Assembly (NCBI RefSeq): GCF_014643695.1
Contig: NZ_BMJY01000003.1
Span: 186,001 to 250,000 of the forward strand
Source: Microbacterium album
GTDB taxonomy: Bacteria; Actinomycetota; Actinomycetes; Actinomycetales; Microbacteriaceae
Direction: 5' to 3'
DNA length: 64,000 nt
The notes under the pieces are model-generated. The model was not told the origin of the DNA, ran no database searches, and saw nothing but the letters and a program-made list of their open reading frames with translations. Positions 1 to 64,000 of this stretch are shown piece after piece. The translations under genes were made by a program, and so were the position numbers. Each line of letters begins with the position of its first letter. Positions within the stretch are counted from its first letter, which is position 1.

Positions 1-168
1 CGCGTCGTCGGAGACGCGCCCGGAACGTACGGCGACGAGGTCGTGGACACGAACCTGTGGATCAAGCCCCCGGGCGAGAGCGACGGCGAGTGCAACGGCG
101 GTCCTCCCGCCGGCGACTGGTGGGACGCCGCGGCGATCGAGCTGACCCGCGACGCCCGGTCCCGATGA
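1..168 (+). CDS. Glycoside hydrolase family 6 (beta-1,4-glucanase/cellobiohydrolase), C-terminal fragment
   Basis: Frame 1 is open from the first base of the window to a TGA at 166-168, giving the last 55 residues of a protein that begins outside the window. The segment contains DTNLWIKPPGESDGEC, then GGPPAGDWWDAAAIEL. That is the hallmark C-terminal block of GH6 cellulases: the LW(V/I)KPPGESDG motif carries substrate-binding Lys and Glu residues, and the GGP.AG.W follows it. GH6 enzymes hydrolyse beta-1,4-glucan by inversion, usually outside the cell. The signal peptide and any binding modules are not visible. The next gene on the same strand begins about 110 bases later and is a response regulator. 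A GT2 synthase lies just beyond, so a role in trimming a beta-glucan made locally is possible but inferred. Confidence 0.8.
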   Translation, partial: RVVGDAPGTYGDEVVDTNLWIKPPGESDGECNGGPPAGDWWDAAAIELTRDARSR

Positions 169-279
169 CCCGGCGACGCCGCGTCTGCGGACGCCGCGTC
201 CCGCATGTGTGATTCAATGACTTAAAATCGCGTGCCCCTGTGCCCGAACGGCGCGCGACCTCCCGTGAAGGTGGCGGAC

Positions 280-1269
280 ATGTCCCCCGAGACAGCACAC
301 AACAAGACCGCCGTGATCATCGAGGACGACCCCGATGTGCGGCATGTGCTGGTCGGCGTGCTCGAATCCGCCGGGTTCTCGACGGTTTCGGTCGGCAACG
401 GCATCGACGGCGTGCAGGCGGTGCTGACCTATCGGCCCGCCCTGACGACGCTCGACCTGAACATCCCCGGCATCGACGGGTTCGAGACGGCCCGGCGCAT
501 CCGGGCTCAGAGCGACACGTTCATCATCGTGGTGAGCGCGCTCGACGACGAGGCCGACGTCGTGCTCAGCCTCGGCGCGGGCGCGGACGAGTACATCACC
601 AAGCCGTTCCGCGCACGCGAGTTCCGCGCCCGGATCGACGCGGTGATGCGTCGCCAGCAGCCCGTGCCCGCCCCGCCGCAGCAGCGGCCCGAGAGCGTCG
701 GCCCCTCGTTTCCGGGCGGCCGACAGCACCTGCAGGCGTACGCAGGGCACGCATACGCGCAGCCTCCGGTATCGGCGGCCGACCGGATCGCGCCCGCTCC
801 GCCCGTCTATGCGATGCCCTCCGGCGCCCCCAGCGCCCCCGCCGACGCCTGGGTGGCACCTTCGCCGGCGGGCGCGACCGCCCCGGGCACGGAGCTCGAG
901 CTCGCAGACGGCGGGGACGGCGCCGGCGAGCGATGGCTCCGCCACCGCGATCTGCGCCTGAACCCCGAGACCCGCGTCGTGATCGCCGGCGACCGCGTCC
1001 TCGAACTCACCCGGACCGAGTTCGACCTGCTCGCCACCCTGCTCGAGTCGAAGCGCCGCGTGCGCAGCAAGGCCGACCTGACCCTGGTGCTGCGCGGCGA
1101 GTCGTATGTCACGTCGTACTTCGTGGGCGAAGCCGACAAGCGCGCCGTGGAGGCGCACATGACGAACCTGCGTCGCAAGCTGGGCGACTCCGCGGCGAGC
1201 CCGCGGTACATCGAGACGGTGCGCGGGGTCGGCTACCGGCTCACCGCGGAGGTGCTGACGGGGCCGTGA
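280..1269 (+). CDS. OmpR-family response regulator with long Pro/Ala linker
   Basis: The 329-residue protein has an N-terminal receiver domain (about residues 9-122) with acidic pair D16/D17, phosphoacceptor D59 in TTLDLNIPG, S86 and K108 in ITKPF. A C-terminal winged helix (about 232-326) shows LTRTEFDLLATLLE and the closing YIETVRGVGYRLT typical of OmpR/PhoB proteins, which bind DNA as tandem dimers. Between them is an unusually long low-complexity linker of about 110 residues rich in Pro and Ala; OmpR family linkers are usually 5-20 residues. The ATG at 280 follows GAAGGTGG at a normal distance and was preferred over an in-frame start at 232. No histidine kinase is adjacent; an orphan kinase gene lies at 5614-7275. 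Targets are unknown, but the GH6 and GT2 neighbours are candidates. Confidence 0.88.
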   Translation: MSPETAHNKTAVIIEDDPDVRHVLVGVLESAGFSTVSVGNGIDGVQAVLTYRPALTTLDLNIPGIDGFETARRIRAQSDTFIIVVSALDDEADVVLSLGAGADEYITKPFRAREFRARIDAVMRRQQPVPAPPQQRPESVGPSFPGGRQHLQAYAGHAYAQPPVSAADRIAPAPPVYAMPSGAPSAPADAWVAPSPAGATAPGTELELADGGDGAGERWLRHRDLRLNPETRVVIAGDRVLELTRTEFDLLATLLESKRRVRSKADLTLVLRGESYVTSYFVGEADKRAVEAHMTNLRRKLGDSAASPRYIETVRGVGYRLTAEVLTGP

Positions 1270-1275
1270 CGGCCC
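1261..1275. terminator. Small hairpin between convergent genes
   Basis: GGGCC-GTGAC-GGCCC forms a 5-bp stem exactly between the convergent response regulator and GT2 genes; the loop contains the response regulator stop codon. There is no T tract, so termination activity is only suggested by position. Confidence 0.35.
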
Positions 1276-2760
1276 TCACACGCGGTAGCCGTGGTGACGC
1301 CGCGTGAGCTTGAAGAAGAGGAACAGCGTCTGCACCACCGTCACGACGCCGACGATGGGCCATCCGATCCAGAGGATGGAGGACTGCACGAGCGGCCCCA
1401 GCATGTTCCAGATCACCGCGAGTGCGACGAGCACGGCCACCAGGAGCAGGAGCGGCACCCAGTGACCGTTTCCCCCGCCTCGCTCGGCTTTGGCCTGCAT
1501 CGCCCAATTGTCGACCTGTTTGCGGGAGAGGAACCGGGTCCAGGAGCGCAGGAAGTGGCTGAGCCGGACCCACATGAACAGCTCGGCGGGAACGACCAGC
1601 AGAGCGAACAGGACGTCCCGGCGGTTGCAGTCCCGCATCGTGCGCGCCACGCGGAGGTTGACGAGGGTCGCGACGACCGGCGGTATGAGCCACCACGGGG
1701 AGAACACGAAGGCGTCGATCGACAGCGATGCCGCGAGCAGGGTCACGAACCCGACGCGGACGAACAGGTTGGTGAGCATGCCGAAGTTCTCGAACCACCG
1801 CAGCCGCAGATTGGGGTGAAAGGGCTGGCCCTTCGTGTCCCCCCGCTGTCCCGGCCACATGAGCTCGATCGCCCCGTACGTCCACTTCACCTGCTGGGCG
1901 TCGTACGCGCTCAGCGTCGTCATGCCGCCCACCGACGCGCGCGCGTAGGGGCTGATCTTCGTGAGGTAGCCGGCGCTCTTGATCTGCAGAGACAGCAGCG
2001 AGTCCTCCACCTCGCTGTCCCGCACCCACGGCGTCGTCTGGTGGTTCTGCCGCATCGCCTCGCGGAGCGCGTTGGTCGAGAAGATCGAGAACTGCCCTCC
2101 GAGGACGGCCATGTTGCGCCCGCGCAGGAGGTTCTGGAGGTTGAAGGCGGCGAACTGCGTGCGCTGTCCCGCGATGAGGAACTTCGCGACCGATCCCTTG
2201 ATGGGCCGGTCATCGATCGTGTAGATCGCGGAGATGCCGCCGATGCGGGAATCCGAGATCGCCTCCGTCTCGAGGTACTCGACCGCGTCCGGCTCCGCGA
2301 TCGTGTCGCCGTCCACGCCCAGCAGGTAGTCGTAGCCCTCGACGAGCGAGTACCCGTAGTTGAGCGCGCCGACCTTCTTGTCCGGGTTCTTGCCGATGTC
2401 GTGCACGAAGACCTCAGTGAACTGCTGGCCGTTCGGGGTGTCGATCTCGTGCGGACCGGCGAACGCCGACGCGACCTTCACCGTGCCGTCGGAGGTGTTG
2501 TTCACGACCACGTGGATCACGTCCGGCACACGCGTCTGGTTCAGCAGCGCGCGGAGGACGTCGCCGATCGATTCCTCCTCGTTATACGCCGGGATGATGC
2601 AGCCGATCGTGGACCGGTGGCCCGTGGCGTCCTCGAGGACCGCGCCGAAATCATCGGGGAACGCGGGCTCGAACTCGTCGTCGGCTTCGCGGGTCGCGCG
2701 CCCCGGGGGGACGCGCTCGAGCACGTGTGCGGGGCCGGAAACGCTGCGCACGTCGGACAT
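1276..2760 (-). CDS. Membrane glycosyltransferase family 2, processive beta-glycan synthase type
   Basis: The 494-residue protein has an N-terminal cytosolic GT-A domain (about 50-310) with the full set of processive GT2 motifs. These are an Asp in NNTSDG (about D91), VDGD (D150/D152, nucleotide-sugar and metal), the catalytic-base block VRDSEVEDS (about D253) and QQVKW (289-293), a conservative Q-x-x-(R/K)-W acceptor motif. About five hydrophobic segments follow, for example near FVTLLAASLSIDAFVF and the C-terminal LWIGWPIVGVVTVVQTLF, and would form the extrusion channel. This matches cellulose synthase, hyaluronan synthase and PNAG synthase families; the sugar cannot be read from sequence. 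No PilZ domain is visible. The ATG at 2760 has AGAGGTGAG six bases upstream and was preferred over a GTG at 2784. Adjacency to a GH6 glucanase favours a beta-1,4-glucan, which is an inference. Confidence 0.82.
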   Translation of the reverse strand: MSDVRSVSGPAHVLERVPPGRATREADDEFEPAFPDDFGAVLEDATGHRSTIGCIIPAYNEEESIGDVLRALLNQTRVPDVIHVVVNNTSDGTVKVASAFAGPHEIDTPNGQQFTEVFVHDIGKNPDKKVGALNYGYSLVEGYDYLLGVDGDTIAEPDAVEYLETEAISDSRIGGISAIYTIDDRPIKGSVAKFLIAGQRTQFAAFNLQNLLRGRNMAVLGGQFSIFSTNALREAMRQNHQTTPWVRDSEVEDSLLSLQIKSAGYLTKISPYARASVGGMTTLSAYDAQQVKWTYGAIELMWPGQRGDTKGQPFHPNLRLRWFENFGMLTNLFVRVGFVTLLAASLSIDAFVFSPWWLIPPVVATLVNLRVARTMRDCNRRDVLFALLVVPAELFMWVRLSHFLRSWTRFLSRKQVDNWAMQAKAERGGGNGHWVPLLLLVAVLVALAVIWNMLGPLVQSSILWIGWPIVGVVTVVQTLFLFFKLTRRHHGYRV

Positions 2761-3029
2761 CGGTAGCTCACCTCTTACAGACACAGGTCACAGACACAGG
2801 CGGGGTCGCGGCGCCGCGGGCGCACAGGCGACGCACGCCGAGACCGCCGCCCTCTGGCGGGCGCGACCTCGGCGGCGCCCGCTCGCACGGGTGCCGGCGT
2901 GCGGGACCGGTCGGGTACCGGCGTCGCACGTGATGCCACCGCTCGGGTAGCGGTGACACGAGCCAGATTAGCGGGGCGGCCGCGAGGTTCCCTCGGGCCT
3001 CTCTTAAGGCCGCCGCAATTTCACCTCAA
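2761..3029 (-). promoter_or_regulatory. Promoter and long structured 5' leader of the GT2 gene
   Basis: The 320-base gap upstream of the GT2 gene has no convincing ORF. On the minus strand TTGAGG (3029-3024) and TTAAGA (3007-3002) are spaced by 16 bases and resemble a vegetative promoter. The presumed leader of roughly 230 bases folds into several stems. One is a 7-bp stem at 2955-2937 (CACCGCT/AGCGGTG). Another is a 5-bp stem at 2921-2907 (CCGGT/ACCGG), with the same loop ACCCG closed by T-A. A third is a longer interrupted stem at 2873-2837 (GCCGAG/CTCGGC enclosing CCGCC/GGCGG). The promoter and the idea of an RNA regulator are inferences; I could not match it to a riboswitch family. Confidence 0.35.
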
Positions 3030-3080
3030 GCGTTCCGCGAGGCGCCCAACCGCGACGGACCGACGCGCACTCCGGACGGG

Positions 3081-3815
3081 TCACTCGCCCTGTTCGGGCG
3101 TCGTGATCGCGATCGGGACGTACTCGTACACGGTCTGCTGACCGAATGCCGACCCTTCCCCGACGGAGTCCTCGACCTCCACGGTGAGGGCGAACTCGAG
3201 CGTCACGCCGTACGTGTCGGCCGGCAGCTCTCCGAGCCTCGTCTGCGGCACGAGGAAACCGCCCTGGTAACTGTTGAGCAGCAGACCGCGCTCGGACCGG
3301 AGCGTGTCCCGCGGCACCAGTGCACGAGGGTCGGCGCTGAACTGCAGGGGGCTGGCGACCTGGCCGGACCCCTGTGAGGTGCGCGAGTTGATCGCGACGG
3401 ACGACAGGTAGGCGCGCCGCTTGTCCGCGAGCACGGCCTTCTCGTCGACGAGGTGGTCGTACACGTTGACGGCGTAGCCGAAGGCCTTCGGGATCTCCGC
3501 CGTCCACTCCGCCGCCCGCTTCGGCTCGACGATCCAGACGTCCAGCCGCAGTTCGAGCTGGTCCGCGATGTCCGTGCTCAGGCTCACGGAGCCGTCGGAG
3601 CTGAGCGCCGAGACGAACGTCCCCGCGTCGGTCGGCGCGGGCGTCGGAGCGGGCGCCGAGACGACCGCCGGCGTGTCGTCGCCGCGCAGGGCGCGCTCCA
3701 TCGCTCCGAATCCGTCTGCCAGCTGCGAGCACGCGGTCGTGGCCGCGACGGTGGCGATGCCGAGAGCGAGCGCGACGGCACGCCGCAGGGGCCGAGGAGA
3801 TCGTGTCGGGTTCAC
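3081..3815 (-). CDS. Secreted, probably lipid-anchored protein of unknown function
   Basis: The 244-residue protein starts at a GTG (3815) with AAGGTGAG six bases upstream. An Arg-rich n-region and a hydrophobic stretch lead to VAATTACSQ, a weak lipobox with Cys29. A Pro/Ala/Thr-rich spacer follows, then a predicted beta-rich domain with no recognised family. Its end (YEYVPIAITTPEQGE) and a mid segment (GELPADTYGVTLEFAL) align by eye with the neighbouring protein at 3926-4546 (DTLTIAITQPPSDG; GEVPAEATFVTAQFTF). The two therefore look like diverged tandem paralogues sharing an extracellular domain. Both are transcribed toward the GT2 gene. No enzymatic motif is evident. Confidence 0.75.
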   Translation of the reverse strand: MNPTRSPRPLRRAVALALGIATVAATTACSQLADGFGAMERALRGDDTPAVVSAPAPTPAPTDAGTFVSALSSDGSVSLSTDIADQLELRLDVWIVEPKRAAEWTAEIPKAFGYAVNVYDHLVDEKAVLADKRRAYLSSVAINSRTSQGSGQVASPLQFSADPRALVPRDTLRSERGLLLNSYQGGFLVPQTRLGELPADTYGVTLEFALTVEVEDSVGEGSAFGQQTVYEYVPIAITTPEQGE

Positions 3816-3925
3816 GAGCGCTCACCTTCGTACGTCGACTCGCGCACTGCGGGGGGATGCCGTCGGGACCGGCGGGTGCAGGGCGAGCGCGTGTACTCTA
3901 CCCCACTCCGGCGCCGGCGGCACCC

Positions 3926-4546
3926 TCAGCCGTCGGACGGCGGCTGCGTGATCGCGATCGTGAGCGTGTCGGTGGCGGACTGCTTCGCGAACTCCTCGGA
4001 CGTCGGCGTCGTCTGCACGAGGAAGTCGAACGTGAACTGCGCGGTGACGAAGGTGGCCTCGGCGGGGACCTCGCCGATGTTGAACGTGTTGGAGTAGCTG
4101 TACGGATCCAGGACGAGGTACCCGGGCTGCACCCGTGCCTGGTCGCGCTGCTCGGCGAGCGGCGCGAGCCCGCCGTCCTCCGCGCCCGGCGCGGCGATCA
4201 TCGCGGCGGACTGCAGATACACCCGCTGCCCGTCGTCCGGGGTGACGGTGGCGGTGAGCGAGAGGCTGACCGGCTTGAGGGCCGTGGCCGTCCACTGGTC
4301 CATCGAGAGCGTCGACCAGTAGTCGACCGTCACCGTGACGGCTCCCGCCTGGACTTCGCGCTGCGTCGAGCCGCCCGACAGATCGTTCGGTACGGGGCGG
4401 GGCACCACGACCGGCGTGGTGGTCGGCGTCGGCGTGTCCTGCGGGGGCTGCCCGTCCCAGGTCCAGGGAGCGGGTCCGCACGCCGAGGTCACCAGCGCGG
4501 CGGCGAGCAGCAGTCCCGCCGCGATGCCGCGCGCGCATGCCCTCAT
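3926..4546 (-). CDS. Predicted lipoprotein, distant paralogue of the protein at 3081-3815
   Basis: The 206-residue protein begins at ATG 4546 behind GGTGGAGGCGAG. A signal peptide ends in ALVTSACGP, giving a plausible lipid-modified Cys at about residue 23. A Pro/Thr-rich linker (residues 30-50) precedes a beta-rich domain with alternating hydrophobics (VTVTVDYWSTLSMDQWTA, VYLQSAAMI, LVLDPYSYSNTFNIGEVP). No known family was recognised. Similarity to the downstream neighbour is concentrated in the last 60 residues. The gene lies downstream of tRNA-Glu on the same strand, but a strong hairpin separates them, so independent transcription is likely. Confidence 0.75.
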   Translation of the reverse strand: MRACARGIAAGLLLAAALVTSACGPAPWTWDGQPPQDTPTPTTTPVVVPRPVPNDLSGGSTQREVQAGAVTVTVDYWSTLSMDQWTATALKPVSLSLTATVTPDDGQRVYLQSAAMIAAPGAEDGGLAPLAEQRDQARVQPGYLVLDPYSYSNTFNIGEVPAEATFVTAQFTFDFLVQTTPTSEEFAKQSATDTLTIAITQPPSDG

Positions 4547-4635
4547 CTCGCCTCCACCGCCGGGTAGCCTTGCCGGCGATGCTCGGGGGTCGCCGTGGCC
4601 TTCATGGTAGGGCACGGGCGCGCGGGCGGCGAGAC

Positions 4636-4671
4636 GACAGCAGCCCGGTCCGTCTGGACCGGGCTGCTGTC
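4636..4671 (-). terminator. Strong hairpin downstream of tRNA-Glu
   Basis: A perfect 16-bp stem (arms 4636-4651 and 4656-4671, GACAGCAG...CTGCTGTC) with loop GTCT lies five bases past the encoded CCA of tRNA-Glu. There is no long T tract, as is common in high-GC actinobacteria. Confidence 0.75.
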
Positions 4672-4675
4672 TCGA

Positions 4676-4751
4676 TGGTGACCCCAGCGGGATTCGAACC
4701 CGCGTTACCGCCGTGAGAGGGCGGCGTACTAGGCCGCTATACGATGGGGCC
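4676..4751 (-). tRNA. tRNA-Glu (anticodon CTC), CCA encoded
   Basis: On the minus strand the sequence starts GGCCCCATCGT and folds into a standard cloverleaf. The anticodon arm is CCGCC-CTCTCAC-GGCGG, anticodon CTC. The T arm is CGCGGGTTCGAATCCCGC, and the acceptor closes with GGGGTC, discriminator A and genomic CCA (4678-4676). It decodes GAG. A strong hairpin follows immediately. Confidence 0.97.
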
Positions 4752-4894
4752 GCACTGTTCCCGCTCCGCCGTCTTGGCGTTTCGGCAACTAGAAGAGTAT
4801 GCCACGTCTCGGGGTGACCGGACAAATCGAGGCCGGATGCCGGCGTCGCCCGCGCGTGTCGCGCGGGAAGCACGCGGGATGGTTGACTCGTTCC

Positions 4895-5533
4895 ATGCGC
4901 ATCACGAAGCACGAGCACGCGGCCCTCCGCATCGAGTCGGAGGGACGAACCCTCCTGATCGACCCCGGTTCGTTCACGTCCCCGCTCTCCGACCTGCACG
5001 CGCTCGAGGCCGTGGTCATCACCCACGAGCACGCCGACCACTGGACTCCCGAGCAGCTCGATCGCATCTTCGAGGCCGCCCCCGCCGCCCCCGTCTTCAC
5101 GACGGCGGCCGTCGCGCACGCGATCGAGGGGCGCGACGTCACGGTCGTCCACGCGGGCGAGGCGGTGACGGCCGGCCCGTTCGAGCTGCGCTTCTTCGGC
5201 GGCACTCACGAGGAGATCCACTCGAGCCTCCCGCTCGTCGACAACGTCGGCGTGCTCGTCAACGGCGAGCTGTACTACCCCGGCGACTCATACGCCGTGC
5301 CTGACGGCGTCACCGTGCCGACCCTCGCGGTCCCCGTCGGCGGGCCGTGGCTCCGGTTGGGCGACGCGATGGACTTCGTCCTCGCCGTGCGGCCGCGACG
5401 CGCGTTCGGGGTGCACGACATGACGCTGTCGGTGGCGGGCCGCAGGATCCACCATGCGCGGCTGCAGTGGGCCACGGAGCAGGGCGACGGCGAGTTCCAC
5501 GTGCTCGAGCCGGGCGAGTCTCTCGACCTGTGA
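4895..5533 (+). CDS. MBL-fold metal-dependent hydrolase (UlaG-like)
   Basis: The 212-residue protein carries the metallo-beta-lactamase signature THEHADHW (residues 43-50; H44, H46, D48, H49) after LLIDPGSF, whose Asp is also conserved. Later blocks GELYYPGDSY and FGVHDM supply the distal Asp and His expected for a dinuclear metal site. The short length and the start MRITKHEHAALRIE resemble the UlaG/RomA-like lactonase branch; many actinobacterial members have no assigned substrate. ATG 4895 was chosen because the homologous start is MRITK; an upstream in-frame ATG (4799) would add a non-conserved tail. The gene stands alone, divergent from tRNA-Glu, with 80 bases before the sensor kinase. 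Confidence 0.85.
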   Translation: MRITKHEHAALRIESEGRTLLIDPGSFTSPLSDLHALEAVVITHEHADHWTPEQLDRIFEAAPAAPVFTTAAVAHAIEGRDVTVVHAGEAVTAGPFELRFFGGTHEEIHSSLPLVDNVGVLVNGELYYPGDSYAVPDGVTVPTLAVPVGGPWLRLGDAMDFVLAVRPRRAFGVHDMTLSVAGRRIHHARLQWATEQGDGEFHVLEPGESLDL

Positions 5534-5613
5534 TGCGGGACGTGGCGCAGAGCGACGACGCCGGGGCCCGCGCGCGCCTTCGCGGCGCGGCGGGCGGTCA
5601 GTAGGACGCGCCC

Positions 5614-7275
5614 ATGGCGTCGGGCATCGAGCGCGCGACCGCGCCGCACGCGCCGCCCCCGGGCGGGCGGGCGCCGGACTCGCGCGCGCGGTCGATCTGG
5701 GTCACGCAGCTGGCCTTCGCGGGCAGCGTCGTCGCCATCGCCCTCGTCGTCCAGGCGCTCATGCCGGGCCACATCACCAGTTGGGCGTTCGCGACCGGGC
5801 TGGCGGTCGTCATCGGCACGACCATGGCCGCCGTCGCGGTTCCCTGGCACCGACTGCCGCGGCACGCGGTCATCGCACTCCCCCTCGGAGACCTCGTGGG
5901 CATCGGGTTCATGGGCGCGGGCGGCGACCTGCAGCTCGGGTTCCTGTGGGTCTTTCCGATCGTGTGGCTCGCGACGCACTTCCCCCTGACGGCGCTCATC
6001 GGGGCGCTCGTCCTGGTCGTCGGCATCATGCTCGCCGACACGGCGCTGACCGGCGGCGGTGACAGTTCGGCCTTGCGCGTGATCGTCACGACCCTGTGCC
6101 TCACCTTCATCGGCCTGACCACGCATCTGTCCGCGCGTCAGACCCGGGCCTTCAAGCGGCTGCTCCGCCGTCAGACGACCCGCATGCAGGCGACCATCGA
6201 ACGCGTCAGCGCGCAAGAGCGCAGCGTCTCGCTCATGCTCAACGCGATCGACGTCGGCATCGTCCGCCTCTCCCCGGACGGCGAGCTGATCGCGATGAAC
6301 GACACCTACGCAAGGCTGTACGGGGTCGATCCGGAGAATCCGGCCCATCCCGGCCGCGCGGTCGAGTACCGCTCCCGCCGCGGCGAGGCGCTCCCGGCCC
6401 CGGAGCGCCCCCTCGCGCGTGCCGCGCGCGGCGAGGTGTTCGACGACGAGCGCGTGTGGCTGTTCGACGCGGACGGCGAGTGGCACGCACTGTCCGTGTC
6501 CGCCCGGCGTGTGGGCTGCGACGGCGACGAGCCGCCGTCGGTGCTTCTGATCGTCCACGACGTGACGGCGCTGATCGAGTCCGAGCGCGCCCATCAGCGG
6601 CTGTCGGCGGTCGTGTCGCACGAGCTGCGCAATCCCCTGACGGCCGTCGTCGGGCATGCGGAGCTGGCGCTCGACCGGGGCGACCTGCCCGACTGGGCGC
6701 GCGAGCGATTCGAGCACATCAGCCGAGCCGGCGAACGCATGGAGGTCCTCGTCGGGCAGGTGCTGTCGGGCGCGGGGAGCCGCAACACCGCCCAGCAGCC
6801 GACTCCGGTCGACCTGCGCTCCGTCGTGGAGAACTCGCTCGACTCGTTCCGGCCCGCGGCCTCGGCACAGGGCGTGTCGCTGCACCTGGTGGCGCCGGAT
6901 CCCGTCCCGCTCGTGGGCGACGCGTTCCGCCTCCGCCAGGTGGTCGACAACCTCGTCAGCAACGCGATCAAGTACACGCCTCGCGAGGGCAGCGTGCGCG
7001 TTACGTGCCGTCGCGGCGATGAGGGCGCCGAGCTCATGCTGACCGACACGGGGATCGGCATCGGGCCGGAGGACCTCCCCCGCATCTTCGAGCCGTACTT
7101 CCGCGCGGCGACGGCCCAGGAGAGCGCCGCGCCCGGCACGGGCCTGGGCATGGGCATCGCCCGCGACATCGTCGCCGCGCACGGCGGGACGGTCGACGTC
7201 GAGAGCGAAACGGGACGCGGCACGACCGTCACGGTGCGGCTGCCGGTCCAGGCTGCTGTGCCGACCCGAGGATGA
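5614..7275 (+). CDS. Membrane sensor histidine kinase with PAS domain
   Basis: The 553-residue protein has five or six hydrophobic segments (about residues 30-175), a short coiled linker and a PAS-like domain (about 205-320: IVRLSPDGELIAMNDTYARLYG). The HisKA region contains SHELRNPLTAVVGH (phosphoacceptor H336). The HATPase domain has N-box DNLVSNAIKY (445-454), DTGIGIG (478-484) and GTGLGMG (508-514). All catalytic boxes are intact, so it should autophosphorylate. No response regulator is adjacent. The nearest unpaired one is the OmpR-type regulator at 280-1269, which could be its partner (inference). The next gene encodes a membrane protein with a degenerate GGDEF domain 25 bases downstream, suggesting co-transcription. 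Confidence 0.9.
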   Translation: MASGIERATAPHAPPPGGRAPDSRARSIWVTQLAFAGSVVAIALVVQALMPGHITSWAFATGLAVVIGTTMAAVAVPWHRLPRHAVIALPLGDLVGIGFMGAGGDLQLGFLWVFPIVWLATHFPLTALIGALVLVVGIMLADTALTGGGDSSALRVIVTTLCLTFIGLTTHLSARQTRAFKRLLRRQTTRMQATIERVSAQERSVSLMLNAIDVGIVRLSPDGELIAMNDTYARLYGVDPENPAHPGRAVEYRSRRGEALPAPERPLARAARGEVFDDERVWLFDADGEWHALSVSARRVGCDGDEPPSVLLIVHDVTALIESERAHQRLSAVVSHELRNPLTAVVGHAELALDRGDLPDWARERFEHISRAGERMEVLVGQVLSGAGSRNTAQQPTPVDLRSVVENSLDSFRPAASAQGVSLHLVAPDPVPLVGDAFRLRQVVDNLVSNAIKYTPREGSVRVTCRRGDEGAELMLTDTGIGIGPEDLPRIFEPYFRAATAQESAAPGTGLGMGIARDIVAAHGGTVDVESETGRGTTVTVRLPVQAAVPTRG

Positions 7276-7300
7276 GCCGGACGAGGATGAGTGAGACCCG

Positions 7301-8440
7301 ATGAACGACCCGACCATGACCGCTCCGCCGGGACTCTCGCCCGAGTTCGGAATCGCACAGATCACCGTGACCACGCTCGCCGCCATCATGATGATCGGGC
7401 TCGGGTTCCTGCCCCGGCCGAGCCGCGCGACGCTGATGTGGTCGCTCGCGTTCTCCCTGGCGCTGCTGTCGACGTCATTGACGGTCACGGCGACGGGCCT
7501 GGAGCTGGAGACGCTGAGGCGCGCCTCCCTCGGCGTGCTGTTCTCCTCCCAGGTGCTGGTCTGGGCGGGGCTGCGCGCCTGGCGCGGAGCGCCCAGCATG
7601 GGCTGGGTCGTCCTGCCGGTGGGCGCCGCCGCCGCGCTCGCGCTCACGAGCGCGGGCGACGGCGCCGGGTTCAGCGTCGTCTTCCGGATCGTCTTCCTCG
7701 GGATCGGCGTCTTCCCGGCCCTCACTCTCCTCGAGCTCGCGCGGATCCCGGAGGGCGGCCACCGGATGCTGCGCCCCCTCCGGGTCGCGTCGATCGCGTT
7801 CGCCCTGATCGCCCTCGTGAGCGCCGCGACGATCTTCCTCTTCCCAGCTTCGGGCCCGGAGGATCTGGTGCTCACGCACAGCGTGAACTGGATCGGTCTG
7901 CTCGTCAACGCCGTCTGCACGCTCGTGAGCCTGCTGTGGCTCGCTCAGGGTGCCACGCCCGGCAGGCGCGACGTCCCCACGCGCTGGGCGCACTTCTCGA
8001 CGCTGGGCGCGGATCGCCTCACGCGCGCCCGTGAGCGCGAAGAGCGATCGTGGTCCCTCCTCAGCATCCGGCTCGACGACATCCCCGACCTCCGTGACGC
8101 GTGCGGCGAGGCCGGCTTCGGCGAGCTCTCCGACTCGTTCGAGAGCTGCGTGCGGCGCGCGTTCCCCGCGGACGCGGACATCGGCCGGCGCGGCGACGGC
8201 TGGATGGTCGTGCTGGCGCCGCGGACGACGGAGGTGCTGCGCGAGCAGGTGCGCGAACTGCTCGTGACCGTCACCGCCCTGGGGCCGGCGGCGGGCGCCA
8301 CCGTCCCCCTGTCGGCAAGCGTGGGCTGGGCGTCGGTCTCGGCGGCCGGCTATGACCTGAGCGACCTCCTGCGCTCGGCCGACGACGCGCTCGGGGTCGC
8401 GGCCGCGCACGGAGGCGATCGCTGGGAACGCGTGTCGTGA
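7301..8440 (+). CDS. Integral membrane protein with degenerate GGDEF domain
   Basis: The 379-residue protein has about six or seven N-terminal hydrophobic segments (residues 15-225). A cytosolic domain follows whose order matches diguanylate cyclases: an LDDIPDLRDACGEAGF block (GGDEF helix 1 region), DIGRRGDGWMVVLAP where the GG(D/E)EF signature should be, LSASVGWASV, and DLLRSADDALGVAAAHGGDRW. The signature reads RRGDGW rather than GGDEF, so the metal and catalytic positions are not conserved and cyclase activity is unlikely. The domain may bind nucleotide or act as a signalling scaffold. No EAL domain is fused. It lies downstream of a sensor kinase and probably shares its transcript. Confidence 0.75.
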   Translation: MNDPTMTAPPGLSPEFGIAQITVTTLAAIMMIGLGFLPRPSRATLMWSLAFSLALLSTSLTVTATGLELETLRRASLGVLFSSQVLVWAGLRAWRGAPSMGWVVLPVGAAAALALTSAGDGAGFSVVFRIVFLGIGVFPALTLLELARIPEGGHRMLRPLRVASIAFALIALVSAATIFLFPASGPEDLVLTHSVNWIGLLVNAVCTLVSLLWLAQGATPGRRDVPTRWAHFSTLGADRLTRAREREERSWSLLSIRLDDIPDLRDACGEAGFGELSDSFESCVRRAFPADADIGRRGDGWMVVLAPRTTEVLREQVRELLVTVTALGPAAGATVPLSASVGWASVSAAGYDLSDLLRSADDALGVAAAHGGDRWERVS

Positions 8441-8471
8441 CGACCCGGCCGCTGCCGCGGGCGGGTCGTCA
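8438..8471. terminator. Bidirectional hairpin made from two opposing stop codons
   Basis: TGACGACCCG (8438-8447) and CGGGTCGTCA (8462-8471) form a perfect 10-bp stem. The outer bases are the TGA of the GGDEF-like gene and the complement of the TGA of the S16 lipoprotein gene. Placement between convergent genes indicates a shared terminator. Confidence 0.7.
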
Positions 8472-10391
8472 GTCCGCGGCCAGCGAGGCGGGGAACCCTC
8501 CCAGATAGGACAGGACGCGCGCGGTGACGAAGCCGCCGTTGAGCGACGAGACCGCGCCGAAGCGCGATGCCACGTCGCCCGACGCGCTCAGCACGGCAGA
8601 CTCGTAGCCGCCCACGGCCAGCACCGGCTCGGTGTCGTGGTCCCGGAGCAGGGCGATCTCGCTGCTGAGGTGGTCCCGGCCGAGATCGATCGCGTGATTG
8701 AGCACGGCGTCCCACCGCACGCCGGTCACGGTGAACGCCGAGTCGAGGATCGCGTTGTTGTAGTACTTGTCGACGAGCATGGCGTTGCGGACGTAATTGT
8801 TGAGCCCGTAGCCGAGAGTCGCGTACGCGGCGTTCGTGCTGTCCTCGCCGATGTAGCGCGAGACGAAGGCCTCGATGCCCGGCTGGGTGCGTGCGGCGGC
8901 CACCGTCAGATCGACGTTCGACAGCAGATCCAGCAGTTGCGCGTTGCTCATGCCGGCCGCCTCCGCCTGGGGCGTGACGAAGGCCTCCTCGAAGGCCTTG
9001 AAGTTCGCATCGGCGCCGCGGCGGAAGAACGCGCCCACCGCGTGCACGTCCACGTCTTCGCTGATCGACGCCCCCGGGTTGTCTCGACCGATCTCGAAGC
9101 TCGATTGCGTGACGGCGAGCTGCGCCTCCGCGAGTTGGGCGTACAGGACCGGCTGAACGAGCTCGGTGAACAGCTCCTCGAGCGAGCCGTATCCGCCGCC
9201 CTCGAAGCGCTGCTGGATCGCCTCGATACGGCCTGTCGCGAAGATGAGGAGGGAGTAGGCGTCGAACGTGCCGGCGTACGCGTTGACGAGGCCCTCGACG
9301 TCCGCGATCGTCTTCGGCTGGTAGCCCGCGAGCTGGTCGAGGAAGGACTCGACCTTCGCGACGCTGGGGCCGATGTCGAGTGCGTCGGCGAACACGAGGC
9401 CGAGGCCGTCGAAGCCCTGCGTGAAGACCGGGTTGAGCAGGTTGGCGCCGGCCTCAAGCGTCGCGGCGAGCGCGGCGGCCTCGCCCGCGGCGATGTACGC
9501 GCCGGCCTGCTGGCCCTGGCGCTGCAGGTCCCTCGCCTTCTGCGCCCGCGTCTCCACCTCCTGCACCAGCCCTCCCTCTACGAGGAACATGTCCTGGAAG
9601 GGACGCGGGGCCCTGCTGAAGCCCCGCATCGCCTCTTCGTAACGCGCCAGGACCGCGCCGGTCTGCGCTTCGACCTTGGCGTACGACGCGTTGTCGAGCC
9701 GGGGCTGCGCGCTCGACGACGGGGGTCGCAGCACCTCGCCCGTGAGATGCTCGTAGGCCTCGTAGACGTCGCTCACCTCGACGACCTCGATGCCGAGGCG
9801 CTCGCCCTCGCGCACGACGTCGACCTCGCGGCCCTCGACATCGGGGACGTTGCGCTGGCCGAGCGGAACGAGCACCTTCGTGAACTCCGCGTCGGCCGCT
9901 CCCTGCAGCTTCTCGGGGATCCCCCCGACGGGGCCGATCGTCCCGGTGGGGTTGATCGTGCCCGTCATCGTCACGCCCTCGAGCAGCTCGTCTCCGCGGT
10001 GCAGGGCGATCAGCCCCGCCGTCGTCAGAGCGCCCGCGCTCGGTCCGTCGATGCGGCCGTCCGTCTCGAAGCGGTATGCCCCCGACAGCTCCCCACCCGT
10101 CAACAGGGTCGACACGATCGCGGCGTTCCATGCGGCCGCCTGCGATGCCTCGCCGATGCCGCCCACCTCGTTCTCCGAGAACTCCACTCGGAAGTCGCCG
10201 TCTTCACTCGGCGTCCGCGTCAGCCGCGTCTCGCCGACCGACCCGCCGTCGCCGCTGTACGCGAGCCAGTGCACGCTCAGGCTGCGGCTCTCGTCCTGCG
10301 CACCGCCCGCTCCCGAGCAGGCGGACAGCACCAGGGCCGAGACGAGCAGGGTGATCCCGCACAGCATGCGGGACGGCGGACGGCGGTTCAT
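8469..10391 (-). CDS. Lipid-anchored S16 (Lon-type) serine protease
   Basis: The 640-residue protein starts at ATG 10391 with GAGGAG upstream. A signal peptide ends in the good lipobox LVLSAC (Cys25). Residues about 70-215 form an S16 protease domain. Its catalytic Ser118 is in DGPSAG and catalytic Lys161 in PVGGIPEKLQGA, a 43-residue spacing identical to the Ser-Lys dyad of Lon; TMTGTINPTGTIGPVGG matches the Lon strand before the Lys. There is no AAA+ ATPase and no PDZ domain, unlike cytosolic Lon or YlbL. The remaining 400 residues are largely helical and charged, of unknown family, and could bind substrate or partners. The protein should sit on the outer face of the membrane. It is monocistronic by spacing. 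Confidence 0.8.
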   Translation of the reverse strand: MNRRPPSRMLCGITLLVSALVLSACSGAGGAQDESRSLSVHWLAYSGDGGSVGETRLTRTPSEDGDFRVEFSENEVGGIGEASQAAAWNAAIVSTLLTGGELSGAYRFETDGRIDGPSAGALTTAGLIALHRGDELLEGVTMTGTINPTGTIGPVGGIPEKLQGAADAEFTKVLVPLGQRNVPDVEGREVDVVREGERLGIEVVEVSDVYEAYEHLTGEVLRPPSSSAQPRLDNASYAKVEAQTGAVLARYEEAMRGFSRAPRPFQDMFLVEGGLVQEVETRAQKARDLQRQGQQAGAYIAAGEAAALAATLEAGANLLNPVFTQGFDGLGLVFADALDIGPSVAKVESFLDQLAGYQPKTIADVEGLVNAYAGTFDAYSLLIFATGRIEAIQQRFEGGGYGSLEELFTELVQPVLYAQLAEAQLAVTQSSFEIGRDNPGASISEDVDVHAVGAFFRRGADANFKAFEEAFVTPQAEAAGMSNAQLLDLLSNVDLTVAAARTQPGIEAFVSRYIGEDSTNAAYATLGYGLNNYVRNAMLVDKYYNNAILDSAFTVTGVRWDAVLNHAIDLGRDHLSSEIALLRDHDTEPVLAVGGYESAVLSASGDVASRFGAVSSLNGGFVTARVLSYLGGFPASLAAD

Positions 10392-10524
10392 GGATCTCCT
10401 CGCGTGAGGGCGAACGACACCCTCGAGCCTGAGGGGACGACCTTCGCGCGAGAAGCTAGCAGAGGCGCGGATTCCGCGGACGGAGTTGTCCACAGGCAGT
10501 CGTCCGCGCTCGCGGGGCGTGGAT

Positions 10525-11355
10525 TCAGGCGTCGAGCACCTCGTCGACGCGGCGTTCGAGCTCCGCGCGATCCGCGACGTCCGACACATCGATGCCGAAC
10601 GTGCCCGTGAGCGCCTCGATCACCTGCGCGGCCGTGTCGAAGCGCACGCGCTCGGTCGCTCCGCCGCGGTGGATGGCGAGGTTGCGGCCGCGCAGGGCGT
10701 AGCGGCCGTCGGGCGCGACGCGGGCGGCGACGAGCTGGGAGACGAACTTCGACGCGGGATGGGTCGAGACGTACCAGCTGCCGACTTCCAGGTCCACGTG
10801 CGGCCTCGGCAGCTCCTCGAACAGGTACAGCGTGCGCCACTCGGCGCGGATCTGAGCCTGCAGGGCCCGGACCCCGTCGCCGTCGATCAGACGGTACGGC
10901 TCGTGGGTGGTCGGCTGCTCGGCCGCGGTTCCGAGCACCAGCGGCACCGGAGGCGTCGGCCCGCCGAAGCCCACGTCGACCAGCCTCCGCGCATCGTCGC
11001 CCGGGATCGTCACGGCCAGCACCAAATGCGTCTGCGCCGGCTCCGGGCCGTCTGGATCCCTCAGCCACACCACGCGCGCCGCCAGCCGCTCGACGCCGAA
11101 CCCGAGCCGCTCGAGCACGTAGCCCATGAGCCCGTTCTGCTCGTAGCAGTAGCCGCCACGACCACGGGCGACGAGCTTGTCCTGCAGCGCCTCGGGACCG
11201 AGATCCGCGACGGGCACGCCCCGCAGCGGGTCGAGGTTCTCGAACGGCACGGCCCGGACGTGCGCGGCGACCAGGGCGCGCAGCGTGTCCGCATCGGCGC
11301 GCACGGGGCCGTCGTAGCCGATCCGGCGGAGATAGGCGTCGAGATCGATCGTCAT
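10525..11355 (-). CDS. Arylamine N-acetyltransferase
   Basis: The 276-residue cytosolic enzyme has the NAT catalytic triad: C70 in RGRGGYCYEQN, H110 in QTHLVL and D127 in VDVGFGG. The VPFENLD block (residues 36-42) is also diagnostic. NATs transfer acetyl from acetyl-CoA to arylamines and hydrazines via the Cys. The length is typical. It is followed on the same strand by nothing closer than the S16 gene 130 bases away; the IclR regulator gene lies 27 bases upstream on the same strand and may be co-transcribed with it. Confidence 0.93.
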   Translation of the reverse strand: MTIDLDAYLRRIGYDGPVRADADTLRALVAAHVRAVPFENLDPLRGVPVADLGPEALQDKLVARGRGGYCYEQNGLMGYVLERLGFGVERLAARVVWLRDPDGPEPAQTHLVLAVTIPGDDARRLVDVGFGGPTPPVPLVLGTAAEQPTTHEPYRLIDGDGVRALQAQIRAEWRTLYLFEELPRPHVDLEVGSWYVSTHPASKFVSQLVAARVAPDGRYALRGRNLAIHRGGATERVRFDTAAQVIEALTGTFGIDVSDVADRAELERRVDEVLDA

Positions 11356-11382
11356 CCCCCCATCCTGCCCGGTCGTGCTGCC

Positions 11383-12186
11383 CTAACCGGCCACGGCCTT
11401 GAGGCGGCCCGTGAGCTCGTGCGCGTGCGCGAGCAGCGCGCGCCCGAGCCGGGCGCGGCGTTCGGGGCCGAAGCGGAACTCGACCCCGGTCACGCTGAGG
11501 GCCCACGCCGGTCGGCCCGCGCGGTCGAACACCGCCGCGCCCATCCCCCAGCTGCCCTCGACGATGAGCCCGGGATTGACGCTGTAACCCCGATCCTGCG
11601 TCTGCGCGATGCGCCTGCGGAGCTGTGCGGCCGAGTGCGCCTCGCCCCAGCGCTTGGGCAGCTCCCCGTGGCGCTCGAGGTAGGCGGCGATCTCGTCCTC
11701 GGGCAGGAAGGCGAGGATCGCCAGGCCCGCCGACGCCACACCCAGCGGGAAGCGCACGCCCTCGTAGAGCACGAACGAGCGGATGGGGAACGCGCCGTCC
11801 TCGCGCACGAGGCACACGGTCTCGTCCCCGCGCCGGACCGAGAGGAACGCACTCTCCTCCGTCGCGGCCGCGAGGGACCGCACGACGTCGCGCGAGCGCG
11901 AGGCGACATCGTAGCGCGCGGCCGCGACCGAGCCCATCAGATACAGCTCCGGGCCCGGCAGCCAGCGGGACGTCACGGCGTCCCGGTCCACCATCCCCTC
12001 CGCCCGCAATGCGGACAGCAGTCGGTGCGCCGTGGGACGTGTCAGGCCCGAGGCCGACACCAGATGCGCGAACGTCGCCCCCTCCTCGCCCTGCCCGGTG
12101 ACCAAGCGGAGGAGCAGGGCCGCGCGCGACACCGCCTGCGTCCCCGGAGGCGTCGGGTTCGTCCCGGTTACGAGCGGAGCGTCCAT
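11383..12186 (-). CDS. IclR-family transcriptional regulator
   Basis: The 267-residue protein has an N-terminal winged helix-turn-helix (about 15-75: ASGLTRPTAHRLLSALRAEG). An IclR effector domain follows with SVRRGDETVCLVREDG, RFPLGVASAGLAILAF and RRRIAQTQDRGYSVNPG, all typical blocks of the family. IclR proteins sense small carboxylates and often control divergent catabolic operons. The divergent neighbour encodes a CoA-transferase and a thiolase, so it is the likely target. A candidate operator with GTGGAC/GTCCAC arms lies in the shared promoter. The NAT gene follows 27 bases downstream. Confidence 0.92.
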   Translation of the reverse strand: MDAPLVTGTNPTPPGTQAVSRAALLLRLVTGQGEEGATFAHLVSASGLTRPTAHRLLSALRAEGMVDRDAVTSRWLPGPELYLMGSVAAARYDVASRSRDVVRSLAAATEESAFLSVRRGDETVCLVREDGAFPIRSFVLYEGVRFPLGVASAGLAILAFLPEDEIAAYLERHGELPKRWGEAHSAAQLRRRIAQTQDRGYSVNPGLIVEGSWGMGAAVFDRAGRPAWALSVTGVEFRFGPERRARLGRALLAHAHELTGRLKAVAG

Positions 12187-12189
12187 GAT

Positions 12190-12216
12190 GTGGACACTAT
12201 GGCTGGGCCGGTCCAC
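12190..12216. promoter_or_regulatory. Candidate IclR operator in the divergent promoter
   Basis: GTGGAC (12190-12195) and GTCCAC (12211-12216) are perfect inverted 6-bp arms separated by 15 bases, placed 4 bases from the IclR start codon and about 105 bases before the CoA-transferase start. Autoregulation plus control of the divergent operon would fit; this is inferred from position and symmetry only. Confidence 0.35.
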
Positions 12217-12321
12217 GTTGCAAGCGGGATTTCGCACTCCGGCGAGGCTCGCCGACAGTGGGGAGGACGGGCGCATCGCACGTGCGGCTCGCAGCGGGAG
12301 TGACGAGGGAGTGACTTCGAC

Positions 12322-13092
12322 GTGATCGACAAGCAATACATGAGCGCCGCGTCCGCCGTGACGGACATCCCCGACGGCGCGAGCATCGCCGTCGGCGGCT
12401 TCGGCCTGTCGGGAAACCCGATCGCGCTCATCGAGGCGCTGCTCGCACAGGGCACGACCGATCTGTCCGTCGTGTCGAACAACTGCGGTGTCGACGACTG
12501 GGGGCTCGGCGTGCTTCTCGCCGCGCGGCGCATCCGCAAGATGACGTCGTCCTACGTGGGCGAGAATCGGGAGTTCGAGCGGCAGTTCCTGGCCGGCGAG
12601 CTGGAGCTGGAGCTGACCCCGCAGGGGACGCTCGCCGAGAAGCTGCGCGCCGGCGGCTCCGGTATCGCGGCGTTCTACACGCAGACGGGCGTCGGCACCC
12701 AGGTCGCGGAGGGTGGGCTGCCGCGCCGCTACGCGCCCGACGGCACGGTCGCGGTCGCATCGCCCGCCAAGGACGTGCGGCGGTTCGTCGTGGACGGCGT
12801 CGAGCGGGAGTTCGTGCTCGAGGAGGCCATCACCACGGACTTCTCTCTCGTGCACGCGTGGCGCGGCGACCGGCACGGCAACCTCGTGTTCCGTAAGGCC
12901 GCACGCAACTTCAACCCGCTCGCGGCGATGGCCGGCCACGTGTGCGTCGCGCAGGTCGAGGAGTTGGTCGAGCCCGGTGAGCTCGACCCCGACCTCGTCC
13001 ATCTGCCGGGCGTGTTCGTGCACCGCATCGTCGAGGTCGGCACGGCCATCGAAAAGCGCATCGAGAAGCGCACCGTCCAGGGAGGGAACTGA
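12322..13092 (+). CDS. 3-oxoacid CoA-transferase, subunit A
   Basis: The 256-residue protein starts at GTG 12322 with GAGGGAG upstream. It shows the class I CoA-transferase alpha-subunit pattern: [23 protein letters not shown] (the glycine-rich CoA-binding region, residues about 18-40), [12 protein letters not shown] and [22 protein letters not shown]. With subunit B it moves CoA from succinyl-CoA to a 3-oxo acid such as acetoacetate or 3-oxoadipate. The subunit B start codon is one base past this stop, so translation is probably coupled. The downstream thiolase is of the acetoacetyl-CoA type, which favours acetoacetate as substrate. Confidence 0.92.
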
Positions 13093-13093
13093 C

Positions 13094-13741
13094 ATGCCGC
13101 TCACCCGCACCGAGATGGCCGCCCGGGCCGCGCGCGAGCTGCGCGACGGCGAGTACGTCAACCTCGGGATCGGGCTCCCGACCCTGGTCCCCAACTACGT
13201 GCCGCCGGGGGTGGCGCTGGTGCTGCAGTCCGAGAACGGCATCCTCGGGGTCGGCCCGTATCCGAGCGAGGACGCGGTCGACGCCGATCTCATCAACGCC
13301 GGCAAGGAGACCGTCACGACGCTTCCCGGCGCGGCGTTCTTCGACTCCGCCACGAGCTTCGGGATGATCCGGGGCGGGAAGATCGACGCCGCCATCCTCG
13401 GAGCCATGCAGGTGTCCGCGACGGGCGACCTGGCCAACTGGATGATCCCGGGCAAGATGGTCAAGGGCCCCGGGGGCGCCATGGATCTCGTCCACGGAGC
13501 CGGGCGCGTCATCGTGCTCATGGAGCACGTCGCCAAGGACGGCTCGCCGAAGATCGTCGACGACTGCTCGCTGCCCCTGACCGGCCGGGGCGTGGTCGAC
13601 CGCATCATCACCGATCTGGCCGTGATCGACGTGACGTCCGAAGGCCTCGCGCTCCGCGAGCTCGCGCCGGGTGTCACACTCGAAGAGGTGATCGCGGCGA
13701 CCCAACCGCCGCTCGCCGTCGCGCTGGAGGAGACCCCATGA
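13094..13741 (+). CDS. 3-oxoacid CoA-transferase, subunit B
   Basis: The 215-residue protein contains [12 protein letters not shown], with the catalytic Glu of class I CoA-transferases in SENG, preceded by [16 protein letters not shown]. Other family blocks are [37 protein letters not shown] and [18 protein letters not shown]. The Glu forms a covalent CoA thioester during transfer. Length and order (A then B) are standard. The stop codon overlaps the thiolase start (ATGA), indicating a single operon of three genes. Confidence 0.93.
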
Positions 13742-14925
13742 ACACCTCGGACGTCGTGATCGTCGCCGCCGCCCGCACGCCCCAGGGCCGCCTGAGCGGC
13801 GCACTGGCCTCCCTCACGGCGCCCCAGCTCGGGTCCGCGGCGATCCGCGGGGCCCTCGAGCGCGGCGGCGTGCCGGCCAGCGCCGTGGAGGCGGTGATCG
13901 TCGGGCAGGTGCTCACCGCCGGCTCGGGCCAGAACCCGGCCCGTCAGGCCGCCCTGGGCGCGGGCATCGGCTGGGACGTGCCGACGCAGTCGGTCAACAA
14001 AGTCTGCCTGTCCGGGCTGGCCGCCGTGATCGACGCGGCGCGCATGATCCGGGTCGGGGACGCCGACGTGGTCGTCGCCGGCGGCATGGAGTCCATGTCG
14101 CGCGCCCCGCACCTGCTGCCGGGCTCGCGCGCAGGCTGGTCCTACGGCTCGATCGAGGTGCTCGACCACATGGCCTACGACGGCCTGACGGACGCGCACG
14201 ACGGCGTCAGCATGGGGCTGTCCACCGAACGCCACAACGCCCGCTTCGGGGTGACGCGCGAGGAGCAGGACGAGGTCGCGGCGCTCTCGCACCAGCGCGC
14301 CACCGCCGCGGCGGAAACCGGTGTGCTGGACGACGAGATCGTTCCCCTGGAGGTCCCGCAGCGCAAGGGTGACCCGGTGCGCGTTACGCGGGACGAGGGC
14401 GTCCGGCCCGACACCACGGTCGACACGCTCGCGCGGCTGCGCCCCGCCTTCGCCGAGGACGGGAGCATCACGGCGGGCAACGCGTCGCAGATCTCGGACG
14501 GCGCCTCGGCCGTCGTCGTGACGACGCGCGCCCGCGCCGACGCGGAGGGCTGGCGCGTCCTGGCAGCGCTCGGGGCCTCCGGTCAGACGGCCGGGCCGGA
14601 CAACTCGCTGCAGGCCCAACCGGCCCAGGCCCTGGCGCAGGCGCTCGATCGGCAGGGCCTGGCGGCCTCCGACCTGGACTTCGTCGAGATCAACGAGGCG
14701 TTCGGCGCGGTCGTGGTGCAGTCGCGGAAGGAGCTCGGCCTCTCGTCCGAGGTCGTGAACATCCACGGCGGCGGGATCGCGCTCGGTCACCCGGTCGGCG
14801 CGTCCGGCAACCGGCTCGTCGTACACGCCGCGCACGAGCTCGCCCGCCGCGGGAGCGGGACGGCCGGCGTCACGCTGTGCGGAGGCGGCGGTCAGGGCGA
14901 CGCCCTCATCCTCACCGCGGGCTGA
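13738..14925 (+). CDS. Acetyl-CoA C-acyltransferase (thiolase)
   Basis: The 395-residue enzyme has the thiolase catalytic residues: nucleophile C90 in [10 protein letters not shown]351 in [14 protein letters not shown] and C381 in [11 protein letters not shown]. Blocks [17 protein letters not shown] and [15 protein letters not shown] are closer to acetoacetyl-CoA thiolases than to 3-oxoadipyl-CoA thiolase (PcaF), as I remember those families. With the CoA-transferase it would convert acetoacetate or a related 3-oxo acid to two acyl-CoAs. No other fatty acid or aromatic pathway gene is adjacent, so the physiological substrate stays open. The start overlaps the previous stop by four bases. Confidence 0.93.
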
Positions 14926-14958
14926 GTCGCGCAGCGGCTCGCCGGTGTACCCCCGACC

Positions 14959-15498
14959 TCACGCGTCGACGGGGACGAGGCCGATGAACTTCATCCGGTC
15001 CTCCCCGTAATAGCAGGTCTGCAGCGCGAAGTCGCCGCCGAGCCCGACCAGGTCGTCGGTGCTCGCCCAGATCTTGGACGTCTCCCGGATGTCCACCACC
15101 TCGAAGACCCGGTCGTCCCCCGCGATCCGTATCTGCTGACCCGTCTGCCACGGCAGGATGACATCCCCGGCGCAGTTGTTGTGCGCCGCCCACACCGGCG
15201 GCACGTCCGCTCGCTCGTACGAGAGCATCTCGGTGAACGTGCCGTCGCAGCGGTCGAGCTCGACCATGCCCCCGGACACCCCGAGCCGGACCTCCGGCAA
15301 CTCCTCGAAGACCGTCAGGCGCACCTCGTCGATGGTCGCGATGACCTCCGTCTTGACCCGCCCGTACGCCTTCTCGGTCTCCTCGGGCGCCAGCAGCGCG
15401 GCGCCAAGAACCGCCGCGCCGACGGCGAGCAGCAGCACGCCGGCGACGGAGAGCAGGACGCTTCCGACGCGGCGTCGTCTCGGGCGGGCGGTGCTCAT
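14959..15498 (-). CDS. Membrane-anchored sortase-like protein
   Basis: The 179-residue protein has one N-terminal transmembrane segment (about residues 12-36) after an Arg-rich start, and an extracytoplasmic domain. Its C-terminal half resembles a small sortase: H106 in VWAAHNNCAGD, then ILPWQTGQQIRIAG and VFEVVDI strands, C162 in ALQTCYYGEDR, and R168 six residues later, ending in a short strand MKFIGL. A His-Cys-Arg triad in that order is the sortase arrangement, but overall similarity is low and extra Cys residues (C84, C109) could form disulfides. Catalysis as a transpeptidase is inferred. The gene is convergent with the thiolase gene and stands alone. Confidence 0.55.
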   Translation of the reverse strand: MSTARPRRRRVGSVLLSVAGVLLLAVGAAVLGAALLAPEETEKAYGRVKTEVIATIDEVRLTVFEELPEVRLGVSGGMVELDRCDGTFTEMLSYERADVPPVWAAHNNCAGDVILPWQTGQQIRIAGDDRVFEVVDIRETSKIWASTDDLVGLGGDFALQTCYYGEDRMKFIGLVPVDA

Positions 15499-15640
15499 CG
15501 TGCGGTTCCCCTTCCCCGCCTCGCTTGTGAGGTGGGCACGCGGAGAAGCCTATTCGCGGGGGCGAGGCGCTGTCTCCAAGAAGGCTCGGAATCGCGGCTC
15601 GCGAGGCGAGACCGCCCGGCCTCGCCGCCTTGCGATCGCT

Positions 15641-15680
15641 GGCTAATGTCATTAGCCTGGCAGCTATGGACGATAGCTGC
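15641..15680. promoter_or_regulatory. Two adjacent perfect palindromes, probable TetR operators
   Basis: GGCTAATG-T-CATTAGCC (15641-15657) and GCAGCTAT-GGACG-ATAGCTGC (15660-15680) lie head to tail 42 bases before the TetR-family gene. They are locally AT-rich in a GC-rich setting. Perfect 8-bp arms with one and five central bases are typical of TetR-type dimer sites; either could overlap the promoter. Function is inferred. Confidence 0.6.
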
Positions 15681-15721
15681 GGCGCCCCGCCCGGTCGCGC
15701 GGGGTCGGGCGAGGTCGCGCG

Positions 15722-16303
15722 ATGAGCGGCGCCGGCCTCTCCCCCGCCGCGGTCGTCGACGCGGCCATCGCGGTGATCGATGAACGCGGACTGGACGCCC
15801 TCACCCTGACGGCCGTCGCGGGGCACGCCGGCGTGGCTCCCCCGTCGCTCTACAAGCACGTCGCCGGGCTCGGCGAGCTCAGGGCCCTGATCGCGGCGCG
15901 AGTGCTCGACGAGATCACGGGCGCGCTCACCGCCGCCGCGCTGGGGCGGAGCGGGGAGGACGCTGTCGCGGCCATGATGCACGCGTACCGGGACTACGCG
16001 GTGGGGCATCCGTCGCGTTACGCGGCGGTGTCCCCGGATCCCCTCCACGACCCCCTGCTCGCCGAGCCGGCCCGCAGGCAGCTCGATGTGATCCTGACGG
16101 TGCTGCAGGGCTGCGGGGTCAGCGGCGCCGACGCCATCCACACCACCCGCGCCCTGCGAGCGACGGTGCACGGCTTCGCGCACATCGAGTCCGCGGGCGG
16201 GTTCGGCATGGCGGAGGACGTGGGTGTCAGCTTCCATCGCCTGGTCCAGGCGTTCGTCCGCACACTGTCCGCTCCCCCATCCCCCGAGGAGAAGAAGCCA
16301 TGA
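15722..16303 (+). CDS. TetR-family transcriptional regulator
   Basis: The 193-residue protein has an N-terminal HTH (about residues 8-55: AAIAVIDERGLDALTLTAVAGHAGVAPPSLYKHV split over the two helices). Its C-terminal ligand domain contains MMHAYRDYAVGHPSRYAAV and ATVHGFAHIE, like the WHG-type TetR subgroup. Two palindromes directly upstream suggest autoregulation. The stop codon overlaps the start of the next gene (ATGA), a small membrane protein, which is therefore the probable regulated partner. Confidence 0.9.
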   Translation: MSGAGLSPAAVVDAAIAVIDERGLDALTLTAVAGHAGVAPPSLYKHVAGLGELRALIAARVLDEITGALTAAALGRSGEDAVAAMMHAYRDYAVGHPSRYAAVSPDPLHDPLLAEPARRQLDVILTVLQGCGVSGADAIHTTRALRATVHGFAHIESAGGFGMAEDVGVSFHRLVQAFVRTLSAPPSPEEKKP

Positions 16304-16944
16304 CCGCCGCACACGACCCCCGCCGCTCCCCGCGCTCCGGTGCCCTGACGCTCGCCCTCAGCGGCGTCCTGTTCGGGCTGTTCCCCCTGCTCCGCCCCTG
16401 GGCGGACAAGTCCGAGACCGCTGCGGGTTACGCGGAGGCGATGGGATCGGAGTGGTGGGTGATCGCCCACCTCTCCGGAGCGTTCGGCTTCCTGCTCCTG
16501 GCACTCTCGCTCGGCGCCCTGCGCGAACTGCACACCGGGACCCGCGGCGAGGCGGCCACGCGGTCATCCGTCGTGGTCACCTGGCTCGGCACGGGCCTGG
16601 TCCTGCTGTTCTTCGGAGCCGAGACGTTCGCCCTCAACGCGGTCGCGCTCGAGGGACAGGCGGTGTTCGAGATCTCCAGCGCGATCCGTGAGGGCGCCAC
16701 CCAGCTGACGCTGTTCGCCCTCGGACTGCTCCTGGTGGCCATCGGAGCGGTGCTGGTGGCCATGGGGGTCTGGCGCGGCGGCGTGCTGAGCCGCGGCAGC
16801 GCGATCCTGCTCGCCGCGGCCATCGCGCTCTACCTCCCGCAGTTCTTCCTTCCGCCCGCCGGCCGCATCGCGCACGGCATCCTCACGGCCGCGGCCGCAC
16901 TGTGGCTCGCGGCGGCGATGTGGCGAGCGCGCCGGGGGCGGTGA
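16300..16944 (+). CDS. Multi-spanning membrane protein of unknown function
   Basis: The 214-residue protein has about six hydrophobic segments (LTLALSGVLFGLFPLL, VIAHLSGAFGFLLLALSLG, VVTWLGTGLVLLFFGA, LTLFALGLLLVAIGAVLVAMG, SAILLAAAIALYLPQFF and a final one). No transporter signature was recognised. It is translationally coupled to the upstream TetR regulator through an ATGA overlap, so it is probably expressed in response to that regulator's ligand. Confidence 0.8.
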   Translation: MTAAHDPRRSPRSGALTLALSGVLFGLFPLLRPWADKSETAAGYAEAMGSEWWVIAHLSGAFGFLLLALSLGALRELHTGTRGEAATRSSVVVTWLGTGLVLLFFGAETFALNAVALEGQAVFEISSAIREGATQLTLFALGLLLVAIGAVLVAMGVWRGGVLSRGSAILLAAAIALYLPQFFLPPAGRIAHGILTAAAALWLAAAMWRARRGR

Positions 16945-17006
16945 CGCCTCCACCGCGATCCGCATCCGCCATGGGCGATTCGAGGATCGCGGAGCGCGAG
17001 GCGTAG

Positions 17007-18476
<1,470 letters not shown>

Positions 18477-18501
18477 CCGGACGCCGCCACGGAGGACTGC
18501 C

Positions 18502-19548
18502 ATGGCGAACCGTCTGACCCGGCTGCTGGGGATCGAGCATCCCCTCGTCCTCGGGCCCTTCGGCGGGCTGTCCTCCGTGGCGCTGACCGCCGCGGTCAGC
18601 AACGGCGGCGGTCTCGGATCCTACGGTCTGTACGGGTACGCCCCCGACCGCATCCGCGAGACGGCCGCCGGGCTGCGCGCCGCGACCGATCGGCCGTTCG
18701 CGCTCAACCTGTGGCTGCCGACCGGCACCGAGCGCCACCCCGACGCCGACGAGCTCGCGCGGGCGCGCGCGGCGATGGCCGGGCTCTTCGCCGAGGTGGG
18801 GCTGCCCCTGCCGGAGCCGACCGACCGCTACCTGCCTCCGTTCGACGAACAGGTTCGCGCCGCACTGGAGGCGCGACCGAGCGTGATCAGCTTCGTCTAC
18901 GGCGTGCCTCCCGCCGCCGTCGTCGCCGCGGCTCGCGAACGCGGGATCACCGTCATCGGCACCGCCACGACGGTCGACGAGGCGGTCGCGCTCGAGGCCG
19001 GCGGTGTGGACGCGGTCGTCGCCTCCGGGGCCGAGGCCGCGGGACACCGGGTGTCGTTCCTGCAGCCCGCGGAGGAGTCGCTGGTGGGCACGTTCGCGCT
19101 CGTGCCCCAGGTCGCCGACGCGGTCTCCGTTCCCGTGATCGCCGCCGGTGGCATCGCCGACCGGCGCGGGGTCGCGGCGGCCTTCGCGCTCGGCGCCGAG
19201 GGTGTCCAGGTCGGCACCGCGTTCCTGCGCACCCGCGCCTCCGCGGCCACCGAGGCGCACCGGCGCGCGATCGACACCACCCCGGCGCACGGCACCGTGC
19301 TCACGCGGGCCATGAGCGGCCGCCTCGCCCGCGGAGCGCCGAACCGGGCCACGCGCGCCATCGAGGCCGCGGGCGCCGTCGCGCCCTTCCCCGCCCAGAA
19401 CTGGCTGACGGGCCGGTTCCGCGCCGAGGCCGCGCGACGCGACCTCGGCGAGCTGCAGTCGCTCTGGCTCGGCCAGGCCGCCCCGCTCGCGCGGCACGAC
19501 GACGCCGAAGCGGTGCTGAGCGAGCTACGCCGGGGGCTCCCGACCTGA
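18502..19548 (+). CDS. Nitronate monooxygenase-like FMN-dependent oxidoreductase
   Basis: The 348-residue protein belongs to the TIM-barrel NMO/2-nitropropane dioxygenase family. Evidence is the N-terminal LGIEHPLVLGPFGGLSS, the loop VVASGAEAAGHRVSF (with the His usually catalytic in class I NMOs), VPVIAAGGIADRRGVAAAFALGAEGVQVGTAFL split over the phosphate-binding strand and helix, and FRAEAARRDLGELQSLWLGQ near the end. These enzymes oxidise alkyl nitronates with FMN; many bacterial members have unknown substrates. GGAGG lies seven bases before the ATG. It may share a transcript with gdhA. Confidence 0.85.
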   Translation: MANRLTRLLGIEHPLVLGPFGGLSSVALTAAVSNGGGLGSYGLYGYAPDRIRETAAGLRAATDRPFALNLWLPTGTERHPDADELARARAAMAGLFAEVGLPLPEPTDRYLPPFDEQVRAALEARPSVISFVYGVPPAAVVAAARERGITVIGTATTVDEAVALEAGGVDAVVASGAEAAGHRVSFLQPAEESLVGTFALVPQVADAVSVPVIAAGGIADRRGVAAAFALGAEGVQVGTAFLRTRASAATEAHRRAIDTTPAHGTVLTRAMSGRLARGAPNRATRAIEAAGAVAPFPAQNWLTGRFRAEAARRDLGELQSLWLGQAAPLARHDDAEAVLSELRRGLPT

Positions 19549-19579
19549 CGCCCCCATCCCGCGCTCGGCGCCACGGCGG

Positions 19580-20233
19580 TCACGTCGGGCCGCGCGACTT
19601 GTGCGCGGCGATCGCCAGCTGCACGCGGTTGTCGAGTCCGAGCTTTCCGAGCGCGCTCGAGATGTGCGCTTTGACGCTGCCGATCGACAGGAAGAGCCGC
19701 TGGGCGATCTCGCCGTTGCCCAGCCCCTCCGCGACCGCGAGCGCGACCTCGCGCTCACGGTCTGTGAGGCCCGCCAGCGGATCCACGGGTACGGGATCCG
19801 CCCCGGCGCCCGCGGAGACGCGGTCGATCAGCTGCCGCAGCACCGCCGGCGACACGGTCGCCTCCCCCGCCGCAGCGGCGTGCACGGCAGCCACGATCCG
19901 GTCGGGCGGAGTGTGCTTCAGGAGGAAACCGGCCGCCCCGGCGCGCAGCGCGTCGAGCACGACGGGCTCTGCTCCGAACGTCGTGAGCATGATCACCGCG
20001 GGATGCTCGCCCGGCCGTGACCGCAGCGTCTTCAGCGCAGCGACCCCGTCCCGTCGCGGCATCCGGACATCGAGCAGCACGACGTGGGGCCGGGTGCGCT
20101 CGACGGCCGCGAGCAGCTCGTCGCCGTCGGCCGCCGACCCCACGACCTCGATCTCGGGATCGCCGGCCAGCATCATCCGCAGCCCCGAGACGACGAGAGG
20201 GTCGTCGTCGACCAGGAGCACGCGCACCGTCAT
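19580..20233 (-). CDS. NarL/LuxR-family response regulator
   Basis: The 217-residue protein has a receiver domain with DD at 10-11, phosphoacceptor D55 in VVLLDVRMP and LTTFG/LLKHTPP blocks. A LuxR-type HTH follows (about 150-215: LTDREREVALAVAEGLGNGEIA...SIGSVKAHISSALGKLG). Its ATG overlaps the kinase stop by four bases (ATGA), so kinase and regulator are translated together. The divergent ABC exporter operon is the obvious candidate target; a GGCGGGAC/GTCCCGCC palindrome lies between them. Confidence 0.95.
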   Translation of the reverse strand: MTVRVLLVDDDPLVVSGLRMMLAGDPEIEVVGSAADGDELLAAVERTRPHVVLLDVRMPRRDGVAALKTLRSRPGEHPAVIMLTTFGAEPVVLDALRAGAAGFLLKHTPPDRIVAAVHAAAAGEATVSPAVLRQLIDRVSAGAGADPVPVDPLAGLTDREREVALAVAEGLGNGEIAQRLFLSIGSVKAHISSALGKLGLDNRVQLAIAAHKSRGPT

Positions 20234-21432
20234 CGCGCACCCACCGGCAGCTCTGCGCGCAGCAGGAACGCCCCGTCCTCCACACCGGTGGAGAACCAGC
20301 CGCCGTCGATGCGCACGCGCTCCTCCAGGCCGACGAGCCCGTTGCCGGCCGGCGGCAGGTCCCACCGCGTCACGCCGGGAGGAAGCGGGTTCGTCGCGAG
20401 GATCGTCAGTCGGTCGCGGCTCTGTCTCAGCTGCACCGTGACCGCGGCATGCGGAGCGTGCTTGCGGGCATTGGTGAGCGCTTCCTGGATGACCCGATAC
20501 GCGGTCCGCTGTGTCGCCTCCCGGATCGCACGGCCGCGAAGGTCGCTGTCGAGCTGCACCCGCTGGCCGGCCGCCGCCGCCTCCTCGACGAGGCGCGGCA
20601 GGTCGTCCAACCGTGGTTGCGGAGCCCCGGTCGAGAGCTCGTCGTCGCTGCGGAGCAGCCCCAGCAGCTCCCGCAGGTCTTCGACCGCGCCCTGGGCGCT
20701 CTCGCGGATGATGCGCGCCGCACGAGACAGTTCCTGCGGATCCGGCGGTGAGGAGGACGTGGCGCGGTACTCGAGAGCGCCGGCATGCATCGACAGCAGC
20801 GAGATGCGGTGCGCGAGCACGTCGTGCATCTCGCGGGCGATGCGCTCGCGCTCGTCGCGGCGCGCCCCGGACAGGCGCTCCTCGTAGCGCTCGCGGTCGC
20901 GCGCCGCGGAGGCGCGCAGGCCGGCGATGACCTGTTGACGGGCCCGGCCGAGCAGACCGATGCACAGGCACAGGCTGTACAGGAGCGGGATGACGACGAC
21001 CCACACGATCCAGGGCATGCCCGGCACCGGGGCCACGGCGTGGTAGGGCAGCGCCATCACGATGTGCACGGCCGTCAGCAGCACCGCCGCACGGATCGGA
21101 CCAAGGAGGCCGACGCGGGAGACGGACACCAGGACACCCACGCCCGCCGTGATGGCGACCGTCCCCGGGAGGATCATCAGCGCCGCCACGGCGACCGGGA
21201 ACCGCCGCGTCCACCAGATGGCTGCCGCCGCGAGCGCCCCGAACGCGAGATCCCACGGCCACCACCAGGCCGGGATCTGCGGGCTGGCGCCGGGCAACGC
21301 GGTCGCCGCCCCGACGACCACGGCGAGCGCGGTCAGAGCGGTGTCCGTCGCGAACTCGCCCCGCGTGCGCCCCGTCGCCGGTGAGAGCCGGCGCGCCAGC
21401 CGGCGCCACGTCGTCGACGACGGGAGTGCCAT
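20230..21432 (-). CDS. NarL-type (HisKA_3) sensor histidine kinase
   Basis: The 400-residue protein has about five N-terminal membrane segments (residues 30-160), a short coiled linker and the HisKA_3 motif ERERIAREMHDVLAHRISLLS (phosphoacceptor H203). An ATPase domain follows with VIQEALTNARKHAP and GNGLVGLEERVR. This DesK/LiaS-like arrangement senses membrane or envelope perturbation. The ATG at 21432 has only a close AAGG; an in-frame ATG at 21456 (MSHPYHQ) would add eight residues, so the start is not firm. It is paired with the downstream response regulator and divergent from an ABC exporter. Confidence 0.9.
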   Translation of the reverse strand: MALPSSTTWRRLARRLSPATGRTRGEFATDTALTALAVVVGAATALPGASPQIPAWWWPWDLAFGALAAAAIWWTRRFPVAVAALMILPGTVAITAGVGVLVSVSRVGLLGPIRAAVLLTAVHIVMALPYHAVAPVPGMPWIVWVVVIPLLYSLCLCIGLLGRARQQVIAGLRASAARDRERYEERLSGARRDERERIAREMHDVLAHRISLLSMHAGALEYRATSSSPPDPQELSRAARIIRESAQGAVEDLRELLGLLRSDDELSTGAPQPRLDDLPRLVEEAAAAGQRVQLDSDLRGRAIREATQRTAYRVIQEALTNARKHAPHAAVTVQLRQSRDRLTILATNPLPPGVTRWDLPPAGNGLVGLEERVRIDGGWFSTGVEDGAFLLRAELPVGAR

Positions 21433-21456
21433 GCCTTGATGATACGGATGCGACAT

Positions 21457-21476
21457 GGCGGGACCATCGTCCCGCC
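21457..21476. promoter_or_regulatory. Palindrome between the two-component system and ABC exporter
   Basis: GGCGGGAC-CATC-GTCCCGCC is a perfect 8+8 inverted repeat in the 121-base divergent region. Three GCCGATC-type direct repeats follow (21486-21520). The NarL-type regulator encoded here is the natural candidate to bind it. This is inference from symmetry and position. Confidence 0.5.
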
Positions 21477-21553
21477 CCGGGCTCTGGCCGATCGACGCCG
21501 ATCCTGGCCGATCGGCCGATGCGATCGCGTTCACGCACCGCTTGGGTGGACTC

Positions 21554-22342
21554 ATGCTCGTGGAAAACGACACTGACAACGACCTGCCGGCCCTGGAGCT
21601 GCGCGGGCTCCGCCGCGTCTTCGGCGACAAGGTCGCCGTGGACGACATCGACCTGACCGTGCCCGTGGGCTCCTTCTTCGGGATGGTGGGGCCCAACGGG
21701 GCCGGCAAGACGACGGCCCTCTCGATGGCCGTCGGCCTGCTGCGCCCCTCCGCGGGGCAGGCATTCGTACAGGGGATCGACGTCTGGTCGGACCCGGTGG
21801 AGGCCAAACGCCGTCTGGGCGTACTGCCCGATGGACTCGCCCTGCCGGAGCGCCTCACGGGTGGAGAGCTGCTCACCTACTGGGGTAGGTTCCGGGGGAT
21901 TCCGAGCGACGTCGTGGCAGCCCGCACCGCCGAACTACTGCGCATCCTGGAACTGGAGGAGGCCGAGCAGCTCGGCACGCTCGTCGGCGAGTACTCCACG
22001 GGCATGCGCAAGAAGATCGGTCTGGCCACCGCGCTGCTGCACACCCCGAAGGTGCTCGTGCTGGATGAGCCCTACGAGGCCGTCGATCCGGTGAGCGCGC
22101 GCGTGCTGACCAGGATCCTGCGCCGATTCACCGCGACCGGCGGATCGGTGGTGATCTCGAGCCACGTCATGGCCCTGGTCGAGCAGCTGTGCGATCACGT
22201 CGCCATCGTCGCTCGCGGCGAGGTCGTGGCGCAGGGCACGCTCGATGAGGTCCGCGCGGGCGCCACGCTCGAGGACCGGTTCGTCGCGCTCGTGGGCGCG
22301 CCCGCCGTCGATGACGAGGAGCTGTCGTGGATCGGGGGATGA
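21554..22342 (+). CDS. ABC exporter ATP-binding protein
   Basis: The 262-residue ATPase has Walker A GPNGAGKTT (46-54), signature YSTGMRKKIGLA (from 148), Walker B VLVLDEP (168-173, D171/E172) and switch His in VVISSHVMALVEQL. The layout resembles the BcrA/YxlF-type exporter ATPases that pair with divergent two-component systems. The start at 21554 has GGGTGGA seven bases upstream; an upstream in-frame ATG at 21455 overlaps the regulatory palindrome and was rejected. The permease gene overlaps its 3' end. Confidence 0.93.
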   Translation: MLVENDTDNDLPALELRGLRRVFGDKVAVDDIDLTVPVGSFFGMVGPNGAGKTTALSMAVGLLRPSAGQAFVQGIDVWSDPVEAKRRLGVLPDGLALPERLTGGELLTYWGRFRGIPSDVVAARTAELLRILELEEAEQLGTLVGEYSTGMRKKIGLATALLHTPKVLVLDEPYEAVDPVSARVLTRILRRFTATGGSVVISSHVMALVEQLCDHVAIVARGEVVAQGTLDEVRAGATLEDRFVALVGAPAVDDEELSWIGG

Positions 22343-24021
22343 TCTCACTCAAGTTCGCGATGCTGCGCAACTCCTCGGCGGGGCTGCGGCGGGCCGGATG
22401 GGCGATCGGTGCGGCTCTCGTCGCCGCGACCTGGTACGCCGCGATCGCCGCGCCCACCGAGGCGGTGCGCCACTCGGTGCTGACCCTCGTGCTCGCGCTG
22501 TGGATGCTCGGCGCGATGCTGGGGCCGGTGCTGATGAGCGGAGCCGGGGTGCTGCGCGCCGACTACTTCGCGTTGCTGCCGGTGTCGCGCGCGGCGCTCG
22601 GGCGCGCTCTGCTGGCGAGCGTGTTCGTCGGCGTCGCCGCCGCGTACGTGCTGCTGGCGCTGCTCGCTCCGCTCTGGCATGCGGCCCTGCTCGGCCCGGA
22701 GACGATCGCCGTCGCGCTCGTCGGCGGAGCCCTCACGTGGGTGTTCGTGATCTCGCTCTCGCGCCTGGTCTACGGCGCGCTCGGCGCCGCGATGCGCACG
22801 AGGCTCGGGATCGAGATCGCGGGAGTGCAGTGGGGCATCGTGCTGGCGTCGATGTTCGCGGGCTGGATGATGGTGTCGGTCGCGATGCAGTCCGTTCCGG
22901 CCCTGCTGCAGCACGGGTTGCCGCAGGGGCCGATCACGACGGTCCTCGACGTGTTCCCGACGTCGTGGACGATCCTCGCGATCGAGGCGGCCGCGGCCGG
23001 CGACTGGGCCGGGACGGCGCTCCTGCTGGGTGCGCTTCTCGCCCTCACCGTCGCGTGCGTCGCCGGGACGATCGCCCTGCTCGTCCCGCGCGAGCAGCGC
23101 GTGCAGCGCCGTCGCGGGCGACCGCGCTCCACCGCGCTCGTCGCCGGCGGCGGGATGCTGCCGGCGACGCCGACAGGCGCGGTCGTCATGAAGGAGCTGC
23201 GCCAGTGGCGGCGGGATCCGTGGCGCGCGCTGGAAGCGAGCACGGCCGTCTGGGCCGGCGCCGTGACCGGCGTGTTCGCGCTGCTGGGCGGCTATACGGC
23301 GCCGGTCGGCGCGTTCGCGGGCGTCATCGTCGCCGTCATGGTGGCGTTGTCGGGCTGCAACCTCTACGGACAGGACGGCACGGCCGTCTGGCAGAACGTC
23401 GTCGGCGAACACGAGAAGAGCGTGAGGGCCGACGTGCGCGGCCGCCAGTGGGCCATGGCGCTCATCTTCCTGCCGCGCGCGCTGCTGGTCTCCGCGATCT
23501 TCGTCGTGCTGGCCCAGGCGTGGTGGGCGATCCCGTTCGTCGTGGCCGCGCTGCCCGCGACGGTCGGCGCGGCATCCGGCGCCGCGATCCTGACGAGCGC
23601 CGTCGGGGTCTCCCCCGGCGTCGACCCGCGGCGACGGGTGGGGCCGAACGACGCCAACGGCAACATCTCGCTGCACCTGTGGGTGGCGCTCATCGCGACG
23701 GCGATCGGTGTCGCGCCCACGGCGGGGATGATCGTCTGGTCCGCGGTCTCCGGAGAGCTGTGGGTGATGATCGCCGCGGCCGTCGTCGGGGTCCTGAACG
23801 GCTTCGCGTCCGCGTGGCTGCTGGGACGCGTCGCCATCGGGTACCTGAGCACGCGCACGGTGGACGTGTTCAGCCGCATCCGGTACGGGAGGATCTTCCG
23901 CGAGCAGGGCGGCCGCGGCGTGCTGGACGTCCTGGCCTCGGCCACGCTCAAGGGCGAGCAGGAGGCGCTCGCGGCCAAGCAGAAGGAGCGCGAGAAGCGC
24001 CTGCAGCGGACGCGCCCGTAG
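22327..24021 (+). CDS. ABC exporter permease, large integral membrane protein
   Basis: The 564-residue protein has about 12 hydrophobic segments in two groups separated by a basic cytosolic loop (REQRVQRRRGRPR near residue 260), and ends in a charged coiled tail (ATLKGEQEALAAKQKEREKR). The GTG at 22327 is preceded by GAGGAG; an ATG at 22339 overlapping the ATPase stop (ATGA) is an alternative start. No family name was recognised, but overlap with the ATPase gene makes it the membrane partner. Cargo is unknown; the divergent kinase suggests a membrane-active compound. Confidence 0.85.
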   Translation: MDRGMISLKFAMLRNSSAGLRRAGWAIGAALVAATWYAAIAAPTEAVRHSVLTLVLALWMLGAMLGPVLMSGAGVLRADYFALLPVSRAALGRALLASVFVGVAAAYVLLALLAPLWHAALLGPETIAVALVGGALTWVFVISLSRLVYGALGAAMRTRLGIEIAGVQWGIVLASMFAGWMMVSVAMQSVPALLQHGLPQGPITTVLDVFPTSWTILAIEAAAAGDWAGTALLLGALLALTVACVAGTIALLVPREQRVQRRRGRPRSTALVAGGGMLPATPTGAVVMKELRQWRRDPWRALEASTAVWAGAVTGVFALLGGYTAPVGAFAGVIVAVMVALSGCNLYGQDGTAVWQNVVGEHEKSVRADVRGRQWAMALIFLPRALLVSAIFVVLAQAWWAIPFVVAALPATVGAASGAAILTSAVGVSPGVDPRRRVGPNDANGNISLHLWVALIATAIGVAPTAGMIVWSAVSGELWVMIAAAVVGVLNGFASAWLLGRVAIGYLSTRTVDVFSRIRYGRIFREQGGRGVLDVLASATLKGEQEALAAKQKEREKRLQRTRP

Positions 24022-24394
24022 GCAGGCCGCCCGCGGCGTGCCGCCCTCAGAACGGATTCGGGAGAGACGGGCTCCGACGGGGCACGGGCGAGGTGCACCA
24101 CATCGGCGCCGTGGGGCGCCGTTTACCAGCCTCGGGCGCGCGAGGGGTCGCCGGACGCCCGAGACGCCCCGGACGCCTATCCCCTCTAACCGGATGCGAC
24201 CTGCCTCGCGCCGTCGCGCCCGACGGTGTGTTTCAAGGCCCGACAAGACCAGTCTGCTGGATCAGGGCGTGCGGGCTCAGGGCATCTCACGCCCAGACCT
24301 CCCAGTGATCCTTCCCTGGTGAGCGGGCTGCCGGTGGGCGCCGAGAGAGGCCAGCGTGCGCGTCGCGTCCGCGCAACGGCGACGCCCGCCCCGG
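24022..24394. other. 373-base intergenic region
   Basis: This gap lies between the ABC permease and the end of the convergent MarR gene and has no ORF with a plausible start, SD and codon pattern. A hairpin GGCGCC-GTGG-GGCGCC followed by GTTTA (24105-24125) could terminate the exporter transcript. Nothing else is recognisable; base composition is slightly less GC-rich around 24170-24320. Confidence 0.5.
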
Positions 24395-24829
24395 TCACGG
24401 GCGCCCCTTCGCCCGCATCCTGCCGAGGAGGTCGAGGAGCCCTTGCCGTTCTGCCGGGGTCATGTCGTCGAGGATCGCGGATTCATGGAGCCTCTCGCGC
24501 AGGGTGTCCCAGAGCCGGTGGCCGCGTTCCGTGAGGACGAGCACCCGTTTGCGACCATCGCTGGGGTGAGGCTGCCGGGCGACGAGCCCGATCTGCTCGA
24601 GCTTGTCAGCGATGAGGCTGGCGGTGGACGGGTCGCGCTCGAGCAGCCTCGCGAGGTCGCGGGGAGTGACGGGCGCCTGGCTCGTGGCGAGGATCCGCAG
24701 TGCGGGGGCCGCCGAGGTCGGCGCATCGAAGTCCTGCAGCGTTGCCGCCATCGTCGCCTGCGCGAATCCTGCGATATCAAGCAGCGCTTGGATAATCTGC
24801 GCCTTCTCGTCCGCCGCGGTCTCAGTCAT
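24395..24829 (-). CDS. MarR-family transcriptional regulator
   Basis: The 144-residue protein has the MarR winged helix: VTPRDLARLLERDPSTASLIADKLEQIG (recognition helix, written across residues about 52-80), then the wing ARQPHPSDGRKRVLVLTERG, with the DGR-K motif typical of the family. The ATG at 24829 was chosen since the upstream in-frame ATG at 24871 lies in the shared promoter. It is divergent from an SDR gene, a common MarR arrangement for sensing small phenolic or redox-active ligands. An ATGATA/TATCAT inverted repeat lies between them. Confidence 0.93.
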   Translation of the reverse strand: MTETAADEKAQIIQALLDIAGFAQATMAATLQDFDAPTSAAPALRILATSQAPVTPRDLARLLERDPSTASLIADKLEQIGLVARQPHPSDGRKRVLVLTERGHRLWDTLRERLHESAILDDMTPAERQGLLDLLGRMRAKGRP

Positions 24830-24835
24830 GTTGCC

Positions 24836-24858
24836 ATGATACAGATGACGGATATCAT
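24836..24858. promoter_or_regulatory. Candidate MarR operator
   Basis: ATGATA (24836-24841) and TATCAT (24853-24858) are perfect inverted arms with an 11-base centre, in an AT-rich patch between the divergent MarR and SDR starts. The centre-to-centre spacing of 17 bases is compatible with a MarR dimer. Inferred. Confidence 0.5.
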
Positions 24859-24900
24859 TGAGTTTCATCACTGAGTTACATCAACGAGTGGGTGAGGGAT

Positions 24901-25917
24901 ATGAGTGAGACCGCATCGCGGGGAACAGTGCTCGTCACAGGTGGCACCGGGTATCTCGCCGGGTGGCTGATCGTGGAGCTGCTGAACAGCGGCTATCGGG
25001 TGCGTGCCTCGGTGCGCGACACCCGCCGCGCGGAGCCGGCACGCCAGGCGATCCTGGAGCGATCCAGGGGAACGCACTCGCTTCAGTTCGTCCAAGCCGA
25101 CCTGCTCGACGACGAGGGCTGGGAGTCGGCGCTCGACGGCGTCGAGGCGGTGCTGCACACCGCCTCGCCGATGCCGTTCGACCACGATGCAGACCTGATC
25201 ACCTCTGCTCGCGAGGGCACCCGACGGATACTCACCACGGCAGCACGCGTCGGCGTGCGCCGGGTCGTGTTCACCTCTTCGGGGACTGCCGCCCGATCGG
25301 GCGACCCTTCGAGCACGACCACCGAGCACATGTGGTCGGAGCCGTCCGGCGAGCCGCTCCACGTGTATCCGGACTCCAAGATCTACGCGGAGCGGCTCGC
25401 GTGGGAGCTTGCCGACGAACTCGGTCTCGATCTGACCGCGGTGCTGCCGTCGTTCATGCAGGGACCACCGGTCGGCGCGCCCGGCCGAGCCGGCACGATC
25501 GATGTGATCCGCCGCCTGCTGAACCGGGCGATGCCAGCGCTGCCCCGTCTCGGCTGGAACATCGTCGACGTACGCGACGAGGCCAGACTGCACGTTCTCG
25601 CCCTCGGACAGCCCGCAGCGATCGGTGAACGCTACAACGGCTCGGGCACATTCCTCTGGTACCGCGACGTTGCGCGCATCCTTCGCGAGGGCCTCCCCGA
25701 GGCGAAGAAGATTCCCACACGACAGCTGCCCGACTTCCTGGTGCGACTGGCGGCTCGACGCGACCCTCACCTCGCGATGATCGTCGACGAGCTCGGCATC
25801 GTCCGCACCGTCGACAGCAGCAAGGCCCGTCGTCAGCTCGGCTGGACGAGCCGCGACGTCCGGACCACCATTCTCGACACCGCCCGCGCGCTCCTCGCGC
25901 ACGACCAGCAAGCGTGA
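24901..25917 (+). CDS. NAD(P)-dependent extended SDR / epimerase-reductase family protein
   Basis: The 338-residue protein has the Rossmann motif VTGGTGYLAG (about residues 11-20), an Arg-rich NADP-preferring loop (ASVRDTRRAEPAR), the VLHTASP segment and a catalytic YPDSK (YxxxK) after VFTSSGTAAR. It resembles the dihydroflavonol reductase/cinnamoyl-CoA reductase group rather than sugar epimerases. Substrates in bacteria are usually unknown aldehydes or ketones. It is divergent from a MarR regulator, which probably controls it. A GTG nine bases upstream (24892) is an alternative start. Confidence 0.87.
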   Translation: MSETASRGTVLVTGGTGYLAGWLIVELLNSGYRVRASVRDTRRAEPARQAILERSRGTHSLQFVQADLLDDEGWESALDGVEAVLHTASPMPFDHDADLITSAREGTRRILTTAARVGVRRVVFTSSGTAARSGDPSSTTTEHMWSEPSGEPLHVYPDSKIYAERLAWELADELGLDLTAVLPSFMQGPPVGAPGRAGTIDVIRRLLNRAMPALPRLGWNIVDVRDEARLHVLALGQPAAIGERYNGSGTFLWYRDVARILREGLPEAKKIPTRQLPDFLVRLAARRDPHLAMIVDELGIVRTVDSSKARRQLGWTSRDVRTTILDTARALLAHDQQA

Positions 25918-25990
25918 GCCGGCCCGTGACGACTGCGAACCTGCCGGACGCGGCACTTCTGGGCGCCTGACTGCAGCCCGGAACACGATG

Positions 25991-26020
25991 ACCCCTGGTT
26001 TCCCGCGGGAAATCAGGGGT
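25991..26020. terminator. Hairpin downstream of tRNA-Gln
   Basis: ACCCCTGGTTTCCC pairs with GGGAAATCAGGGGT (14 bp with one G-T) around a two-base centre. It lies between the SDR end and the tRNA-Gln 3' end, so it probably ends the tRNA transcript and may serve the SDR transcript from the other side. Confidence 0.7.
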
Positions 26021-26024
26021 CTTG

Positions 26025-26099
26025 TGGCTGGGGTACCTGGACTCGAACCAAGAACAACTGAACCAGAATCAGCCGTGTTGCCAATTACACCATACCCCA
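26025..26099 (-). tRNA. tRNA-Gln (anticodon CTG), CCA encoded
   Basis: The minus-strand sequence begins TGGGGTATGGTGTAATTGG. The anticodon arm is GCTGA-TTCTGGT-TCAGT (anticodon CTG), the T arm is CTTGGTTCGAGTCCAGG, and the end is TACCCCAG plus genomic CCA. It decodes CAG. It lies 100 bases downstream of gltX on the same strand. Actinobacterial GluRS is normally non-discriminating and charges tRNA-Gln with Glu for GatCAB to amidate, so the linkage is biologically sensible. Confidence 0.97.
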
Positions 26100-26198
26100 A
26101 GGGCGTTCCGGCCGAAGCCGTGCCGAGGATCCAGCTTACCCGACCCGACGGGCGCCGCCAAACCGCGGGCGCGGGCGGGGCGTGTCGCCGGGGACGAC

Positions 26199-27713
26199 CT
26201 AGCTCGCGAGCCTCTGGATGAGCGCGCCGAGCCGGCGGATCGAGACGTCCTTGCCCAGCAGCTCCATCGACTCGAACAGCGGCGGCGAGACGCGGCGGCC
26301 CGAGACGGCGACGCGCGGCGGGCCGTAGGCGATGCGCGGCTTGAGGCCCATCCCGTCGATCAGCGCGGTCGAGAGGGCGTCCTGGATCGCCGCTGCGGTG
26401 AACTCCCCCGCGGGCACGAACTGCAGCGCGGCCAGGCAGGCGTTGAGCACCTCGGCGGCGTTGTCGGGCAGGCCCGCCAGCGCGTCGTCGTCGTACGCGA
26501 CCTCGTCCACGAAGAGGAAGCCGAGCATCCCGGGGGCGTCGCCCAGCAGCTGCAGGCGCTCCTGCACGAGCGGGGCGGCGGCGGAGATCAGCGCGCGCTG
26601 CTCGGCCGTAGGCTCCTCCCCCACCACGCCGGCCTTCGCGAGGTACGGCACGAGCCGCGCGGCGAAGTCCTCGGGCGCGAGCATGCGGATGTGGTCGCCG
26701 TTGATCGCCTCGGCCTTCTTCTGGTCGAAGCGGGCGGGGTTCGGGTTGACGTCCGCCACGTCGAACGCGGCGATGAACTCGTCCAGCGAGAACACGTCGC
26801 GGTCGGGCCCGATCGACCAGCCGAGCAGCGCGAGGTAGTTCAGCAGGCCCTCGTGCGTGAAGCCCTTCTCCCGCTGCAGGAACAGGTCGGCGCGCGGGTC
26901 GCGCTTCGACAGCTTCTTGTTGCCATCGCCCAGCACGAGGGGCAGGTGGCCGAAGCGCGGGATGAAGCTCGTGACGCCGGCGTCAATGAGCGCGCGGTAC
27001 AGCACGATCTGGCGCGCCGTCGACGGCATGAGGTCCTCGCCGCGCAGGACGTGCGTGATGCCCATCAGAGCGTCGTCGACCGGGTTCACGAACGTATACA
27101 GCGGGATGCCGTTGGGACGGACGATCACGAAGTCCGGGAACGAGCCGGCCGGGAAGGTCACCTCGCCGCGCACCAGGTCCACGTACGTGATGTCCTCGTC
27201 CGGCACTCGCAGGCGCATGGCCGGCTGGCGGCCCTCCGCGCGGAACGCGGCCTTCTGCTCCTCGGTGAGATCGCGGTCGTAGTTGTCGTAGCCGAGCTGC
27301 TTGGCGCGCCCGTTCGCCTCGTTGCGGGCGTCGATCTCCTCGGCGGTCGAGTAGCTCTCGTAGACGGCGCCCGCGGCGACCAGCTTCTCGAGCACCTCGC
27401 GGTACAGGTCGTGACGCTGGGACTGCCGGTACGGCGTGTGCGGGCCGCCGACCTCCACGCCCTCGTCCCAGTCGATGTGGAGCCACCGCAGCGCCTCGAG
27501 CAGCTGCTGGTAGCTCTCCTCGCTGTCGCGCGCGGCGTCGGTGTCCTCGATGCGGAACACCAGCTTGCCGCCGTGGTGGCGCGCGTAGCCCCAGTTGAAC
27601 AGGGCCGTGCGGATGAGCCCCACGTGGGGCAGGCCGGTGGGCGACGGGCAGAAGCGCACGCGCACGTCCGCGCCGGTGGCGGTCGTGGTGCGGGGATCGG
27701 GTGCAGAAGACAT
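26199..27713 (-). CDS. gltX: Glutamyl-tRNA synthetase
   Basis: The 504-residue class I synthetase has the HIGH-equivalent in [18 protein letters not shown] (residues about 21-38), [19 protein letters not shown], the [11 protein letters not shown] block and the KMSKS-equivalent KKLSKRDP. It attaches glutamate to tRNA-Glu and, in actinobacteria, probably also to tRNA-Gln. The length is standard. The tRNA-Gln gene is immediately downstream on the same strand. An upstream FAH/MFS pair on the same strand is a common neighbour in Microbacteriaceae. Confidence 0.97.
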
Positions 27714-27774
27714 CGGATCAATCCTAGGTCGTCCGCATCGCGCGATCCGGCGACCGGATGCCCGGTCGCGCGCG

Positions 27775-29037
27775 TCAGCGGCGGCCGAGCGGCGACAGCA
27801 CGGTCGCCGCGGCCACGAAGACGAGGGCGAGCAGCGCCAGCGGGCCGTAGCCCCACTCGCCGAGCACCACGCCCGCCAGCACGGCGCCGACGGCCGCGGC
27901 CGCCATCATGGCGGTGTCGCTGAACCCCTGCCGGCGCGGGCGCTGGCCGATCGGCGTGCTCTCGGTGAGCAGCGCGGATCCGGCCACGGTCGACGCGCTC
28001 CACCCGAGGCCCAGCAGGAACAGCGCGACCATGACGGCGGCCGGCTCTCCCGGCCACAGCGCGGCGGTCACGAGCGAGGCCGCCAGGATCGCCTGTCCGC
28101 CGAGCACCGTCGCCACGCGCCCGATCCGATCGGCCAGCACGCCGAACAGGGGCGAGGCGCCGTACATCCCGAGCACGTGCAGTGCGAGCGTGACGCCGAC
28201 CAGCAGGGTGACCTCCGTGGTGTCGCCCTGGTGCCCGGCCCCGTGCCCGCCGTGGGCGAGATGGGCCAGGTGCACGGGCGTCATCGCCATCACCGACGCC
28301 ATCACGATGTGCGAGCTCGCGATCGCGAACACGGCATAGCGCGCGGCGATCGGGCGATCCGCCTCGGGTGCCGGGGCATCGGACGCGACGGGAGCACGAG
28401 CGATCCGCTGCGCGAGCAGCAGCGGATCCGGGCGCAACGCCACCAGGAACAGCACGAACATCGCGCTCTGCGCCACCACGGCGAACAGGTATGCGCCCGT
28501 CAGCGGCGGCATGCCCACGAGCCCACCCAGCAGCTCCCCCGGCGTGAGCATGAGCGGTCCCAGCACGCCGCCGACGGTCGTGGCCCACACCACGGTCCCC
28601 AGCGCCCGGCCACGCCGCTCGCGCGGTGCGAGATCGGTGGCGGCGAAGCGGGACTGCAGGTTCACGGCGTTGCCTGCGCCGATGAGGAGGATCCCGACCA
28701 GCAGCAGCGGGAACTCACGCACGGCCGCGGCGAGCACGACGACGATGATGCCGACCAGGGCGAGCGCGTTGCCGACCGACAGCGCGAAGCGCCGGCCGCG
28801 CACCCCGGCCAGCTGGGCGAGCGGGATGGCGCACAGCGCCGCGCCGAGCGTCCCGGCCGCCGTGGCCAGTCCGGACAGCGACGCCTGTCCCGACAGATCG
28901 GCGGCGAGCAGCGCCCCCAGCGACACCGTGGCCCCGAACGCGACCCCGCCGAGCACCTGTCCCGCCGCGAGCACGCGGACCGTGCGCGTCTGGATCCGCG
29001 CGATGGTGTCCGGCGCGAGGTCTGCCGGGACGCTCAC
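27775..29037 (-). CDS. Major facilitator superfamily transporter
   Basis: The 420-residue protein has 12 predicted membrane helices with MFS loop features ([17 protein letters not shown] after TM2 and [15 protein letters not shown] in the second half). A cytosolic loop of about 20 residues splits the two halves, and a His/Gly-rich stretch ([16 protein letters not shown]) lies in an extracytoplasmic loop, a possible metal ligand. The GTG at 29037 begins one base after the FAH gene stop, implying coupling. Substrate is unknown. Confidence 0.85.
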
Positions 29038-29038
29038 G

Positions 29039-29812
29039 TCAGGAGACCAGCGCGTCGCGAGCGCTGTTGCGCAGCACGCCGAGCCCCGGGATCTCCACTT
29101 CGATCGTGTCGCCCGCCTGGAACGCGCCCACACCGGCGGGGGTGCCGGTCAGCAGCACGTCGCCCGGCAGCAGCGTGAACGCCGCCGTGACGTACTCGAT
29201 GATGGTCGGCACGTCGAAGATCATGTCGGTGAACGGAGCCTGCTGCTTGACCTCGCCGTTGAGGCGCGTGATGACCTCACCCTGGGCGTAGTCGAAGTCG
29301 GTCTCGATCGCGGGACCCAGCGGGCAGAAAGTGTCGAAGCCCTTCGCGCGGGACCACTGGCCGTCGCTGCGCTGCAGGTCGCGCGCCGTGACGTCGTTCG
29401 CGACCGTGTACCCGAAGACGTAGTCGAGGGCGTTCTCGGCCTTGACGTTCTTCGCGATCCGGCCGATCACCACGGCCAGCTCGCCCTCCCAGTGGGTATC
29501 CTGCGACTGCGGCGGGCGCACGATCGCGTCGCCCGGGCCGATGACAGCGGTGTTCGGCTTGAAGAACAGCAGCGGTTCCTTCGGCACCTCGCTGTCCATC
29601 TCCGCCGCGTGCGCGCTGTAGTTCTTACCGACGCACACGACCTTCGAACGCGGGATGACCGGCGCGAGCAGCGCCGCGTCGCCGAGCGGCACGCGCTCGC
29701 CCGTGGTCTCGAAGCCGGCGAACAGCGGATCCCCGGCCAGCACGACGAGGGCGGTGCCGTCGAGGATGCCGAAGCGGATGGTGTCGTTGTGGCTGAACCG
29801 GGCGATCTTCAC
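29039..29812 (-). CDS. Fumarylacetoacetate hydrolase family protein
   Basis: The 257-residue protein has the FAH fold motifs: VVCVGKNYSAHAAEM, EPLLFFKPNTAVIGPGDAI, then the metal ligands in HWEGELAVVIG and the downstream NDVTARDLQ and LLTGTPAGVG blocks. Members hydrolyse or decarboxylate 2-oxo-dicarboxylates or acylpyruvates with a divalent metal; substrate cannot be assigned. No tyrosine or homoprotocatechuate pathway genes are adjacent. It is coupled to the MFS gene downstream. Confidence 0.92.
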   Translation of the reverse strand: MKIARFSHNDTIRFGILDGTALVVLAGDPLFAGFETTGERVPLGDAALLAPVIPRSKVVCVGKNYSAHAAEMDSEVPKEPLLFFKPNTAVIGPGDAIVRPPQSQDTHWEGELAVVIGRIAKNVKAENALDYVFGYTVANDVTARDLQRSDGQWSRAKGFDTFCPLGPAIETDFDYAQGEVITRLNGEVKQQAPFTDMIFDVPTIIEYVTAAFTLLPGDVLLTGTPAGVGAFQAGDTIEVEIPGLGVLRNSARDALVS

Positions 29813-29867
29813 CGGCCCAGCCTAGGGCGTCCCACCGCCTCGCGGCATCCGCCCTGGCCCGTCCCCC

Positions 29868-31913
29868 TCACAAACCCGGCCAGCCACCCAGCTCGCGCGC
29901 GATCGCCTCACCCAGGGCGGGGCCGAGGGCGGTCGAGAACGTGGCGGTGAGGTGGTGGGAGTCGCGGTACATCAGCACGCCGCCGGAGATCGCCGGGCAC
30001 AGGCCGCCGTCCTCCGGAGGGGCGCAGAAGTACGGCGTGAGGTCGACCAGGTGCGCGCGCGTGGTGGCAGCGACCTCCCGCATCGCCTCGCGCGTCGGTC
30101 CCGCCAGGGCCTCGGCCGCGGGCGCGCCGCACGCGAGGGCGTCCTCGAGGTGCTCGAGCAGGCAGTCGAGCGGTCGCCGCTTGAGGTCCGGGCTGTCGGC
30201 GAGCAGCACCACGCTCGTGCTGTCGGGCAGCGCGTCCACGATCTCGCGCAGGCCGTCGCGCCAGGCGGTCGCCGGGTCGGTCCCCTCGGGCGGGGCCTCC
30301 TCTGCGTAACCGGTCACGATCAGCACGTCGGGCGGATCCGCGCGCAGCTCGGCGAGCACCGCGGCGCGCCACTCGTCGCACGCCTCGAAGGGACCGTCGC
30401 CCAGCACATGCACCCGGAACGCCGAGGAGCAGCGGCTCTTCGTGTGGACGACGGCATCCAGGCGCTCTCGTTGGGCCACGTCGATCAGCGCCGGGGCCCA
30501 GTGCGCGGCGTGGGAGTCCCCCCACAGCACCACCCTCGGTCCCGACGGTTCGCCGTACGAACACGGCGTCGGCTCGGCGTCCGCGTAGCCGAGATTGCAC
30601 CCGTCGGCATACATGGCCGGCTCGTCCTCGGGCGCCTCCGGGATGGTCGGGGTCAGGTTCGCCGGGACGAACGGCGTCGCATCGGGCGGAGCCGCCGGCG
30701 CCGTGCGCGGCACGGTCGACGAGGTCGCCAGCGCGGGGGCCGGCGCGAAAGCCAGGGTCGCCGCGCCGAGCGCCGCCACCACGACCGTGCCCGCGAGCGC
30801 CGCCCACAGCGTGCGGCGAGGAGCCCCGGCCACCAGCGCCCGTGCCCGGCGCACCGGCTGCTCGATCCCCCGGTACAGCAGCCACGCGAGCGGGATGCCG
30901 GCGAGCCCGAGCGCGGCCGACAGCCACGGACCGCGCCACTCCCCCGGTAGGAGGGCGGGAATCAGCAGCAGGAGCGGCCAATGCACCAGATACAGCGAGT
31001 AGGAGATGCCGCCGACGAACTGCATGGGACGCGGCGTCAGCACCAGGTCCGGGCCGAACCGCGGCCGGTGCTCGGCCAGGGCCAGACGCGACCCGCACAG
31101 GATCACCGCCGCGGTCGACGCAACGGGCAGCAGCGCGATCGCTCCGGGGAAGGCGTGGGTCTCCCCCACGAAGACGACCGTGATGAGGATGCCCGCCAGC
31201 CCCGCCCAGCCGAGCGCCACCGCGCCGGCGAGCGGCACACGACGCACCAACGCCGCCGGCAGCAACGCCACGAGCGCCCCGATCCCGAACTCCCACGCCC
31301 GCGTCCAGAGCGCGAAGAACGCCCACGGCTGGGACTGGGACGTGACGAGCACGCACGCGACGAACGACACCACGGTGACGGCGACGAGCGCGATCACCAC
31401 CGCGTGCCGTGCCTGGCCGCGGCGACGGCCGAGCACCCAGGCGGCGAGCAGCAGCGCGGGGCACACCAGGTACCACTGCTCCTCGACGCCGAGCGACCAG
31501 TAGTGCTGGAACACCGACGGCGTGGCGTCGGCGAAGTAGTCGGTGTCCCGCAGCGCGAAGACATAGTTGGGCACGAACAGGGCCGTGGCGATCGCGTCCG
31601 TCACCGTCCGGTCGCGCAGCAGCGGCGAGACGACGGCATACGCGACGGCGGCGCTCGGCACGAGCACGACCAGCGCCGCGGGCAGGATGCGCCGGGCGCG
31701 GCGCGCCGTGAACGCGGGCAGGTCGATCCGGCCCGTCTGTTCGAGCTCGCGCACGAGCATCCCCGTGATGAGGAAGCCGGAGACGACGAAGAACACGTCC
31801 ACGCCCACGAAGCCGCCCGGCGCCCACGCCAGTCCGGCGTGCTGCGCCACGACCGCAAGCACCGCGACGGCGCGCAGCCCCTGAATGTCCGCGCGAAAGA
31901 CCGATCCCCCCAT
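29868..31913 (-). CDS. Acyltransferase-3 membrane protein fused to SGNH domain (OafA-like)
   Basis: The 681-residue protein has an N-terminal acyltransferase-3 module with about 10-11 helices: RADIQGLRAVAVLAVVAQHAG, FVGVDVFFVVSGFLITGML, FTARRARRILPAA, and YWSLGVEEQWYLVCPALLL. The conserved His of the QHAG position is present. A C-terminal SGNH-hydrolase-like domain (about 430-680) has VVLWGDSHAAHWAPAL (Ser block) and MYRDSHHLT (Asp-His block). Such proteins O-acetylate surface polysaccharides or cell-wall sugars across the membrane. Divergent from the HNH gene; the target glycan is unknown. Confidence 0.92.
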   Translation of the reverse strand: MGGSVFRADIQGLRAVAVLAVVAQHAGLAWAPGGFVGVDVFFVVSGFLITGMLVRELEQTGRIDLPAFTARRARRILPAALVVLVPSAAVAYAVVSPLLRDRTVTDAIATALFVPNYVFALRDTDYFADATPSVFQHYWSLGVEEQWYLVCPALLLAAWVLGRRRGQARHAVVIALVAVTVVSFVACVLVTSQSQPWAFFALWTRAWEFGIGALVALLPAALVRRVPLAGAVALGWAGLAGILITVVFVGETHAFPGAIALLPVASTAAVILCGSRLALAEHRPRFGPDLVLTPRPMQFVGGISYSLYLVHWPLLLLIPALLPGEWRGPWLSAALGLAGIPLAWLLYRGIEQPVRRARALVAGAPRRTLWAALAGTVVVAALGAATLAFAPAPALATSSTVPRTAPAAPPDATPFVPANLTPTIPEAPEDEPAMYADGCNLGYADAEPTPCSYGEPSGPRVVLWGDSHAAHWAPALIDVAQRERLDAVVHTKSRCSSAFRVHVLGDGPFEACDEWRAAVLAELRADPPDVLIVTGYAEEAPPEGTDPATAWRDGLREIVDALPDSTSVVLLADSPDLKRRPLDCLLEHLEDALACGAPAAEALAGPTREAMREVAATTRAHLVDLTPYFCAPPEDGGLCPAISGGVLMYRDSHHLTATFSTALGPALGEAIARELGGWPGL

Positions 31914-32083
31914 GTCGGGACAGCATCATGGGCGAAGGTGAACGGAACGTTGCGCGGCGCCGGGGCTCTGCATCAGGAGATCGGCACGTCGGGGCGTCCA
32001 CTCCTCGTCCACAGCCACCGTCGGAAGCGGGTCGTCCACGGGTTTCGTTTTGGGGCGTGGATCGGCGGTTTCTCCGACGGGGA

Positions 32084-33514
32084 ATGTCGGTGGTCGCCCC
32101 TACCGTGGAGGTATGGATCACCGGTACACGATCACCGGGTGAGGGGTTCCCCTCACCCGGTGATCTGCGTGCCCTGATCCACAACACGGCCGCGCTGTCG
32201 GACGCTGATCTGGTGTCCGCGGCCGGCGCGGTGGAAGCCCTCGGTCGTATCGTCGACGCCGCCCGGGTCCGCATCGCCGGAGAGATCGACACCCGCTCCG
32301 CCCGGGATGCGGATGACCGCCTGTCGGCCCGGTACGGGTGCCGGAACGGGGTGGAGCTGTTGGAGCGCACCACCCGGGTGTCGGCGAAGACGATCAACGC
32401 CCGCATCCGGTTGGACAAGCGCACCCGGCCGGGTGTGTCTCTCACCGGTGAGGAGCTTCCGGCGAGGTTCCGCCACGTCGCCCACGCGTTGCACGAGGGC
32501 GTGCTCGGTGTGGACGCGGCACACGAGGTCACAACCGCCCTCGCACGGGTGGAGGACCGCGCCGACCCGGTCGAGTTCGACGCGGCCGAAGCCACCACCG
32601 TCGCCTACGCGACCGGTGCGCTCGAAGAACAGGCCGGGATGATCCCGCCCACGTTCGCGGAGGTCGAGGTGCATGCGCGCACGTGGGCGGCGTACCTGGA
32701 CCAGGACGGCCCCGCACCCGACGACGAACGCGCCGCCCGCAACCGAGGCCTCACCCTCGGCACGCCCCGGGACGGGGTCGTCCCGCTGCGCGGGTCCCTG
32801 CTCCCGGAGGTCGCCGCGGGGCTGCAGCGACTGTTGGACGCGCATCTCAACCCCGCCGTCCGCTTCACCCCCACCGACCCGGAAGACCGGGACGAGCACA
32901 CCCCCTGGTCAACCGAAGACGTGGTCGATGACCCGCGGACGAACGCGCAGAAGCGGCACGACGTGCTGGCGGTGATCATCCAGTCCGCCGCGAAAGCCAC
33001 CGACACCCCGACATTGGGTGGCGCAGCCCCGACGCTTGTGGTCACCGTCGCCGAGGACGACCTCCACAACCCCACGGGGGCGGCGCGGATCGACGCCACC
33101 CGCGTTCCGGTGTCCACCGCGCATCGGATCGCGTGCACGGGGGCCGTGCAGAAGGTCATCCACGACCACACCGGCCGCATCGTCCAGTTGGGCTCCCCGG
33201 AGCGGGTGTTCAACGCCCACCAGCGCCGGGCGATCACCGCCCGAGACGGCGGATGCATCATCCCGGGGTGCACGATCCCCGCGGCGTGGTGCGAGATCCA
33301 CCACGTCGACGAACACGCGAACGGCGGCCCCACCCACACCGACAATGGCGTCCTGCTCTGCTGGTGGCACCACCACAACCTCGACCGCTCCGGATGGGAC
33401 ATCCGCATGAGAGCCGGCACCCCGGTCGTCAAAGCCCCACCCTGGATCGACCGACGCGGCATCTACCGCCCCGCCCGCAACGCGCTCACCCGCCCACGGG
33501 GTCCGTCCGGGTGA
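32084..33514 (+). CDS. DUF222 / HNH endonuclease domain protein
   Basis: The 476-residue protein has an N-terminal DUF222 helical region and a C-terminal HNH domain. That domain shows RDGGCIIPGCTIPAAWCEIHH, then HANGGPTHTDNGVLLCWWHHHNLD, with Cys pairs for a structural zinc and the His-Asn-His nuclease core. This family (13E12-repeat-like) is multicopy in actinobacterial genomes and of unknown role, sometimes linked to mobile DNA. ATG 32084 was chosen because the sequence upstream lacks family similarity; an earlier ATG at 31928 is in frame. A complex inverted repeat follows immediately. Confidence 0.88.
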   Translation: MSVVAPTVEVWITGTRSPGEGFPSPGDLRALIHNTAALSDADLVSAAGAVEALGRIVDAARVRIAGEIDTRSARDADDRLSARYGCRNGVELLERTTRVSAKTINARIRLDKRTRPGVSLTGEELPARFRHVAHALHEGVLGVDAAHEVTTALARVEDRADPVEFDAAEATTVAYATGALEEQAGMIPPTFAEVEVHARTWAAYLDQDGPAPDDERAARNRGLTLGTPRDGVVPLRGSLLPEVAAGLQRLLDAHLNPAVRFTPTDPEDRDEHTPWSTEDVVDDPRTNAQKRHDVLAVIIQSAAKATDTPTLGGAAPTLVVTVAEDDLHNPTGAARIDATRVPVSTAHRIACTGAVQKVIHDHTGRIVQLGSPERVFNAHQRRAITARDGGCIIPGCTIPAAWCEIHHVDEHANGGPTHTDNGVLLCWWHHHNLDRSGWDIRMRAGTPVVKAPPWIDRRGIYRPARNALTRPRGPSG

Positions 33515-33522
33515 CGGGGGTT

Positions 33523-33685
33523 GAGCTCGGTTTCGACTCGCTCCGCTCGCTCAACCCGTTTCGACTCGCTGCGCTCGCTCAACGAGCGGTCTTCCGACCC
33601 ACCCCGCTCGTTGAGCGGAGCGCGAAGCGCGCAGTCGAAACGGGTTAAGCGGAGCCGCGTAGCGGCGGAGTCGAAACCGAGGTGA
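33523..33685. repeat. REP-like cluster: two direct and two inverted TTTCGACTCGC units
   Basis: Two forward units, GTTTCGACTCGCT(C/G)CGCTCGCTCAAC (33530-33555 and 33559-33584), are followed by two inverted units reading GAGCGGAGCGCG...CAGTCGAAAC (33613-33642) and AAGCGGAGCCGC...GAGTCGAAACC (33647-33678). The centre forms a hairpin with 9-bp arms AACGAGCGG/CCGCTCGTT (33581-33589, 33604-33612). Similar units are scattered through Microbacteriaceae genomes as I recall. It lies between the HNH gene and ilvE and may also terminate both transcripts. Confidence 0.8.
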
Positions 33686-33702
33686 GCGGGACGGCACGTG
33701 GC

Positions 33703-34809
33703 TCAGTCGTCGAGGCGGTAGAGCCAGCCGCGGGTGTCCTCACGGCGGCCGTACTGGATGTCCGTGAGCTCTTCACGCAGCGAGAGCGCGAGCTCGCCGG
33801 TGGGCTGCTCGTCCTCGAATCCGGCGCCCTTGAGCGCCCCGATCGGGGTGACGACGGCGGCCGTGCCGCACGCGAACACCTCGGTGATGTCGCCGGAGGC
33901 GACGCCGTCGCGCCACTCGGCGAGCGACACGGCACGCGTCTCGACCGTGAGGCCGCGGTCGCGCGCCAGGTCCAGGATCGAGTTGCGCGTGATGCCGTCG
34001 AGGATGCTGTCGGAGGAGGGCGTCACGAGCGTGCCGTCCTTCTTCACGAACAGGATGTTCATCCCGCCGAGTTCCTCGATGTTGCCGTCCGAGTCGAGGA
34101 ACACGACCTGGTCGCAGCCCTGCGCGTAGGCCTCCGACTGCGGCAGGAGGCTCGCGGCGTAGTTGCCGCCCGTCTTCGCGGCGCCGGTGCCGCCCTTTGC
34201 GGCGCGCTGGTAGTCCTGCGAGAGCCAGATCTTGACGGGCTTCACGCCGCCCGCGAAGTAGGACGCCGCGGGGCTCGCGATCACGTAGTACGCGACCTTC
34301 TTGGCCGGCCGCACGCCGAGGAACGCCTCCTTGGCGAACATGAACGGGCGCAGGTACAGGCTCTGGTCGGGCGCGGAGGGCACCCAGGCGCCGTCAACGG
34401 CGATGAGCTCGCGCAGGCTCTGCAGGAAGTACTCCTCGGGCAGTTCGGGCAGCGCCATGCGGCGCGCGCTGCGCTGCAGGCGCCGCGCGTTCTCCTGGGG
34501 GCGGAACGTGTACACGCCGCCGTCGGCGTGACGATACGCCTTGATGCCCTCGAAGATCTCCTGCGCGTAGTGCAGCACGGCGGCGGCCGGATCGAGGCTG
34601 ATCGGGCCGTAGGGCTGCACGCGCGGGCGGTGCCAGCCGCCGCGCTCGGACCAGCACACGTCGACCATGTGGTCGGTGAAGTGCGTGCCGAAGCCGGGGT
34701 CCTGCAGGATCTGCTCGCGCTGCGCCGTCGTCTTCGCGGCGAGGTTCTTCGTGACGGCGAACTGAAGCGGCGCGGGAGCGGTGCCGGCCGGGGTGATGGT
34801 GTCGGTCAT
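33703..34809 (-). CDS. ilvE: Branched-chain amino acid aminotransferase
   Basis: The 368-residue PLP enzyme has the class IV aminotransferase motifs: K212 in GGTGAAKTGGNYAASL (Schiff base), HYAQEIFEGIKAYR, SLYLRPFMFA, VVFLDSDGNIEELGGMNILFV and ACGTAAVVTPIG. It interconverts Leu/Ile/Val and their 2-oxo acids. It is transcribed in the same direction as leuB, whose end is 34 bases upstream of this start, so the two probably form a branched-chain amino acid operon. Confidence 0.96.
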   Translation of the reverse strand: MTDTITPAGTAPAPLQFAVTKNLAAKTTAQREQILQDPGFGTHFTDHMVDVCWSERGGWHRPRVQPYGPISLDPAAAVLHYAQEIFEGIKAYRHADGGVYTFRPQENARRLQRSARRMALPELPEEYFLQSLRELIAVDGAWVPSAPDQSLYLRPFMFAKEAFLGVRPAKKVAYYVIASPAASYFAGGVKPVKIWLSQDYQRAAKGGTGAAKTGGNYAASLLPQSEAYAQGCDQVVFLDSDGNIEELGGMNILFVKKDGTLVTPSSDSILDGITRNSILDLARDRGLTVETRAVSLAEWRDGVASGDITEVFACGTAAVVTPIGALKGAGFEDEQPTGELALSLREELTDIQYGRREDTRGWLYRLDD

Positions 34810-34843
34810 GTCGGGGTCCTGTCTGACGTGCGTGCGGCCCAGG

Positions 34844-35911
34844 TTACGCCTGCAGGCGGACGGCGATCGCATCGCCGATCTCGGTCGTGCTGCGGGCGGG
34901 TGCCGGATGGGACGAGCCGTGGCGCTCGTCGATGTCTTCTTCGATCGCGCGCGTGACGCGATCCGCCTCCTCACGAAGCCCGAGGTGGTCGAGCAGCAGG
35001 GCGATGGAGCCGATGGCCGCGGTGGGGTCGGCCTTCTGGGTGCCGGCGATGTCGGGTGCCGATCCGTGGACGGGCTCGAACATCGACGGGAACGCGCCGT
35101 CCGGATTGATGTTGCCGGAGGCGGCGAGGCCGATGCCACCGGTGACGGCACCTGCCAGGTCGGTGAGGATGTCGCCGAAGAGGTTGTCGGTGACGATCAC
35201 GTCGAAGCGGCCGGGGTTCGTGACCAGGAAGATGGTGGCCGCATCGACGTGGAGGTAGTCTACGGCGACCTCGGGGTATCCAATCCCCACCTCGTGGACC
35301 ACGCGCTGCCACAGCGACCCGGCGTTCACGAGCACGTTCGTCTTGTGCACGAGCGTGAGCCGCCCGCGGCGCCGCTGCGCGAGCTCGAAGGCGTAGCGGA
35401 CGACGCGCTCGACGCCGTACGCGGTGTTGACGCTGGTCTCGTTCGCGACCTCGTGCGGCGTGCCGCGGCGGATCGATCCGCCGTTGCCCACGTAGGGACC
35501 CTCGGTACCCTCGCGCACGACGACGAAGTCGACCTCGCCCGGATCGGCCAGCGGTCCCGGCTGCCCGCGGTACAGCTTCGACGGCCGCAGGTTCACGTAG
35601 TGGTCGAGCTCGAAGCGCAGCCGCAGCAGCAGGCCCCGCTCGATGTTCGCGTCGCGCAGGCGCGGATCGCCCGGGACGCCGCCGACGGCGCCGAGCAGGA
35701 TCGCGTCGTGCGCCTTGATCGCATCGAGATCCTCGTCCGTGAGCGTGTCGCCCGTCTCGAGGTAGCGCGCGGCGCCGAGCGAGAAGCGGGTCTTGTCGAA
35801 GACGACGTCCGAACCCGCCGTCGCGGCATCGAGCACCTTCTCGGCCTCGGCGATCACCTCCGGGCCGATCCCGTCGCCCGGGATGACCGCCAGCTTCACG
35901 ACACGCGCCAT
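34844..35911 (-). CDS. leuB: 3-isopropylmalate dehydrogenase
   Basis: The 355-residue enzyme has the beta-decarboxylating dehydrogenase motifs: [21 protein letters not shown] at the N-terminus, substrate-binding [63 protein letters not shown] region and [19 protein letters not shown]. It oxidises 3-isopropylmalate in leucine biosynthesis using NAD. The length fits the shorter actinobacterial type. AGAAGGAGAG lies upstream of the ATG at 35911. ilvE follows on the same strand. Confidence 0.96.
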
Positions 35912-35978
35912 GACTCTCCTTCTCTCGCGTTGCTCGCGCCCGGATCCGCAGGAGAGCGGAGACGGCGCGCGGAAGGCG

Positions 35979-37511
35979 TCAGCGGCGATCGACCTCCCGG
36001 TGTCTCCCCAGAGTAGTGGCCGCGATGACGCCCGCGACGACGACGAGACCCGCACCGATCAGGGAGGTCACGACGACGCCCCCGTCGAACGCCACCGCGG
36101 CGGCCTGGCGCAGAGCCTCGCCCGCCACCCCGCCGACGGTCTCGGCCGCGTGCATCGCACCGGCGAGCGTCTCGCGCGACGCGAAGGCGAGCTCCTCCGG
36201 CACGCCGACCGGCACGTCGAGCGTGGCGCGGTACCACCAGGTGAGGATCCCGCCCAGGATCGACGTGCCGAGCACGGCTCCGACCTCGTACGCGGTCTCG
36301 GACACCGCGCTGGCGGCGCCGGCCTTCTCGGGCTCCGCCCGGGTCAGCACGAGCTCGGTCGCGACGGTCTCGGCCGCACCGATTCCGACGCCGAGCACCG
36401 CGAAGGCCGCGATGAGGACGCCCAGCTCGTGCGCCCCGCTCCACGCGACCATGACGTAGCCCGCGACCGAGAAGGCAAGTGCCGCCGGGATCACCGCGCG
36501 GGGCGAATAGCGGCGCGCGATCGGCACGACGCCGATCCCGCCGACGATCATCGCCGCCATCCCGGGTAGCAGCATCACGCCCGCGATCATGGGAGCGAGC
36601 CCGACCACGAGCTGCAGGTGCTGCGCCACGAAGTACAGGAAGCCGACGAGCGCGGTCACGCTGAGGAGGTTCACGAGGACCGCGCCGGAGAAGCCCGGCC
36701 GCCGGAACAGCGCCATGTCGAGCATCGGCACCGGCAGCCGCAGCTGACGCCGCACGAAGAGCCATCCGAAGCCGCCGCCGGCCGCGAACAGCACCGCGGT
36801 CGTGCCGGACAGGCCGTGCACCGCGATCTCCTTGATCCCGTAGACGATCGGCACCATCGTCGCCATCGACAGCGCGACGCTCGTCAGGTCGACGGGTCCG
36901 GGGCGCGGATCTCGGCTCTCCGGCACGAGCAGCGGCACCAGGATGAGCATGGGAACGAGCATCGGGATCGCCAACAGGAAGACCGCGCCCCACCAGAAGT
37001 GCTCCAGGATGAAGCCGCCGAGGATGGGGCCGAGCGCGGCGCCCGCCGAAAACATCGACGCCCACACCGCCAGCGCGAGCCGCCGCTGGTCGCGGTCGGT
37101 GAAGATGGTGCGCAGCAGCGACAGCGTGGACGGCATCAGCATCGCCCCGAACACGCCGAGTCCGGCGCGCGCGGCGATGAGCAGCTCGGCCGTCGGAGCG
37201 AAGGCGGCGAGAACCGAGACGATCCCGAACCCGCTCGCGCCGATCAGGAGCATCCTGCGGCGGCCGAACCGGTCCCCGAGCGAGCCCGCGGTGACCAGGA
37301 GCCCCGCGAGCACGAGCGAGTACGCGTCGATCATCCACAGCTGCTGCGCGCTCGTCGGCGCGAGGTCGGCGGCGATGCCGGGCAGCGCGAAGGTCAGCAC
37401 GGTGTTGTCCACCGAGACGAGGAGCACCGGCAGCATGAGCGCGACCAGGGCCGTCCAGGCGCGCCAGCCTGCCCTGGTGGTGGTCGGCGCGAGCGCGCGC
37501 GTGTCCGTCAT
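35979..37511 (-). CDS. DHA2-family MFS multidrug exporter
   Basis: The 510-residue protein has 14 predicted helices and DHA2 signatures: [19 protein letters not shown] in TM1, [28 protein letters not shown] (TM2 to motif A, residues about 58-85), and [21 protein letters not shown] (motif C region). Related proteins export quaternary ammonium compounds and dyes. It is divergent from a TetR gene with a clear operator between them, the arrangement of QacA/QacR and SmvA-type systems. Confidence 0.92.
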
Positions 37512-37523
37512 GAATCCCCCGAT

Positions 37524-37550
37524 TACTGTACCGTCCGGTAGGTATAGTAA
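37524..37550. promoter_or_regulatory. TetR operator between exporter and regulator
   Basis: TACCG-TC-CGGTA (37529-37540) is a perfect palindrome flanked by TTACT and AGTAA arms. It overlaps a TATAGT -10-like element pointing toward the TetR gene. It lies 18 bases from the exporter start codon, a position where a bound TetR dimer would block both promoters. Confidence 0.65.
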
Positions 37551-37590
37551 CGGATTCTGGATCGAGCGCGAACATGAGAGGGTGGACGGC

Positions 37591-38133
37591 ATGAGTCGTC
37601 CACCCCACGCTCGCGAGAAGGTGCTCGACGCGTTCGAGGCGCTGCTGATCGACGAGGGTGACCGCGCCGCCACGCTCGACGCCGTCGCCGGCGCAGCGGG
37701 CGTGTCCAAGGGCGGCCTGCTGTACCACTTCGGCTCGAAGGACGAGCTCGAGCGGGGTCTGATCGCACGACTGATCGCCCTCGCCGAGGCGGACGCGGCG
37801 ATCGGCCGCGCCGCCCCCGAGGGCCCGATCGCGTACTACCTGCGCACGTCGGGCGAGAGCGGCGGGCCGCTCGATCGCGCGATCGTGGCCGTGTCGCGGC
37901 TCGCGCACGGCGGGCATGCGGCCGCCTCGGCCGCGCTCCGCGACGTGCGCGCACGGTGGGCCGAGATGCTGCGTCCCGCGACGCGCGACGCCACGACGCT
38001 CGAGCTCGTGATGCTGGTCGGCGACGGTCTCTACCTCAACGCCGCACTGACGGGCGGGGTGCCGGGAGACGTGCCGACCGGACCCGACCTCGACGCCCTC
38101 ATCGCCCTCGTCGAGCGCACGGCGCACGACTGA
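37591..38133 (+). CDS. TetR-family regulator of the DHA2 exporter
   Basis: The 180-residue protein has the TetR HTH (residues about 8-52: KVLDAFEALLIDEGDRAATL then VAGAAGVSKGGLLYHFGSKDELERGL) and a short C-terminal ligand-binding domain. The G-G-LLYHF segment is typical of the recognition helix end. It begins 80 bases from the divergent exporter gene with a palindromic operator between, so it most likely represses the exporter and itself. Confidence 0.92.
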   Translation: MSRPPHAREKVLDAFEALLIDEGDRAATLDAVAGAAGVSKGGLLYHFGSKDELERGLIARLIALAEADAAIGRAAPEGPIAYYLRTSGESGGPLDRAIVAVSRLAHGGHAAASAALRDVRARWAEMLRPATRDATTLELVMLVGDGLYLNAALTGGVPGDVPTGPDLDALIALVERTAHD

Positions 38134-38153
38134 GCGCGGGGTCCGAGCCGAGC

Positions 38154-38180
38154 GAGCGGGGCCGGCGTCCGGCCCCGCTC
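38154..38180. terminator. Bidirectional terminator between TetR gene and serA
   Basis: GAGCGGGGCCGG (38154-38165) and CCGGCCCCGCTC (38169-38180) form a perfect 12-bp stem with a CGT loop between convergent genes. Confidence 0.75.
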
Positions 38181-38187
38181 TCCCGCA

Positions 38188-39774
38188 TTACTCCGTGATC
38201 TCGATCTGCGTGACGAGCGGCGCCTCGATGTCGCGGCCGATCTCCGCCAGCACCTCGTCGGGCACGCGCTGGTCGACCGTGACGACGCTGAGGGCCAGCC
38301 CCGCCTGCTCGCGCGCGACCTGCATGCCGTCGATGTTGATCCCGGCCGCACCGAACTTCTGGCCGTAGACGGCGACGATCCCGGGGCCGTCCTTGTAGAC
38401 CAACACGACGTGGTGCTTCTCGATCGGCACCTCGATCTCGTAGTTGTTGATCGCGACGATCTTCTGCACCATGCGGGTGCCCGACAGCGTGCCGGCGACG
38501 CTCAGCACCGATCCGTCCGCGAGCGTGCCACGCAGGATCGTGACGTTGCGGTACTCGGGGCTCTCGGCCTCGACGATCAGGCGCGTCTCGATGCCGCGCT
38601 GCTCGGCGAACAGCGGCGCGTTCACGTACGAGACGTTCTCGCTGATGACGTTGGTGAGGACGCCCTTGAGGGCCGCCAGGCGGTACACGCTCACGTCGTA
38701 TGCCGCGAGCTCCCCGCGCACCTCGATGTCGAGGCTCGTGAGGGCGCTCTTGGCCAGCCCGCTGAACACCTGGCCGAGCTTCTCGACGAGCGCGATGCCG
38801 GGGCGCACGAAGGGGTCGATCACGCCGCCCGCGACGTTGACGGCGTCGGGCACGAGGTCGCCCTCGAGCGCGAGCTTCACGGAGCGCGCGACCGACACGC
38901 CCGCCTTCTCCTGCGCCTCGTCGGTGGAGGCGCCCAGGTGCGGCGTCGCCACGACGTTCGGCAGGGCGGTCAGGCGGGTGTCGGCGGGCGGCTCGCTCGA
39001 GAACACGTCGAGGCCCGCTCCGGCGATCTCGCCGCCCTTGAGCGCCTGCTCGAGCGCGTCCTCGTCGATCAGGCCACCGCGCGCGACGTTGACGACGTAC
39101 GCCGTCCGCTTCATGCGACGCAGCTGCTCGGTCGAGATCATGCCCGTCGTCTCGGGCGTCTTCGGCATGTGGATCGTGACGAAGTCGGACTGCTCGAGCA
39201 CCTCGTCCAGGGTGCCGAGCTCGGCGCCGAGCTGCTGGGCGCGCTGGGGCGTGACATAGGGGTCGTACGCGAGCACGCGCATGCCGAACGCCTGCATGCG
39301 CGCAGCGACGAGGGCGCCGATGCGGCCGAGGCCGATCACGCCGAGCGTCTTCTCGTACAGCTCGACGCCGGTGAAGGCGCTGCGCTTCCACTCCCCCGCG
39401 GCGATCGAGGCCTTCGCGGCCGGGATACGACGGGCGAGGCTGAGGATGTGACCGCACGTGAGCTCGGCGGCCGAGATGATGTTCGAGGTGGGGGCGTTCA
39501 CAACCATCACGCCGGCCGTCGTCGCGGCCTTGATGTCGACGTTGTCGAGACCGACCCCCGCGCGCGCGATCACCTTGAGCTGCGGCGCGTGCGCGATCGC
39601 CTCCTCGTCCATCTTCGTGGCGGATCGGATCAGCACGGCGTTCGCGTCGGCGAGGGCGGAGAACAGCGCGTCCCGGTCGGTCCCGTCGACCGTGCGGACG
39701 TCGAAATCGGGCCCGAGCGCCTCGATGGTGGCGGGCGAGAGTTGTTCGGCGATGAGCACGACGGGCTTCGGCAC
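38188..39774 (-). CDS. serA: D-3-phosphoglycerate dehydrogenase
   Basis: The 528-residue enzyme is the long, type I actinobacterial PGDH. It has a substrate-binding N-terminus (VLIRSATKMDEEAI), Rossmann motif GVIGLGRIG (about 145-153), NVARGGLIDEDAL with catalytic Arg, the catalytic His in VATPHLGAST, an intervening ASB domain (about 315-450) and a C-terminal ACT domain (VVLVYKDGPGIVAVYGQ) that binds serine as feedback inhibitor. It catalyses the first step of serine biosynthesis. The start is GTG 39774 with GAAGGA upstream; an in-frame ATG at 39930 lacks conserved sequence. Confidence 0.96.
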   Translation of the reverse strand: MPKPVVLIAEQLSPATIEALGPDFDVRTVDGTDRDALFSALADANAVLIRSATKMDEEAIAHAPQLKVIARAGVGLDNVDIKAATTAGVMVVNAPTSNIISAAELTCGHILSLARRIPAAKASIAAGEWKRSAFTGVELYEKTLGVIGLGRIGALVAARMQAFGMRVLAYDPYVTPQRAQQLGAELGTLDEVLEQSDFVTIHMPKTPETTGMISTEQLRRMKRTAYVVNVARGGLIDEDALEQALKGGEIAGAGLDVFSSEPPADTRLTALPNVVATPHLGASTDEAQEKAGVSVARSVKLALEGDLVPDAVNVAGGVIDPFVRPGIALVEKLGQVFSGLAKSALTSLDIEVRGELAAYDVSVYRLAALKGVLTNVISENVSYVNAPLFAEQRGIETRLIVEAESPEYRNVTILRGTLADGSVLSVAGTLSGTRMVQKIVAINNYEIEVPIEKHHVVLVYKDGPGIVAVYGQKFGAAGINIDGMQVAREQAGLALSVVTVDQRVPDEVLAEIGRDIEAPLVTQIEITE

Positions 39775-39958
39775 GGGTGGATCCTTCGGTGCAGGGCGCG
39801 CAGAGATGCGCGGACGGGGACGGCCGATGCGCCGCACGCCGTCCGGGCCGCCCGTGCGGGCGGCGGCGTGAGGCGCGATCGAGGACACTCTATCGCGCGA
39901 GCCGCGGGCCTTCCGCGCGCACGGCGGCACCGCCGGTCACGAACGACCCAGGGGACCG

Positions 39959-40312
39959 TCAGCCGAGGATCGACACGGTGTTGGTGTAGGCCACGACGTC
40001 GAGCCAGTAGACCGCGACGAGGGCGAGCGCGGTCAGCAGGAGCAGCGTCAGCGTCACGAGCCCCCGCGCGCGCCCGACGACGACCGCGACGGCGAAGAGC
40101 AGGATCGGCAGCGCGATCGCGAGGAGCCACACGATCCACCCCGTGGCCGTCAGCGAGAGGCCGGCCGTGCCCGCCGCCTGCAGGGACGCGATCAGGTAGC
40201 TGATCGCGGTCCAGACGGCGTACGCGAACAGGAGGCCGAAGAACCCCGCGATGGCCGCCACCGCCCACGTCGGAGCGGCGCTGCGCGCCGCCGCACCGGT
40301 CTGCCCCGTCAT
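39959..40312 (-). CDS. Small membrane protein, unknown function
   Basis: The 117-residue protein has three or four hydrophobic segments (WAVAAIAGFFGLLFAYAVW, GWIVWLLAIALPILLFAVAVVVG, TLTLLLLTALALVAVYW). No family was recognised. Its start overlaps the stop of the upstream gene by four bases (ATGA), so the two small membrane proteins are co-translated and may act together. It ends about 185 bases before the serA start on the same strand. Confidence 0.75.
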   Translation of the reverse strand: MTGQTGAAARSAAPTWAVAAIAGFFGLLFAYAVWTAISYLIASLQAAGTAGLSLTATGWIVWLLAIALPILLFAVAVVVGRARGLVTLTLLLLTALALVAVYWLDVVAYTNTVSILG

Positions 40313-40821
40313 CGCCCGATCACCCCCACCATGACGAACGGCCACGGCACGAGCACCACGATGCCGGCGACGAGCCCCGCGAAGCGACGCCACAGCGGCC
40401 CGCCGCGCGTGAGGTACACCGTGGTGCCGAACCAGACGACCGGGGCCAGCACGGCGAGCCAGAGAGCGCCCTGGAACATCATGTCGGCGACGGCACCGGT
40501 GGCCGTCTCGATCCGATCCCGCAGGCGCAGCCCGCCGAGCACCCACCCGACGACGTAGAGGGCGTACACGCCGCCGATCACGCCGAAGGACACCAGCGCG
40601 GCATTCCCCATCGGTGCGGGCTCGCGCGATGGGGCCGGCTCATGCGACGGGGCGGGATCCGTCGCGACCGGCTGGTCGGGCGAAGGCGGGTCGGCCGGTT
40701 CCGCGGTGTCGCCCGGGCGGTCCTCCCGGTCTCGGCCGCGGCGCGCGCGGCTTCCCGGCGCGGCCAGCGTCGGGTCGTCGTCGCCGTCCCAGGACAGCGC
40801 CTCGTCGTCGCCAGAACTCAT
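40309..40821 (-). CDS. Membrane protein with acidic/Pro-rich N-terminal tail
   Basis: The 170-residue protein has a disordered N-terminus of about 70 residues rich in Asp, Pro and Ser with repeated APS(H/R)EPAPS motifs. Three hydrophobic segments follow (ALVSFGVIGGVYALYVVGW, FQGALWLAVLAPVVWFGT, FAGLVAGIVVLVPWPFVMVGV). Function unknown. It is the first gene of a two-gene operon with the protein at 39959-40312. Confidence 0.75.
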   Translation of the reverse strand: MSSGDDEALSWDGDDDPTLAAPGSRARRGRDREDRPGDTAEPADPPSPDQPVATDPAPSHEPAPSREPAPMGNAALVSFGVIGGVYALYVVGWVLGGLRLRDRIETATGAVADMMFQGALWLAVLAPVVWFGTTVYLTRGGPLWRRFAGLVAGIVVLVPWPFVMVGVIGR

Positions 40822-40956
40822 GGCGCCAGCCTAGAGGCGACCCGGCGGATCCGCGGGCGACCCGCGCCGATACGCCAGCCTCGGTGAGAAGTCCCCCTTT
40901 GGACATCGCGCCGACGCACGGGATGATGCCAGGACCGACAGATTCCGGAGACAGCC

Positions 40957-42087
40957 GTGTCAGATCAGCCCCCGTACCCGTCCGAGCCCCCGCGCGCACC
41001 GGACGCGCAGCCCCCGTCCGCCCCGCAGCCGCCCTCCGGCGCGCGGCCTCCCGTGCCGCCTGTACCGCCGCCGCCCGGCGGGCCAGCCGGTCCGGCGCAT
41101 CCCCCGACGACGGCCTCGCCCGCGCTTCCGCCGTACGCCGCGGGCGGTCACGGGGCCTCGCCGGCCGCGGCCCCTCCCGCTCCCCCGCAGCACGGCTACG
41201 GCCAGCTGCCGGGCGGCGCGTACCCCCCGCCGGGCGGATACGCCCCTCCCGTCGGCTATCCGCAGCACGGTGCCGGCGCGCCGCCGTACGCGGCTTCCTA
41301 CGGCATGCCGGGGACTCCGCCGCCCGGAGAGAGCAAGGGGCTCGCGATCACGGCGTTCGTCCTCGGCATCGTGGGCATGCTGGGGGCGATGACCGTGGCG
41401 TGGATCCCGGTCGTGGGCTTCGGCGCGCTCCTGGTTCCCCTCGTCGCGCTCGTGCTCAGCATCTACGCGCTCGCCAAGCGCAAGCCCGGCAAGGGGTTCA
41501 GCGTGACGGGGCTGGTGCTGGGAGCGCTCGCGCTCCTGACGGGCGGGCTGTTGGCCACGGTGTCCACCGTGCTGCTCGCATCGTTCACGAACGCCGCCTC
41601 GGAGCGGGCCGGCTCGCCGTTCTCCCCGGGCCTGCCCTCCGACCCGGCCGCTCCCGCGGATCCGAGGGAGCCGTACTCGACCACCGAGACCATCGCCCTG
41701 GGCACGCCCTTCGAGGTCACGACCGACGAGGGCACCTCGGTCGTGACCATCAACGACATGGCGTACTCGTCCGAGCCGCTACCCGGCACGGGGCTGGAGC
41801 CGCTGTCGGAGGCGTTCCTCGTGCTCGACGTCACGTGGGAGGTCGTCGACGGCGAGGTCGCCTTCGTCGACGCGTACGAGCTCCTCGAGCTCACGGACGG
41901 CATGGGCGAGTGGTACTACAGCGAGCTCGACTTCGACGGCATGCTCTCGGCCGACGATCTCGCCGAGGGCGACGTCGCCGAGGGCTTCGCGGTGTTCGAC
42001 GTCGACCCGGCGGACGGGCCGTTCCTGCTGGACATCTACAGCGAGAGCCACGACCTGGTGTTCCGCGGCGCGCTGCCGAGCTCGTGA
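40957..42087 (+). CDS. Pro-rich membrane protein with extracytoplasmic C-terminal domain
   Basis: The 376-residue protein starts at GTG 40957 with GGAGA upstream. Residues 1-125 are a Pro/Gly/Tyr/Ala-rich cytosolic tail. Two membrane hairpin segments follow (GLAITAFVLGIVGMLGAMTVAW, LLVPLVALVLSIYALAKRKPGKGFSVTGLVLG), resembling DUF4190, then a third segment and an acidic extracellular domain of about 160 residues (FEVTTDEGTSVVTINDMAY, FLVLDVTWEVVDGEVAF) resembling the DUF4352-like immunoglobulin fold. Such proteins are common and uncharacterised in actinobacteria. No neighbour suggests a role. Confidence 0.8.
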   Translation: MSDQPPYPSEPPRAPDAQPPSAPQPPSGARPPVPPVPPPPGGPAGPAHPPTTASPALPPYAAGGHGASPAAAPPAPPQHGYGQLPGGAYPPPGGYAPPVGYPQHGAGAPPYAASYGMPGTPPPGESKGLAITAFVLGIVGMLGAMTVAWIPVVGFGALLVPLVALVLSIYALAKRKPGKGFSVTGLVLGALALLTGGLLATVSTVLLASFTNAASERAGSPFSPGLPSDPAAPADPREPYSTTETIALGTPFEVTTDEGTSVVTINDMAYSSEPLPGTGLEPLSEAFLVLDVTWEVVDGEVAFVDAYELLELTDGMGEWYYSELDFDGMLSADDLAEGDVAEGFAVFDVDPADGPFLLDIYSESHDLVFRGALPSS

Positions 42088-42088
42088 C

Positions 42089-42128
42089 GATCGAGGACTG
42101 ATCCGCCGCGGCGGGTCAGTCCTCGATC
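42089..42128. terminator. Large bidirectional hairpin including the prfB stop
   Basis: GATCGAGGACTGA (42089-42101) pairs perfectly with TCAGTCCTCGATC (42116-42128), with an inner CCGCC/GGCGG stem, about 19 bp in total. One arm contains the last three codons and stop of prfB, so the inverted copy repeats them on the other strand. Confidence 0.75.
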
Positions 42129-43225
42129 TTGCGCTTGCGCCAGCGGATGCCGGCGTTGATCAGGCCGTCGAGGTCGCCATCGAACACCGTGGCCGGATTG
42201 CCGACCTCGTAGCCGGTGCGCAGGTCCTTCACCAGCTGCTGGCCGTAGAGGAAGTAGGAGCGCATCTGGTCGCCCCAGCTCGCGGTGATCGTGCCCGCGA
42301 GCTCCTTCTTCTTGGCGGCCTCCTCCTCGCGCTGCAGCAGCAGCAGGCGCGTCTGGAGCACGCGCATCGCGGCGGCGCGGTTCTGGATCTGCGACTTCTC
42401 GTTCTGCATCGACACGACGATCCCCGTCGGAATGTGCGTGATGCGCACGGCGGAGTCGGTGGTGTTGACCGACTGGCCGCCGGGACCGGAAGACCGGAAG
42501 ACGTCGACGCGGATGTCGGTCTCGGGGATCTCGACCTCCTGCGCCTCCTCCATGACCGGGATGACCTCGACGGCGGCGAAGCTCGTCTGACGCTTGTCGG
42601 CGGAGCCGAAGGGGCTGATGCGCGCGAGGCGGTGCGTGCCGGCCTCGACCGAGAGGATGCCGTAGGCGTACGGCGCGTCGACCTCGAACGTGGCCGACTT
42701 GATGCCCGCACCCTCGGCGTAGGAGGTGTCCATGACCTTCACGGGGTACTTGTGACGCTCGGCCCAGCGCAGGTACATGCGCAGCAGCATCTCGGCGAAG
42801 TCGGTGGCGTCGTCGCCACCGGCGCCGGAGCGGATCGTGACGACCGCGGCGCGCTCGTCGTACTCGCCGTCCAGCAGCGTCTGCACCTCGAGGTCGCCGA
42901 TGATCTTCTCGAGCTCGGTGATCTCACGCTTGGCCTCGGCGACCGAGTCCTCGTCACCCATCTCGTTCGCGAGCTCGACGAGCACCTCCAGGTCGTCGAG
43001 GCGGCGCTCAACGCTCTCGACGCGGCTGAGCGCGGACTGGCTGTGGCTGAGGGCGCTGGTCACCTTCTGCGCGTTGGCCGTGTCGTCCCACAGGCCCGGC
43101 GCAGCGGCCTCCTCCTCGAGACGCGCGATCTGCGCACGCAGCGAGTCGACGTCGACAACCTCTCGGATGTTCGCGAACGTGGTGCGCAGCGCCTGGATCT
43201 CGGCGGAAGGATCGAATTCAAGCAT
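42116..43225 (-). CDS. prfB: Peptide chain release factor 2
   Basis: The 369-residue protein has the RF2 stop-recognition tripeptide SPF (204-206, [21 protein letters not shown] region) and the GGQ motif in [21 protein letters not shown] (249-251), which triggers peptidyl-tRNA hydrolysis at UGA and UAA codons. The N-terminal coiled domain is complete. The reading frame is continuous without an internal in-frame TGA, so the programmed frameshift known from many bacteria is absent. It is monocistronic. Confidence 0.97.
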
Positions 43226-43287
43226 GACGCCCCAGCCTATCGCGCCGGGCGCCCTCCCACGGCGCGCCAGGAGTAGCGTGGGGAGGC

Positions 43288-44613
43288 GTGACGACCGGAA
43301 TGCCAGAAGAGCCCTCGCGCAGCGCCGCAGCGGAGGCGATCCGGCGCTACGCGCCCATGGTGTACGGCCCCACCGCCCTGTACTCGCTCGGACAGGGCGC
43401 GATCCTCCCCCTGCTGCCGATCATCGCGAGGGAGTTCGGCGCGGACCTGGCCACCGCGGCCCTCGTGACCGCGATGCTCGTCGTGGGCCAGCTGTGCGGC
43501 AACCTGCCGGCGGGCTGGCTCGTCTCGCGCATCGGCGAGCGCCACACCATGACCGCCGCGGCCGTCGTGTCGCTCGCGGGTATCGCGGGCATGCTGCTGT
43601 CGCGCCACCTGGGTGTGCTGATGGCGTCGGTGCTGCTGATCGGCTTCTGCGCCGCGGCGTTCGCCCTCGCGCGGCACACCTTCATGACGACGCGGGTGCC
43701 GCTCCCCCTGCGCGCCCGCGCGCTGTCGCTGCTGGGTGGATCCTTCCGCCTCGGCATGTTCACGGGTCCCTTCGTCGCGGCCGCGCTGCTCGGCCTGTTC
43801 GGCGACGAGAGCGCGAGCATCTGGTTCTTCGGCGCGTGTCTCGTGGGCGTGGGACTCCTCGTCACGTTCGGTCCGGATCCCGAGGAGAAGGCCGCGCACG
43901 CTGAGCGCACCGCCCGCGAGCAGCGGTCCGCCGAGCTGGATCCCGCGGACGCCGAGGACACCGGCGAAGCCGTGACGGCGTCGATCCCCACGGCGCAGCC
44001 CACGGGCGTGTTCCGCTCCATCTGGGAGCACCGGCGCGTGCTCTCCCGGCTCGGCCTCGCCGCGGCGTCGCTGTCGGCCGTGCGCGCCGCCCGCCCCGCC
44101 GTCCTGCCGCTGTGGGGCCTGTCGATCGGACTCGACTCGCCCACGATCGCGCTCGTCGTCGGCGTCTCGGGCGCGCTGGACTTCGCCCTGTTCTACGCGA
44201 GCGGGCAGGTGATGGACCGGTTCGGGCGTCTCTGGGCCGCCGTCCCCGCGCTCGTCCTCATGGGCGGGGCACTCCTCGCGCTGGCCTTCACGCACGACCT
44301 GTCCTCGGCCACGATGTGGTTCGGCGTGTTCGCCGTCGTGATCGGCGTGGGCAACGGCCTCTCGAGCGGCATCCTCCTCACCCTGGGCTCCGACGTCGCG
44401 CCGAAGGGCAGCCCCGCGCCGTTCCTCGGAGCCTGGCGCACGCTCACGGATGCGGGTGGCGCGCTGAGCCCGCTGGTGGTCTCGGGGTTGACCGCGGCCG
44501 TGTCGCTGTCGGTCGCGACGGGCGCGATCGGCGTCGTCGGCCTGCTGGGCGCGCTCGCGTTCATCCGCTGGGTGCCGCGCTTCGTGCCCAACCCGCGCCG
44601 GGACGATCGCTGA
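43288..44613 (+). CDS. Major facilitator superfamily transporter
   Basis: The 441-residue protein has 12 predicted helices with MFS features [14 protein letters not shown] (motif A region after TM2) and a matching [16 protein letters not shown] in the second half. A charged central loop of about 55 residues ([20 protein letters not shown]) lies between halves. The 12-helix form resembles drug exporters of the YfmO/BCR type but the substrate is unknown. The GTG at 43288 is very close to its SD; an ATG at 43300 is possible. It is divergent from prfB. Confidence 0.85.
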
Positions 44614-44634
44614 CCCACGCGTCGCGTCGCACGT

Positions 44635-45063
44635 TCAGTCCAGCGCCGTGCGGCTGGTGGCGATCGCGCGCAGCGGCACGCCGTCGGGCACGAACGGCGC
44701 GAGGATCGGTGGTCGCCATGCCGTGGCCAGCTCCACGCGCGCGGAGATCCCGTCGTCGCTCGTGACGGACACGAGGGATGCACCGCCGGGCGCCGTCTCG
44801 ACGATCGCCCGGGCCTGCTCGCGCATGCGGGGCTCGTCGAGCAGGGCGCGCGGACGGCCGTCCTGCAGCACGAGACTGAACCCGTCCGCCGCGGCGAGGG
44901 CCGCGGCGTCGGCGAGCGCGTCCAGCCGCTTCTGCGCCAGGTACAGCGAGGTCGCGTTGGCGCACACGAGGATGAGCGCGATCGCGAGCACGGCGTAGCC
45001 GAGCGCGAGCGGGAGGATGCTCCCCCGCTCCTCGGCCAGCAGCGGCGCGCGACCCCGGCTCAC
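44635..45063 (-). CDS. TadG-like pilus assembly protein
   Basis: The 142-residue protein starts with ERGSILPLALGYAVLAIALILVCA at about residues 12-35, the Tad/Flp N-terminal hydrophobic motif in which the Glu-containing ERGS precedes a single membrane segment. A domain with LYLAQKRLDALADAAALAAADG follows, the TadG/Rv3654c-like signature for this stretch. A GTG start at 45063 overlaps the previous stop (GTGA). It is the last gene of the Tad operon and probably a minor pilus-associated protein exposed outside the cell. Confidence 0.75.
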   Translation of the reverse strand: MSRGRAPLLAEERGSILPLALGYAVLAIALILVCANATSLYLAQKRLDALADAAALAAADGFSLVLQDGRPRALLDEPRMREQARAIVETAPGGASLVSVTSDDGISARVELATAWRPPILAPFVPDGVPLRAIATSRTALD

Positions 45064-45566
45064 GGCGCCTCCCAGAAGCGCGAGACCTTCTGGATCGACG
45101 TCGCCTCGACAGGGACCCGCGCGACCCGGTCGAGCCCGAGGGCCGGCGGAACGAGCGGGAGCGGCACGTCGGCCGACACGGTCACGACGACCGTCCCTCC
45201 CGGAGCGGGACAGTCGCCGGCGGCCGGCAGGCACTCCACGCGCACGCGAGCCTCGCGGACGCCGTACTCGCGCACGACGGATGCCAGCACGGCGTCCGGA
45301 GCTCCCGCGGCGGCATTCCCGGCCGCGATGGCGCGTGCGGTGAACCGCGCGGCCGACTCCACCCCGAGCGCCTGGGACTGGATCTGGCCGAGAGCGAGCA
45401 CCAGGTACACCAGCGGCACGAGCGTGAGCAGGCCGATCGTGAGGAACTCCAGTGCCGCGGAGCCCGTCTCGTCCGCGTGGGCGCGCGCGAGTCGGGCCCG
45501 CACGCGAGACGTACTGGCGCGCAGGCGGGCTCGCACCGCGTCACGGCAGTGCTTCGACGGGAGCAC
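45060..45566 (-). CDS. TadE-like pseudopilin (second copy)
   Basis: The 168-residue protein has a basic N-terminal tail of about 30 residues, then ETGSAALEFLTIGLLTLVPLVYLVLALG, the TadE prepilin-like motif with the conserved Glu at position +5 of ALEF. The extracellular domain has a Cys pair (VECLPAAGDCPAPG) likely to form a disulfide. TadE proteins are processed like prepilins and needed for Flp pilus assembly. The GTG at 45566 overlaps the end of the upstream TadE gene by 26 bases. Confidence 0.75.
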   Translation of the reverse strand: MLPSKHCRDAVRARLRASTSRVRARLARAHADETGSAALEFLTIGLLTLVPLVYLVLALGQIQSQALGVESAARFTARAIAAGNAAAGAPDAVLASVVREYGVREARVRVECLPAAGDCPAPGGTVVVTVSADVPLPLVPPALGLDRVARVPVEATSIQKVSRFWEAP

Positions 45567-45951
45567 GCGCGGTCACCTCCAACGCCTCAGGCACCCCGAG
45601 CAGCCCGATCACGGGAAGCGTCGTGCGCACCGTCACCGCGATCGAGGGGACGCCCGCGGCGAGCTCGCGCGTCGCCGTGACGTCCCGCGCGTACTCGGAG
45701 CCGATGGCGAGCTCGATCACCCGGCGAGCGCGCTCCACCCCCTGCGCCGGGACGGCGTCCGCGAGAGCCGCATGATGCGCGCCCTCGACGGCCGCGTCGT
45801 GCACGACGTTGCGGACGTACACGGCCAGGCCCAGCTGGAGGACCGCGAGGGTGAGCAGCGTGAGCAGTCCCCCGACGAGCACGAACTCCGCCGGCCCGGA
45901 CCCGCGTTCGGCCTCGCGCGCTGCGCGGCAACTCGGCCCCGGGATGCTCAC
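45541..45951 (-). CDS. TadE-like pseudopilin (first copy)
   Basis: The 136-residue protein begins at GTG 45951 with GGGGGCGA upstream. ERGSGPAEFVLVGGLLTLLTLAVLQLGL (residues about 15-42) is the TadE motif: a short acidic leader, Gly-x-Ala-Glu-Phe and a hydrophobic helix. The rest, HDAAVEGAHHAALADA and following, is the usual pseudopilin globular part. It lies between the Flp-like pilin and the second TadE in the operon. Confidence 0.78.
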   Translation of the reverse strand: MSIPGPSCRAAREAERGSGPAEFVLVGGLLTLLTLAVLQLGLAVYVRNVVHDAAVEGAHHAALADAVPAQGVERARRVIELAIGSEYARDVTATRELAAGVPSIAVTVRTTLPVIGLLGVPEALEVTARAPVEALP

Positions 45952-45979
45952 GAGTCGCCCCCGTTCGCGGGACCGGTTC

Positions 45980-46180
45980 TCATAGTCCCGTGACGCGCGA
46001 GATCGCCTGCTCGAACAGTCCCGACAGCGCGGGACCGGCGAGCGCCCAGATCAGCACGACGAGCCCCGCCGTCATGAGCGTGATCAGCACCCAGCCGGGG
46101 ACGTCGCCGCGCTCGTCGGCGCAGATGTCGCCCCATGCCGTGCGGACGCGCCGCAGCAGCCGCGAGCCTTCACGTTCCAT
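45980..46180 (-). CDS. Small Flp-like pilin candidate
   Basis: The 66-residue protein has a basic leader, then ADERGDVPGWVLITLMTAGLVVLIWALAG, a single hydrophobic helix placed like the Flp/Fap pilin helix, and a short amphipathic tail (LSGLFEQAISRVTGL). Position after tadC and before the tadE genes is where the major pilin sits in actinobacterial Tad loci. The classic Gly-Glu-Tyr processing site is not present, so processing is uncertain. ATG 46180 has a strong GGAGGGGG SD. An in-frame GTG at 46306, overlapping the tadC stop, would add 42 residues with an acidic triple repeat. Confidence 0.65.
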   Translation of the reverse strand: MEREGSRLLRRVRTAWGDICADERGDVPGWVLITLMTAGLVVLIWALAGPALSGLFEQAISRVTGL

Positions 46181-46206
46181 CTTCTTCCCCCTCCTGCTTG
46201 TCTTCA

Positions 46207-46251
46207 CCAGGTCCTCGTCTTCCAGGTCCTCGTCTTCCAGGTCCTCGTCTT
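46207..46251 (-). repeat. Three tandem copies of a 15-base unit upstream of the pilin gene
   Basis: CCAGGTCCTCGTCTT is repeated exactly at 46207-46221, 46222-46236 and 46237-46251. On the minus strand, in the pilin frame, it encodes three copies of EDEDL. It lies between tadC and the SD of the small pilin, so it is either a variable spacer or part of an extended protein. Confidence 0.9.
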
Positions 46252-46302
46252 CACCAGGGCTTCGGCGCGATGCTCTCTCGTCCCGGGTACCGTCGCCCGG
46301 GC

Positions 46303-47247
46303 TCACCCCGCCCCGAGCCGGAGCATGAACACCCCGGGAAAGACGGCGAACAGGACGCTGAGCGGGAGCAGGCCGAACACCAGCGGAAGGAGCATCAGGA
46401 TCTCCTTGCGCCCGGCGGTCTCGATGAGCGCGCGTTTGGCCTCCTCGCGAGCGTCGGCGGCCTGGGACTGCAACGCTTGGGCGAGCGGCGCGCCGCGATC
46501 CAGCGCGGCGACGATGTGCTCGACGGCCCGAGACAGGGCCGGGACACGCAGGCGCCGCGACATCGCCGTGAGGGCGTCGGGCAGGCTCGAGCCCGTGCCG
46601 ACGTCGAGCAACGCCGCGCGCAGCTCGGCGGTGAGCTCGCCCGACCCGAGCGCGCCCACGCGGCGAAGGCTGTCGAGGATCCCCTCCCCCGCGGCCAGGC
46701 ACAGGGCGAGGAACTCCAGCACCGTGGGCAGCTCGTCCGCGATCCGCGCGGCGCGGGCCCGGGCGCGTGCGGTCAGGATCGCGTCGCACGCGAGCACCCC
46801 GGCCGCTCCGGACAGCAGCGGCAAGAGGAGGCTCGGGCCCGCGAAAGCGCCCGCCATCGCGAGCGCGGCGACGAGGACCGCCCCCGCCGCCACCCCGCCG
46901 ACGCCCCAGGCGAGCTGTGTGGCGCGGAACGCGACCGGATCCACGGGTCTGCCCGCCTGCGCCAGGCGCGTGGCGAGCGTCTCCGAGGATCCGATCGCTC
47001 GGACAATTCCTCCCGCCGCCCGTGCCGCCAGCACCGACCAGCTCGTCGCTCCGGCTCGCGGCGCGTCGGGGATCAGGGGCCACGCGGTCGTGCCGGCCGG
47101 GTCGGTGACCTCGCGGATGTACGGCGCGATGCGGCGGGACAACGACGGAGCGCCGATGCGGGGCACCAGCACGAGCAGGAGGCACACGCCCGCGCCGAAC
47201 CCGCCCCCGAGCAGCATCGCGACGGCGCCGTCGGTGATCCACGTCAT
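46303..47247 (-). CDS. tadC: Type II secretion F-family protein, TadC-like
   Basis: The 314-residue membrane protein has N-terminal hydrophobic segments, a central T2SSF domain (ADELPTVLEFLALCLAAGEGILDSLRRVG; ALDRGAPLAQALQSQAAD) and C-terminal membrane helices ending GLLPLSVLFAVFPGVFMLRLG. With TadB it forms the inner-membrane platform of the Tad pilus machine. Its ATG overlaps the tadB stop (ATGA). Confidence 0.88.
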   Translation of the reverse strand: MTWITDGAVAMLLGGGFGAGVCLLLVLVPRIGAPSLSRRIAPYIREVTDPAGTTAWPLIPDAPRAGATSWSVLAARAAGGIVRAIGSSETLATRLAQAGRPVDPVAFRATQLAWGVGGVAAGAVLVAALAMAGAFAGPSLLLPLLSGAAGVLACDAILTARARARAARIADELPTVLEFLALCLAAGEGILDSLRRVGALGSGELTAELRAALLDVGTGSSLPDALTAMSRRLRVPALSRAVEHIVAALDRGAPLAQALQSQAADAREEAKRALIETAGRKEILMLLPLVFGLLPLSVLFAVFPGVFMLRLGAG

Positions 47248-48104
47248 GCGAACCACCTCCGCGGCTCGGGGAGCCGCCCGATGCGGATCATGACGCGGTA
47301 CGCCACGAACGAGACCGCCGCGCCGCCGATCACGAGCGCGACGCCCTCGGGGCTCGAGTACGCCTCCGCGCCCTCGGGTCGCAGCGCGAGCAGCGCCAGG
47401 ACGACCCACGGCGCCACGACCCCGAGGACGGCGGCGCCCTTCGTCCACGACTGCCGGGACTCGACCTCTCCGCGCAGCGCCGCATCGGCGCGCACCGACG
47501 CGGACAGCGCCCGCAGGACCGGCACGAGCTCGGTGCCGCCCACCTGGCGTGCCATGCGCAGCGTCTCCACGATGCGATCCGCCATCGGATCGGCGAGGGC
47601 GGCCTTGAGTAGATCCGCGCTGGAGTCGAAGTGACCCGAGGCCGCGATGTCCCGTTCGAACCTTGCGAACGCGGGCCGCAGGCTCGGCGGTGCCGACACG
47701 GCCAGGCTGGCGACGGCATCCGGGAGGGACATCCCCGCGCGGACGGACGCGATCAGGAGGTCGCACACATCCGGCCACAGCGCGCGTCGGGCCCGAAGCA
47801 GGCGCGAGCGACGGGCGCGGAGCCAGGCGATCGGCGCCCAGCCCCCCACCGCGAGCCCGAGCACCGCGAGGGCCAGGACGCCCGTCGCCAGCCAGGCGAC
47901 CGCGGCCGTGACGAGTCCTGCCGCGATGCAGCCCAGCAGCAGGACCCGCTCGGGAACGTGCGCGAAACCCGCCGAGGCCAGGAGCCGCCCGAGCGCGCTC
48001 GCACCGGGGCTCCGTCGAGGCGGACGGGGACGCCGCGGCCACAGCCACGGCGAGAGCGTGAGCAGCAGCCCCGCCGCGAGCACGGCTCCCCACAGGACGG
48101 TCAT
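47244..48104 (-). CDS. tadB: Type II secretion F-family protein, TadB-like
   Basis: The 286-residue protein has two N-terminal hydrophobic segments and the T2SSF motif WPDVCDLLIASVRAGMSLPDAVASLAV, then ALRMARQVGGTELVPVLRALSASVRADAALRGEVESRQSW spread over the second half of the domain, and two C-terminal helices. It is the usual partner of TadC. ATG 48104 overlaps the tadA stop by four bases. Confidence 0.88.
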   Translation of the reverse strand: MTVLWGAVLAAGLLLTLSPWLWPRRPRPPRRSPGASALGRLLASAGFAHVPERVLLLGCIAAGLVTAAVAWLATGVLALAVLGLAVGGWAPIAWLRARRSRLLRARRALWPDVCDLLIASVRAGMSLPDAVASLAVSAPPSLRPAFARFERDIAASGHFDSSADLLKAALADPMADRIVETLRMARQVGGTELVPVLRALSASVRADAALRGEVESRQSWTKGAAVLGVVAPWVVLALLALRPEGAEAYSSPEGVALVIGGAAVSFVAYRVMIRIGRLPEPRRWFA

Positions 48105-49273
48105 CGGCTCGCCTCCCGGTACGGGGCTCGGTAGAGCGTCTCCGTCTCCGGCAGCTCGCCCAGGATGCGTCCCGTGGTCCGCACGATCTCCGCCACGCGG
48201 CGCTCGCCGGATCCGGTGCGCTCGCAGTGCACGACGAGATCCACGCTCGACGCCACGGCGTGGAGGACGAAGCCGCGATCGATGTTGCGTCCGGCGAGCA
48301 GCGGGAGCGCGGCGAGCTTGCCCAGCGCATCCACCGCGGAGTTGGCGTGGATCGTCGCCGCGCCGGGCACGCCGGTGTTGAGAGCCAGCAGGAGATCGAG
48401 CGCCTCGGCGTCACGCACCTCGCCCACGACCAGACGGTCGGGACGCATCCGCAACGCCTCCTTCACCAGGCGCCGCAACGTGATCTCGCCCGTGCCCTCG
48501 AGACTCGGCTGCCGTCCCTGCAGCGCCACGAGATCCGGGGCGTCGACACCGAGCTCGAAGGTCTCCTCCACCGTGATGATCCGCTGCTGGGGCGGGCACG
48601 CCCCCACGAGCGCGCCGAGCATCGTCGTCTTGCCCGCGTGCGTCGCCCCCGACACCAGCACGCTGCGCCCGTCCCGCATCGCCTCGGACAACAACCCCGC
48701 CGCCTCCGGGCTGAGCGAGCCGAGCTGCACAAGCCGGTCGAGAGAGCGATAGCCGGGCAGGAACTTCCGGATATTGACGGCCCAGTGCTTCCGGGCGATG
48801 CCGCCGATCACGACGTGCAGACGGGAGCCGTCGGGTAGCGACGCATCCACGAACGGCTGGCTCAGGTCGACGCGGCGCCCCGTGGAGTGCAGCATGCGCT
48901 CGACGAGATCGCGCACAGCGGCGTCCGTGAGCGCGACCGGCACGCGCTCGGACACGCCGCCCCGCGCGACGAAGACCCGGTCCGGGGCGTTCAGCCACAG
49001 CTCCTCGACGGTCGGATCGTCCAGATACGGCTGCAGCGGCCCGTAGCCCGTCACGGCCGCCACGACCTCGCGCACGCGCGCGGGTTCGTCCTCCAGGGGC
49101 GCCAGGCCCCGCGCCAGGGCGAGATCGTTGTGGTGCCGCAGCTCGGAGCGCGCCACGCGGGCGACCGCCTCGGGCGAACCCGACGGGTCCGTGCGGTCGG
49201 CCCGCAGCCGTTCGCGCACACGCTCGACGAGGGTCGCCGTCGCGCGACCGGTTTCGTGGAGAGGATGCGTCAC
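48101..49273 (-). CDS. tadA: Tad secretion ATPase, CpaF/TadA family
   Basis: The 390-residue secretion ATPase has Walker A GATHAGKTT (209-217), Asp box and Walker B region ITVEETFELGVD, and the His box TGEITLRRLVKEALRMRPDRL with VGEVRDAEALDLLLALNTG (residues about 265-305). It is a hexameric motor for Flp pilus assembly. A GTG start at 49273 gives MTHPLHETG; SD is weak. It is the first gene of a seven-gene minus-strand operon (tadA, B, C, flp-like, tadE, tadE, tadG-like). No TadZ/CpaE ATPase and no prepilin peptidase are found in the window. Confidence 0.92.
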   Translation of the reverse strand: MTHPLHETGRATATLVERVRERLRADRTDPSGSPEAVARVARSELRHHNDLALARGLAPLEDEPARVREVVAAVTGYGPLQPYLDDPTVEELWLNAPDRVFVARGGVSERVPVALTDAAVRDLVERMLHSTGRRVDLSQPFVDASLPDGSRLHVVIGGIARKHWAVNIRKFLPGYRSLDRLVQLGSLSPEAAGLLSEAMRDGRSVLVSGATHAGKTTMLGALVGACPPQQRIITVEETFELGVDAPDLVALQGRQPSLEGTGEITLRRLVKEALRMRPDRLVVGEVRDAEALDLLLALNTGVPGAATIHANSAVDALGKLAALPLLAGRNIDRGFVLHAVASSVDLVVHCERTGSGERRVAEIVRTTGRILGELPETETLYRAPYREASR

Positions 49274-49359
49274 GCCGTCATGATCGCAACGCGCGCATCC
49301 CCTCCGCCGAAGTTGTCCACAGGGCCGCCTGCGGTTGCGCGCCTGCTACCCCGCCGGGG

Positions 49360-52300
49360 TCACTCGTCCTGCGCGCCCGGCTCGGAACCCGCCTCTCGCG
49401 TGCGCCGGCGGTGCCGCGACGCCAGCAGGAGCGCTGCGCCGAGCAGGAGCGCGATGGCCGCCCCGGCGATCGTCCACGTGGCGATCTCGCTCCCCGTCGC
49501 CGGCAGCGGGCGCCCGGGCAGGAGAGGACCGGGGTCCTCCGGCCCGCCGGCCCCCGGAGGCGTGCCCGGGTCCGTCGGCGGCGGGGTGGTCGGGGGCGGC
49601 CCCGGCGGCTCCTCGGGCACCCAGGTGTTCACGAACACGACGGCGTCCGCCGGCGTTCCGGTCGGCGCGCCGCCGTCGTCGGCGGCCTGTGTGTACGACA
49701 CCTCGGTGACCAGCCCACCTGCCGCCTCGGCGACCTCGACGGTCACGTCGTACACGGCCTGCGAGTACGTCATGCCGTCGCTCGGAGCGGACGGCACGAC
49801 CTCCGCGATGCGATAGGTCCAGGTGCCGATGTCCACGTACTCCATCGCCGGGAACACGGGTGCACGCTGGTCGGCCGTCGCCGTGACCGTGGCGACGCCC
49901 CCGACCGCGCCATCCGGCAGAGGCGCCGTCGCCGCGTTGTCGCCCGTCGCGGTGAGCGTGAACACGAACGCGTCGTCCGCCGTCCAGTCCCGGCCCTCGA
50001 TCCGCTTCTCGACGGGGATCTCGACCTCCGCCGGCGGCAGATGCCGGTTCGTGAACACGGGCGTCTCGGCGGCGCCCGTCCCGGGGCCGCCGTCGTCCGC
50101 CACCGTCTGCTCGATCGTGGTCTGCGCGGACAGGGCGCCGTTCGGGGCCTCGGTCACGGTGACCGTGACGAGATACTCGGCGAGCGACCAGCGCTCGCCC
50201 GGGCCCGTGGGGTCGGGAACCTCCTCCGCCACCAGGTACGTCCAGGTGCCGGGCCCGGTGAAGACCATCTCGCCGAACGTCGTCGTGTGGTCGGGGGTGG
50301 CGTTCGTGATCGTGACCGAGGCGATGCCGCCCTGGGCTCCGGGCGGGAGCGGGGCGGTGCCCGCCTCCGGCCCGGTCGGGGTGAGGGTGAAGATGAACGC
50401 GTCGTCCCGGCTCCACTCGCGACCGGTCACCACCTTCTGCACGGGGATGTCGGCCGTCACGGTCGGCTCCTCGTACAGATTGGTGAACACGGGCGTCGGG
50501 TGATCGCCCGGCACCGTGTCGCCGCTGCCGTCGTCGGCCGTCGCCTGCGTGATCTCGTGGGACACGGTGAGCCGATCATCTTCGCGCTGCACCAGGACGC
50601 TCACGACGTAACGCGCCTGCGAGTACGTCACGCCGGCGAGAGGATCGGCCGGCGGCCGCTCCACGATCTCGTACTGGTACAGGCCCGGCTCGGCGTACTC
50701 GATCTGGCCGAACTCGGTCCCCTGGAACTCGGCGCCCACGGTCACGGACGCGACGCCGCCCACGGCGTCGGCGGGCATCGGCGCTCCGGCTGTGATCGGG
50801 CGGAGGTCGAACGTGAACTCGTCGTCCGCGGTCCAGGCGTCCACGCCGTCCGCGTCCACGAAGGCCTTGGCCACGGGGAACGCGTCGCGCACCGGGAGCG
50901 GCGTGTAGGTGTTCGTGAACGCCATGTCCGAGGCCGGTGCGCCGACGGTCCCGCCTGCGTCGTCGAGCAGCTGGACGATCTCGCTCGTCGCGGTCAGCGA
51001 TCCGGCGCCGTCGTCGGCGACCGTGACCGTGATCTGATAGCGCGCCTGCGAGTACGTCACGCCCTCCGCGCCGGGGCTGGGCGCACGTTCGAAGACCTCG
51101 TACGTCCAGGTGCCCACGGTGCCGTAGCGGATGTCGCCGAAGACAGCGGTCCAGTCGGGCGCGACCGCGGATGCCGCGGCCTCGCCTCCGACCGCGTCGC
51201 CCGGCATCGGCGTCGTGGCGGCGGCCGGACCGGTCGGCACCAGCACGAAGTCGAAGCGGTCGTCGTCGCGCAGCGCGCGCCCGTCCAGCCCCTTCGTCGC
51301 CTCGAAGCCGTCCAGGACCGCCGGCGCAGCGGTGTACGCGTTCGTGAACAGCGCGTTCCCGGTCACGGCCTCGGACGTCGTCTCGCCCGCATCTCCGACC
51401 ACGCGGGTGACCTGCCGGTCCAGGGTCATCGTGCCGTCGCCGTTGTCGGCGACCGTCACGACGACCTCGTACCGGGCCTGGGAGAAGGCGACGCCGTCCC
51501 CGACTCCCGTCTGCTGTTCGGAGATGACGTACGTGTAGACGCCCGGCTGCGTGTACACGATGTCGCCGAACGATGCCGCCAGCCCCGGCGTGTCGGCATC
51601 GATCGTCACCGTCGCGGTCGGAGGCGTGCCGCTCGCGCCACCCGGCATGGGCGTGCTCGCCGCGCCGGGCCCGGTCGCCTCCAGCACGAACGTGAACGCG
51701 TCCCCACCCTGCCAGGGGCGCCCAGTGAGGTCCTTCTCGACGCCGAACGCGTCCGAGACCGGCTCCACCGAGTAGGTGTTGACGAAGTCGAAACGCGGGT
51801 CGCCGGAGATCGCGACCGCGAGCGTGCCGTCGCCGTTGTCGGTCAGGGTGACCGTGAAGGTCTGCGGGTCGCTGTCCACGCTCACGCCCGGCGCCGCGCC
51901 CGCTTCCGTGCGGCGCTCGGTCACCTCGTACGTGAAGGTGCGGGTCGGCTCCCCGCCGAGCAGGTCGAGCGAGAACGTCGCGGAACCGAAGTCGACCAGT
52001 CCCTCGGCGTCGTTCACCTCCTCGACGAAGCGGTCGGCTCCCACCCCCTGCGTCCCGTCCGGCATCGGCGCGATAGCGGCGAACTCACCCACGGGGCGCA
52101 GCACGAAGGTGAAGTCCCCCTCGATCTCGCCGATGGCCAGCGCAGTGCCCGGAGCGTTCTGGAGCGTCTTCAGAGCGTAGAACGGCACCGGCACGTCATC
52201 GGTCGCATACGTGTTCGTGAACTCCACCGCCGGGCGGCCGCCGAGATAGGGCTCGGCGTCGACCGTCCCGTCGCCGTTGTCGCGGATCAGCACCCAGACG

Positions 52301-55300
52301 TTCTCGACCGTGCGCCCCGGCGTCACCCCCGGCGGCAGGTTGTCAGTGACCTCTGCCACACGCAGCCGCAGGATGACGATGTTGCCGCTGCGCGTGGCCC
52401 AGCCCTGCTCCACCGCCTCGAGGAGTTCCGCGGTGGTCAGACGCAGCGGCTGGTCACCGGGCGTGGACGGATCGGCATCGAACTGGATCGCGCCCGGCTC
52501 CCCCGCGGCGGCCGCCGCGTTGGTGCCCGTCGCCAGGGTGCGGGACGGATCGTTCTGCGGCGTGATGACGAAGGTGAAGTCCCCCGCGTCGAGCGGCTGT
52601 CCGCTCAGGGACTTCGTCGCCGGGATGACGAACTCGGCCTCCGTGGCGTACTCGTTCACGAAGGCGACGGTGGCGGCGCCGTCCGCCGCATCCGGCGGGA
52701 TCGTGCCCGTCGCGGTGCCGCCGCTCGGGCTCGCGACCGAGTAGCCCGGTGGCAGCCCGGTCTCCGTGACGGTGAACGCCGCGCCCAGCGGGAGGTCGTA
52801 GATGCGCGCGGTCTCCCCGTGATGCAGCACGATCTGGGCGACGCCGCCGGCGAACGCGACCATCTCCGCGCGCGTCTCGGCGCCCGTCGCCGCGTCGACG
52901 TACGCCACGCGGTACTCACCGTCGGGCAGCCCGTCGACCGCCACGTCGAACGTGAACTCCCGCTCGCCGAGGTCCGGAAGGTAGCCGGGGGCGGGCTCCT
53001 GGACCGACTTCGAGATCTCCAGCGCCGAGCGGTGGTCGGTGATCACGACGGTCTGGTCGATGCTGAACGAGCCCGAGATGTCCGTGTCGGCCGTGACGCC
53101 GCCCGTGTCCTGCGCCGGATAGATGGGCACATCGCTGTAGCCGTGCTCCGTGCGCAGCACGACCGGATCGCCGTCCAGCCCCACATAGGTTCCGTCGTCG
53201 GCCGCCTGGTCGTACTGCAGGTCCGCTTCCGCGACCGGGGCGGACCAGGAGTCGGGGGTCGGCGAATCGGCGGTGACGAGCGCGGCCCGCACCGCGCTGA
53301 GGTCCGCCAGACCGGACACGCGCGTCATCGCGTCGTTCATGCCGCGCCCGATGATGGGCTGCGAGATGCGGCGGACGACGTGCTCGACGGCGACGCTGTC
53401 GAGGGGGTCGGTCACCTCGTCGCCCGCATCGATGCGCACGCCGTTCCGGTCGAGCCACGCCGGAATGGGGTGCACCGGCAGGTAGCCCTCGGGCGCCTGC
53501 GTCTCCCGGATCTCCAGCGCACCCGTGCGCGTGCAGCCCTCCGGCGCGACGTACGGGGCGATGTCGGCCGGCGTGAGGGTCAGCTCACCGGACGCATCGG
53601 TGGTCAGGGTGCTCGACCCCTGCGTCCACGCCCGCGTGCCGTCCTCGCACTCGATCTCGCCGAACACCGTGAAGGAGGCGCCGGCGAGCGGGGCTCCGCT
53701 CGCGTCGACTTTGCGCAGGTGAAGCTGATCGAACGACCGGTTCGGGATGCGGACGTCGGCGACCCGGTTGCGCTGGAAGTCCGCCGTGTCGAGGAGGCGG
53801 CGCTCGTCGCCGTCCTGCATGTACACGAGGAGGACGTATCTCGCCCCGCTGTTGTCGGCCCCTGGCGTCCAGTACTCGCGCAGCAGGCCGGGCAGGTCGT
53901 CCAGCTCGGCGCGGTACGTGCCCGAGTCCGGGTGCAGCCACTGCGCGTCGACGCCGTCGAGCCCGCCCGTGATGACGCCCTGCGCATTGGTGGTGAGCGC
54001 GTTTCCGGCCGCCATCTCGAACGAGCCGTCGGCGTACGCCCAGCCGTCGTCATGGCTGCCCGTCAGCGGGTGATAGGTGCCGTCCGGGCCGATCGCCGCG
54101 ACCAGGGCGTACATGCCGTTGCCCCCGTCGGCCGGGCTGGAGGCAGTGACCTCCCGCATGTCCAGGTCCCCGACGGCGGTCCCGTCTGCGGTCACGATGT
54201 CGACCACGTTCGACGCGGGCCGCACCCAGGTGTCGAACGAGATCCACACGCCCGTCTGGGCGTAGTTGACCACCTCGAGCCCGTTGGAGCCGGCCACGTC
54301 GTCGAGCAGCTCGGAATAGCGGATCTGCACGTCGTTCGACAGCGCGCGGTATCCGATCGGCGTCGCGGTCTCGCGCAGCACGAAGTACTCGGTCTCGTAC
54401 TCCCCGAAGTCCACCATGCTGCCGTCGGGGTGCAACAGCGGGAAATCGCCCACGGATCCCGGCGCGCTGCTCGTGGTGTACTCGCCGATGAGGCACGGAG
54501 CGGCGGGCGCGTCGGTGCAGAGCGGCTCATCGCCCGTGACCTGATAGTCGGAGCCGGTGTTGTAGAGGGCGAAGGAGGCGCCGGCGAGCGGCTGACCGTC
54601 CTCGGTGACCTTGTGCCCGGTCGAGACGGGCAACGTGTTGAGGTTGAACTCGAGGGACATGTTCGAGACGTAGTTGCCGCGCTCGAGGTAGAAGAACGCC
54701 AGCTCGTGCACGGTGTTGTCGCCGAACGCGCCCTCGTTCCAGCCGGGAAGCGTCGACGTGCGCTGCCCCGACACGCCCTCCACGGACGTCGTCACGACGC
54801 CCGTGGCGAAGTTGATCGAGCCGTTCGCGATGCCGTGCGTTCCGCCGAGGTCCATCGCAAGCTGCCCGTCGACGAAGACCCAGACGTCGTCGTCGCCCGA
54901 GAAGTTGAAGACCATGTCCTCGGTCGTTCCCTGGGGCGTCTGCACCCGGCCGCCCGGCGGCTGGTAGAACGACGCGCGCATCGCCATGCCGAAGTAGTGG
55001 TTCAGGCGCGGATCCTCGACGGACATGTTGATCGGCGTCTCGCCCGCGAACACCTCGTCAGGCGAGTTGAAGGGAAAGAACTGGCCCACCGTCTGCCCGC
55101 TGCCGCTCGGGCGCATGGCCGAAGGCCGGTCGTACACCTCGAAGCGGCCGTTCGCGTCGTCGAACCACGCGTAGTTCTCCGCCGAGTCATAGCGCAGGAA
55201 GCCGGTGTCGTAGTCGTACTGGAACAGGTTCGGGTTGTTCACGTCGTACGACGCCTTGCCCGGGTTCTCCACCGCAGGGTCGAAGAGGTACCCGAGCGAC

Positions 55301-55833
55301 TCGCGCGGATTGGAGCCGAAGCGGTCCGAACGGGCGGCGACGACCGGCATGCCGTAATCCGACAGGCTCGGCTCGACCGTTCCCGTACCGACGTTCTGGA
55401 TGTCGCCTCGGTTGCCGTTCGGGATCGTCTTGTTGATGCTGAGCGTGTTGTAGACACCGAGGTCTCGGTTGTAGCAGTCGGTCCATTTGATCTGCTTGCC
55501 GAACTTCAGCACGTGTCCGGTCGGGAAGAAGTCGCTGCCGGCCGGTGCGCCGTTGATGCCCGCGCGGTAGTACGACGGATCGCACCCCGCCATCGCGGTG
55601 TCCGGAGACGACTGCGTGCCCGTGACCCAGTAGTCGAACATCGTCATCGTGACGCCCGCAGGGTTGTTCACGGTCTCGACCGTGGGCGGCGCGGCCGCGG
55701 CCGGTTGAGCGGGAACCACGACGAGCCCGGCGACCGCGAGGAGCGTGGTCAACGCCCCCGCGAGCATCCGGCGCGGCACGCCGCGCCTCGCCTCCGCGAT
55801 CCGTGGACGTCGACGACGTATGGGCTGATCCAT
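49360..55833 (-). CDS. Giant LPATG wall-anchored adhesin with fibro-slime/PA14-like head and seven isopeptide domains
   Basis: The 2157-residue protein starts at ATG 55833 (GAGGAGA upstream). A long signal peptide with twin-Arg-free basic n-region ends near AQPAAAAP (about residue 48). Residues about 55-400 form a fibro-slime/PA14-like head containing FNFSGDDDVWVFVDGQLAMD and LGGTHG. SpaA/Cna-B-like domains with GQPLAGASFALYN (about 405) and GAPLAGASFTVFG (about 715) follow, then seven tandem Spy0128/FctA-like pilin domains of about 144 residues (about 1065-2070). A Pro-rich wall spanner leads to LPATG (2110-2114), a hydrophobic helix and RHRRR. It should be covalently linked to peptidoglycan by a sortase. 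It lies 86 bases upstream of the tad operon on the same strand. Confidence 0.9.
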   Translation of the reverse strand: MDQPIRRRRPRIAEARRGVPRRMLAGALTTLLAVAGLVVVPAQPAAAAPPTVETVNNPAGVTMTMFDYWVTGTQSSPDTAMAGCDPSYYRAGINGAPAGSDFFPTGHVLKFGKQIKWTDCYNRDLGVYNTLSINKTIPNGNRGDIQNVGTGTVEPSLSDYGMPVVAARSDRFGSNPRESLGYLFDPAVENPGKASYDVNNPNLFQYDYDTGFLRYDSAENYAWFDDANGRFEVYDRPSAMRPSGSGQTVGQFFPFNSPDEVFAGETPINMSVEDPRLNHYFGMAMRASFYQPPGGRVQTPQGTTEDMVFNFSGDDDVWVFVDGQLAMDLGGTHGIANGSINFATGVVTTSVEGVSGQRTSTLPGWNEGAFGDNTVHELAFFYLERGNYVSNMSLEFNLNTLPVSTGHKVTEDGQPLAGASFALYNTGSDYQVTGDEPLCTDAPAAPCLIGEYTTSSAPGSVGDFPLLHPDGSMVDFGEYETEYFVLRETATPIGYRALSNDVQIRYSELLDDVAGSNGLEVVNYAQTGVWISFDTWVRPASNVVDIVTADGTAVGDLDMREVTASSPADGGNGMYALVAAIGPDGTYHPLTGSHDDGWAYADGSFEMAAGNALTTNAQGVITGGLDGVDAQWLHPDSGTYRAELDDLPGLLREYWTPGADNSGARYVLLVYMQDGDERRLLDTADFQRNRVADVRIPNRSFDQLHLRKVDASGAPLAGASFTVFGEIECEDGTRAWTQGSSTLTTDASGELTLTPADIAPYVAPEGCTRTGALEIRETQAPEGYLPVHPIPAWLDRNGVRIDAGDEVTDPLDSVAVEHVVRRISQPIIGRGMNDAMTRVSGLADLSAVRAALVTADSPTPDSWSAPVAEADLQYDQAADDGTYVGLDGDPVVLRTEHGYSDVPIYPAQDTGGVTADTDISGSFSIDQTVVITDHRSALEISKSVQEPAPGYLPDLGEREFTFDVAVDGLPDGEYRVAYVDAATGAETRAEMVAFAGGVAQIVLHHGETARIYDLPLGAAFTVTETGLPPGYSVASPSGGTATGTIPPDAADGAATVAFVNEYATEAEFVIPATKSLSGQPLDAGDFTFVITPQNDPSRTLATGTNAAAAAGEPGAIQFDADPSTPGDQPLRLTTAELLEAVEQGWATRSGNIVILRLRVAEVTDNLPPGVTPGRTVENVWVLIRDNGDGTVDAEPYLGGRPAVEFTNTYATDDVPVPFYALKTLQNAPGTALAIGEIEGDFTFVLRPVGEFAAIAPMPDGTQGVGADRFVEEVNDAEGLVDFGSATFSLDLLGGEPTRTFTYEVTERRTEAGAAPGVSVDSDPQTFTVTLTDNGDGTLAVAISGDPRFDFVNTYSVEPVSDAFGVEKDLTGRPWQGGDAFTFVLEATGPGAASTPMPGGASGTPPTATVTIDADTPGLAASFGDIVYTQPGVYTYVISEQQTGVGDGVAFSQARYEVVVTVADNGDGTMTLDRQVTRVVGDAGETTSEAVTGNALFTNAYTAAPAVLDGFEATKGLDGRALRDDDRFDFVLVPTGPAAATTPMPGDAVGGEAAASAVAPDWTAVFGDIRYGTVGTWTYEVFERAPSPGAEGVTYSQARYQITVTVADDGAGSLTATSEIVQLLDDAGGTVGAPASDMAFTNTYTPLPVRDAFPVAKAFVDADGVDAWTADDEFTFDLRPITAGAPMPADAVGGVASVTVGAEFQGTEFGQIEYAEPGLYQYEIVERPPADPLAGVTYSQARYVVSVLVQREDDRLTVSHEITQATADDGSGDTVPGDHPTPVFTNLYEEPTVTADIPVQKVVTGREWSRDDAFIFTLTPTGPEAGTAPLPPGAQGGIASVTITNATPDHTTTFGEMVFTGPGTWTYLVAEEVPDPTGPGERWSLAEYLVTVTVTEAPNGALSAQTTIEQTVADDGGPGTGAAETPVFTNRHLPPAEVEIPVEKRIEGRDWTADDAFVFTLTATGDNAATAPLPDGAVGGVATVTATADQRAPVFPAMEYVDIGTWTYRIAEVVPSAPSDGMTYSQAVYDVTVEVAEAAGGLVTEVSYTQAADDGGAPTGTPADAVVFVNTWVPEEPPGPPPTTPPPTDPGTPPGAGGPEDPGPLLPGRPLPATGSEIATWTIAGAAIALLLGAALLLASRHRRRTREAGSEPGAQDE
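49620..52650 (-). repeat. Seven tandem domain-encoding repeats, about 430 bases each
   Basis: Each unit starts with a Lys-containing strand (ATKSL, ALKTL, VEKDL, ATKGL, VAKAF, VQKVV, VEKRI), then (E/A)F.F.L, a G-x-W/Y-T-Y-x-(V/I)-x-E strand and ends F(T/V)N(T/A/L/R)(Y/H/W). The ends lie near 52210, 51775, 51340, 50910, 50480, 50050 and 49630. Lys, Glu and Asn are the residues that form intramolecular isopeptide bonds in FctA-type pilins. DNA identity between units is moderate, so they are old duplications. Confidence 0.85.
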
Positions 55834-55984
55834 GCAGGTCTCCTCGCTCGTCCCCCCGCGCGGGCGTGTTGACACTTGCCGCACACGATACTCACAGATG
55901 CATGTCAGCAACAGGGTCACCGGCCAACAGGCATGCCGATATGGCGAAGGCGGCCGGCGCGGCGGTCGTTACACTGAACGTCAC

Positions 55985-56066
55985 GCGGGAGTGGTGAAAT
56001 TGGCAGACACGCAGGATTTAGGTTCCTGTGCCTCCGGGCGTGTGGGTTCAAGTCCCACCTTCCGCA
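55985..56066 (+). tRNA. tRNA-Leu (anticodon TAG)
   Basis: GCGGGAGTGGTGAAATTGGC begins a class II tRNA. The anticodon arm is CAGGA-TTTAGGT-TCCTG (anticodon TAG), a long variable arm follows (TGCCTCCGGGCGT), the T arm is GTGGGTTCAAGTCCCAC, and the acceptor end is CTTCCGC plus A. CCA is not encoded. TTACACT at 55964-55970 is a plausible -10 element. Confidence 0.97.
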
Positions 56067-56083
56067 CGGCCGGTCGAGAGCCG

Positions 56084-56101
56084 GGACGAGCATGCTCGTC
56101 C
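56084..56101 (+). terminator. Palindrome downstream of tRNA-Leu
   Basis: GGACGAGC-AT-GCTCGTCC is a perfect 18-base palindrome 17 bases past the tRNA end, followed by GAAAG. It probably ends the tRNA transcript, though no T tract follows. Confidence 0.45.
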
Positions 56102-56159
56102 GAAAGCCCCTCCCCGCGACCCCACGCAGCACACGCCATCACCCGAGACGAGACCCCCG

Positions 56160-56906
56160 TTGCGCCCGACCGCACTCATCCCCTGGCTGGACCCGCAATC
56201 CATCATCGAGGCGGCAGGTCCATGGGCCCTCCTCGTCGTGTGCCTCATCGTGTTCTCGGAGACGGGCCTGCTCGTCGGCTTCCTGCTGCCCGGCGACACG
56301 CTCCTGATCATCGCGGGCGTGCTGACCAACACCGTCAACGTGTTCGGCGTGAACATCTGGGTGGCGAGCGGCCTCATCGCACTGGCGGCGTTCGTGGGCG
56401 GCGAGGTCGGATACATGATCGGTCACAAGGGCGGGCCCGCCGTGTTCGAGCGCAAGGAATCGGGCCTGTTCAGCACCAAGAACGTCCAGCGCACCAACGC
56501 GTTCTTCGAGAGGTTCGGCGGGCTCACGATCGTGGTCGCCCGCTTCGTGCCCATCGTGCGCACGTTCGCACCGGTCGCGGCCGGGGTCGGCCACATGCCG
56601 TGGCGGCGATACACGCTCTACAACCTGATCGGGGCCCTGCTGTGGGGTTTCGGGCTGACCATGCTCGGCTACCTGATCGCCTTCATCCCGTTCGTGAGCG
56701 ACGTCGTCACCGAGTACATCGACGTCATCCTGATCGCGGCCGTCGGCGGGACGGTGCTCGTCACGCTGTGGCACTACCTGGCCGAGCGGCGCAAGGCGAA
56801 GACCGTCGTCGCGCCGCCGCCCGCCGAGGAGCTCGTGCTCGAGCCGGAGGTCTTCGAACGTGGCGCGGACCTCGACGGCGACGGACGCCCGGACATCCGC
56901 CTCTGA
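56160..56906 (+). CDS. DedA-family (VTT domain) membrane protein
   Basis: The 248-residue protein has DedA hallmarks: FSETGLLVGFLLPGDTLLIIAG near the N-terminus, GGEVGYMIGHKGG, and VARFVPIVRTFAPVAAGVGHMPWRRY followed by NLIGALLWGFGLTMLGY. These proteins are undecaprenyl-phosphate or phospholipid flippase/scramblase-like and support membrane homeostasis. The open frame continues upstream into tRNA-Leu, so a start after 56066 is needed. TTG 56160 is the best in-frame candidate (MRPTALIPWLDP), giving the usual family N-terminus; SD is weak. The C-terminal 35 residues are acidic. Confidence 0.88.
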   Translation: MRPTALIPWLDPQSIIEAAGPWALLVVCLIVFSETGLLVGFLLPGDTLLIIAGVLTNTVNVFGVNIWVASGLIALAAFVGGEVGYMIGHKGGPAVFERKESGLFSTKNVQRTNAFFERFGGLTIVVARFVPIVRTFAPVAAGVGHMPWRRYTLYNLIGALLWGFGLTMLGYLIAFIPFVSDVVTEYIDVILIAAVGGTVLVTLWHYLAERRKAKTVVAPPPAEELVLEPEVFERGADLDGDGRPDIRL

Positions 56907-56958
56907 CCTCGACCTCTGACCGCCGGACGCCACGGCGCCGACATCCGGGGAGGCCCGG

Positions 56959-57858
56959 CTAGGACGCCTTCTTGGAGCGCTTCCGCTTGGGCTTGTCCGC
57001 GTCGCCGTCACGCGCCTCGCCGGCATCCGCTTCGCCGCCGTCCGCGTCCTTCTCCCCGTCGGCCTTTCCGCCGCGGGAGGCCCGGGATCGCTCGACGCTG
57101 GCGCGCAGCGCCTCCATGAGGTCGATGACCTCGCCGCCTTCCTCGCTCTCCTCGCCGAAGGTCGCGTCCGTGTCGATCGCGTCGCCCTTCTCGAGCTTGG
57201 CCTGGATGAGCGTGCGCAGCTCCTTCTGGTACTCGTCCACGTACTCGTCGGGGTCGAAGTCGCTCGAGAAGCTCTCGACGAGACTCGCCGACAGCTCGAG
57301 CTCCTTCTTCGAGATCTTCACGTCGGTCTCCAGCGACGGGAACGCCGCCTGTCTCACCTCGTCGGACCACAGCAGGGTCTGGAGCATGAGCACGTCGCCG
57401 CGCACGCGCAACGCCGCCAGACGCGTCTTCTGCCGGAGGGAGAAGCGCACGATCGCCGTGCGGTCCGTCTGTTCGAGCGTGCGGCGCAGCAGCACGTAGG
57501 CCTTGGGCGACGCCGAGTCGGGCTCGAGGAAGTACGACTTGTCGAACGTGATGGGGTCGACCTGCTCGCTCGGAACGAACTCCACGACGTCGATCTCGCG
57601 GCTGCGCTCGGAGGGAAGCGACTTGAGGTCCTCGTCGGTCAGGACGACCGTGCGGTCCCCGTCATCGTACGCGCGGTCGATGTCCGCATACGCCACGATC
57701 TCCCCGCACACCTCGCAGCGACGCTGATACCGGATGCGCCCGCCATCCGCGTTGTGCACCTGGTGAAGCGACACGTCGTGGTCCTCCGTCGCCGCGTACA
57801 CCTTCACGGGCACGTTCACGAGCCCGAAGGTGAGCGCACCTTTCCAGATCGACCTCAT
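56959..57858 (-). CDS. ku: Ku-type DNA end-binding protein of non-homologous end joining
   Basis: The 299-residue protein has the prokaryotic Ku core: MRSIWKGALTFGLVNVPVKVY, a CEVCG zinc-knuckle remnant in RYQRRCEVCGEIVAY, YFLEPDSASPKAYVLLRRTLE and LRVRGDVLMLQTLLWSDEVR. A Lys/Asp-rich C-terminal tail of about 60 residues (to KPKRKRSKKAS) is typical of actinobacterial Ku and binds DNA. It homodimerises on double-strand break ends and recruits LigD, encoded divergently 78 bases away. Confidence 0.96.
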   Translation of the reverse strand: MRSIWKGALTFGLVNVPVKVYAATEDHDVSLHQVHNADGGRIRYQRRCEVCGEIVAYADIDRAYDDGDRTVVLTDEDLKSLPSERSREIDVVEFVPSEQVDPITFDKSYFLEPDSASPKAYVLLRRTLEQTDRTAIVRFSLRQKTRLAALRVRGDVLMLQTLLWSDEVRQAAFPSLETDVKISKKELELSASLVESFSSDFDPDEYVDEYQKELRTLIQAKLEKGDAIDTDATFGEESEEGGEVIDLMEALRASVERSRASRGGKADGEKDADGGEADAGEARDGDADKPKRKRSKKAS

Positions 57859-57936
57859 GAGCCCAGTCAACACCCGTCACACCCGTCACGGCCAGGGGCT
57901 TGATTCCACCGCTGCCACACGCCATAGCCTGAGTGC

Positions 57937-60465
57937 ATGTCACCCTCCGAGCGCGACGCCGCACCACAGACGGTGCGCGTCGGAGGGCGCCGCCTGCGCG
58001 TGACGAACCTCGACAAGGTGATGTACCCGGAGACGGGCACCACCAAGGGCGAGGTGATCGACTACATGTGGCGCATCGCCCCCGTGCTGCTGCCGCACGT
58101 GGCGGGGCGGCCGGTCACGCGCAAGCGCTGGGTGGACGGGGTCGGCACGGTCGCGGATCCCCTGCCGTCCTTCTTCGCGAAGGACCTCGAGCGCGGTGCG
58201 CCCGAGTGGATCCCGCGTGTGACGATCGAGCACTCGACCGGGGGCAAGGCCTACCCTCTCGTCGACGACGCCGCCACGCTCGTGTACCTCGCGCAGGTCG
58301 CCAGCCTCGAGCTGCACGTGCCGCAGTGGCGCATCGCCGCCTCAGCCGACACCGGGCACTCCGGGCCGGACGGCGGCGCGCCGGGGCTGCCCGACCGGCT
58401 CGTGCTCGACCTGGATCCCGGGCCGGGCATGGGGCTGCCCGAGTGCGCGGAGGTGGCGCGGCTGGCTCGCGACATCCTGCACGGCATGGGTCTGGACCCG
58501 CTGCCGGTGACGAGCGGCAGCAAGGGCATCCACCTGTACGCGCGGCTTCCCGGTTCTCAGACGAGCGCCCATGTCTCGGCCGTGGCGAAGGCCCTCGCTC
58601 AAGCTCTGGAGGCGGACCACCCGAAGCTCGTGGTGAGCTCGATGAGCAAGGCCGTCCGACCGGGTCGCGTGCTCGTGGACTGGAGCCAGAACAACGGCAA
58701 GAAGACGACCATCGCGCCCTACTCCCTGCGCGGGCGCCCCAAGCCGTGGGTCGCCGCTCCCCGCACGTGGGAGGAGCTGGAGGACCCGCAGCTGCGCCAC
58801 CTCCGCTTCGACGAGGTGCTCGACCGAGTCGAACGGATGGGAGACCCCCTGGCGGCCCTGGCGGCCGGCACCGGCGGCGAGCCGGGCGCGCTGCGCGCGT
58901 ACGCCGCGAAGCGCGACCCCGCCCGGACGCCGGAGCCCATGCCCGAGGACGCCGCCCCGGCGGCGAGCGGACAGCACCCGCGGTTCGTGATCCAGCGACA
59001 CGAGGCTCGGCGGCTCCACTTCGACCTGCGGCTCGAGCGCGACGGCGTGCTGGTGAGCTGGGCCGTTCCGAAGGGCGTGCCGGAGACGAGCGGGCGCAAT
59101 CACCTCGCCGTACAGACCGAGGACCACCCCCTGGCCTATGCGACCTTCGAGGGCGAGATCCCCCGCGGCGAGTACGGCGCCGGACGCATGACGATCTGGG
59201 ACGCCGGCGCCTACGAGCTCGAGAAGTGGCGCGACGACGAGCTCATCCTCACGCTGCACGGCCGTCCCGGCGGCCCGCTGGGGTCCGCGCGGCTCGCCCT
59301 GATCCGCACGAGCGGCCAGGGCGAGAAATCCCAGTGGCTCCTGCACCGCACGAAAGAGCAGCCCGGCAGGTCGGCGCCCGCCGCGTCGCAGGCCCAGGCC
59401 CTCTCCGCGGACGGTGCTGCATCGTCCGCGGATCCGGCGGATCCGGCGGATGCGAATCCCGCGCCGGCCGAGTCCGAGCCTTCGAAGCCCGAGGGGGCCG
59501 GATCGCGTCCGCCCGCACCCATGCTCGCCGCGCACGGGTCCGCGGGGCTCGCGCGCTCGATGGGCGCGGACGCGTGGGCCGAGATGAAGTGGGACGGCGT
59601 GCGCGCGCTGGGCGTGTGGCGGGGCGGACGCCTGCGGCTGTTCGCGCGCAGCGGCACCGACATCACGGAACGCTATCCGGAGCTCACGGCTCCCGGTGCC
59701 GCGCGGTTCGAGGCGGCCGACGCCGTCGTCGACGGCGAGGTCGTCGCGCTCGACGGCGGGGGACGGCCGAGCTTCTCGCTGCTGCAGAACCGCATGCACC
59801 TCAGCCGGGATCACGAGATCGCGGCCGAGATGCGCCGAACGCCCGTGCGGCTGTACCTCTTCGACGTGCTGTCGGCGGACGGCGCCGATCTCGTCTCGCG
59901 TCCGCTGGCCGACCGGAGGGGCGTGCTGGAGCGCATCGCCGCGGCAGCGGGCGACGCGATCGCCGTGCCCCCGGTGTTCGACGATGTCGAGCACGCGCTG
60001 GCCGTGGCGCGGGAGCACGATCTCGAGGGCGTCGTGGCGAAAGACCCGCGCTCCCCCTATCGTTCCGGCAGGTCCGACCGGTGGCTCAAGCTGAAGCTGA
60101 CCCGTACGCAGGAGGTCGTGATCGGAGGAGTCCGTCCGGGCCGCGGGGGACGCAGCGGCACGATCGGATCCCTCCTGCTGGGCGTGCCGGACGATGAAGG
60201 GCTGGCCTACGTGGGCCGCGTCGGGACGGGGTTCAGCGAGCGCGCCCTGCGCCAGCTGTCCGCCACGCTCGAGCCCCTGCGCGCGGAAGCGAACCCCTTC
60301 CACGGGGTGCCGGCGCCCGACGCCCGCGAGGCGCACTGGGTGCGGCCCGAGCTCGTCGGCGAGGTCGAGTTCGCGGAGTGGACACCGGGCGGAAACCTCC
60401 GCCAGGCCCGTTGGCGGGGCCTGCGCCCGGACAAGGCTCCGGGCGACGTCGTGCGTGAGCCCTGA
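57937..60465 (+). CDS. ligD: Multidomain NHEJ ligase LigD (polymerase-phosphoesterase-ligase)
   Basis: The 842-residue protein has three modules in mycobacterial order. The primase-polymerase comes first (about 10-300: metal ligands D158/D160 in LVLDLDPG, PVTSGSKGIHLYARL, VLVDWSQNNGKKT). The 3'-phosphoesterase follows (about 345-470: FVIQRHEARRLHFDLRLE with H355, H361, D363). The ATP-dependent ligase is last (about 525-840: nucleotidyl Lys551 in EMKWDGVRA, GVVAKDPRSPYRSGRSDRWLKLK). A disordered Ala/Ser/Pro linker (475-525) joins PE and ligase. It fills in, trims and seals breaks with Ku. Confidence 0.96.
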   Translation: MSPSERDAAPQTVRVGGRRLRVTNLDKVMYPETGTTKGEVIDYMWRIAPVLLPHVAGRPVTRKRWVDGVGTVADPLPSFFAKDLERGAPEWIPRVTIEHSTGGKAYPLVDDAATLVYLAQVASLELHVPQWRIAASADTGHSGPDGGAPGLPDRLVLDLDPGPGMGLPECAEVARLARDILHGMGLDPLPVTSGSKGIHLYARLPGSQTSAHVSAVAKALAQALEADHPKLVVSSMSKAVRPGRVLVDWSQNNGKKTTIAPYSLRGRPKPWVAAPRTWEELEDPQLRHLRFDEVLDRVERMGDPLAALAAGTGGEPGALRAYAAKRDPARTPEPMPEDAAPAASGQHPRFVIQRHEARRLHFDLRLERDGVLVSWAVPKGVPETSGRNHLAVQTEDHPLAYATFEGEIPRGEYGAGRMTIWDAGAYELEKWRDDELILTLHGRPGGPLGSARLALIRTSGQGEKSQWLLHRTKEQPGRSAPAASQAQALSADGAASSADPADPADANPAPAESEPSKPEGAGSRPPAPMLAAHGSAGLARSMGADAWAEMKWDGVRALGVWRGGRLRLFARSGTDITERYPELTAPGAARFEAADAVVDGEVVALDGGGRPSFSLLQNRMHLSRDHEIAAEMRRTPVRLYLFDVLSADGADLVSRPLADRRGVLERIAAAAGDAIAVPPVFDDVEHALAVAREHDLEGVVAKDPRSPYRSGRSDRWLKLKLTRTQEVVIGGVRPGRGGRSGTIGSLLLGVPDDEGLAYVGRVGTGFSERALRQLSATLEPLRAEANPFHGVPAPDAREAHWVRPELVGEVEFAEWTPGGNLRQARWRGLRPDKAPGDVVREP

Positions 60466-60489
60466 CGCCGCAGCGACGCCGGCGCGAAC

Positions 60490-61410
60490 TCAGCGGTGGG
60501 GTGCGCTGTCCCGGTCCTCGTGCCCCACGGGCTCGAGCTGGATCGTCGAGTGGGCGACGTCGAAGTGATCCGCGAGACAGCCCTGCAGTTCGGCGAGGAG
60601 ACGGGATCCCCCGTCCTCCGCGAGAGCGTCGCGCTCGACCACGACGTGTGCCGTGAAGACGGGCGCGCCCCGGGTGAGCTGCCACACGTGCACGTCGTGC
60701 ACCTCGCGCACGCCCGGAGCCCCGAGCAGGTGCTCGCGGATGTCCGCGACCTCCGTGCCCCGCGGCGCGGACTCCGACAGCACGGATACGACCTCGCGCA
60801 GCAGCCCGATCGCGCGCGGCACGATGAACGCCGCGATCACCAGCGACGCGACGGCGTCGGCCCGGGTCCATCCCGTCAGGAGGATGACGACCGCGGCGGC
60901 GATGACCGCCACGGATCCCGCCAGGTCGCCCAGCACCTCCAGGTAGGCGCCCCGCACGTTCATGTTGCGCTTCTGCGCATGGCTGAGCAGCCACGCCGCG
61001 ACCGCGTTCGCGACGAGTCCGGCGAGCGCGACCGCGAGCATCCAGCCGCCCGCGATCTCCGCCTCCCCCGGGGCCAGCAACCGCGTGACGCCCTCGAACG
61101 CGATCCAGCCGCACAGCGCGATCAGCACGACGGCGTTCACCAGTGCGCCGAACACCTCGGCGCGCTGGTAGCCGTACGTGCGGCGGTCGTCGGCGGGCCT
61201 GGCGGCCACCGTGCTCGCGACGAGTGCGATGAGCAGCGCGGCGGCATCGGTGAGCATGTGCGCGGCATCGGCGAGCAGCGCGAGCGACCCGGTGAGCAGC
61301 GCGCCGACGACCTGCACCACGAACACGCTCGCGGTGATGGCGAGCGAGATCGCGAGCAGGCGGCGGCTGTCGCCGCTGCGGACACCGCGGGGGATCGCGT
61401 GGTCGTGCAT
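60490..61410 (-). CDS. Cation diffusion facilitator, CzcD-like
   Basis: The 306-residue protein has six membrane helices and the CDF signature SLALLADAAHMLTDAAALLIAL in TM2 (His and Asp of the metal site). The TM5 site reads AYLEVLGDLAGSV, with Glu in place of the more usual His of the HxxxD pair, while the Asp is kept. A cytosolic C-terminal domain (HDVHVWQLTRGAPVFTAHVVVE) is complete. It should export Zn or a similar divalent ion by proton antiport. The N-terminal His-rich loop is very short. Confidence 0.93.
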   Translation of the reverse strand: MHDHAIPRGVRSGDSRRLLAISLAITASVFVVQVVGALLTGSLALLADAAHMLTDAAALLIALVASTVAARPADDRRTYGYQRAEVFGALVNAVVLIALCGWIAFEGVTRLLAPGEAEIAGGWMLAVALAGLVANAVAAWLLSHAQKRNMNVRGAYLEVLGDLAGSVAVIAAAVVILLTGWTRADAVASLVIAAFIVPRAIGLLREVVSVLSESAPRGTEVADIREHLLGAPGVREVHDVHVWQLTRGAPVFTAHVVVERDALAEDGGSRLLAELQGCLADHFDVAHSTIQLEPVGHEDRDSAPHR

Positions 61411-61516
61411 GCCCCCAGGCTACGGCGGCCGTTGTGCCGGTCAGGCCCGATTCCGGAACTCGGGAACGATGCCGATTCTCAGTCGCGCGGAGCCCCCGTG
61501 CGGGGCGCCGGCCGGG

Positions 61517-61843
61517 TCAGTGCCCGGGGTCGGTCACGAGCTTCAGCCCGATCACGCACGCCACCAAGCCCAGGATCAGCAGCGTCTTGATCCAGGAGAC
61601 GGGCTCGGCGCCCGTGGCCATCGCATAGGCGACCGTGAGCGCCGCGCCGATCCCGACCCACACGGCGTACGCCGTGCCCGTGGGGATCTCGCGCATCGCC
61701 CAGGCGAGCCCGGCCATGCTCGCCACCAGCCCGACGGCGAAGACGACCGAGGGCCAGAGCTTCGTCAGCCCCTGCGAGCGTCCGAGCGCCGTGGCCCACA
61801 CGGCCTCGAGCACACCGGAGAGGATGAGGACGATCCATGACAT
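61517..61843 (-). CDS. Small multidrug resistance protein of the SugE/Gdx guanidinium-exporter type
   Basis: The 108-residue protein has four helices. MSWIVLILSGVLEAVWATAL carries the essential Glu of SMR proteins (E13), and the middle reads WAMREIPTGTAYAVWVGIGA, the pattern typical of SugE/Gdx rather than EmrE. The guanidine-III riboswitch in its leader independently supports guanidinium export as the function. An upstream in-frame ATG at 61951 would translate the riboswitch and was rejected. AAGGAG lies eight bases before ATG 61843. Confidence 0.93.
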   Translation of the reverse strand: MSWIVLILSGVLEAVWATALGRSQGLTKLWPSVVFAVGLVASMAGLAWAMREIPTGTAYAVWVGIGAALTVAYAMATGAEPVSWIKTLLILGLVACVIGLKLVTDPGH

Positions 61844-61855
61844 GGCCTGCTCCTT

Positions 61856-61897
61856 GGCAAGTCTTGTCGCGCACCGGGTACTTGACCATCGTCCGGG
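61856..61897 (-). promoter_or_regulatory. Guanidine-III (ykkC-III) riboswitch
   Basis: On the minus strand the leader reads CCCGGACGATGG, then TCAAG, TACCCGGT, GCGC, GACAAGAC and TTGCC, ending where AAGGAG begins. The conserved strings CCGGACGA, TACCCGGT and GACAAGAC occur in the order and spacing of the guanidine-III consensus. CAAGT can pair with ACTTG, and CCGG with CCGG for the pseudoknot. Because the 3' stem abuts the SD, ligand binding probably changes translation of the exporter gene. One U-C mismatch breaks the longer stem. Confidence 0.88.
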
Positions 61898-61989
61898 AGC
61901 CGCATCCCGCAGCTCTCTTCCATGATGCCGCCTCACCCTGAGCACCACCAAGGCAGGTCACGGGTTCGTCACACGCCTAGGATCTTCTG

Positions 61990-62616
61990 GTGTCGTTCTC
62001 GCTCTGGCTCACCCTCGTCGGGGCGGGGATCGTCATCTCCCTGACGCCGGGCGCGGGCGCCGTCAACACGATGGCGAACTCGATCGCCTCCGGCTGGCGC
62101 CGCTCGCTCTGGGGCATCCTCGGGCAGCAACTCGCGCTGCTCGTGCACATCGTTATCGTCGCCGCCGGTGTCGGCGTGCTGGTGGCGAGCTCGCCGCTTC
62201 TGTTCGACGTCATCCGTTACCTCGGGGCCGCGTACCTGATCTTCCTCGGCGTCCGGCAGTTCCTTGCGCGCCCGGTCGTCGGAGCGGACGGCGTCACGGT
62301 TCCGCCCCGGCCGGAGCGCGCCCTGCCGATGCTCCGGCGGGGCCTGCTCGTGAACCTCACCAACCCCAAGGCGATCGTGTTCTTCGTCGCCTTCGTGCCC
62401 CAGTTCGTCCGGCCCGACCAGCCGCTGCTGACGCAGTACGCCGTGCTCGCCGCGACCGTCGTGGTCATCGACGTCACGGTGATGTGGTTCTTCTTCGCCA
62501 CCGCGGCACGCGGACTGGCCCGCCTGACGACGAGCGCATCGGGACAGAAGTTCCTCGGACGCCTCTTCGGCTCGCTGTTCGTCGGTGTCGGCGTGCTGCT
62601 CGCCGCCGTCCACTGA
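61990..62616 (+). CDS. LysE/RhtB-family amino acid exporter
   Basis: The 208-residue protein has six predicted helices and the LysE motif GAGIVISLTPGAGAVNTMANSI (residues 11-32), then YLGAAYLIFLGVRQFL and the NLTNPKAIVFFVAFVPQF block typical of RhtB proteins, which export homoserine, threonine or related amino acids. The GTG at 61990 begins near the SugE-type leader; the two genes are divergent. Confidence 0.93.
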   Translation: MSFSLWLTLVGAGIVISLTPGAGAVNTMANSIASGWRRSLWGILGQQLALLVHIVIVAAGVGVLVASSPLLFDVIRYLGAAYLIFLGVRQFLARPVVGADGVTVPPRPERALPMLRRGLLVNLTNPKAIVFFVAFVPQFVRPDQPLLTQYAVLAATVVVIDVTVMWFFFATAARGLARLTTSASGQKFLGRLFGSLFVGVGVLLAAVH

Positions 62617-62646
62617 CGGCCCGTGCCGTCGCTGGCGGCCGCGTGG

Positions 62647-63240
62647 TCAGAGCGCGGCGAGCAGCGGCTCGAGCGCGATGAACGCGCGAGCGCGATGCGA
62701 AGCGGCGTTCTTCTCCGCCGCGCTCCACTCGGCCACGGTGCGTTCCGGGCCGTCCTGACCGGCGGGGATGAAGACGGGGTCGTACCCGAAGCCACCCTCT
62801 CCGCGCGGTTCCCGGGCCAGTCGCCCCGGCCAGATCCCCTCGACCGTGTGCTCCTCCCCTGCGGGCGTCACCAGCGCGATCGTGGAGTTGTAGTGGGCTC
62901 CGCGATGGGGATCGCGGACGTCGGCGAGCTGATCCAGGAGCAGAGCGAGATTGGCGGCGTCGTCCTTCGCGTGGCCCGCCCAGTAGGCCGAGAACACCCC
63001 GGGCGATCCGCCGAGCACGTCCACGCAGACCCCGGAGTCGTCGGCGAGCGCCGGCAGTCCCGTGTGCACGGCCGCCGCACGTGCCTTGATGAGCGCGTTC
63101 TCGGCGAACGTCGTGCCGTCCTCGACGGGTTCCGGGCCGTCGTACGGCACGACCTCCAGGTCGGGCCGGACGCGCGCGACGATCCCCTGGAACTCCGCGA
63201 CCTTGTGCGGGTTGTGCGTCGCCAGGACGATCCGCGACAT
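62647..63240 (-). CDS. rdgB: Non-canonical purine NTP pyrophosphatase (XTP/dITP)
   Basis: The 197-residue enzyme has the Ham1/RdgB motifs: IVLATHNPHKVAEF at the N-terminus, TTFAENALIKARAAAV, ADDSGVCVDVLGGSPGVFSAYWAG and FGYDPVFIPAGQ near the end. It hydrolyses dITP, XTP and ITP to monophosphates and pyrophosphate, preventing their incorporation. ATG 63240 overlaps the rph stop (TGATG); a GTG at 63243 is an equal alternative. The rph-rdgB order is conserved in actinobacteria. Confidence 0.96.
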   Translation of the reverse strand: MSRIVLATHNPHKVAEFQGIVARVRPDLEVVPYDGPEPVEDGTTFAENALIKARAAAVHTGLPALADDSGVCVDVLGGSPGVFSAYWAGHAKDDAANLALLLDQLADVRDPHRGAHYNSTIALVTPAGEEHTVEGIWPGRLAREPRGEGGFGYDPVFIPAGQDGPERTVAEWSAAEKNAASHRARAFIALEPLLAAL

Positions 63241-63977
63241 CACGCCCCCTCGCCCAGGACAGCCCGCTGGTGCGCGCTCAGCTGAGCGGCTCCGGCGACC
63301 GCGAGCTCGAGCAGGGCGTCGAGCTCGGCCTTGTCGAACGGCGCGCCCTCGGCGGTTCCCTGCACCTCGACGAACAGCCCGCGGCCGGTGACGACCACGT
63401 TCATGTCAGTGTCGGCGCGCACGTCCTCGACGTACGCCAGGTCGAGCAGGGGCGCGCCGTCGACCACGCCGACCGACACCGCGGCCACGGAATCGCGCAA
63501 CACCTGGGCCTTCTGGCCGATGAACTTCTTCTGGCGGCCCCACTCGATCGCGTCGGCGAGCGCGACGAACGCGCCGGTGATCGCCGCCGTGCGCGTGCCG
63601 CCGTCGGCCTGCAGCACGTCGCAGTCGATGACGATCGTGTTCTCGCCGAGCGCCTTGGTGTCGACCACCGCGCGCAGTGCCCGTCCGATGAGCCGCGAGA
63701 TCTCGTGCGTGCGACCGCCGATGCGTCCCTTCACGCTCTCGCGGTCGTTGCGGGAGTTGGTGGCGCGCGGGAGCATGGCGTACTCGGCCGTGACCCATCC
63801 CTTGCCCTGGCCCGTGAGCCAGCGCGGCACGCCGTTCGTGAACGACGCGGTGCACAGCACCTTCGTGCCGCCGAAGCTGATCAGCGCCGAACCCTCCGCC
63901 TGGGCGCTCCACCCCCGCTCGATCGTGATGGGCCGGAGCTGGTCGGGGGTGCGGCCGTCCGCGCGCGTGATGGTCAT
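63240..63977 (-). CDS. rph: Ribonuclease PH
   Basis: The 245-residue phosphorolytic exonuclease has [45 protein letters not shown] region (Arg-rich RNA and phosphate site), [29 protein letters not shown] region and [20 protein letters not shown]. It trims tRNA 3' ends using phosphate. The length is standard. GAGGAG lies six bases before ATG 63977. It is translationally coupled to rdgB. Confidence 0.97.
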
Positions 63978-64000
63978 GGGCTCCTCGTTCGGTCGGGTGC

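Follow-up and report, generated by a model that had tools for sequence, protein, structure and literature searches.

The locus and its coding strand

The window, which is the whole 64,000-nucleotide stretch of the Microbacterium album genome that was analyzed (positions 186,001 to 250,000 of contig NZ_BMJY01000003.1), carries a gene for a 2157-residue adhesin at 49360..55833 on the minus strand, with its ATG at 55833 and its stop at 49360. The gene is defined by its ORF call, by Pfam and NCBIfam matches and by its GC content by codon position. A frame of 2153 amino acids is likewise open on the plus strand across the gene, but the codon-position GC values (0.68/0.52/0.93) fit coding on the minus strand. 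A preliminary description of this DNA had placed the ORF correctly at 49360-55833 and gave no strand. The GC content of the gene is 0.709, versus 0.718 for the window.

The gene lies in a variable interval bounded on one side by a tRNA-Leu(tag) gene (55985..56067, plus strand). Its neighbor on the other side is a T2SSE-family ATPase gene (48101..49273, minus strand), which is tad-like by our reading. On that side the adhesin gene is flanked by T2SSE/T2SSF genes; a VTT-domain gene, Ku and LigD lie on the opposite side. The interval was compared in 36 of 59 genomes, the adhesin genome included; those kept had a single full-length match to T2SSE, with Ku on the same contig. Misassembly of the region was considered and thought unlikely, because the gene is internal to a 360-kb contig and sits between genes whose neighborhood is conserved across the genus.

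All coordinates given below for parts of the adhesin are on the minus strand. Residues 1-47 (55693..55833) form a putative export signal with an Arg-rich start, a hydrophobic core and an AAAA end, its boundary set by eye.

The stalk and its candidate cross-links

Pfam detected FctA (PF12892) in seven stretches (381.8 bits against a cut-off of 22.1, E 9.6e-116), and the NCBIfam model strep_pil_rpt in six. With Pfam and an alignment, and with a structural model in addition for domains 3 and 4, the domains were delimited as residues 1067-1212 (52198..52635; K1074, E1161, N1207), 1215-1356 (51766..52191; K1222, E1306, N1352), 1360-1502 (51328..51756; K1367, E1439, N1498), 1508-1646 (50896..51312; K1514, E1582, N1641), 1648-1790 (50464..50892; K1656, E1725, N1785), 1793-1933 (50035..50457; K1800, E1870, N1929) and 1935-2074 (49612..50031; K1943, E2011, N2069). 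Aligned with one another, they have ten invariant columns, with the Lys, Glu and Asn among them in 7 of 7, as had been noticed earlier. In FctA domains of relatives, the Glu was kept in 111 of 111, and all three residues were present in 51 of the 55 domains with all three columns aligned; the other 56, with a gap in at least one of these columns, were set aside.

The structure prediction proposed for the repeats in the preliminary description was run on domains 3 and 4, using a two-domain alignment (A4) of six pairs from the adhesin itself and 23 of 27 non-redundant pairs from relatives. The AlphaFold2 model (pLDDT 95.9) predicts a CnaB-like beta-sandwich with confidence. In the model's own numbering, K11 and K158 are in the first strand, E83 and E226 in a middle strand, and N142 and N285 in the last strand. 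Streptococcal FctA and FctB pilins were the closest solved folds: FctA pilins were the best Foldseek matches (E ~1e-10), and VIA-align gave Z 14.5 for FctB and 11.6-11.9 for Spy0128, with EMC subunits of yeast and man in the same list at Z 7.5-10.2. The fold alone is no proof of a bond, because FctB, the best VIA-align match, carries its isopeptide bond by engineering only (title of 5ttd). The Lys-Glu-Asn pattern, like the fold, is common to the adhesin, Spy0128 and other FctA pilins (3b2m, 8f70, 4s3l), and the three residues match their counterparts in the alignment with wild-type Spy0128. In the solved E117A mutant of Spy0128, the Ala is aligned with E1725; the N168A mutant was uninformative because a gap was placed in its Asn column.

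A DUF7601/DUF5979 domain (residues 937-1063; 52645..53025) precedes the FctA array. DUF7601 (PF24547; match at 938-1062) scored 67.3 bits against a cut-off of 27, DUF5979 likewise exceeded its Pfam cut-off, and K942, E1024 and N1060 were found in 8 of 8 rows. Both DUF7601 and DUF5979 appear in Table 1 of isopeptide families in PMC12617251.

SpaA (PF17802; 63.2 bits against a cut-off of 23.1) was detected in two stretches, at about 406-504 and 703-798. The first SpaA/CnaB-like domain appears to be in two parts. Its first part (residues 401-525; 54259..54633) has K408 and E488, and its last strand (686-702; 53728..53778) has the candidate acceptor N698. The module between them (526-685; 53779..54258) would be an insertion, since only about 87-120 residues are aligned within the VIA-align match range of 358..661. 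In the second domain, K708 and E777 are in the first part (703-800; 53434..53727) and the candidate acceptor D933 is in the last strand (926-936; 53026..53058); alignment A1 suggests that the segment in between (801-925; 53059..53433) is inserted. K408 and E488 were kept in 50 of 50 rows, in which position 698 was N in 43, D in 6 and a gap in 1. The candidate triad K708/E777/D933 was kept in 8 of 8 rows, position 933 being N or D. Assignment of N698 and D933 as likely acceptors was made from the alignment and the split range of the fold match. For domain 1, N523 or a residue near 553-561 had been considered and was dropped when N698 was taken after the fold search.

Table 1 of PMC12617251 gives a comparable case, the SpaA domain of Spy0125 (Cpa), which is in two pieces, 291-384 and 588-598, with Lys297-Glu347-Asp595. 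The likeness lies in a split CnaB-like domain closed across an insertion by a Lys-Asp pair, as predicted here for K708/E777/D933 and, with Asn as acceptor, for K408/E488/N698. In large RTX adhesins, modules that bud from split domains are described as ligand-binding domains (PMC12077191); the insert at 526-685 is a candidate for a second ligand-binding module. By analogy, both SpaA domains might be split domains in which a Lys-Asn or Lys-Asp bond bridges an insert (526-685 and 801-925), the insert acting as a binding module and the bond as a staple. We put this forward tentatively, as possible rather than probable. If it is true, the adhesin would have up to three binding modules, and a covalent bond would staple each split domain shut when a ligand bound to the insert is under load. 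If relatives are built alike, this would be a general design for a large adhesin family.

PMC12617251 lists all four families (FctA, SpaA, DUF7601 and DUF5979) as isopeptide families. Ten isopeptide cross-links are predicted in the adhesin from its sequence: seven in FctA, two in SpaA and one in DUF7601. The preliminary description had counted seven, which is right for the FctA domains; the candidate triads in the two SpaA domains and in DUF7601 had been overlooked, so the predicted number is ten. Its single-chain, covalently stabilized stalk of about 1000 residues agrees, as a prediction, with the FctA part at 1067-2074.

The head and the predicted cell-wall anchor

The head (residues 48-400; 54634..55692) was delimited with NCBIfam TIGR02148, the structural model m11ebab1b4037 and matches to PA14 folds. 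Fibro_Slime TIGR02148 scored 47.4 bits at residues 306-399 against a cut-off of 45, a margin of just 2.4 bits; PA14 (PF07691) scored 14.7 bits, below the Pfam cut-off of 24. For the head model, in which pLDDT fell below 50 in five stretches, Foldseek returned seven PA14-titled chains (probability 0.93-0.99, E 0.005-0.026, match range not stated). VIA-align, with a 661-residue model as the query, gave Z 6.9-7.6 for the head, a range that by the tool's own caveat may reflect just a common arrangement. Four VIA-align rows fell on the head (6qe7, 6qdi, 2xvg and 2xvk), and we take these to be chains with PA14 content. The earlier naming of a fibro-slime/PA14-like head is borne out for fibro-slime; for PA14 it has moderate fold matches, but a Pfam score below the cut-off.

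Within the head, residues 313-333 (GDDDVWVFVDGQLAMDLGGTH; 54835..54897) are a candidate calcium or sugar site with the motif GDDD, which was kept in all of the 11 relatives that a family model identified. The motif is also in 50 of 50 rows of the head structure alignment A2 (built from the adhesin itself and 49 of 73 relatives), largely by construction: 49 of the 50 rows contain the scan pattern F[STA]GDDDVW itself, so A2 is unable to show conservation of GDDD. To our knowledge, no close relative of the adhesin has a known ligand. PMC6650083 describes the motif of the D-cis-D calcium site of PA14 lectins.

The match of the head to sugar-binding PA14 domains is moderate, and the head is probably a carbohydrate binder. 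Alternatively, it could be a structural cap or a protein-binding tip, its likeness to PA14 being merely a shared beta-sandwich. The VIA-align Z values and the sub-threshold Pfam score would fit a head that is not a lectin, and Foldseek's MpAFP and RTX-adhesin PA14 entries are absent from the 50 VIA-align rows shown; the seven PA14-titled chains, the four VIA-align rows on the head and GDDD in all the model-found relatives argue against it. Fibro-slime proteins have, moreover, been tied to cellulose adhesion (PMC4668043). Those of Fibrobacter succinogenes, likened here by description, resemble the adhesin in being called fibro-slime and in having a role at the surface, close to polysaccharide (PMC4668043), but their host is Gram-negative, unlike that of the adhesin. 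On balance, we regard a head without lectin function as rather unlikely.

At the other end of the protein, a Pro-rich spacer (residues 2076-2109; 49507..49608) leads to an LPATG sortase motif (2110-2114; 49492..49506), after which come a hydrophobic stretch and an RHRRR tail. The NCBIfam LPXTG_anchor model scored 18.2 bits against a cut-off of 15.9, in agreement with the LPATG adhesin of the preliminary description. The genome has five sortase matches, and no match was found on the 360-kb contig of the adhesin (C3). Classes were assigned to two of the five, one class C and one class E. The class C sortase, which scored 254 bits (cut-off 160), is on contig C24, less than 200 bases from the contig end.

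Since FctA is the pilin-backbone family of Spy0128 and the genome has a class C sortase, the adhesin could be a pilin, either polymerized by that enzyme or capping a sortase-built pilus as its tip adhesin. Pilin genes could lie past the end of C24, given how near the sortase is to it. The adhesin gene and the class C sortase, which for a sortase-assembled pilus subunit would be in one gene cluster, are on different contigs, however, and the adhesin has T2SSE/T2SSF genes, the VTT-domain gene, Ku and LigD as neighbors instead of any of the five sortases. Spy0128-type FctA pilins are sortase-polymerized subunits, whereas here a single chain already holds seven FctA domains and itself carries an anchor motif. 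The relative richest in FctA (17 stretches in Pfam) likewise has its own anchor, LPYTG. We consider a pilin improbable.

The protein is, in our judgment, quite likely a fibrillar adhesin that consists of a single chain anchored by a sortase, with a stalk of ten covalently locked domains and a probable polysaccharide-binding head. We infer the following mode of action. The adhesin would be exported, and a sortase with its gene elsewhere in the genome would then attach it covalently to the cell wall at LPATG. Two SpaA domains, one DUF7601 domain and seven FctA domains would make up the rod of the adhesin, all ten of them CnaB-like and each self-forming one Lys-Asn or Lys-Asp bond with Glu as the catalyst, and the cross-links would make the stalk inextensible and protease-resistant. 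The distal fibro-slime/PA14-like head would bind a carbohydrate surface, most likely polysaccharide, perhaps via calcium held in the conserved Asp cluster.

Relatives, distribution and similar adhesins

A search of public genomes with alignment A1 returned at least 571 relatives of the adhesin, the best 80 of which were named Bacillota, Coriobacteriia or Bifidobacterium; the head alone as the query found no relatives in public genomes. Five pairs of loci among the relatives are the same records twice (L052/L105, L055/L083, L057/L123, L058/L096 and L060/L094). No relative was more than 35% identical to the adhesin in alignments A1 and A2, or more than 36% over the best segment among the matches listed. 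The layout head-SpaA-DUF7601-FctA(n)-anchor was found in 7 of the 11 relatives scanned with Pfam, with n from 1 to 17. In a quick tree, the adhesin was placed, with uncertainty, outside 49 relatives, its end branch measuring 3.08 changes per column.

The closest known architecture is found in Coriobacteriia, in the fibro-slime/SpaA/DUF7601/FctA LPXTG proteins from Collinsella aerofaciens, C. tanakaei and Olsenella uli, which have the same domain order over residues 45-1062 at 28-33% identity. Like the adhesin, they have FctA arrays and anchors; Slackia equolifaciens was added via our own FctA model. Relatives of this type have 1 to 17 FctA domains (Pfam, in the seven with FctA), in contrast to 7 in the adhesin. 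The adhesin also has Cys pairs at 84/120, 439/447 and 729/767, whereas A1 relatives lack Cys at five of the six positions. The suggestion that such stalks belong mainly to pilins of Gram-positive pathogens is not supported, in view of the same architecture in Collinsella, Olsenella and related genera and of commensal carriers reported elsewhere (PMC12617251). That 2025 survey places isopeptide domains mostly in Bacillota and Actinomycetota, with commensals among the carriers. In our literature searches, a fibro-slime domain together with isopeptide or with sortase was not found; the query for isopeptide adhesins of Collinsella matched on Parvimonas micra only, and that for FctA in Bifidobacterium on Streptococcus salivarius only.

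In a sample of the genus, the head was found in 1 of 149 genomes, the adhesin's own, and in a class sample of 394 genomes it was again in that genome only; within the samples searched, its rarity in the genus is borne out. FctA was found in 2 of the 149, the adhesin genome counted; the second match (21.6 bits) falls in a frame that, judged by eye, looks like a LamG/PKD protein. The idea of a gene common to the genus was rejected on these two counts, each of which includes the adhesin genome. Among 349 genomes sampled from the family, three had FctA matches: that of the adhesin, one with a frame of DUF7601 and five FctA domains, vWA-like by eye, beside an ORF that by eye is sortase-like (G270), and one with a single match of 21 bits, under the cut-off (G280). 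Among plasmids, five from Bifidobacterium longum matched residues 1058-2063 in part, at 26-29% identity. The possibility of a recent transfer from gut bacteria finds no support: GC and GC3 fit the window, the identities found are at most 36%, and the end branch is long.

The presence of the head in a single sampled genome of the genus could also mean that the gene was acquired and is now decaying or silent, without a role. A search for sigma-70-like promoters found none, which might point the same way; this says little, because 0.3 were expected by chance in shuffles and the search was limited to that type. The frame is intact across 2157 codons, however, all ten candidate triads are kept though relatives are only about 30% identical, and GC (0.709) and GC3 (0.93) match the surroundings. 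We consider a decaying or silent gene very improbable.

The adhesin is unusual for its genus, yet it is a distant cousin of adhesins in many gut-type bacteria and not a new kind of protein. As a lone, highly divergent member from another class of Actinomycetota, it widens the range of a large family of adhesins that are predicted to be covalently locked and have been studied little. Because its ten Lys/Glu/Asn(Asp) triads are kept at about 30% identity, it offers a natural test of selection on cross-links versus the surrounding sequence. The 2025 survey used AlphaFold DB models with an upper size of 1280 residues (PMC12617251), so a protein of 2157 residues would be outside it.

By its description, the giant adhesin of Mobiluncus mulieris, with 7651 residues and 51 Ig-like domains (PMC10619420), resembles the present one as a single chain of many cross-linked Ig-like domains. 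It differs in also having ester, disulfide and thioester links (PMC10619420).

Domain composition and predicted isopeptide triads of the adhesin

The adhesin ORF (49360-55833, minus strand, ATG at 55833) encodes 2157 residues. By eye, the N-terminus is an export signal; an extended extracellular region follows, and the protein ends with the sortase motif LPATG at residues 2110-2114, a hydrophobic stretch and an RHRRR tail. An LPXTG anchor was matched at the C-terminus in NCBIfam. The codon-position GC (0.68/0.52/0.93) has the pattern of a GC-rich coding gene, and the overall GC of 0.709 is similar to the 0.718 of the window. A plus-strand ORF of 2153 residues (49411-55872) lies opposite nearly the whole gene; we read it as a by-product of high GC.

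Above their cut-offs, Pfam models detected seven FctA stretches (381.8 bits), two SpaA domains (63.2 bits), DUF7601 at residues 938-1062 (67.3 bits) and DUF5979 (31.8 bits). Table 1 of PMC12617251 includes all four as families with confirmed or predicted isopeptide bonds. The NCBIfam model Fibro_Slime matched residues 306-399, 2.4 bits over its cut-off.

Ten columns were invariant across the seven FctA domains, and Lys, Glu and Asn were three of them, which upholds the preliminary description of seven predicted isopeptide domains. In a profile alignment, these residues aligned with the triad of wild-type Spy0128, the FctA pilin. E1725 stood opposite Ala in the solved E117A mutant; for N168A the alignment has a gap where the Asn should stand, making this mutant uninformative for the triad. 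Among 111 FctA domains from 21 related proteins, Glu was retained in all. At the Lys column 69 domains had K, 3 had N, 1 had D and 38 were gapped; at the Asn column 90 had N and 21 were gapped. The triad was complete in 51 of the 55 domains in which all three columns were aligned.

The other families also carried candidate triads. In the first SpaA domain (SpaA1), K408 and E488 were each present in 50 of 50 rows of the head alignment, and the position of the candidate acceptor N698 was N in 43, D in 6 and a gap in 1 (window protein counted). In the eight-row alignment of the window protein and seven relatives, K708 and E777 of SpaA2 were found in every row and the position of the candidate acceptor D933 was N or D in 8/8, while K942, E1024 and N1060 of DUF7601 were likewise in all eight. 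The seven FctA triads with those of SpaA1, SpaA2 and DUF7601 therefore predict ten bonds, so that the earlier count was right for FctA and too low for the protein. Three Cys pairs (84/120, 439/447 and 729/767) could form additional disulfides; in the eight rows Cys occupied all six positions in the window protein and only 439 in one relative, most relatives having gaps at several of them.

Structure models and the putative function of the head

Per-repeat structure prediction, run for FctA domains 3-4 (29 sequences, pLDDT 95.9, pTM 0.78), gave a confident FctA-like fold, almost entirely beta, with K on the first strand, E on a middle one and N on the last by DSSP. Top Foldseek matches were streptococcal FctA pilins (E about 1e-10), but the TM-scores, calculated over both modelled domains, were low at about 0.3. 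VIA-align matched FctB over one domain (Z 14.5), whose isopeptide bond in 5ttd exists only by engineering, and Spy0128 across both domains (Z 11.6-11.9, rmsd about 11), which we take to mean a different interdomain angle in the model; the same list also contained EMC subunits of yeast and man at Z 7.5-10.2, and these, like the engineered bond of FctB, call for caution.

For the head with SpaA1 (residues 45-705; 50 sequences, pLDDT 77.3, pTM 0.84), the top VIA-align rows were CnaB pilin domains (Z up to 10.2). Because these spanned 358 to 661 with only about 87-120 residues aligned, SpaA1 is probably an interrupted domain in this model. Four rows fell on the head: 6qe7 (Z 7.6), 2xvg (7.0), 2xvk (6.9) and 6qdi (6.9), all of which we take to carry PA14 domains. 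Foldseek returned seven PA14-titled chains (probability 0.93-0.99, E 0.005-0.026), its output giving no residue ranges for them.

The best-supported account, which we hold with good confidence, is a wall-anchored fibrillar adhesin. A sortase would couple the LPATG motif to the cell wall, ten CnaB-like domains would each lock themselves, and the head would contact a target surface. The ligand of the head is inferred. PA14 lectins bind sugar via calcium in a D-cis-D motif (PMC6650083), and the G-D-D-D motif of this family may, by analogy, sit at a matching kind of place. Fibro-slime proteins of Fibrobacter have been linked to cellulose adhesion, which antibodies cut by 62% (cited in PMC4668043). 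That the head is not a lectin seems rather unlikely, though it deserves weight: GDDD was present in all eleven relatives that the fibro-slime model picked up in the phylum, but its conservation in the 50-row alignment is by construction, that alignment having been gathered with the motif. For this reason, and because the N168A comparison was uninformative, we rated the fibrillar-adhesin account slightly lower and the non-lectin alternative slightly higher.

Relatives and distribution

The head was found in this genome only, among 149 genomes of the genus and among 394 of the class (by protein search and by family model alike). FctA was matched in 2/149 genomes of the genus, this one included; the second match was weak and unrelated by eye. 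Across 386 genomes of the phylum, 11 had a fibro-slime model match at E 0.001 (this one included; 10 over the cut-off), and the ten others were all outside the class. Five of these records were from Collinsella or Olsenella. The ten other genomes encode eleven such proteins, all with SpaA and DUF7601, and seven of them carried FctA (17, 4, 2, 4, 5, 1 and 5 stretches). The window protein was 28-33% identical to the seven FctA-bearing relatives over residues 45-1062.

A scan of public genome contigs with the eight-row alignment yielded at least 571 relatives among at least 595 matched stretches. The best 80 of these relatives were from Bacillota, Coriobacteriia or Bifidobacterium, and their best segments were 25-36% identical to the query; their names suggest a gut origin. 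FctA was detected in 21 of 81 head-bearing frames from these 80 loci, 12 of them with four or more, by a model built from the adhesin that is less sensitive than Pfam and missed the single FctA of one locus (L059). The novelty first claimed for the protein does not hold: many relatives have the same architecture, both phyla are known to carry the isopeptide families, and there are broad surveys of fibrillar adhesins (PMC9210967, PMC8286594). Its interest lies in being an isolated, deeply divergent copy in the genus and in the split-domain reading of the SpaA domains.

Another genome of the same family, G270, has a 1712-residue frame (L021:2393-7531) with DUF7601, five FctA and, by eye, a vWA-like head; a sortase-like ORF adjoins it.

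Genomic setting and sortases

On one side of the adhesin gene lie an ATPase gene of the T2SSE family (48101-49273) and, farther out, a T2SSF gene, a pair we read as tad-like; on the other side is tRNA-Leu(tag) (55985-56067). Beyond the tRNA are a plus-strand VTT-domain gene (within 56028-56906) and then Ku and LigD genes. A minus-strand ORF (56139-57026) without Pfam match is probably antisense to the VTT-domain gene. The ATPase-to-Ku distance, readable in 36 of 59 genus genomes, had a median of 1.4 kb, was 7.7 kb in the window and exceeded 3 kb in 7 of 36. In seven ATPase-to-Ku intervals of congeners that were read, tRNA-Leu(tag) was always present and an adhesin match never; in one of them (G032) the cargo was instead one gene of the NeuB family and one with DUF6716. 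Interval length and content thus vary among congeners, placing the adhesin gene at a spot with variable cargo.

In four of 59 congeners (G021, G022, G028 and G035), the ATPase gene was split on one contig, with pieces about 45, 25, 103 and 12 kb apart; G026 had its pieces spread over two contigs, one piece lying at a contig end. Two of these congeners have recombination genes next to the break, namely a phage-type integrase (L146) and a large serine recombinase (L149), and mobile elements seem to have hit this gene repeatedly. In G054, tRNA-Leu(tag) was followed immediately on its 3' side by a phage-type integrase gene (L030:1928-3121); the interval there is 18 kb long and contains ORFs that are phage-like by eye.

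The genome had five sortase matches, none on the contig of the adhesin; two were classified, one as class C and one as class E. Three of the matches, to sortase-like proteins (C24:10980, C19 and C12; L003-L005), lacked the usual TLxC motif by eye and are possibly inactive. Three more LPXTG-type frames of 2171-2348 residues were seen on contigs C7, C26 and C9 (L153, L154 and L155), with PKD/F5_F8/DUF11, lamin-tail and collagen repeats, and RCC1/Calx-beta/PKD domains, respectively. Elsewhere in the window, a guanidine-III riboswitch was detected at 61853-61918 on the minus strand (52.4 bits, cut-off 36).
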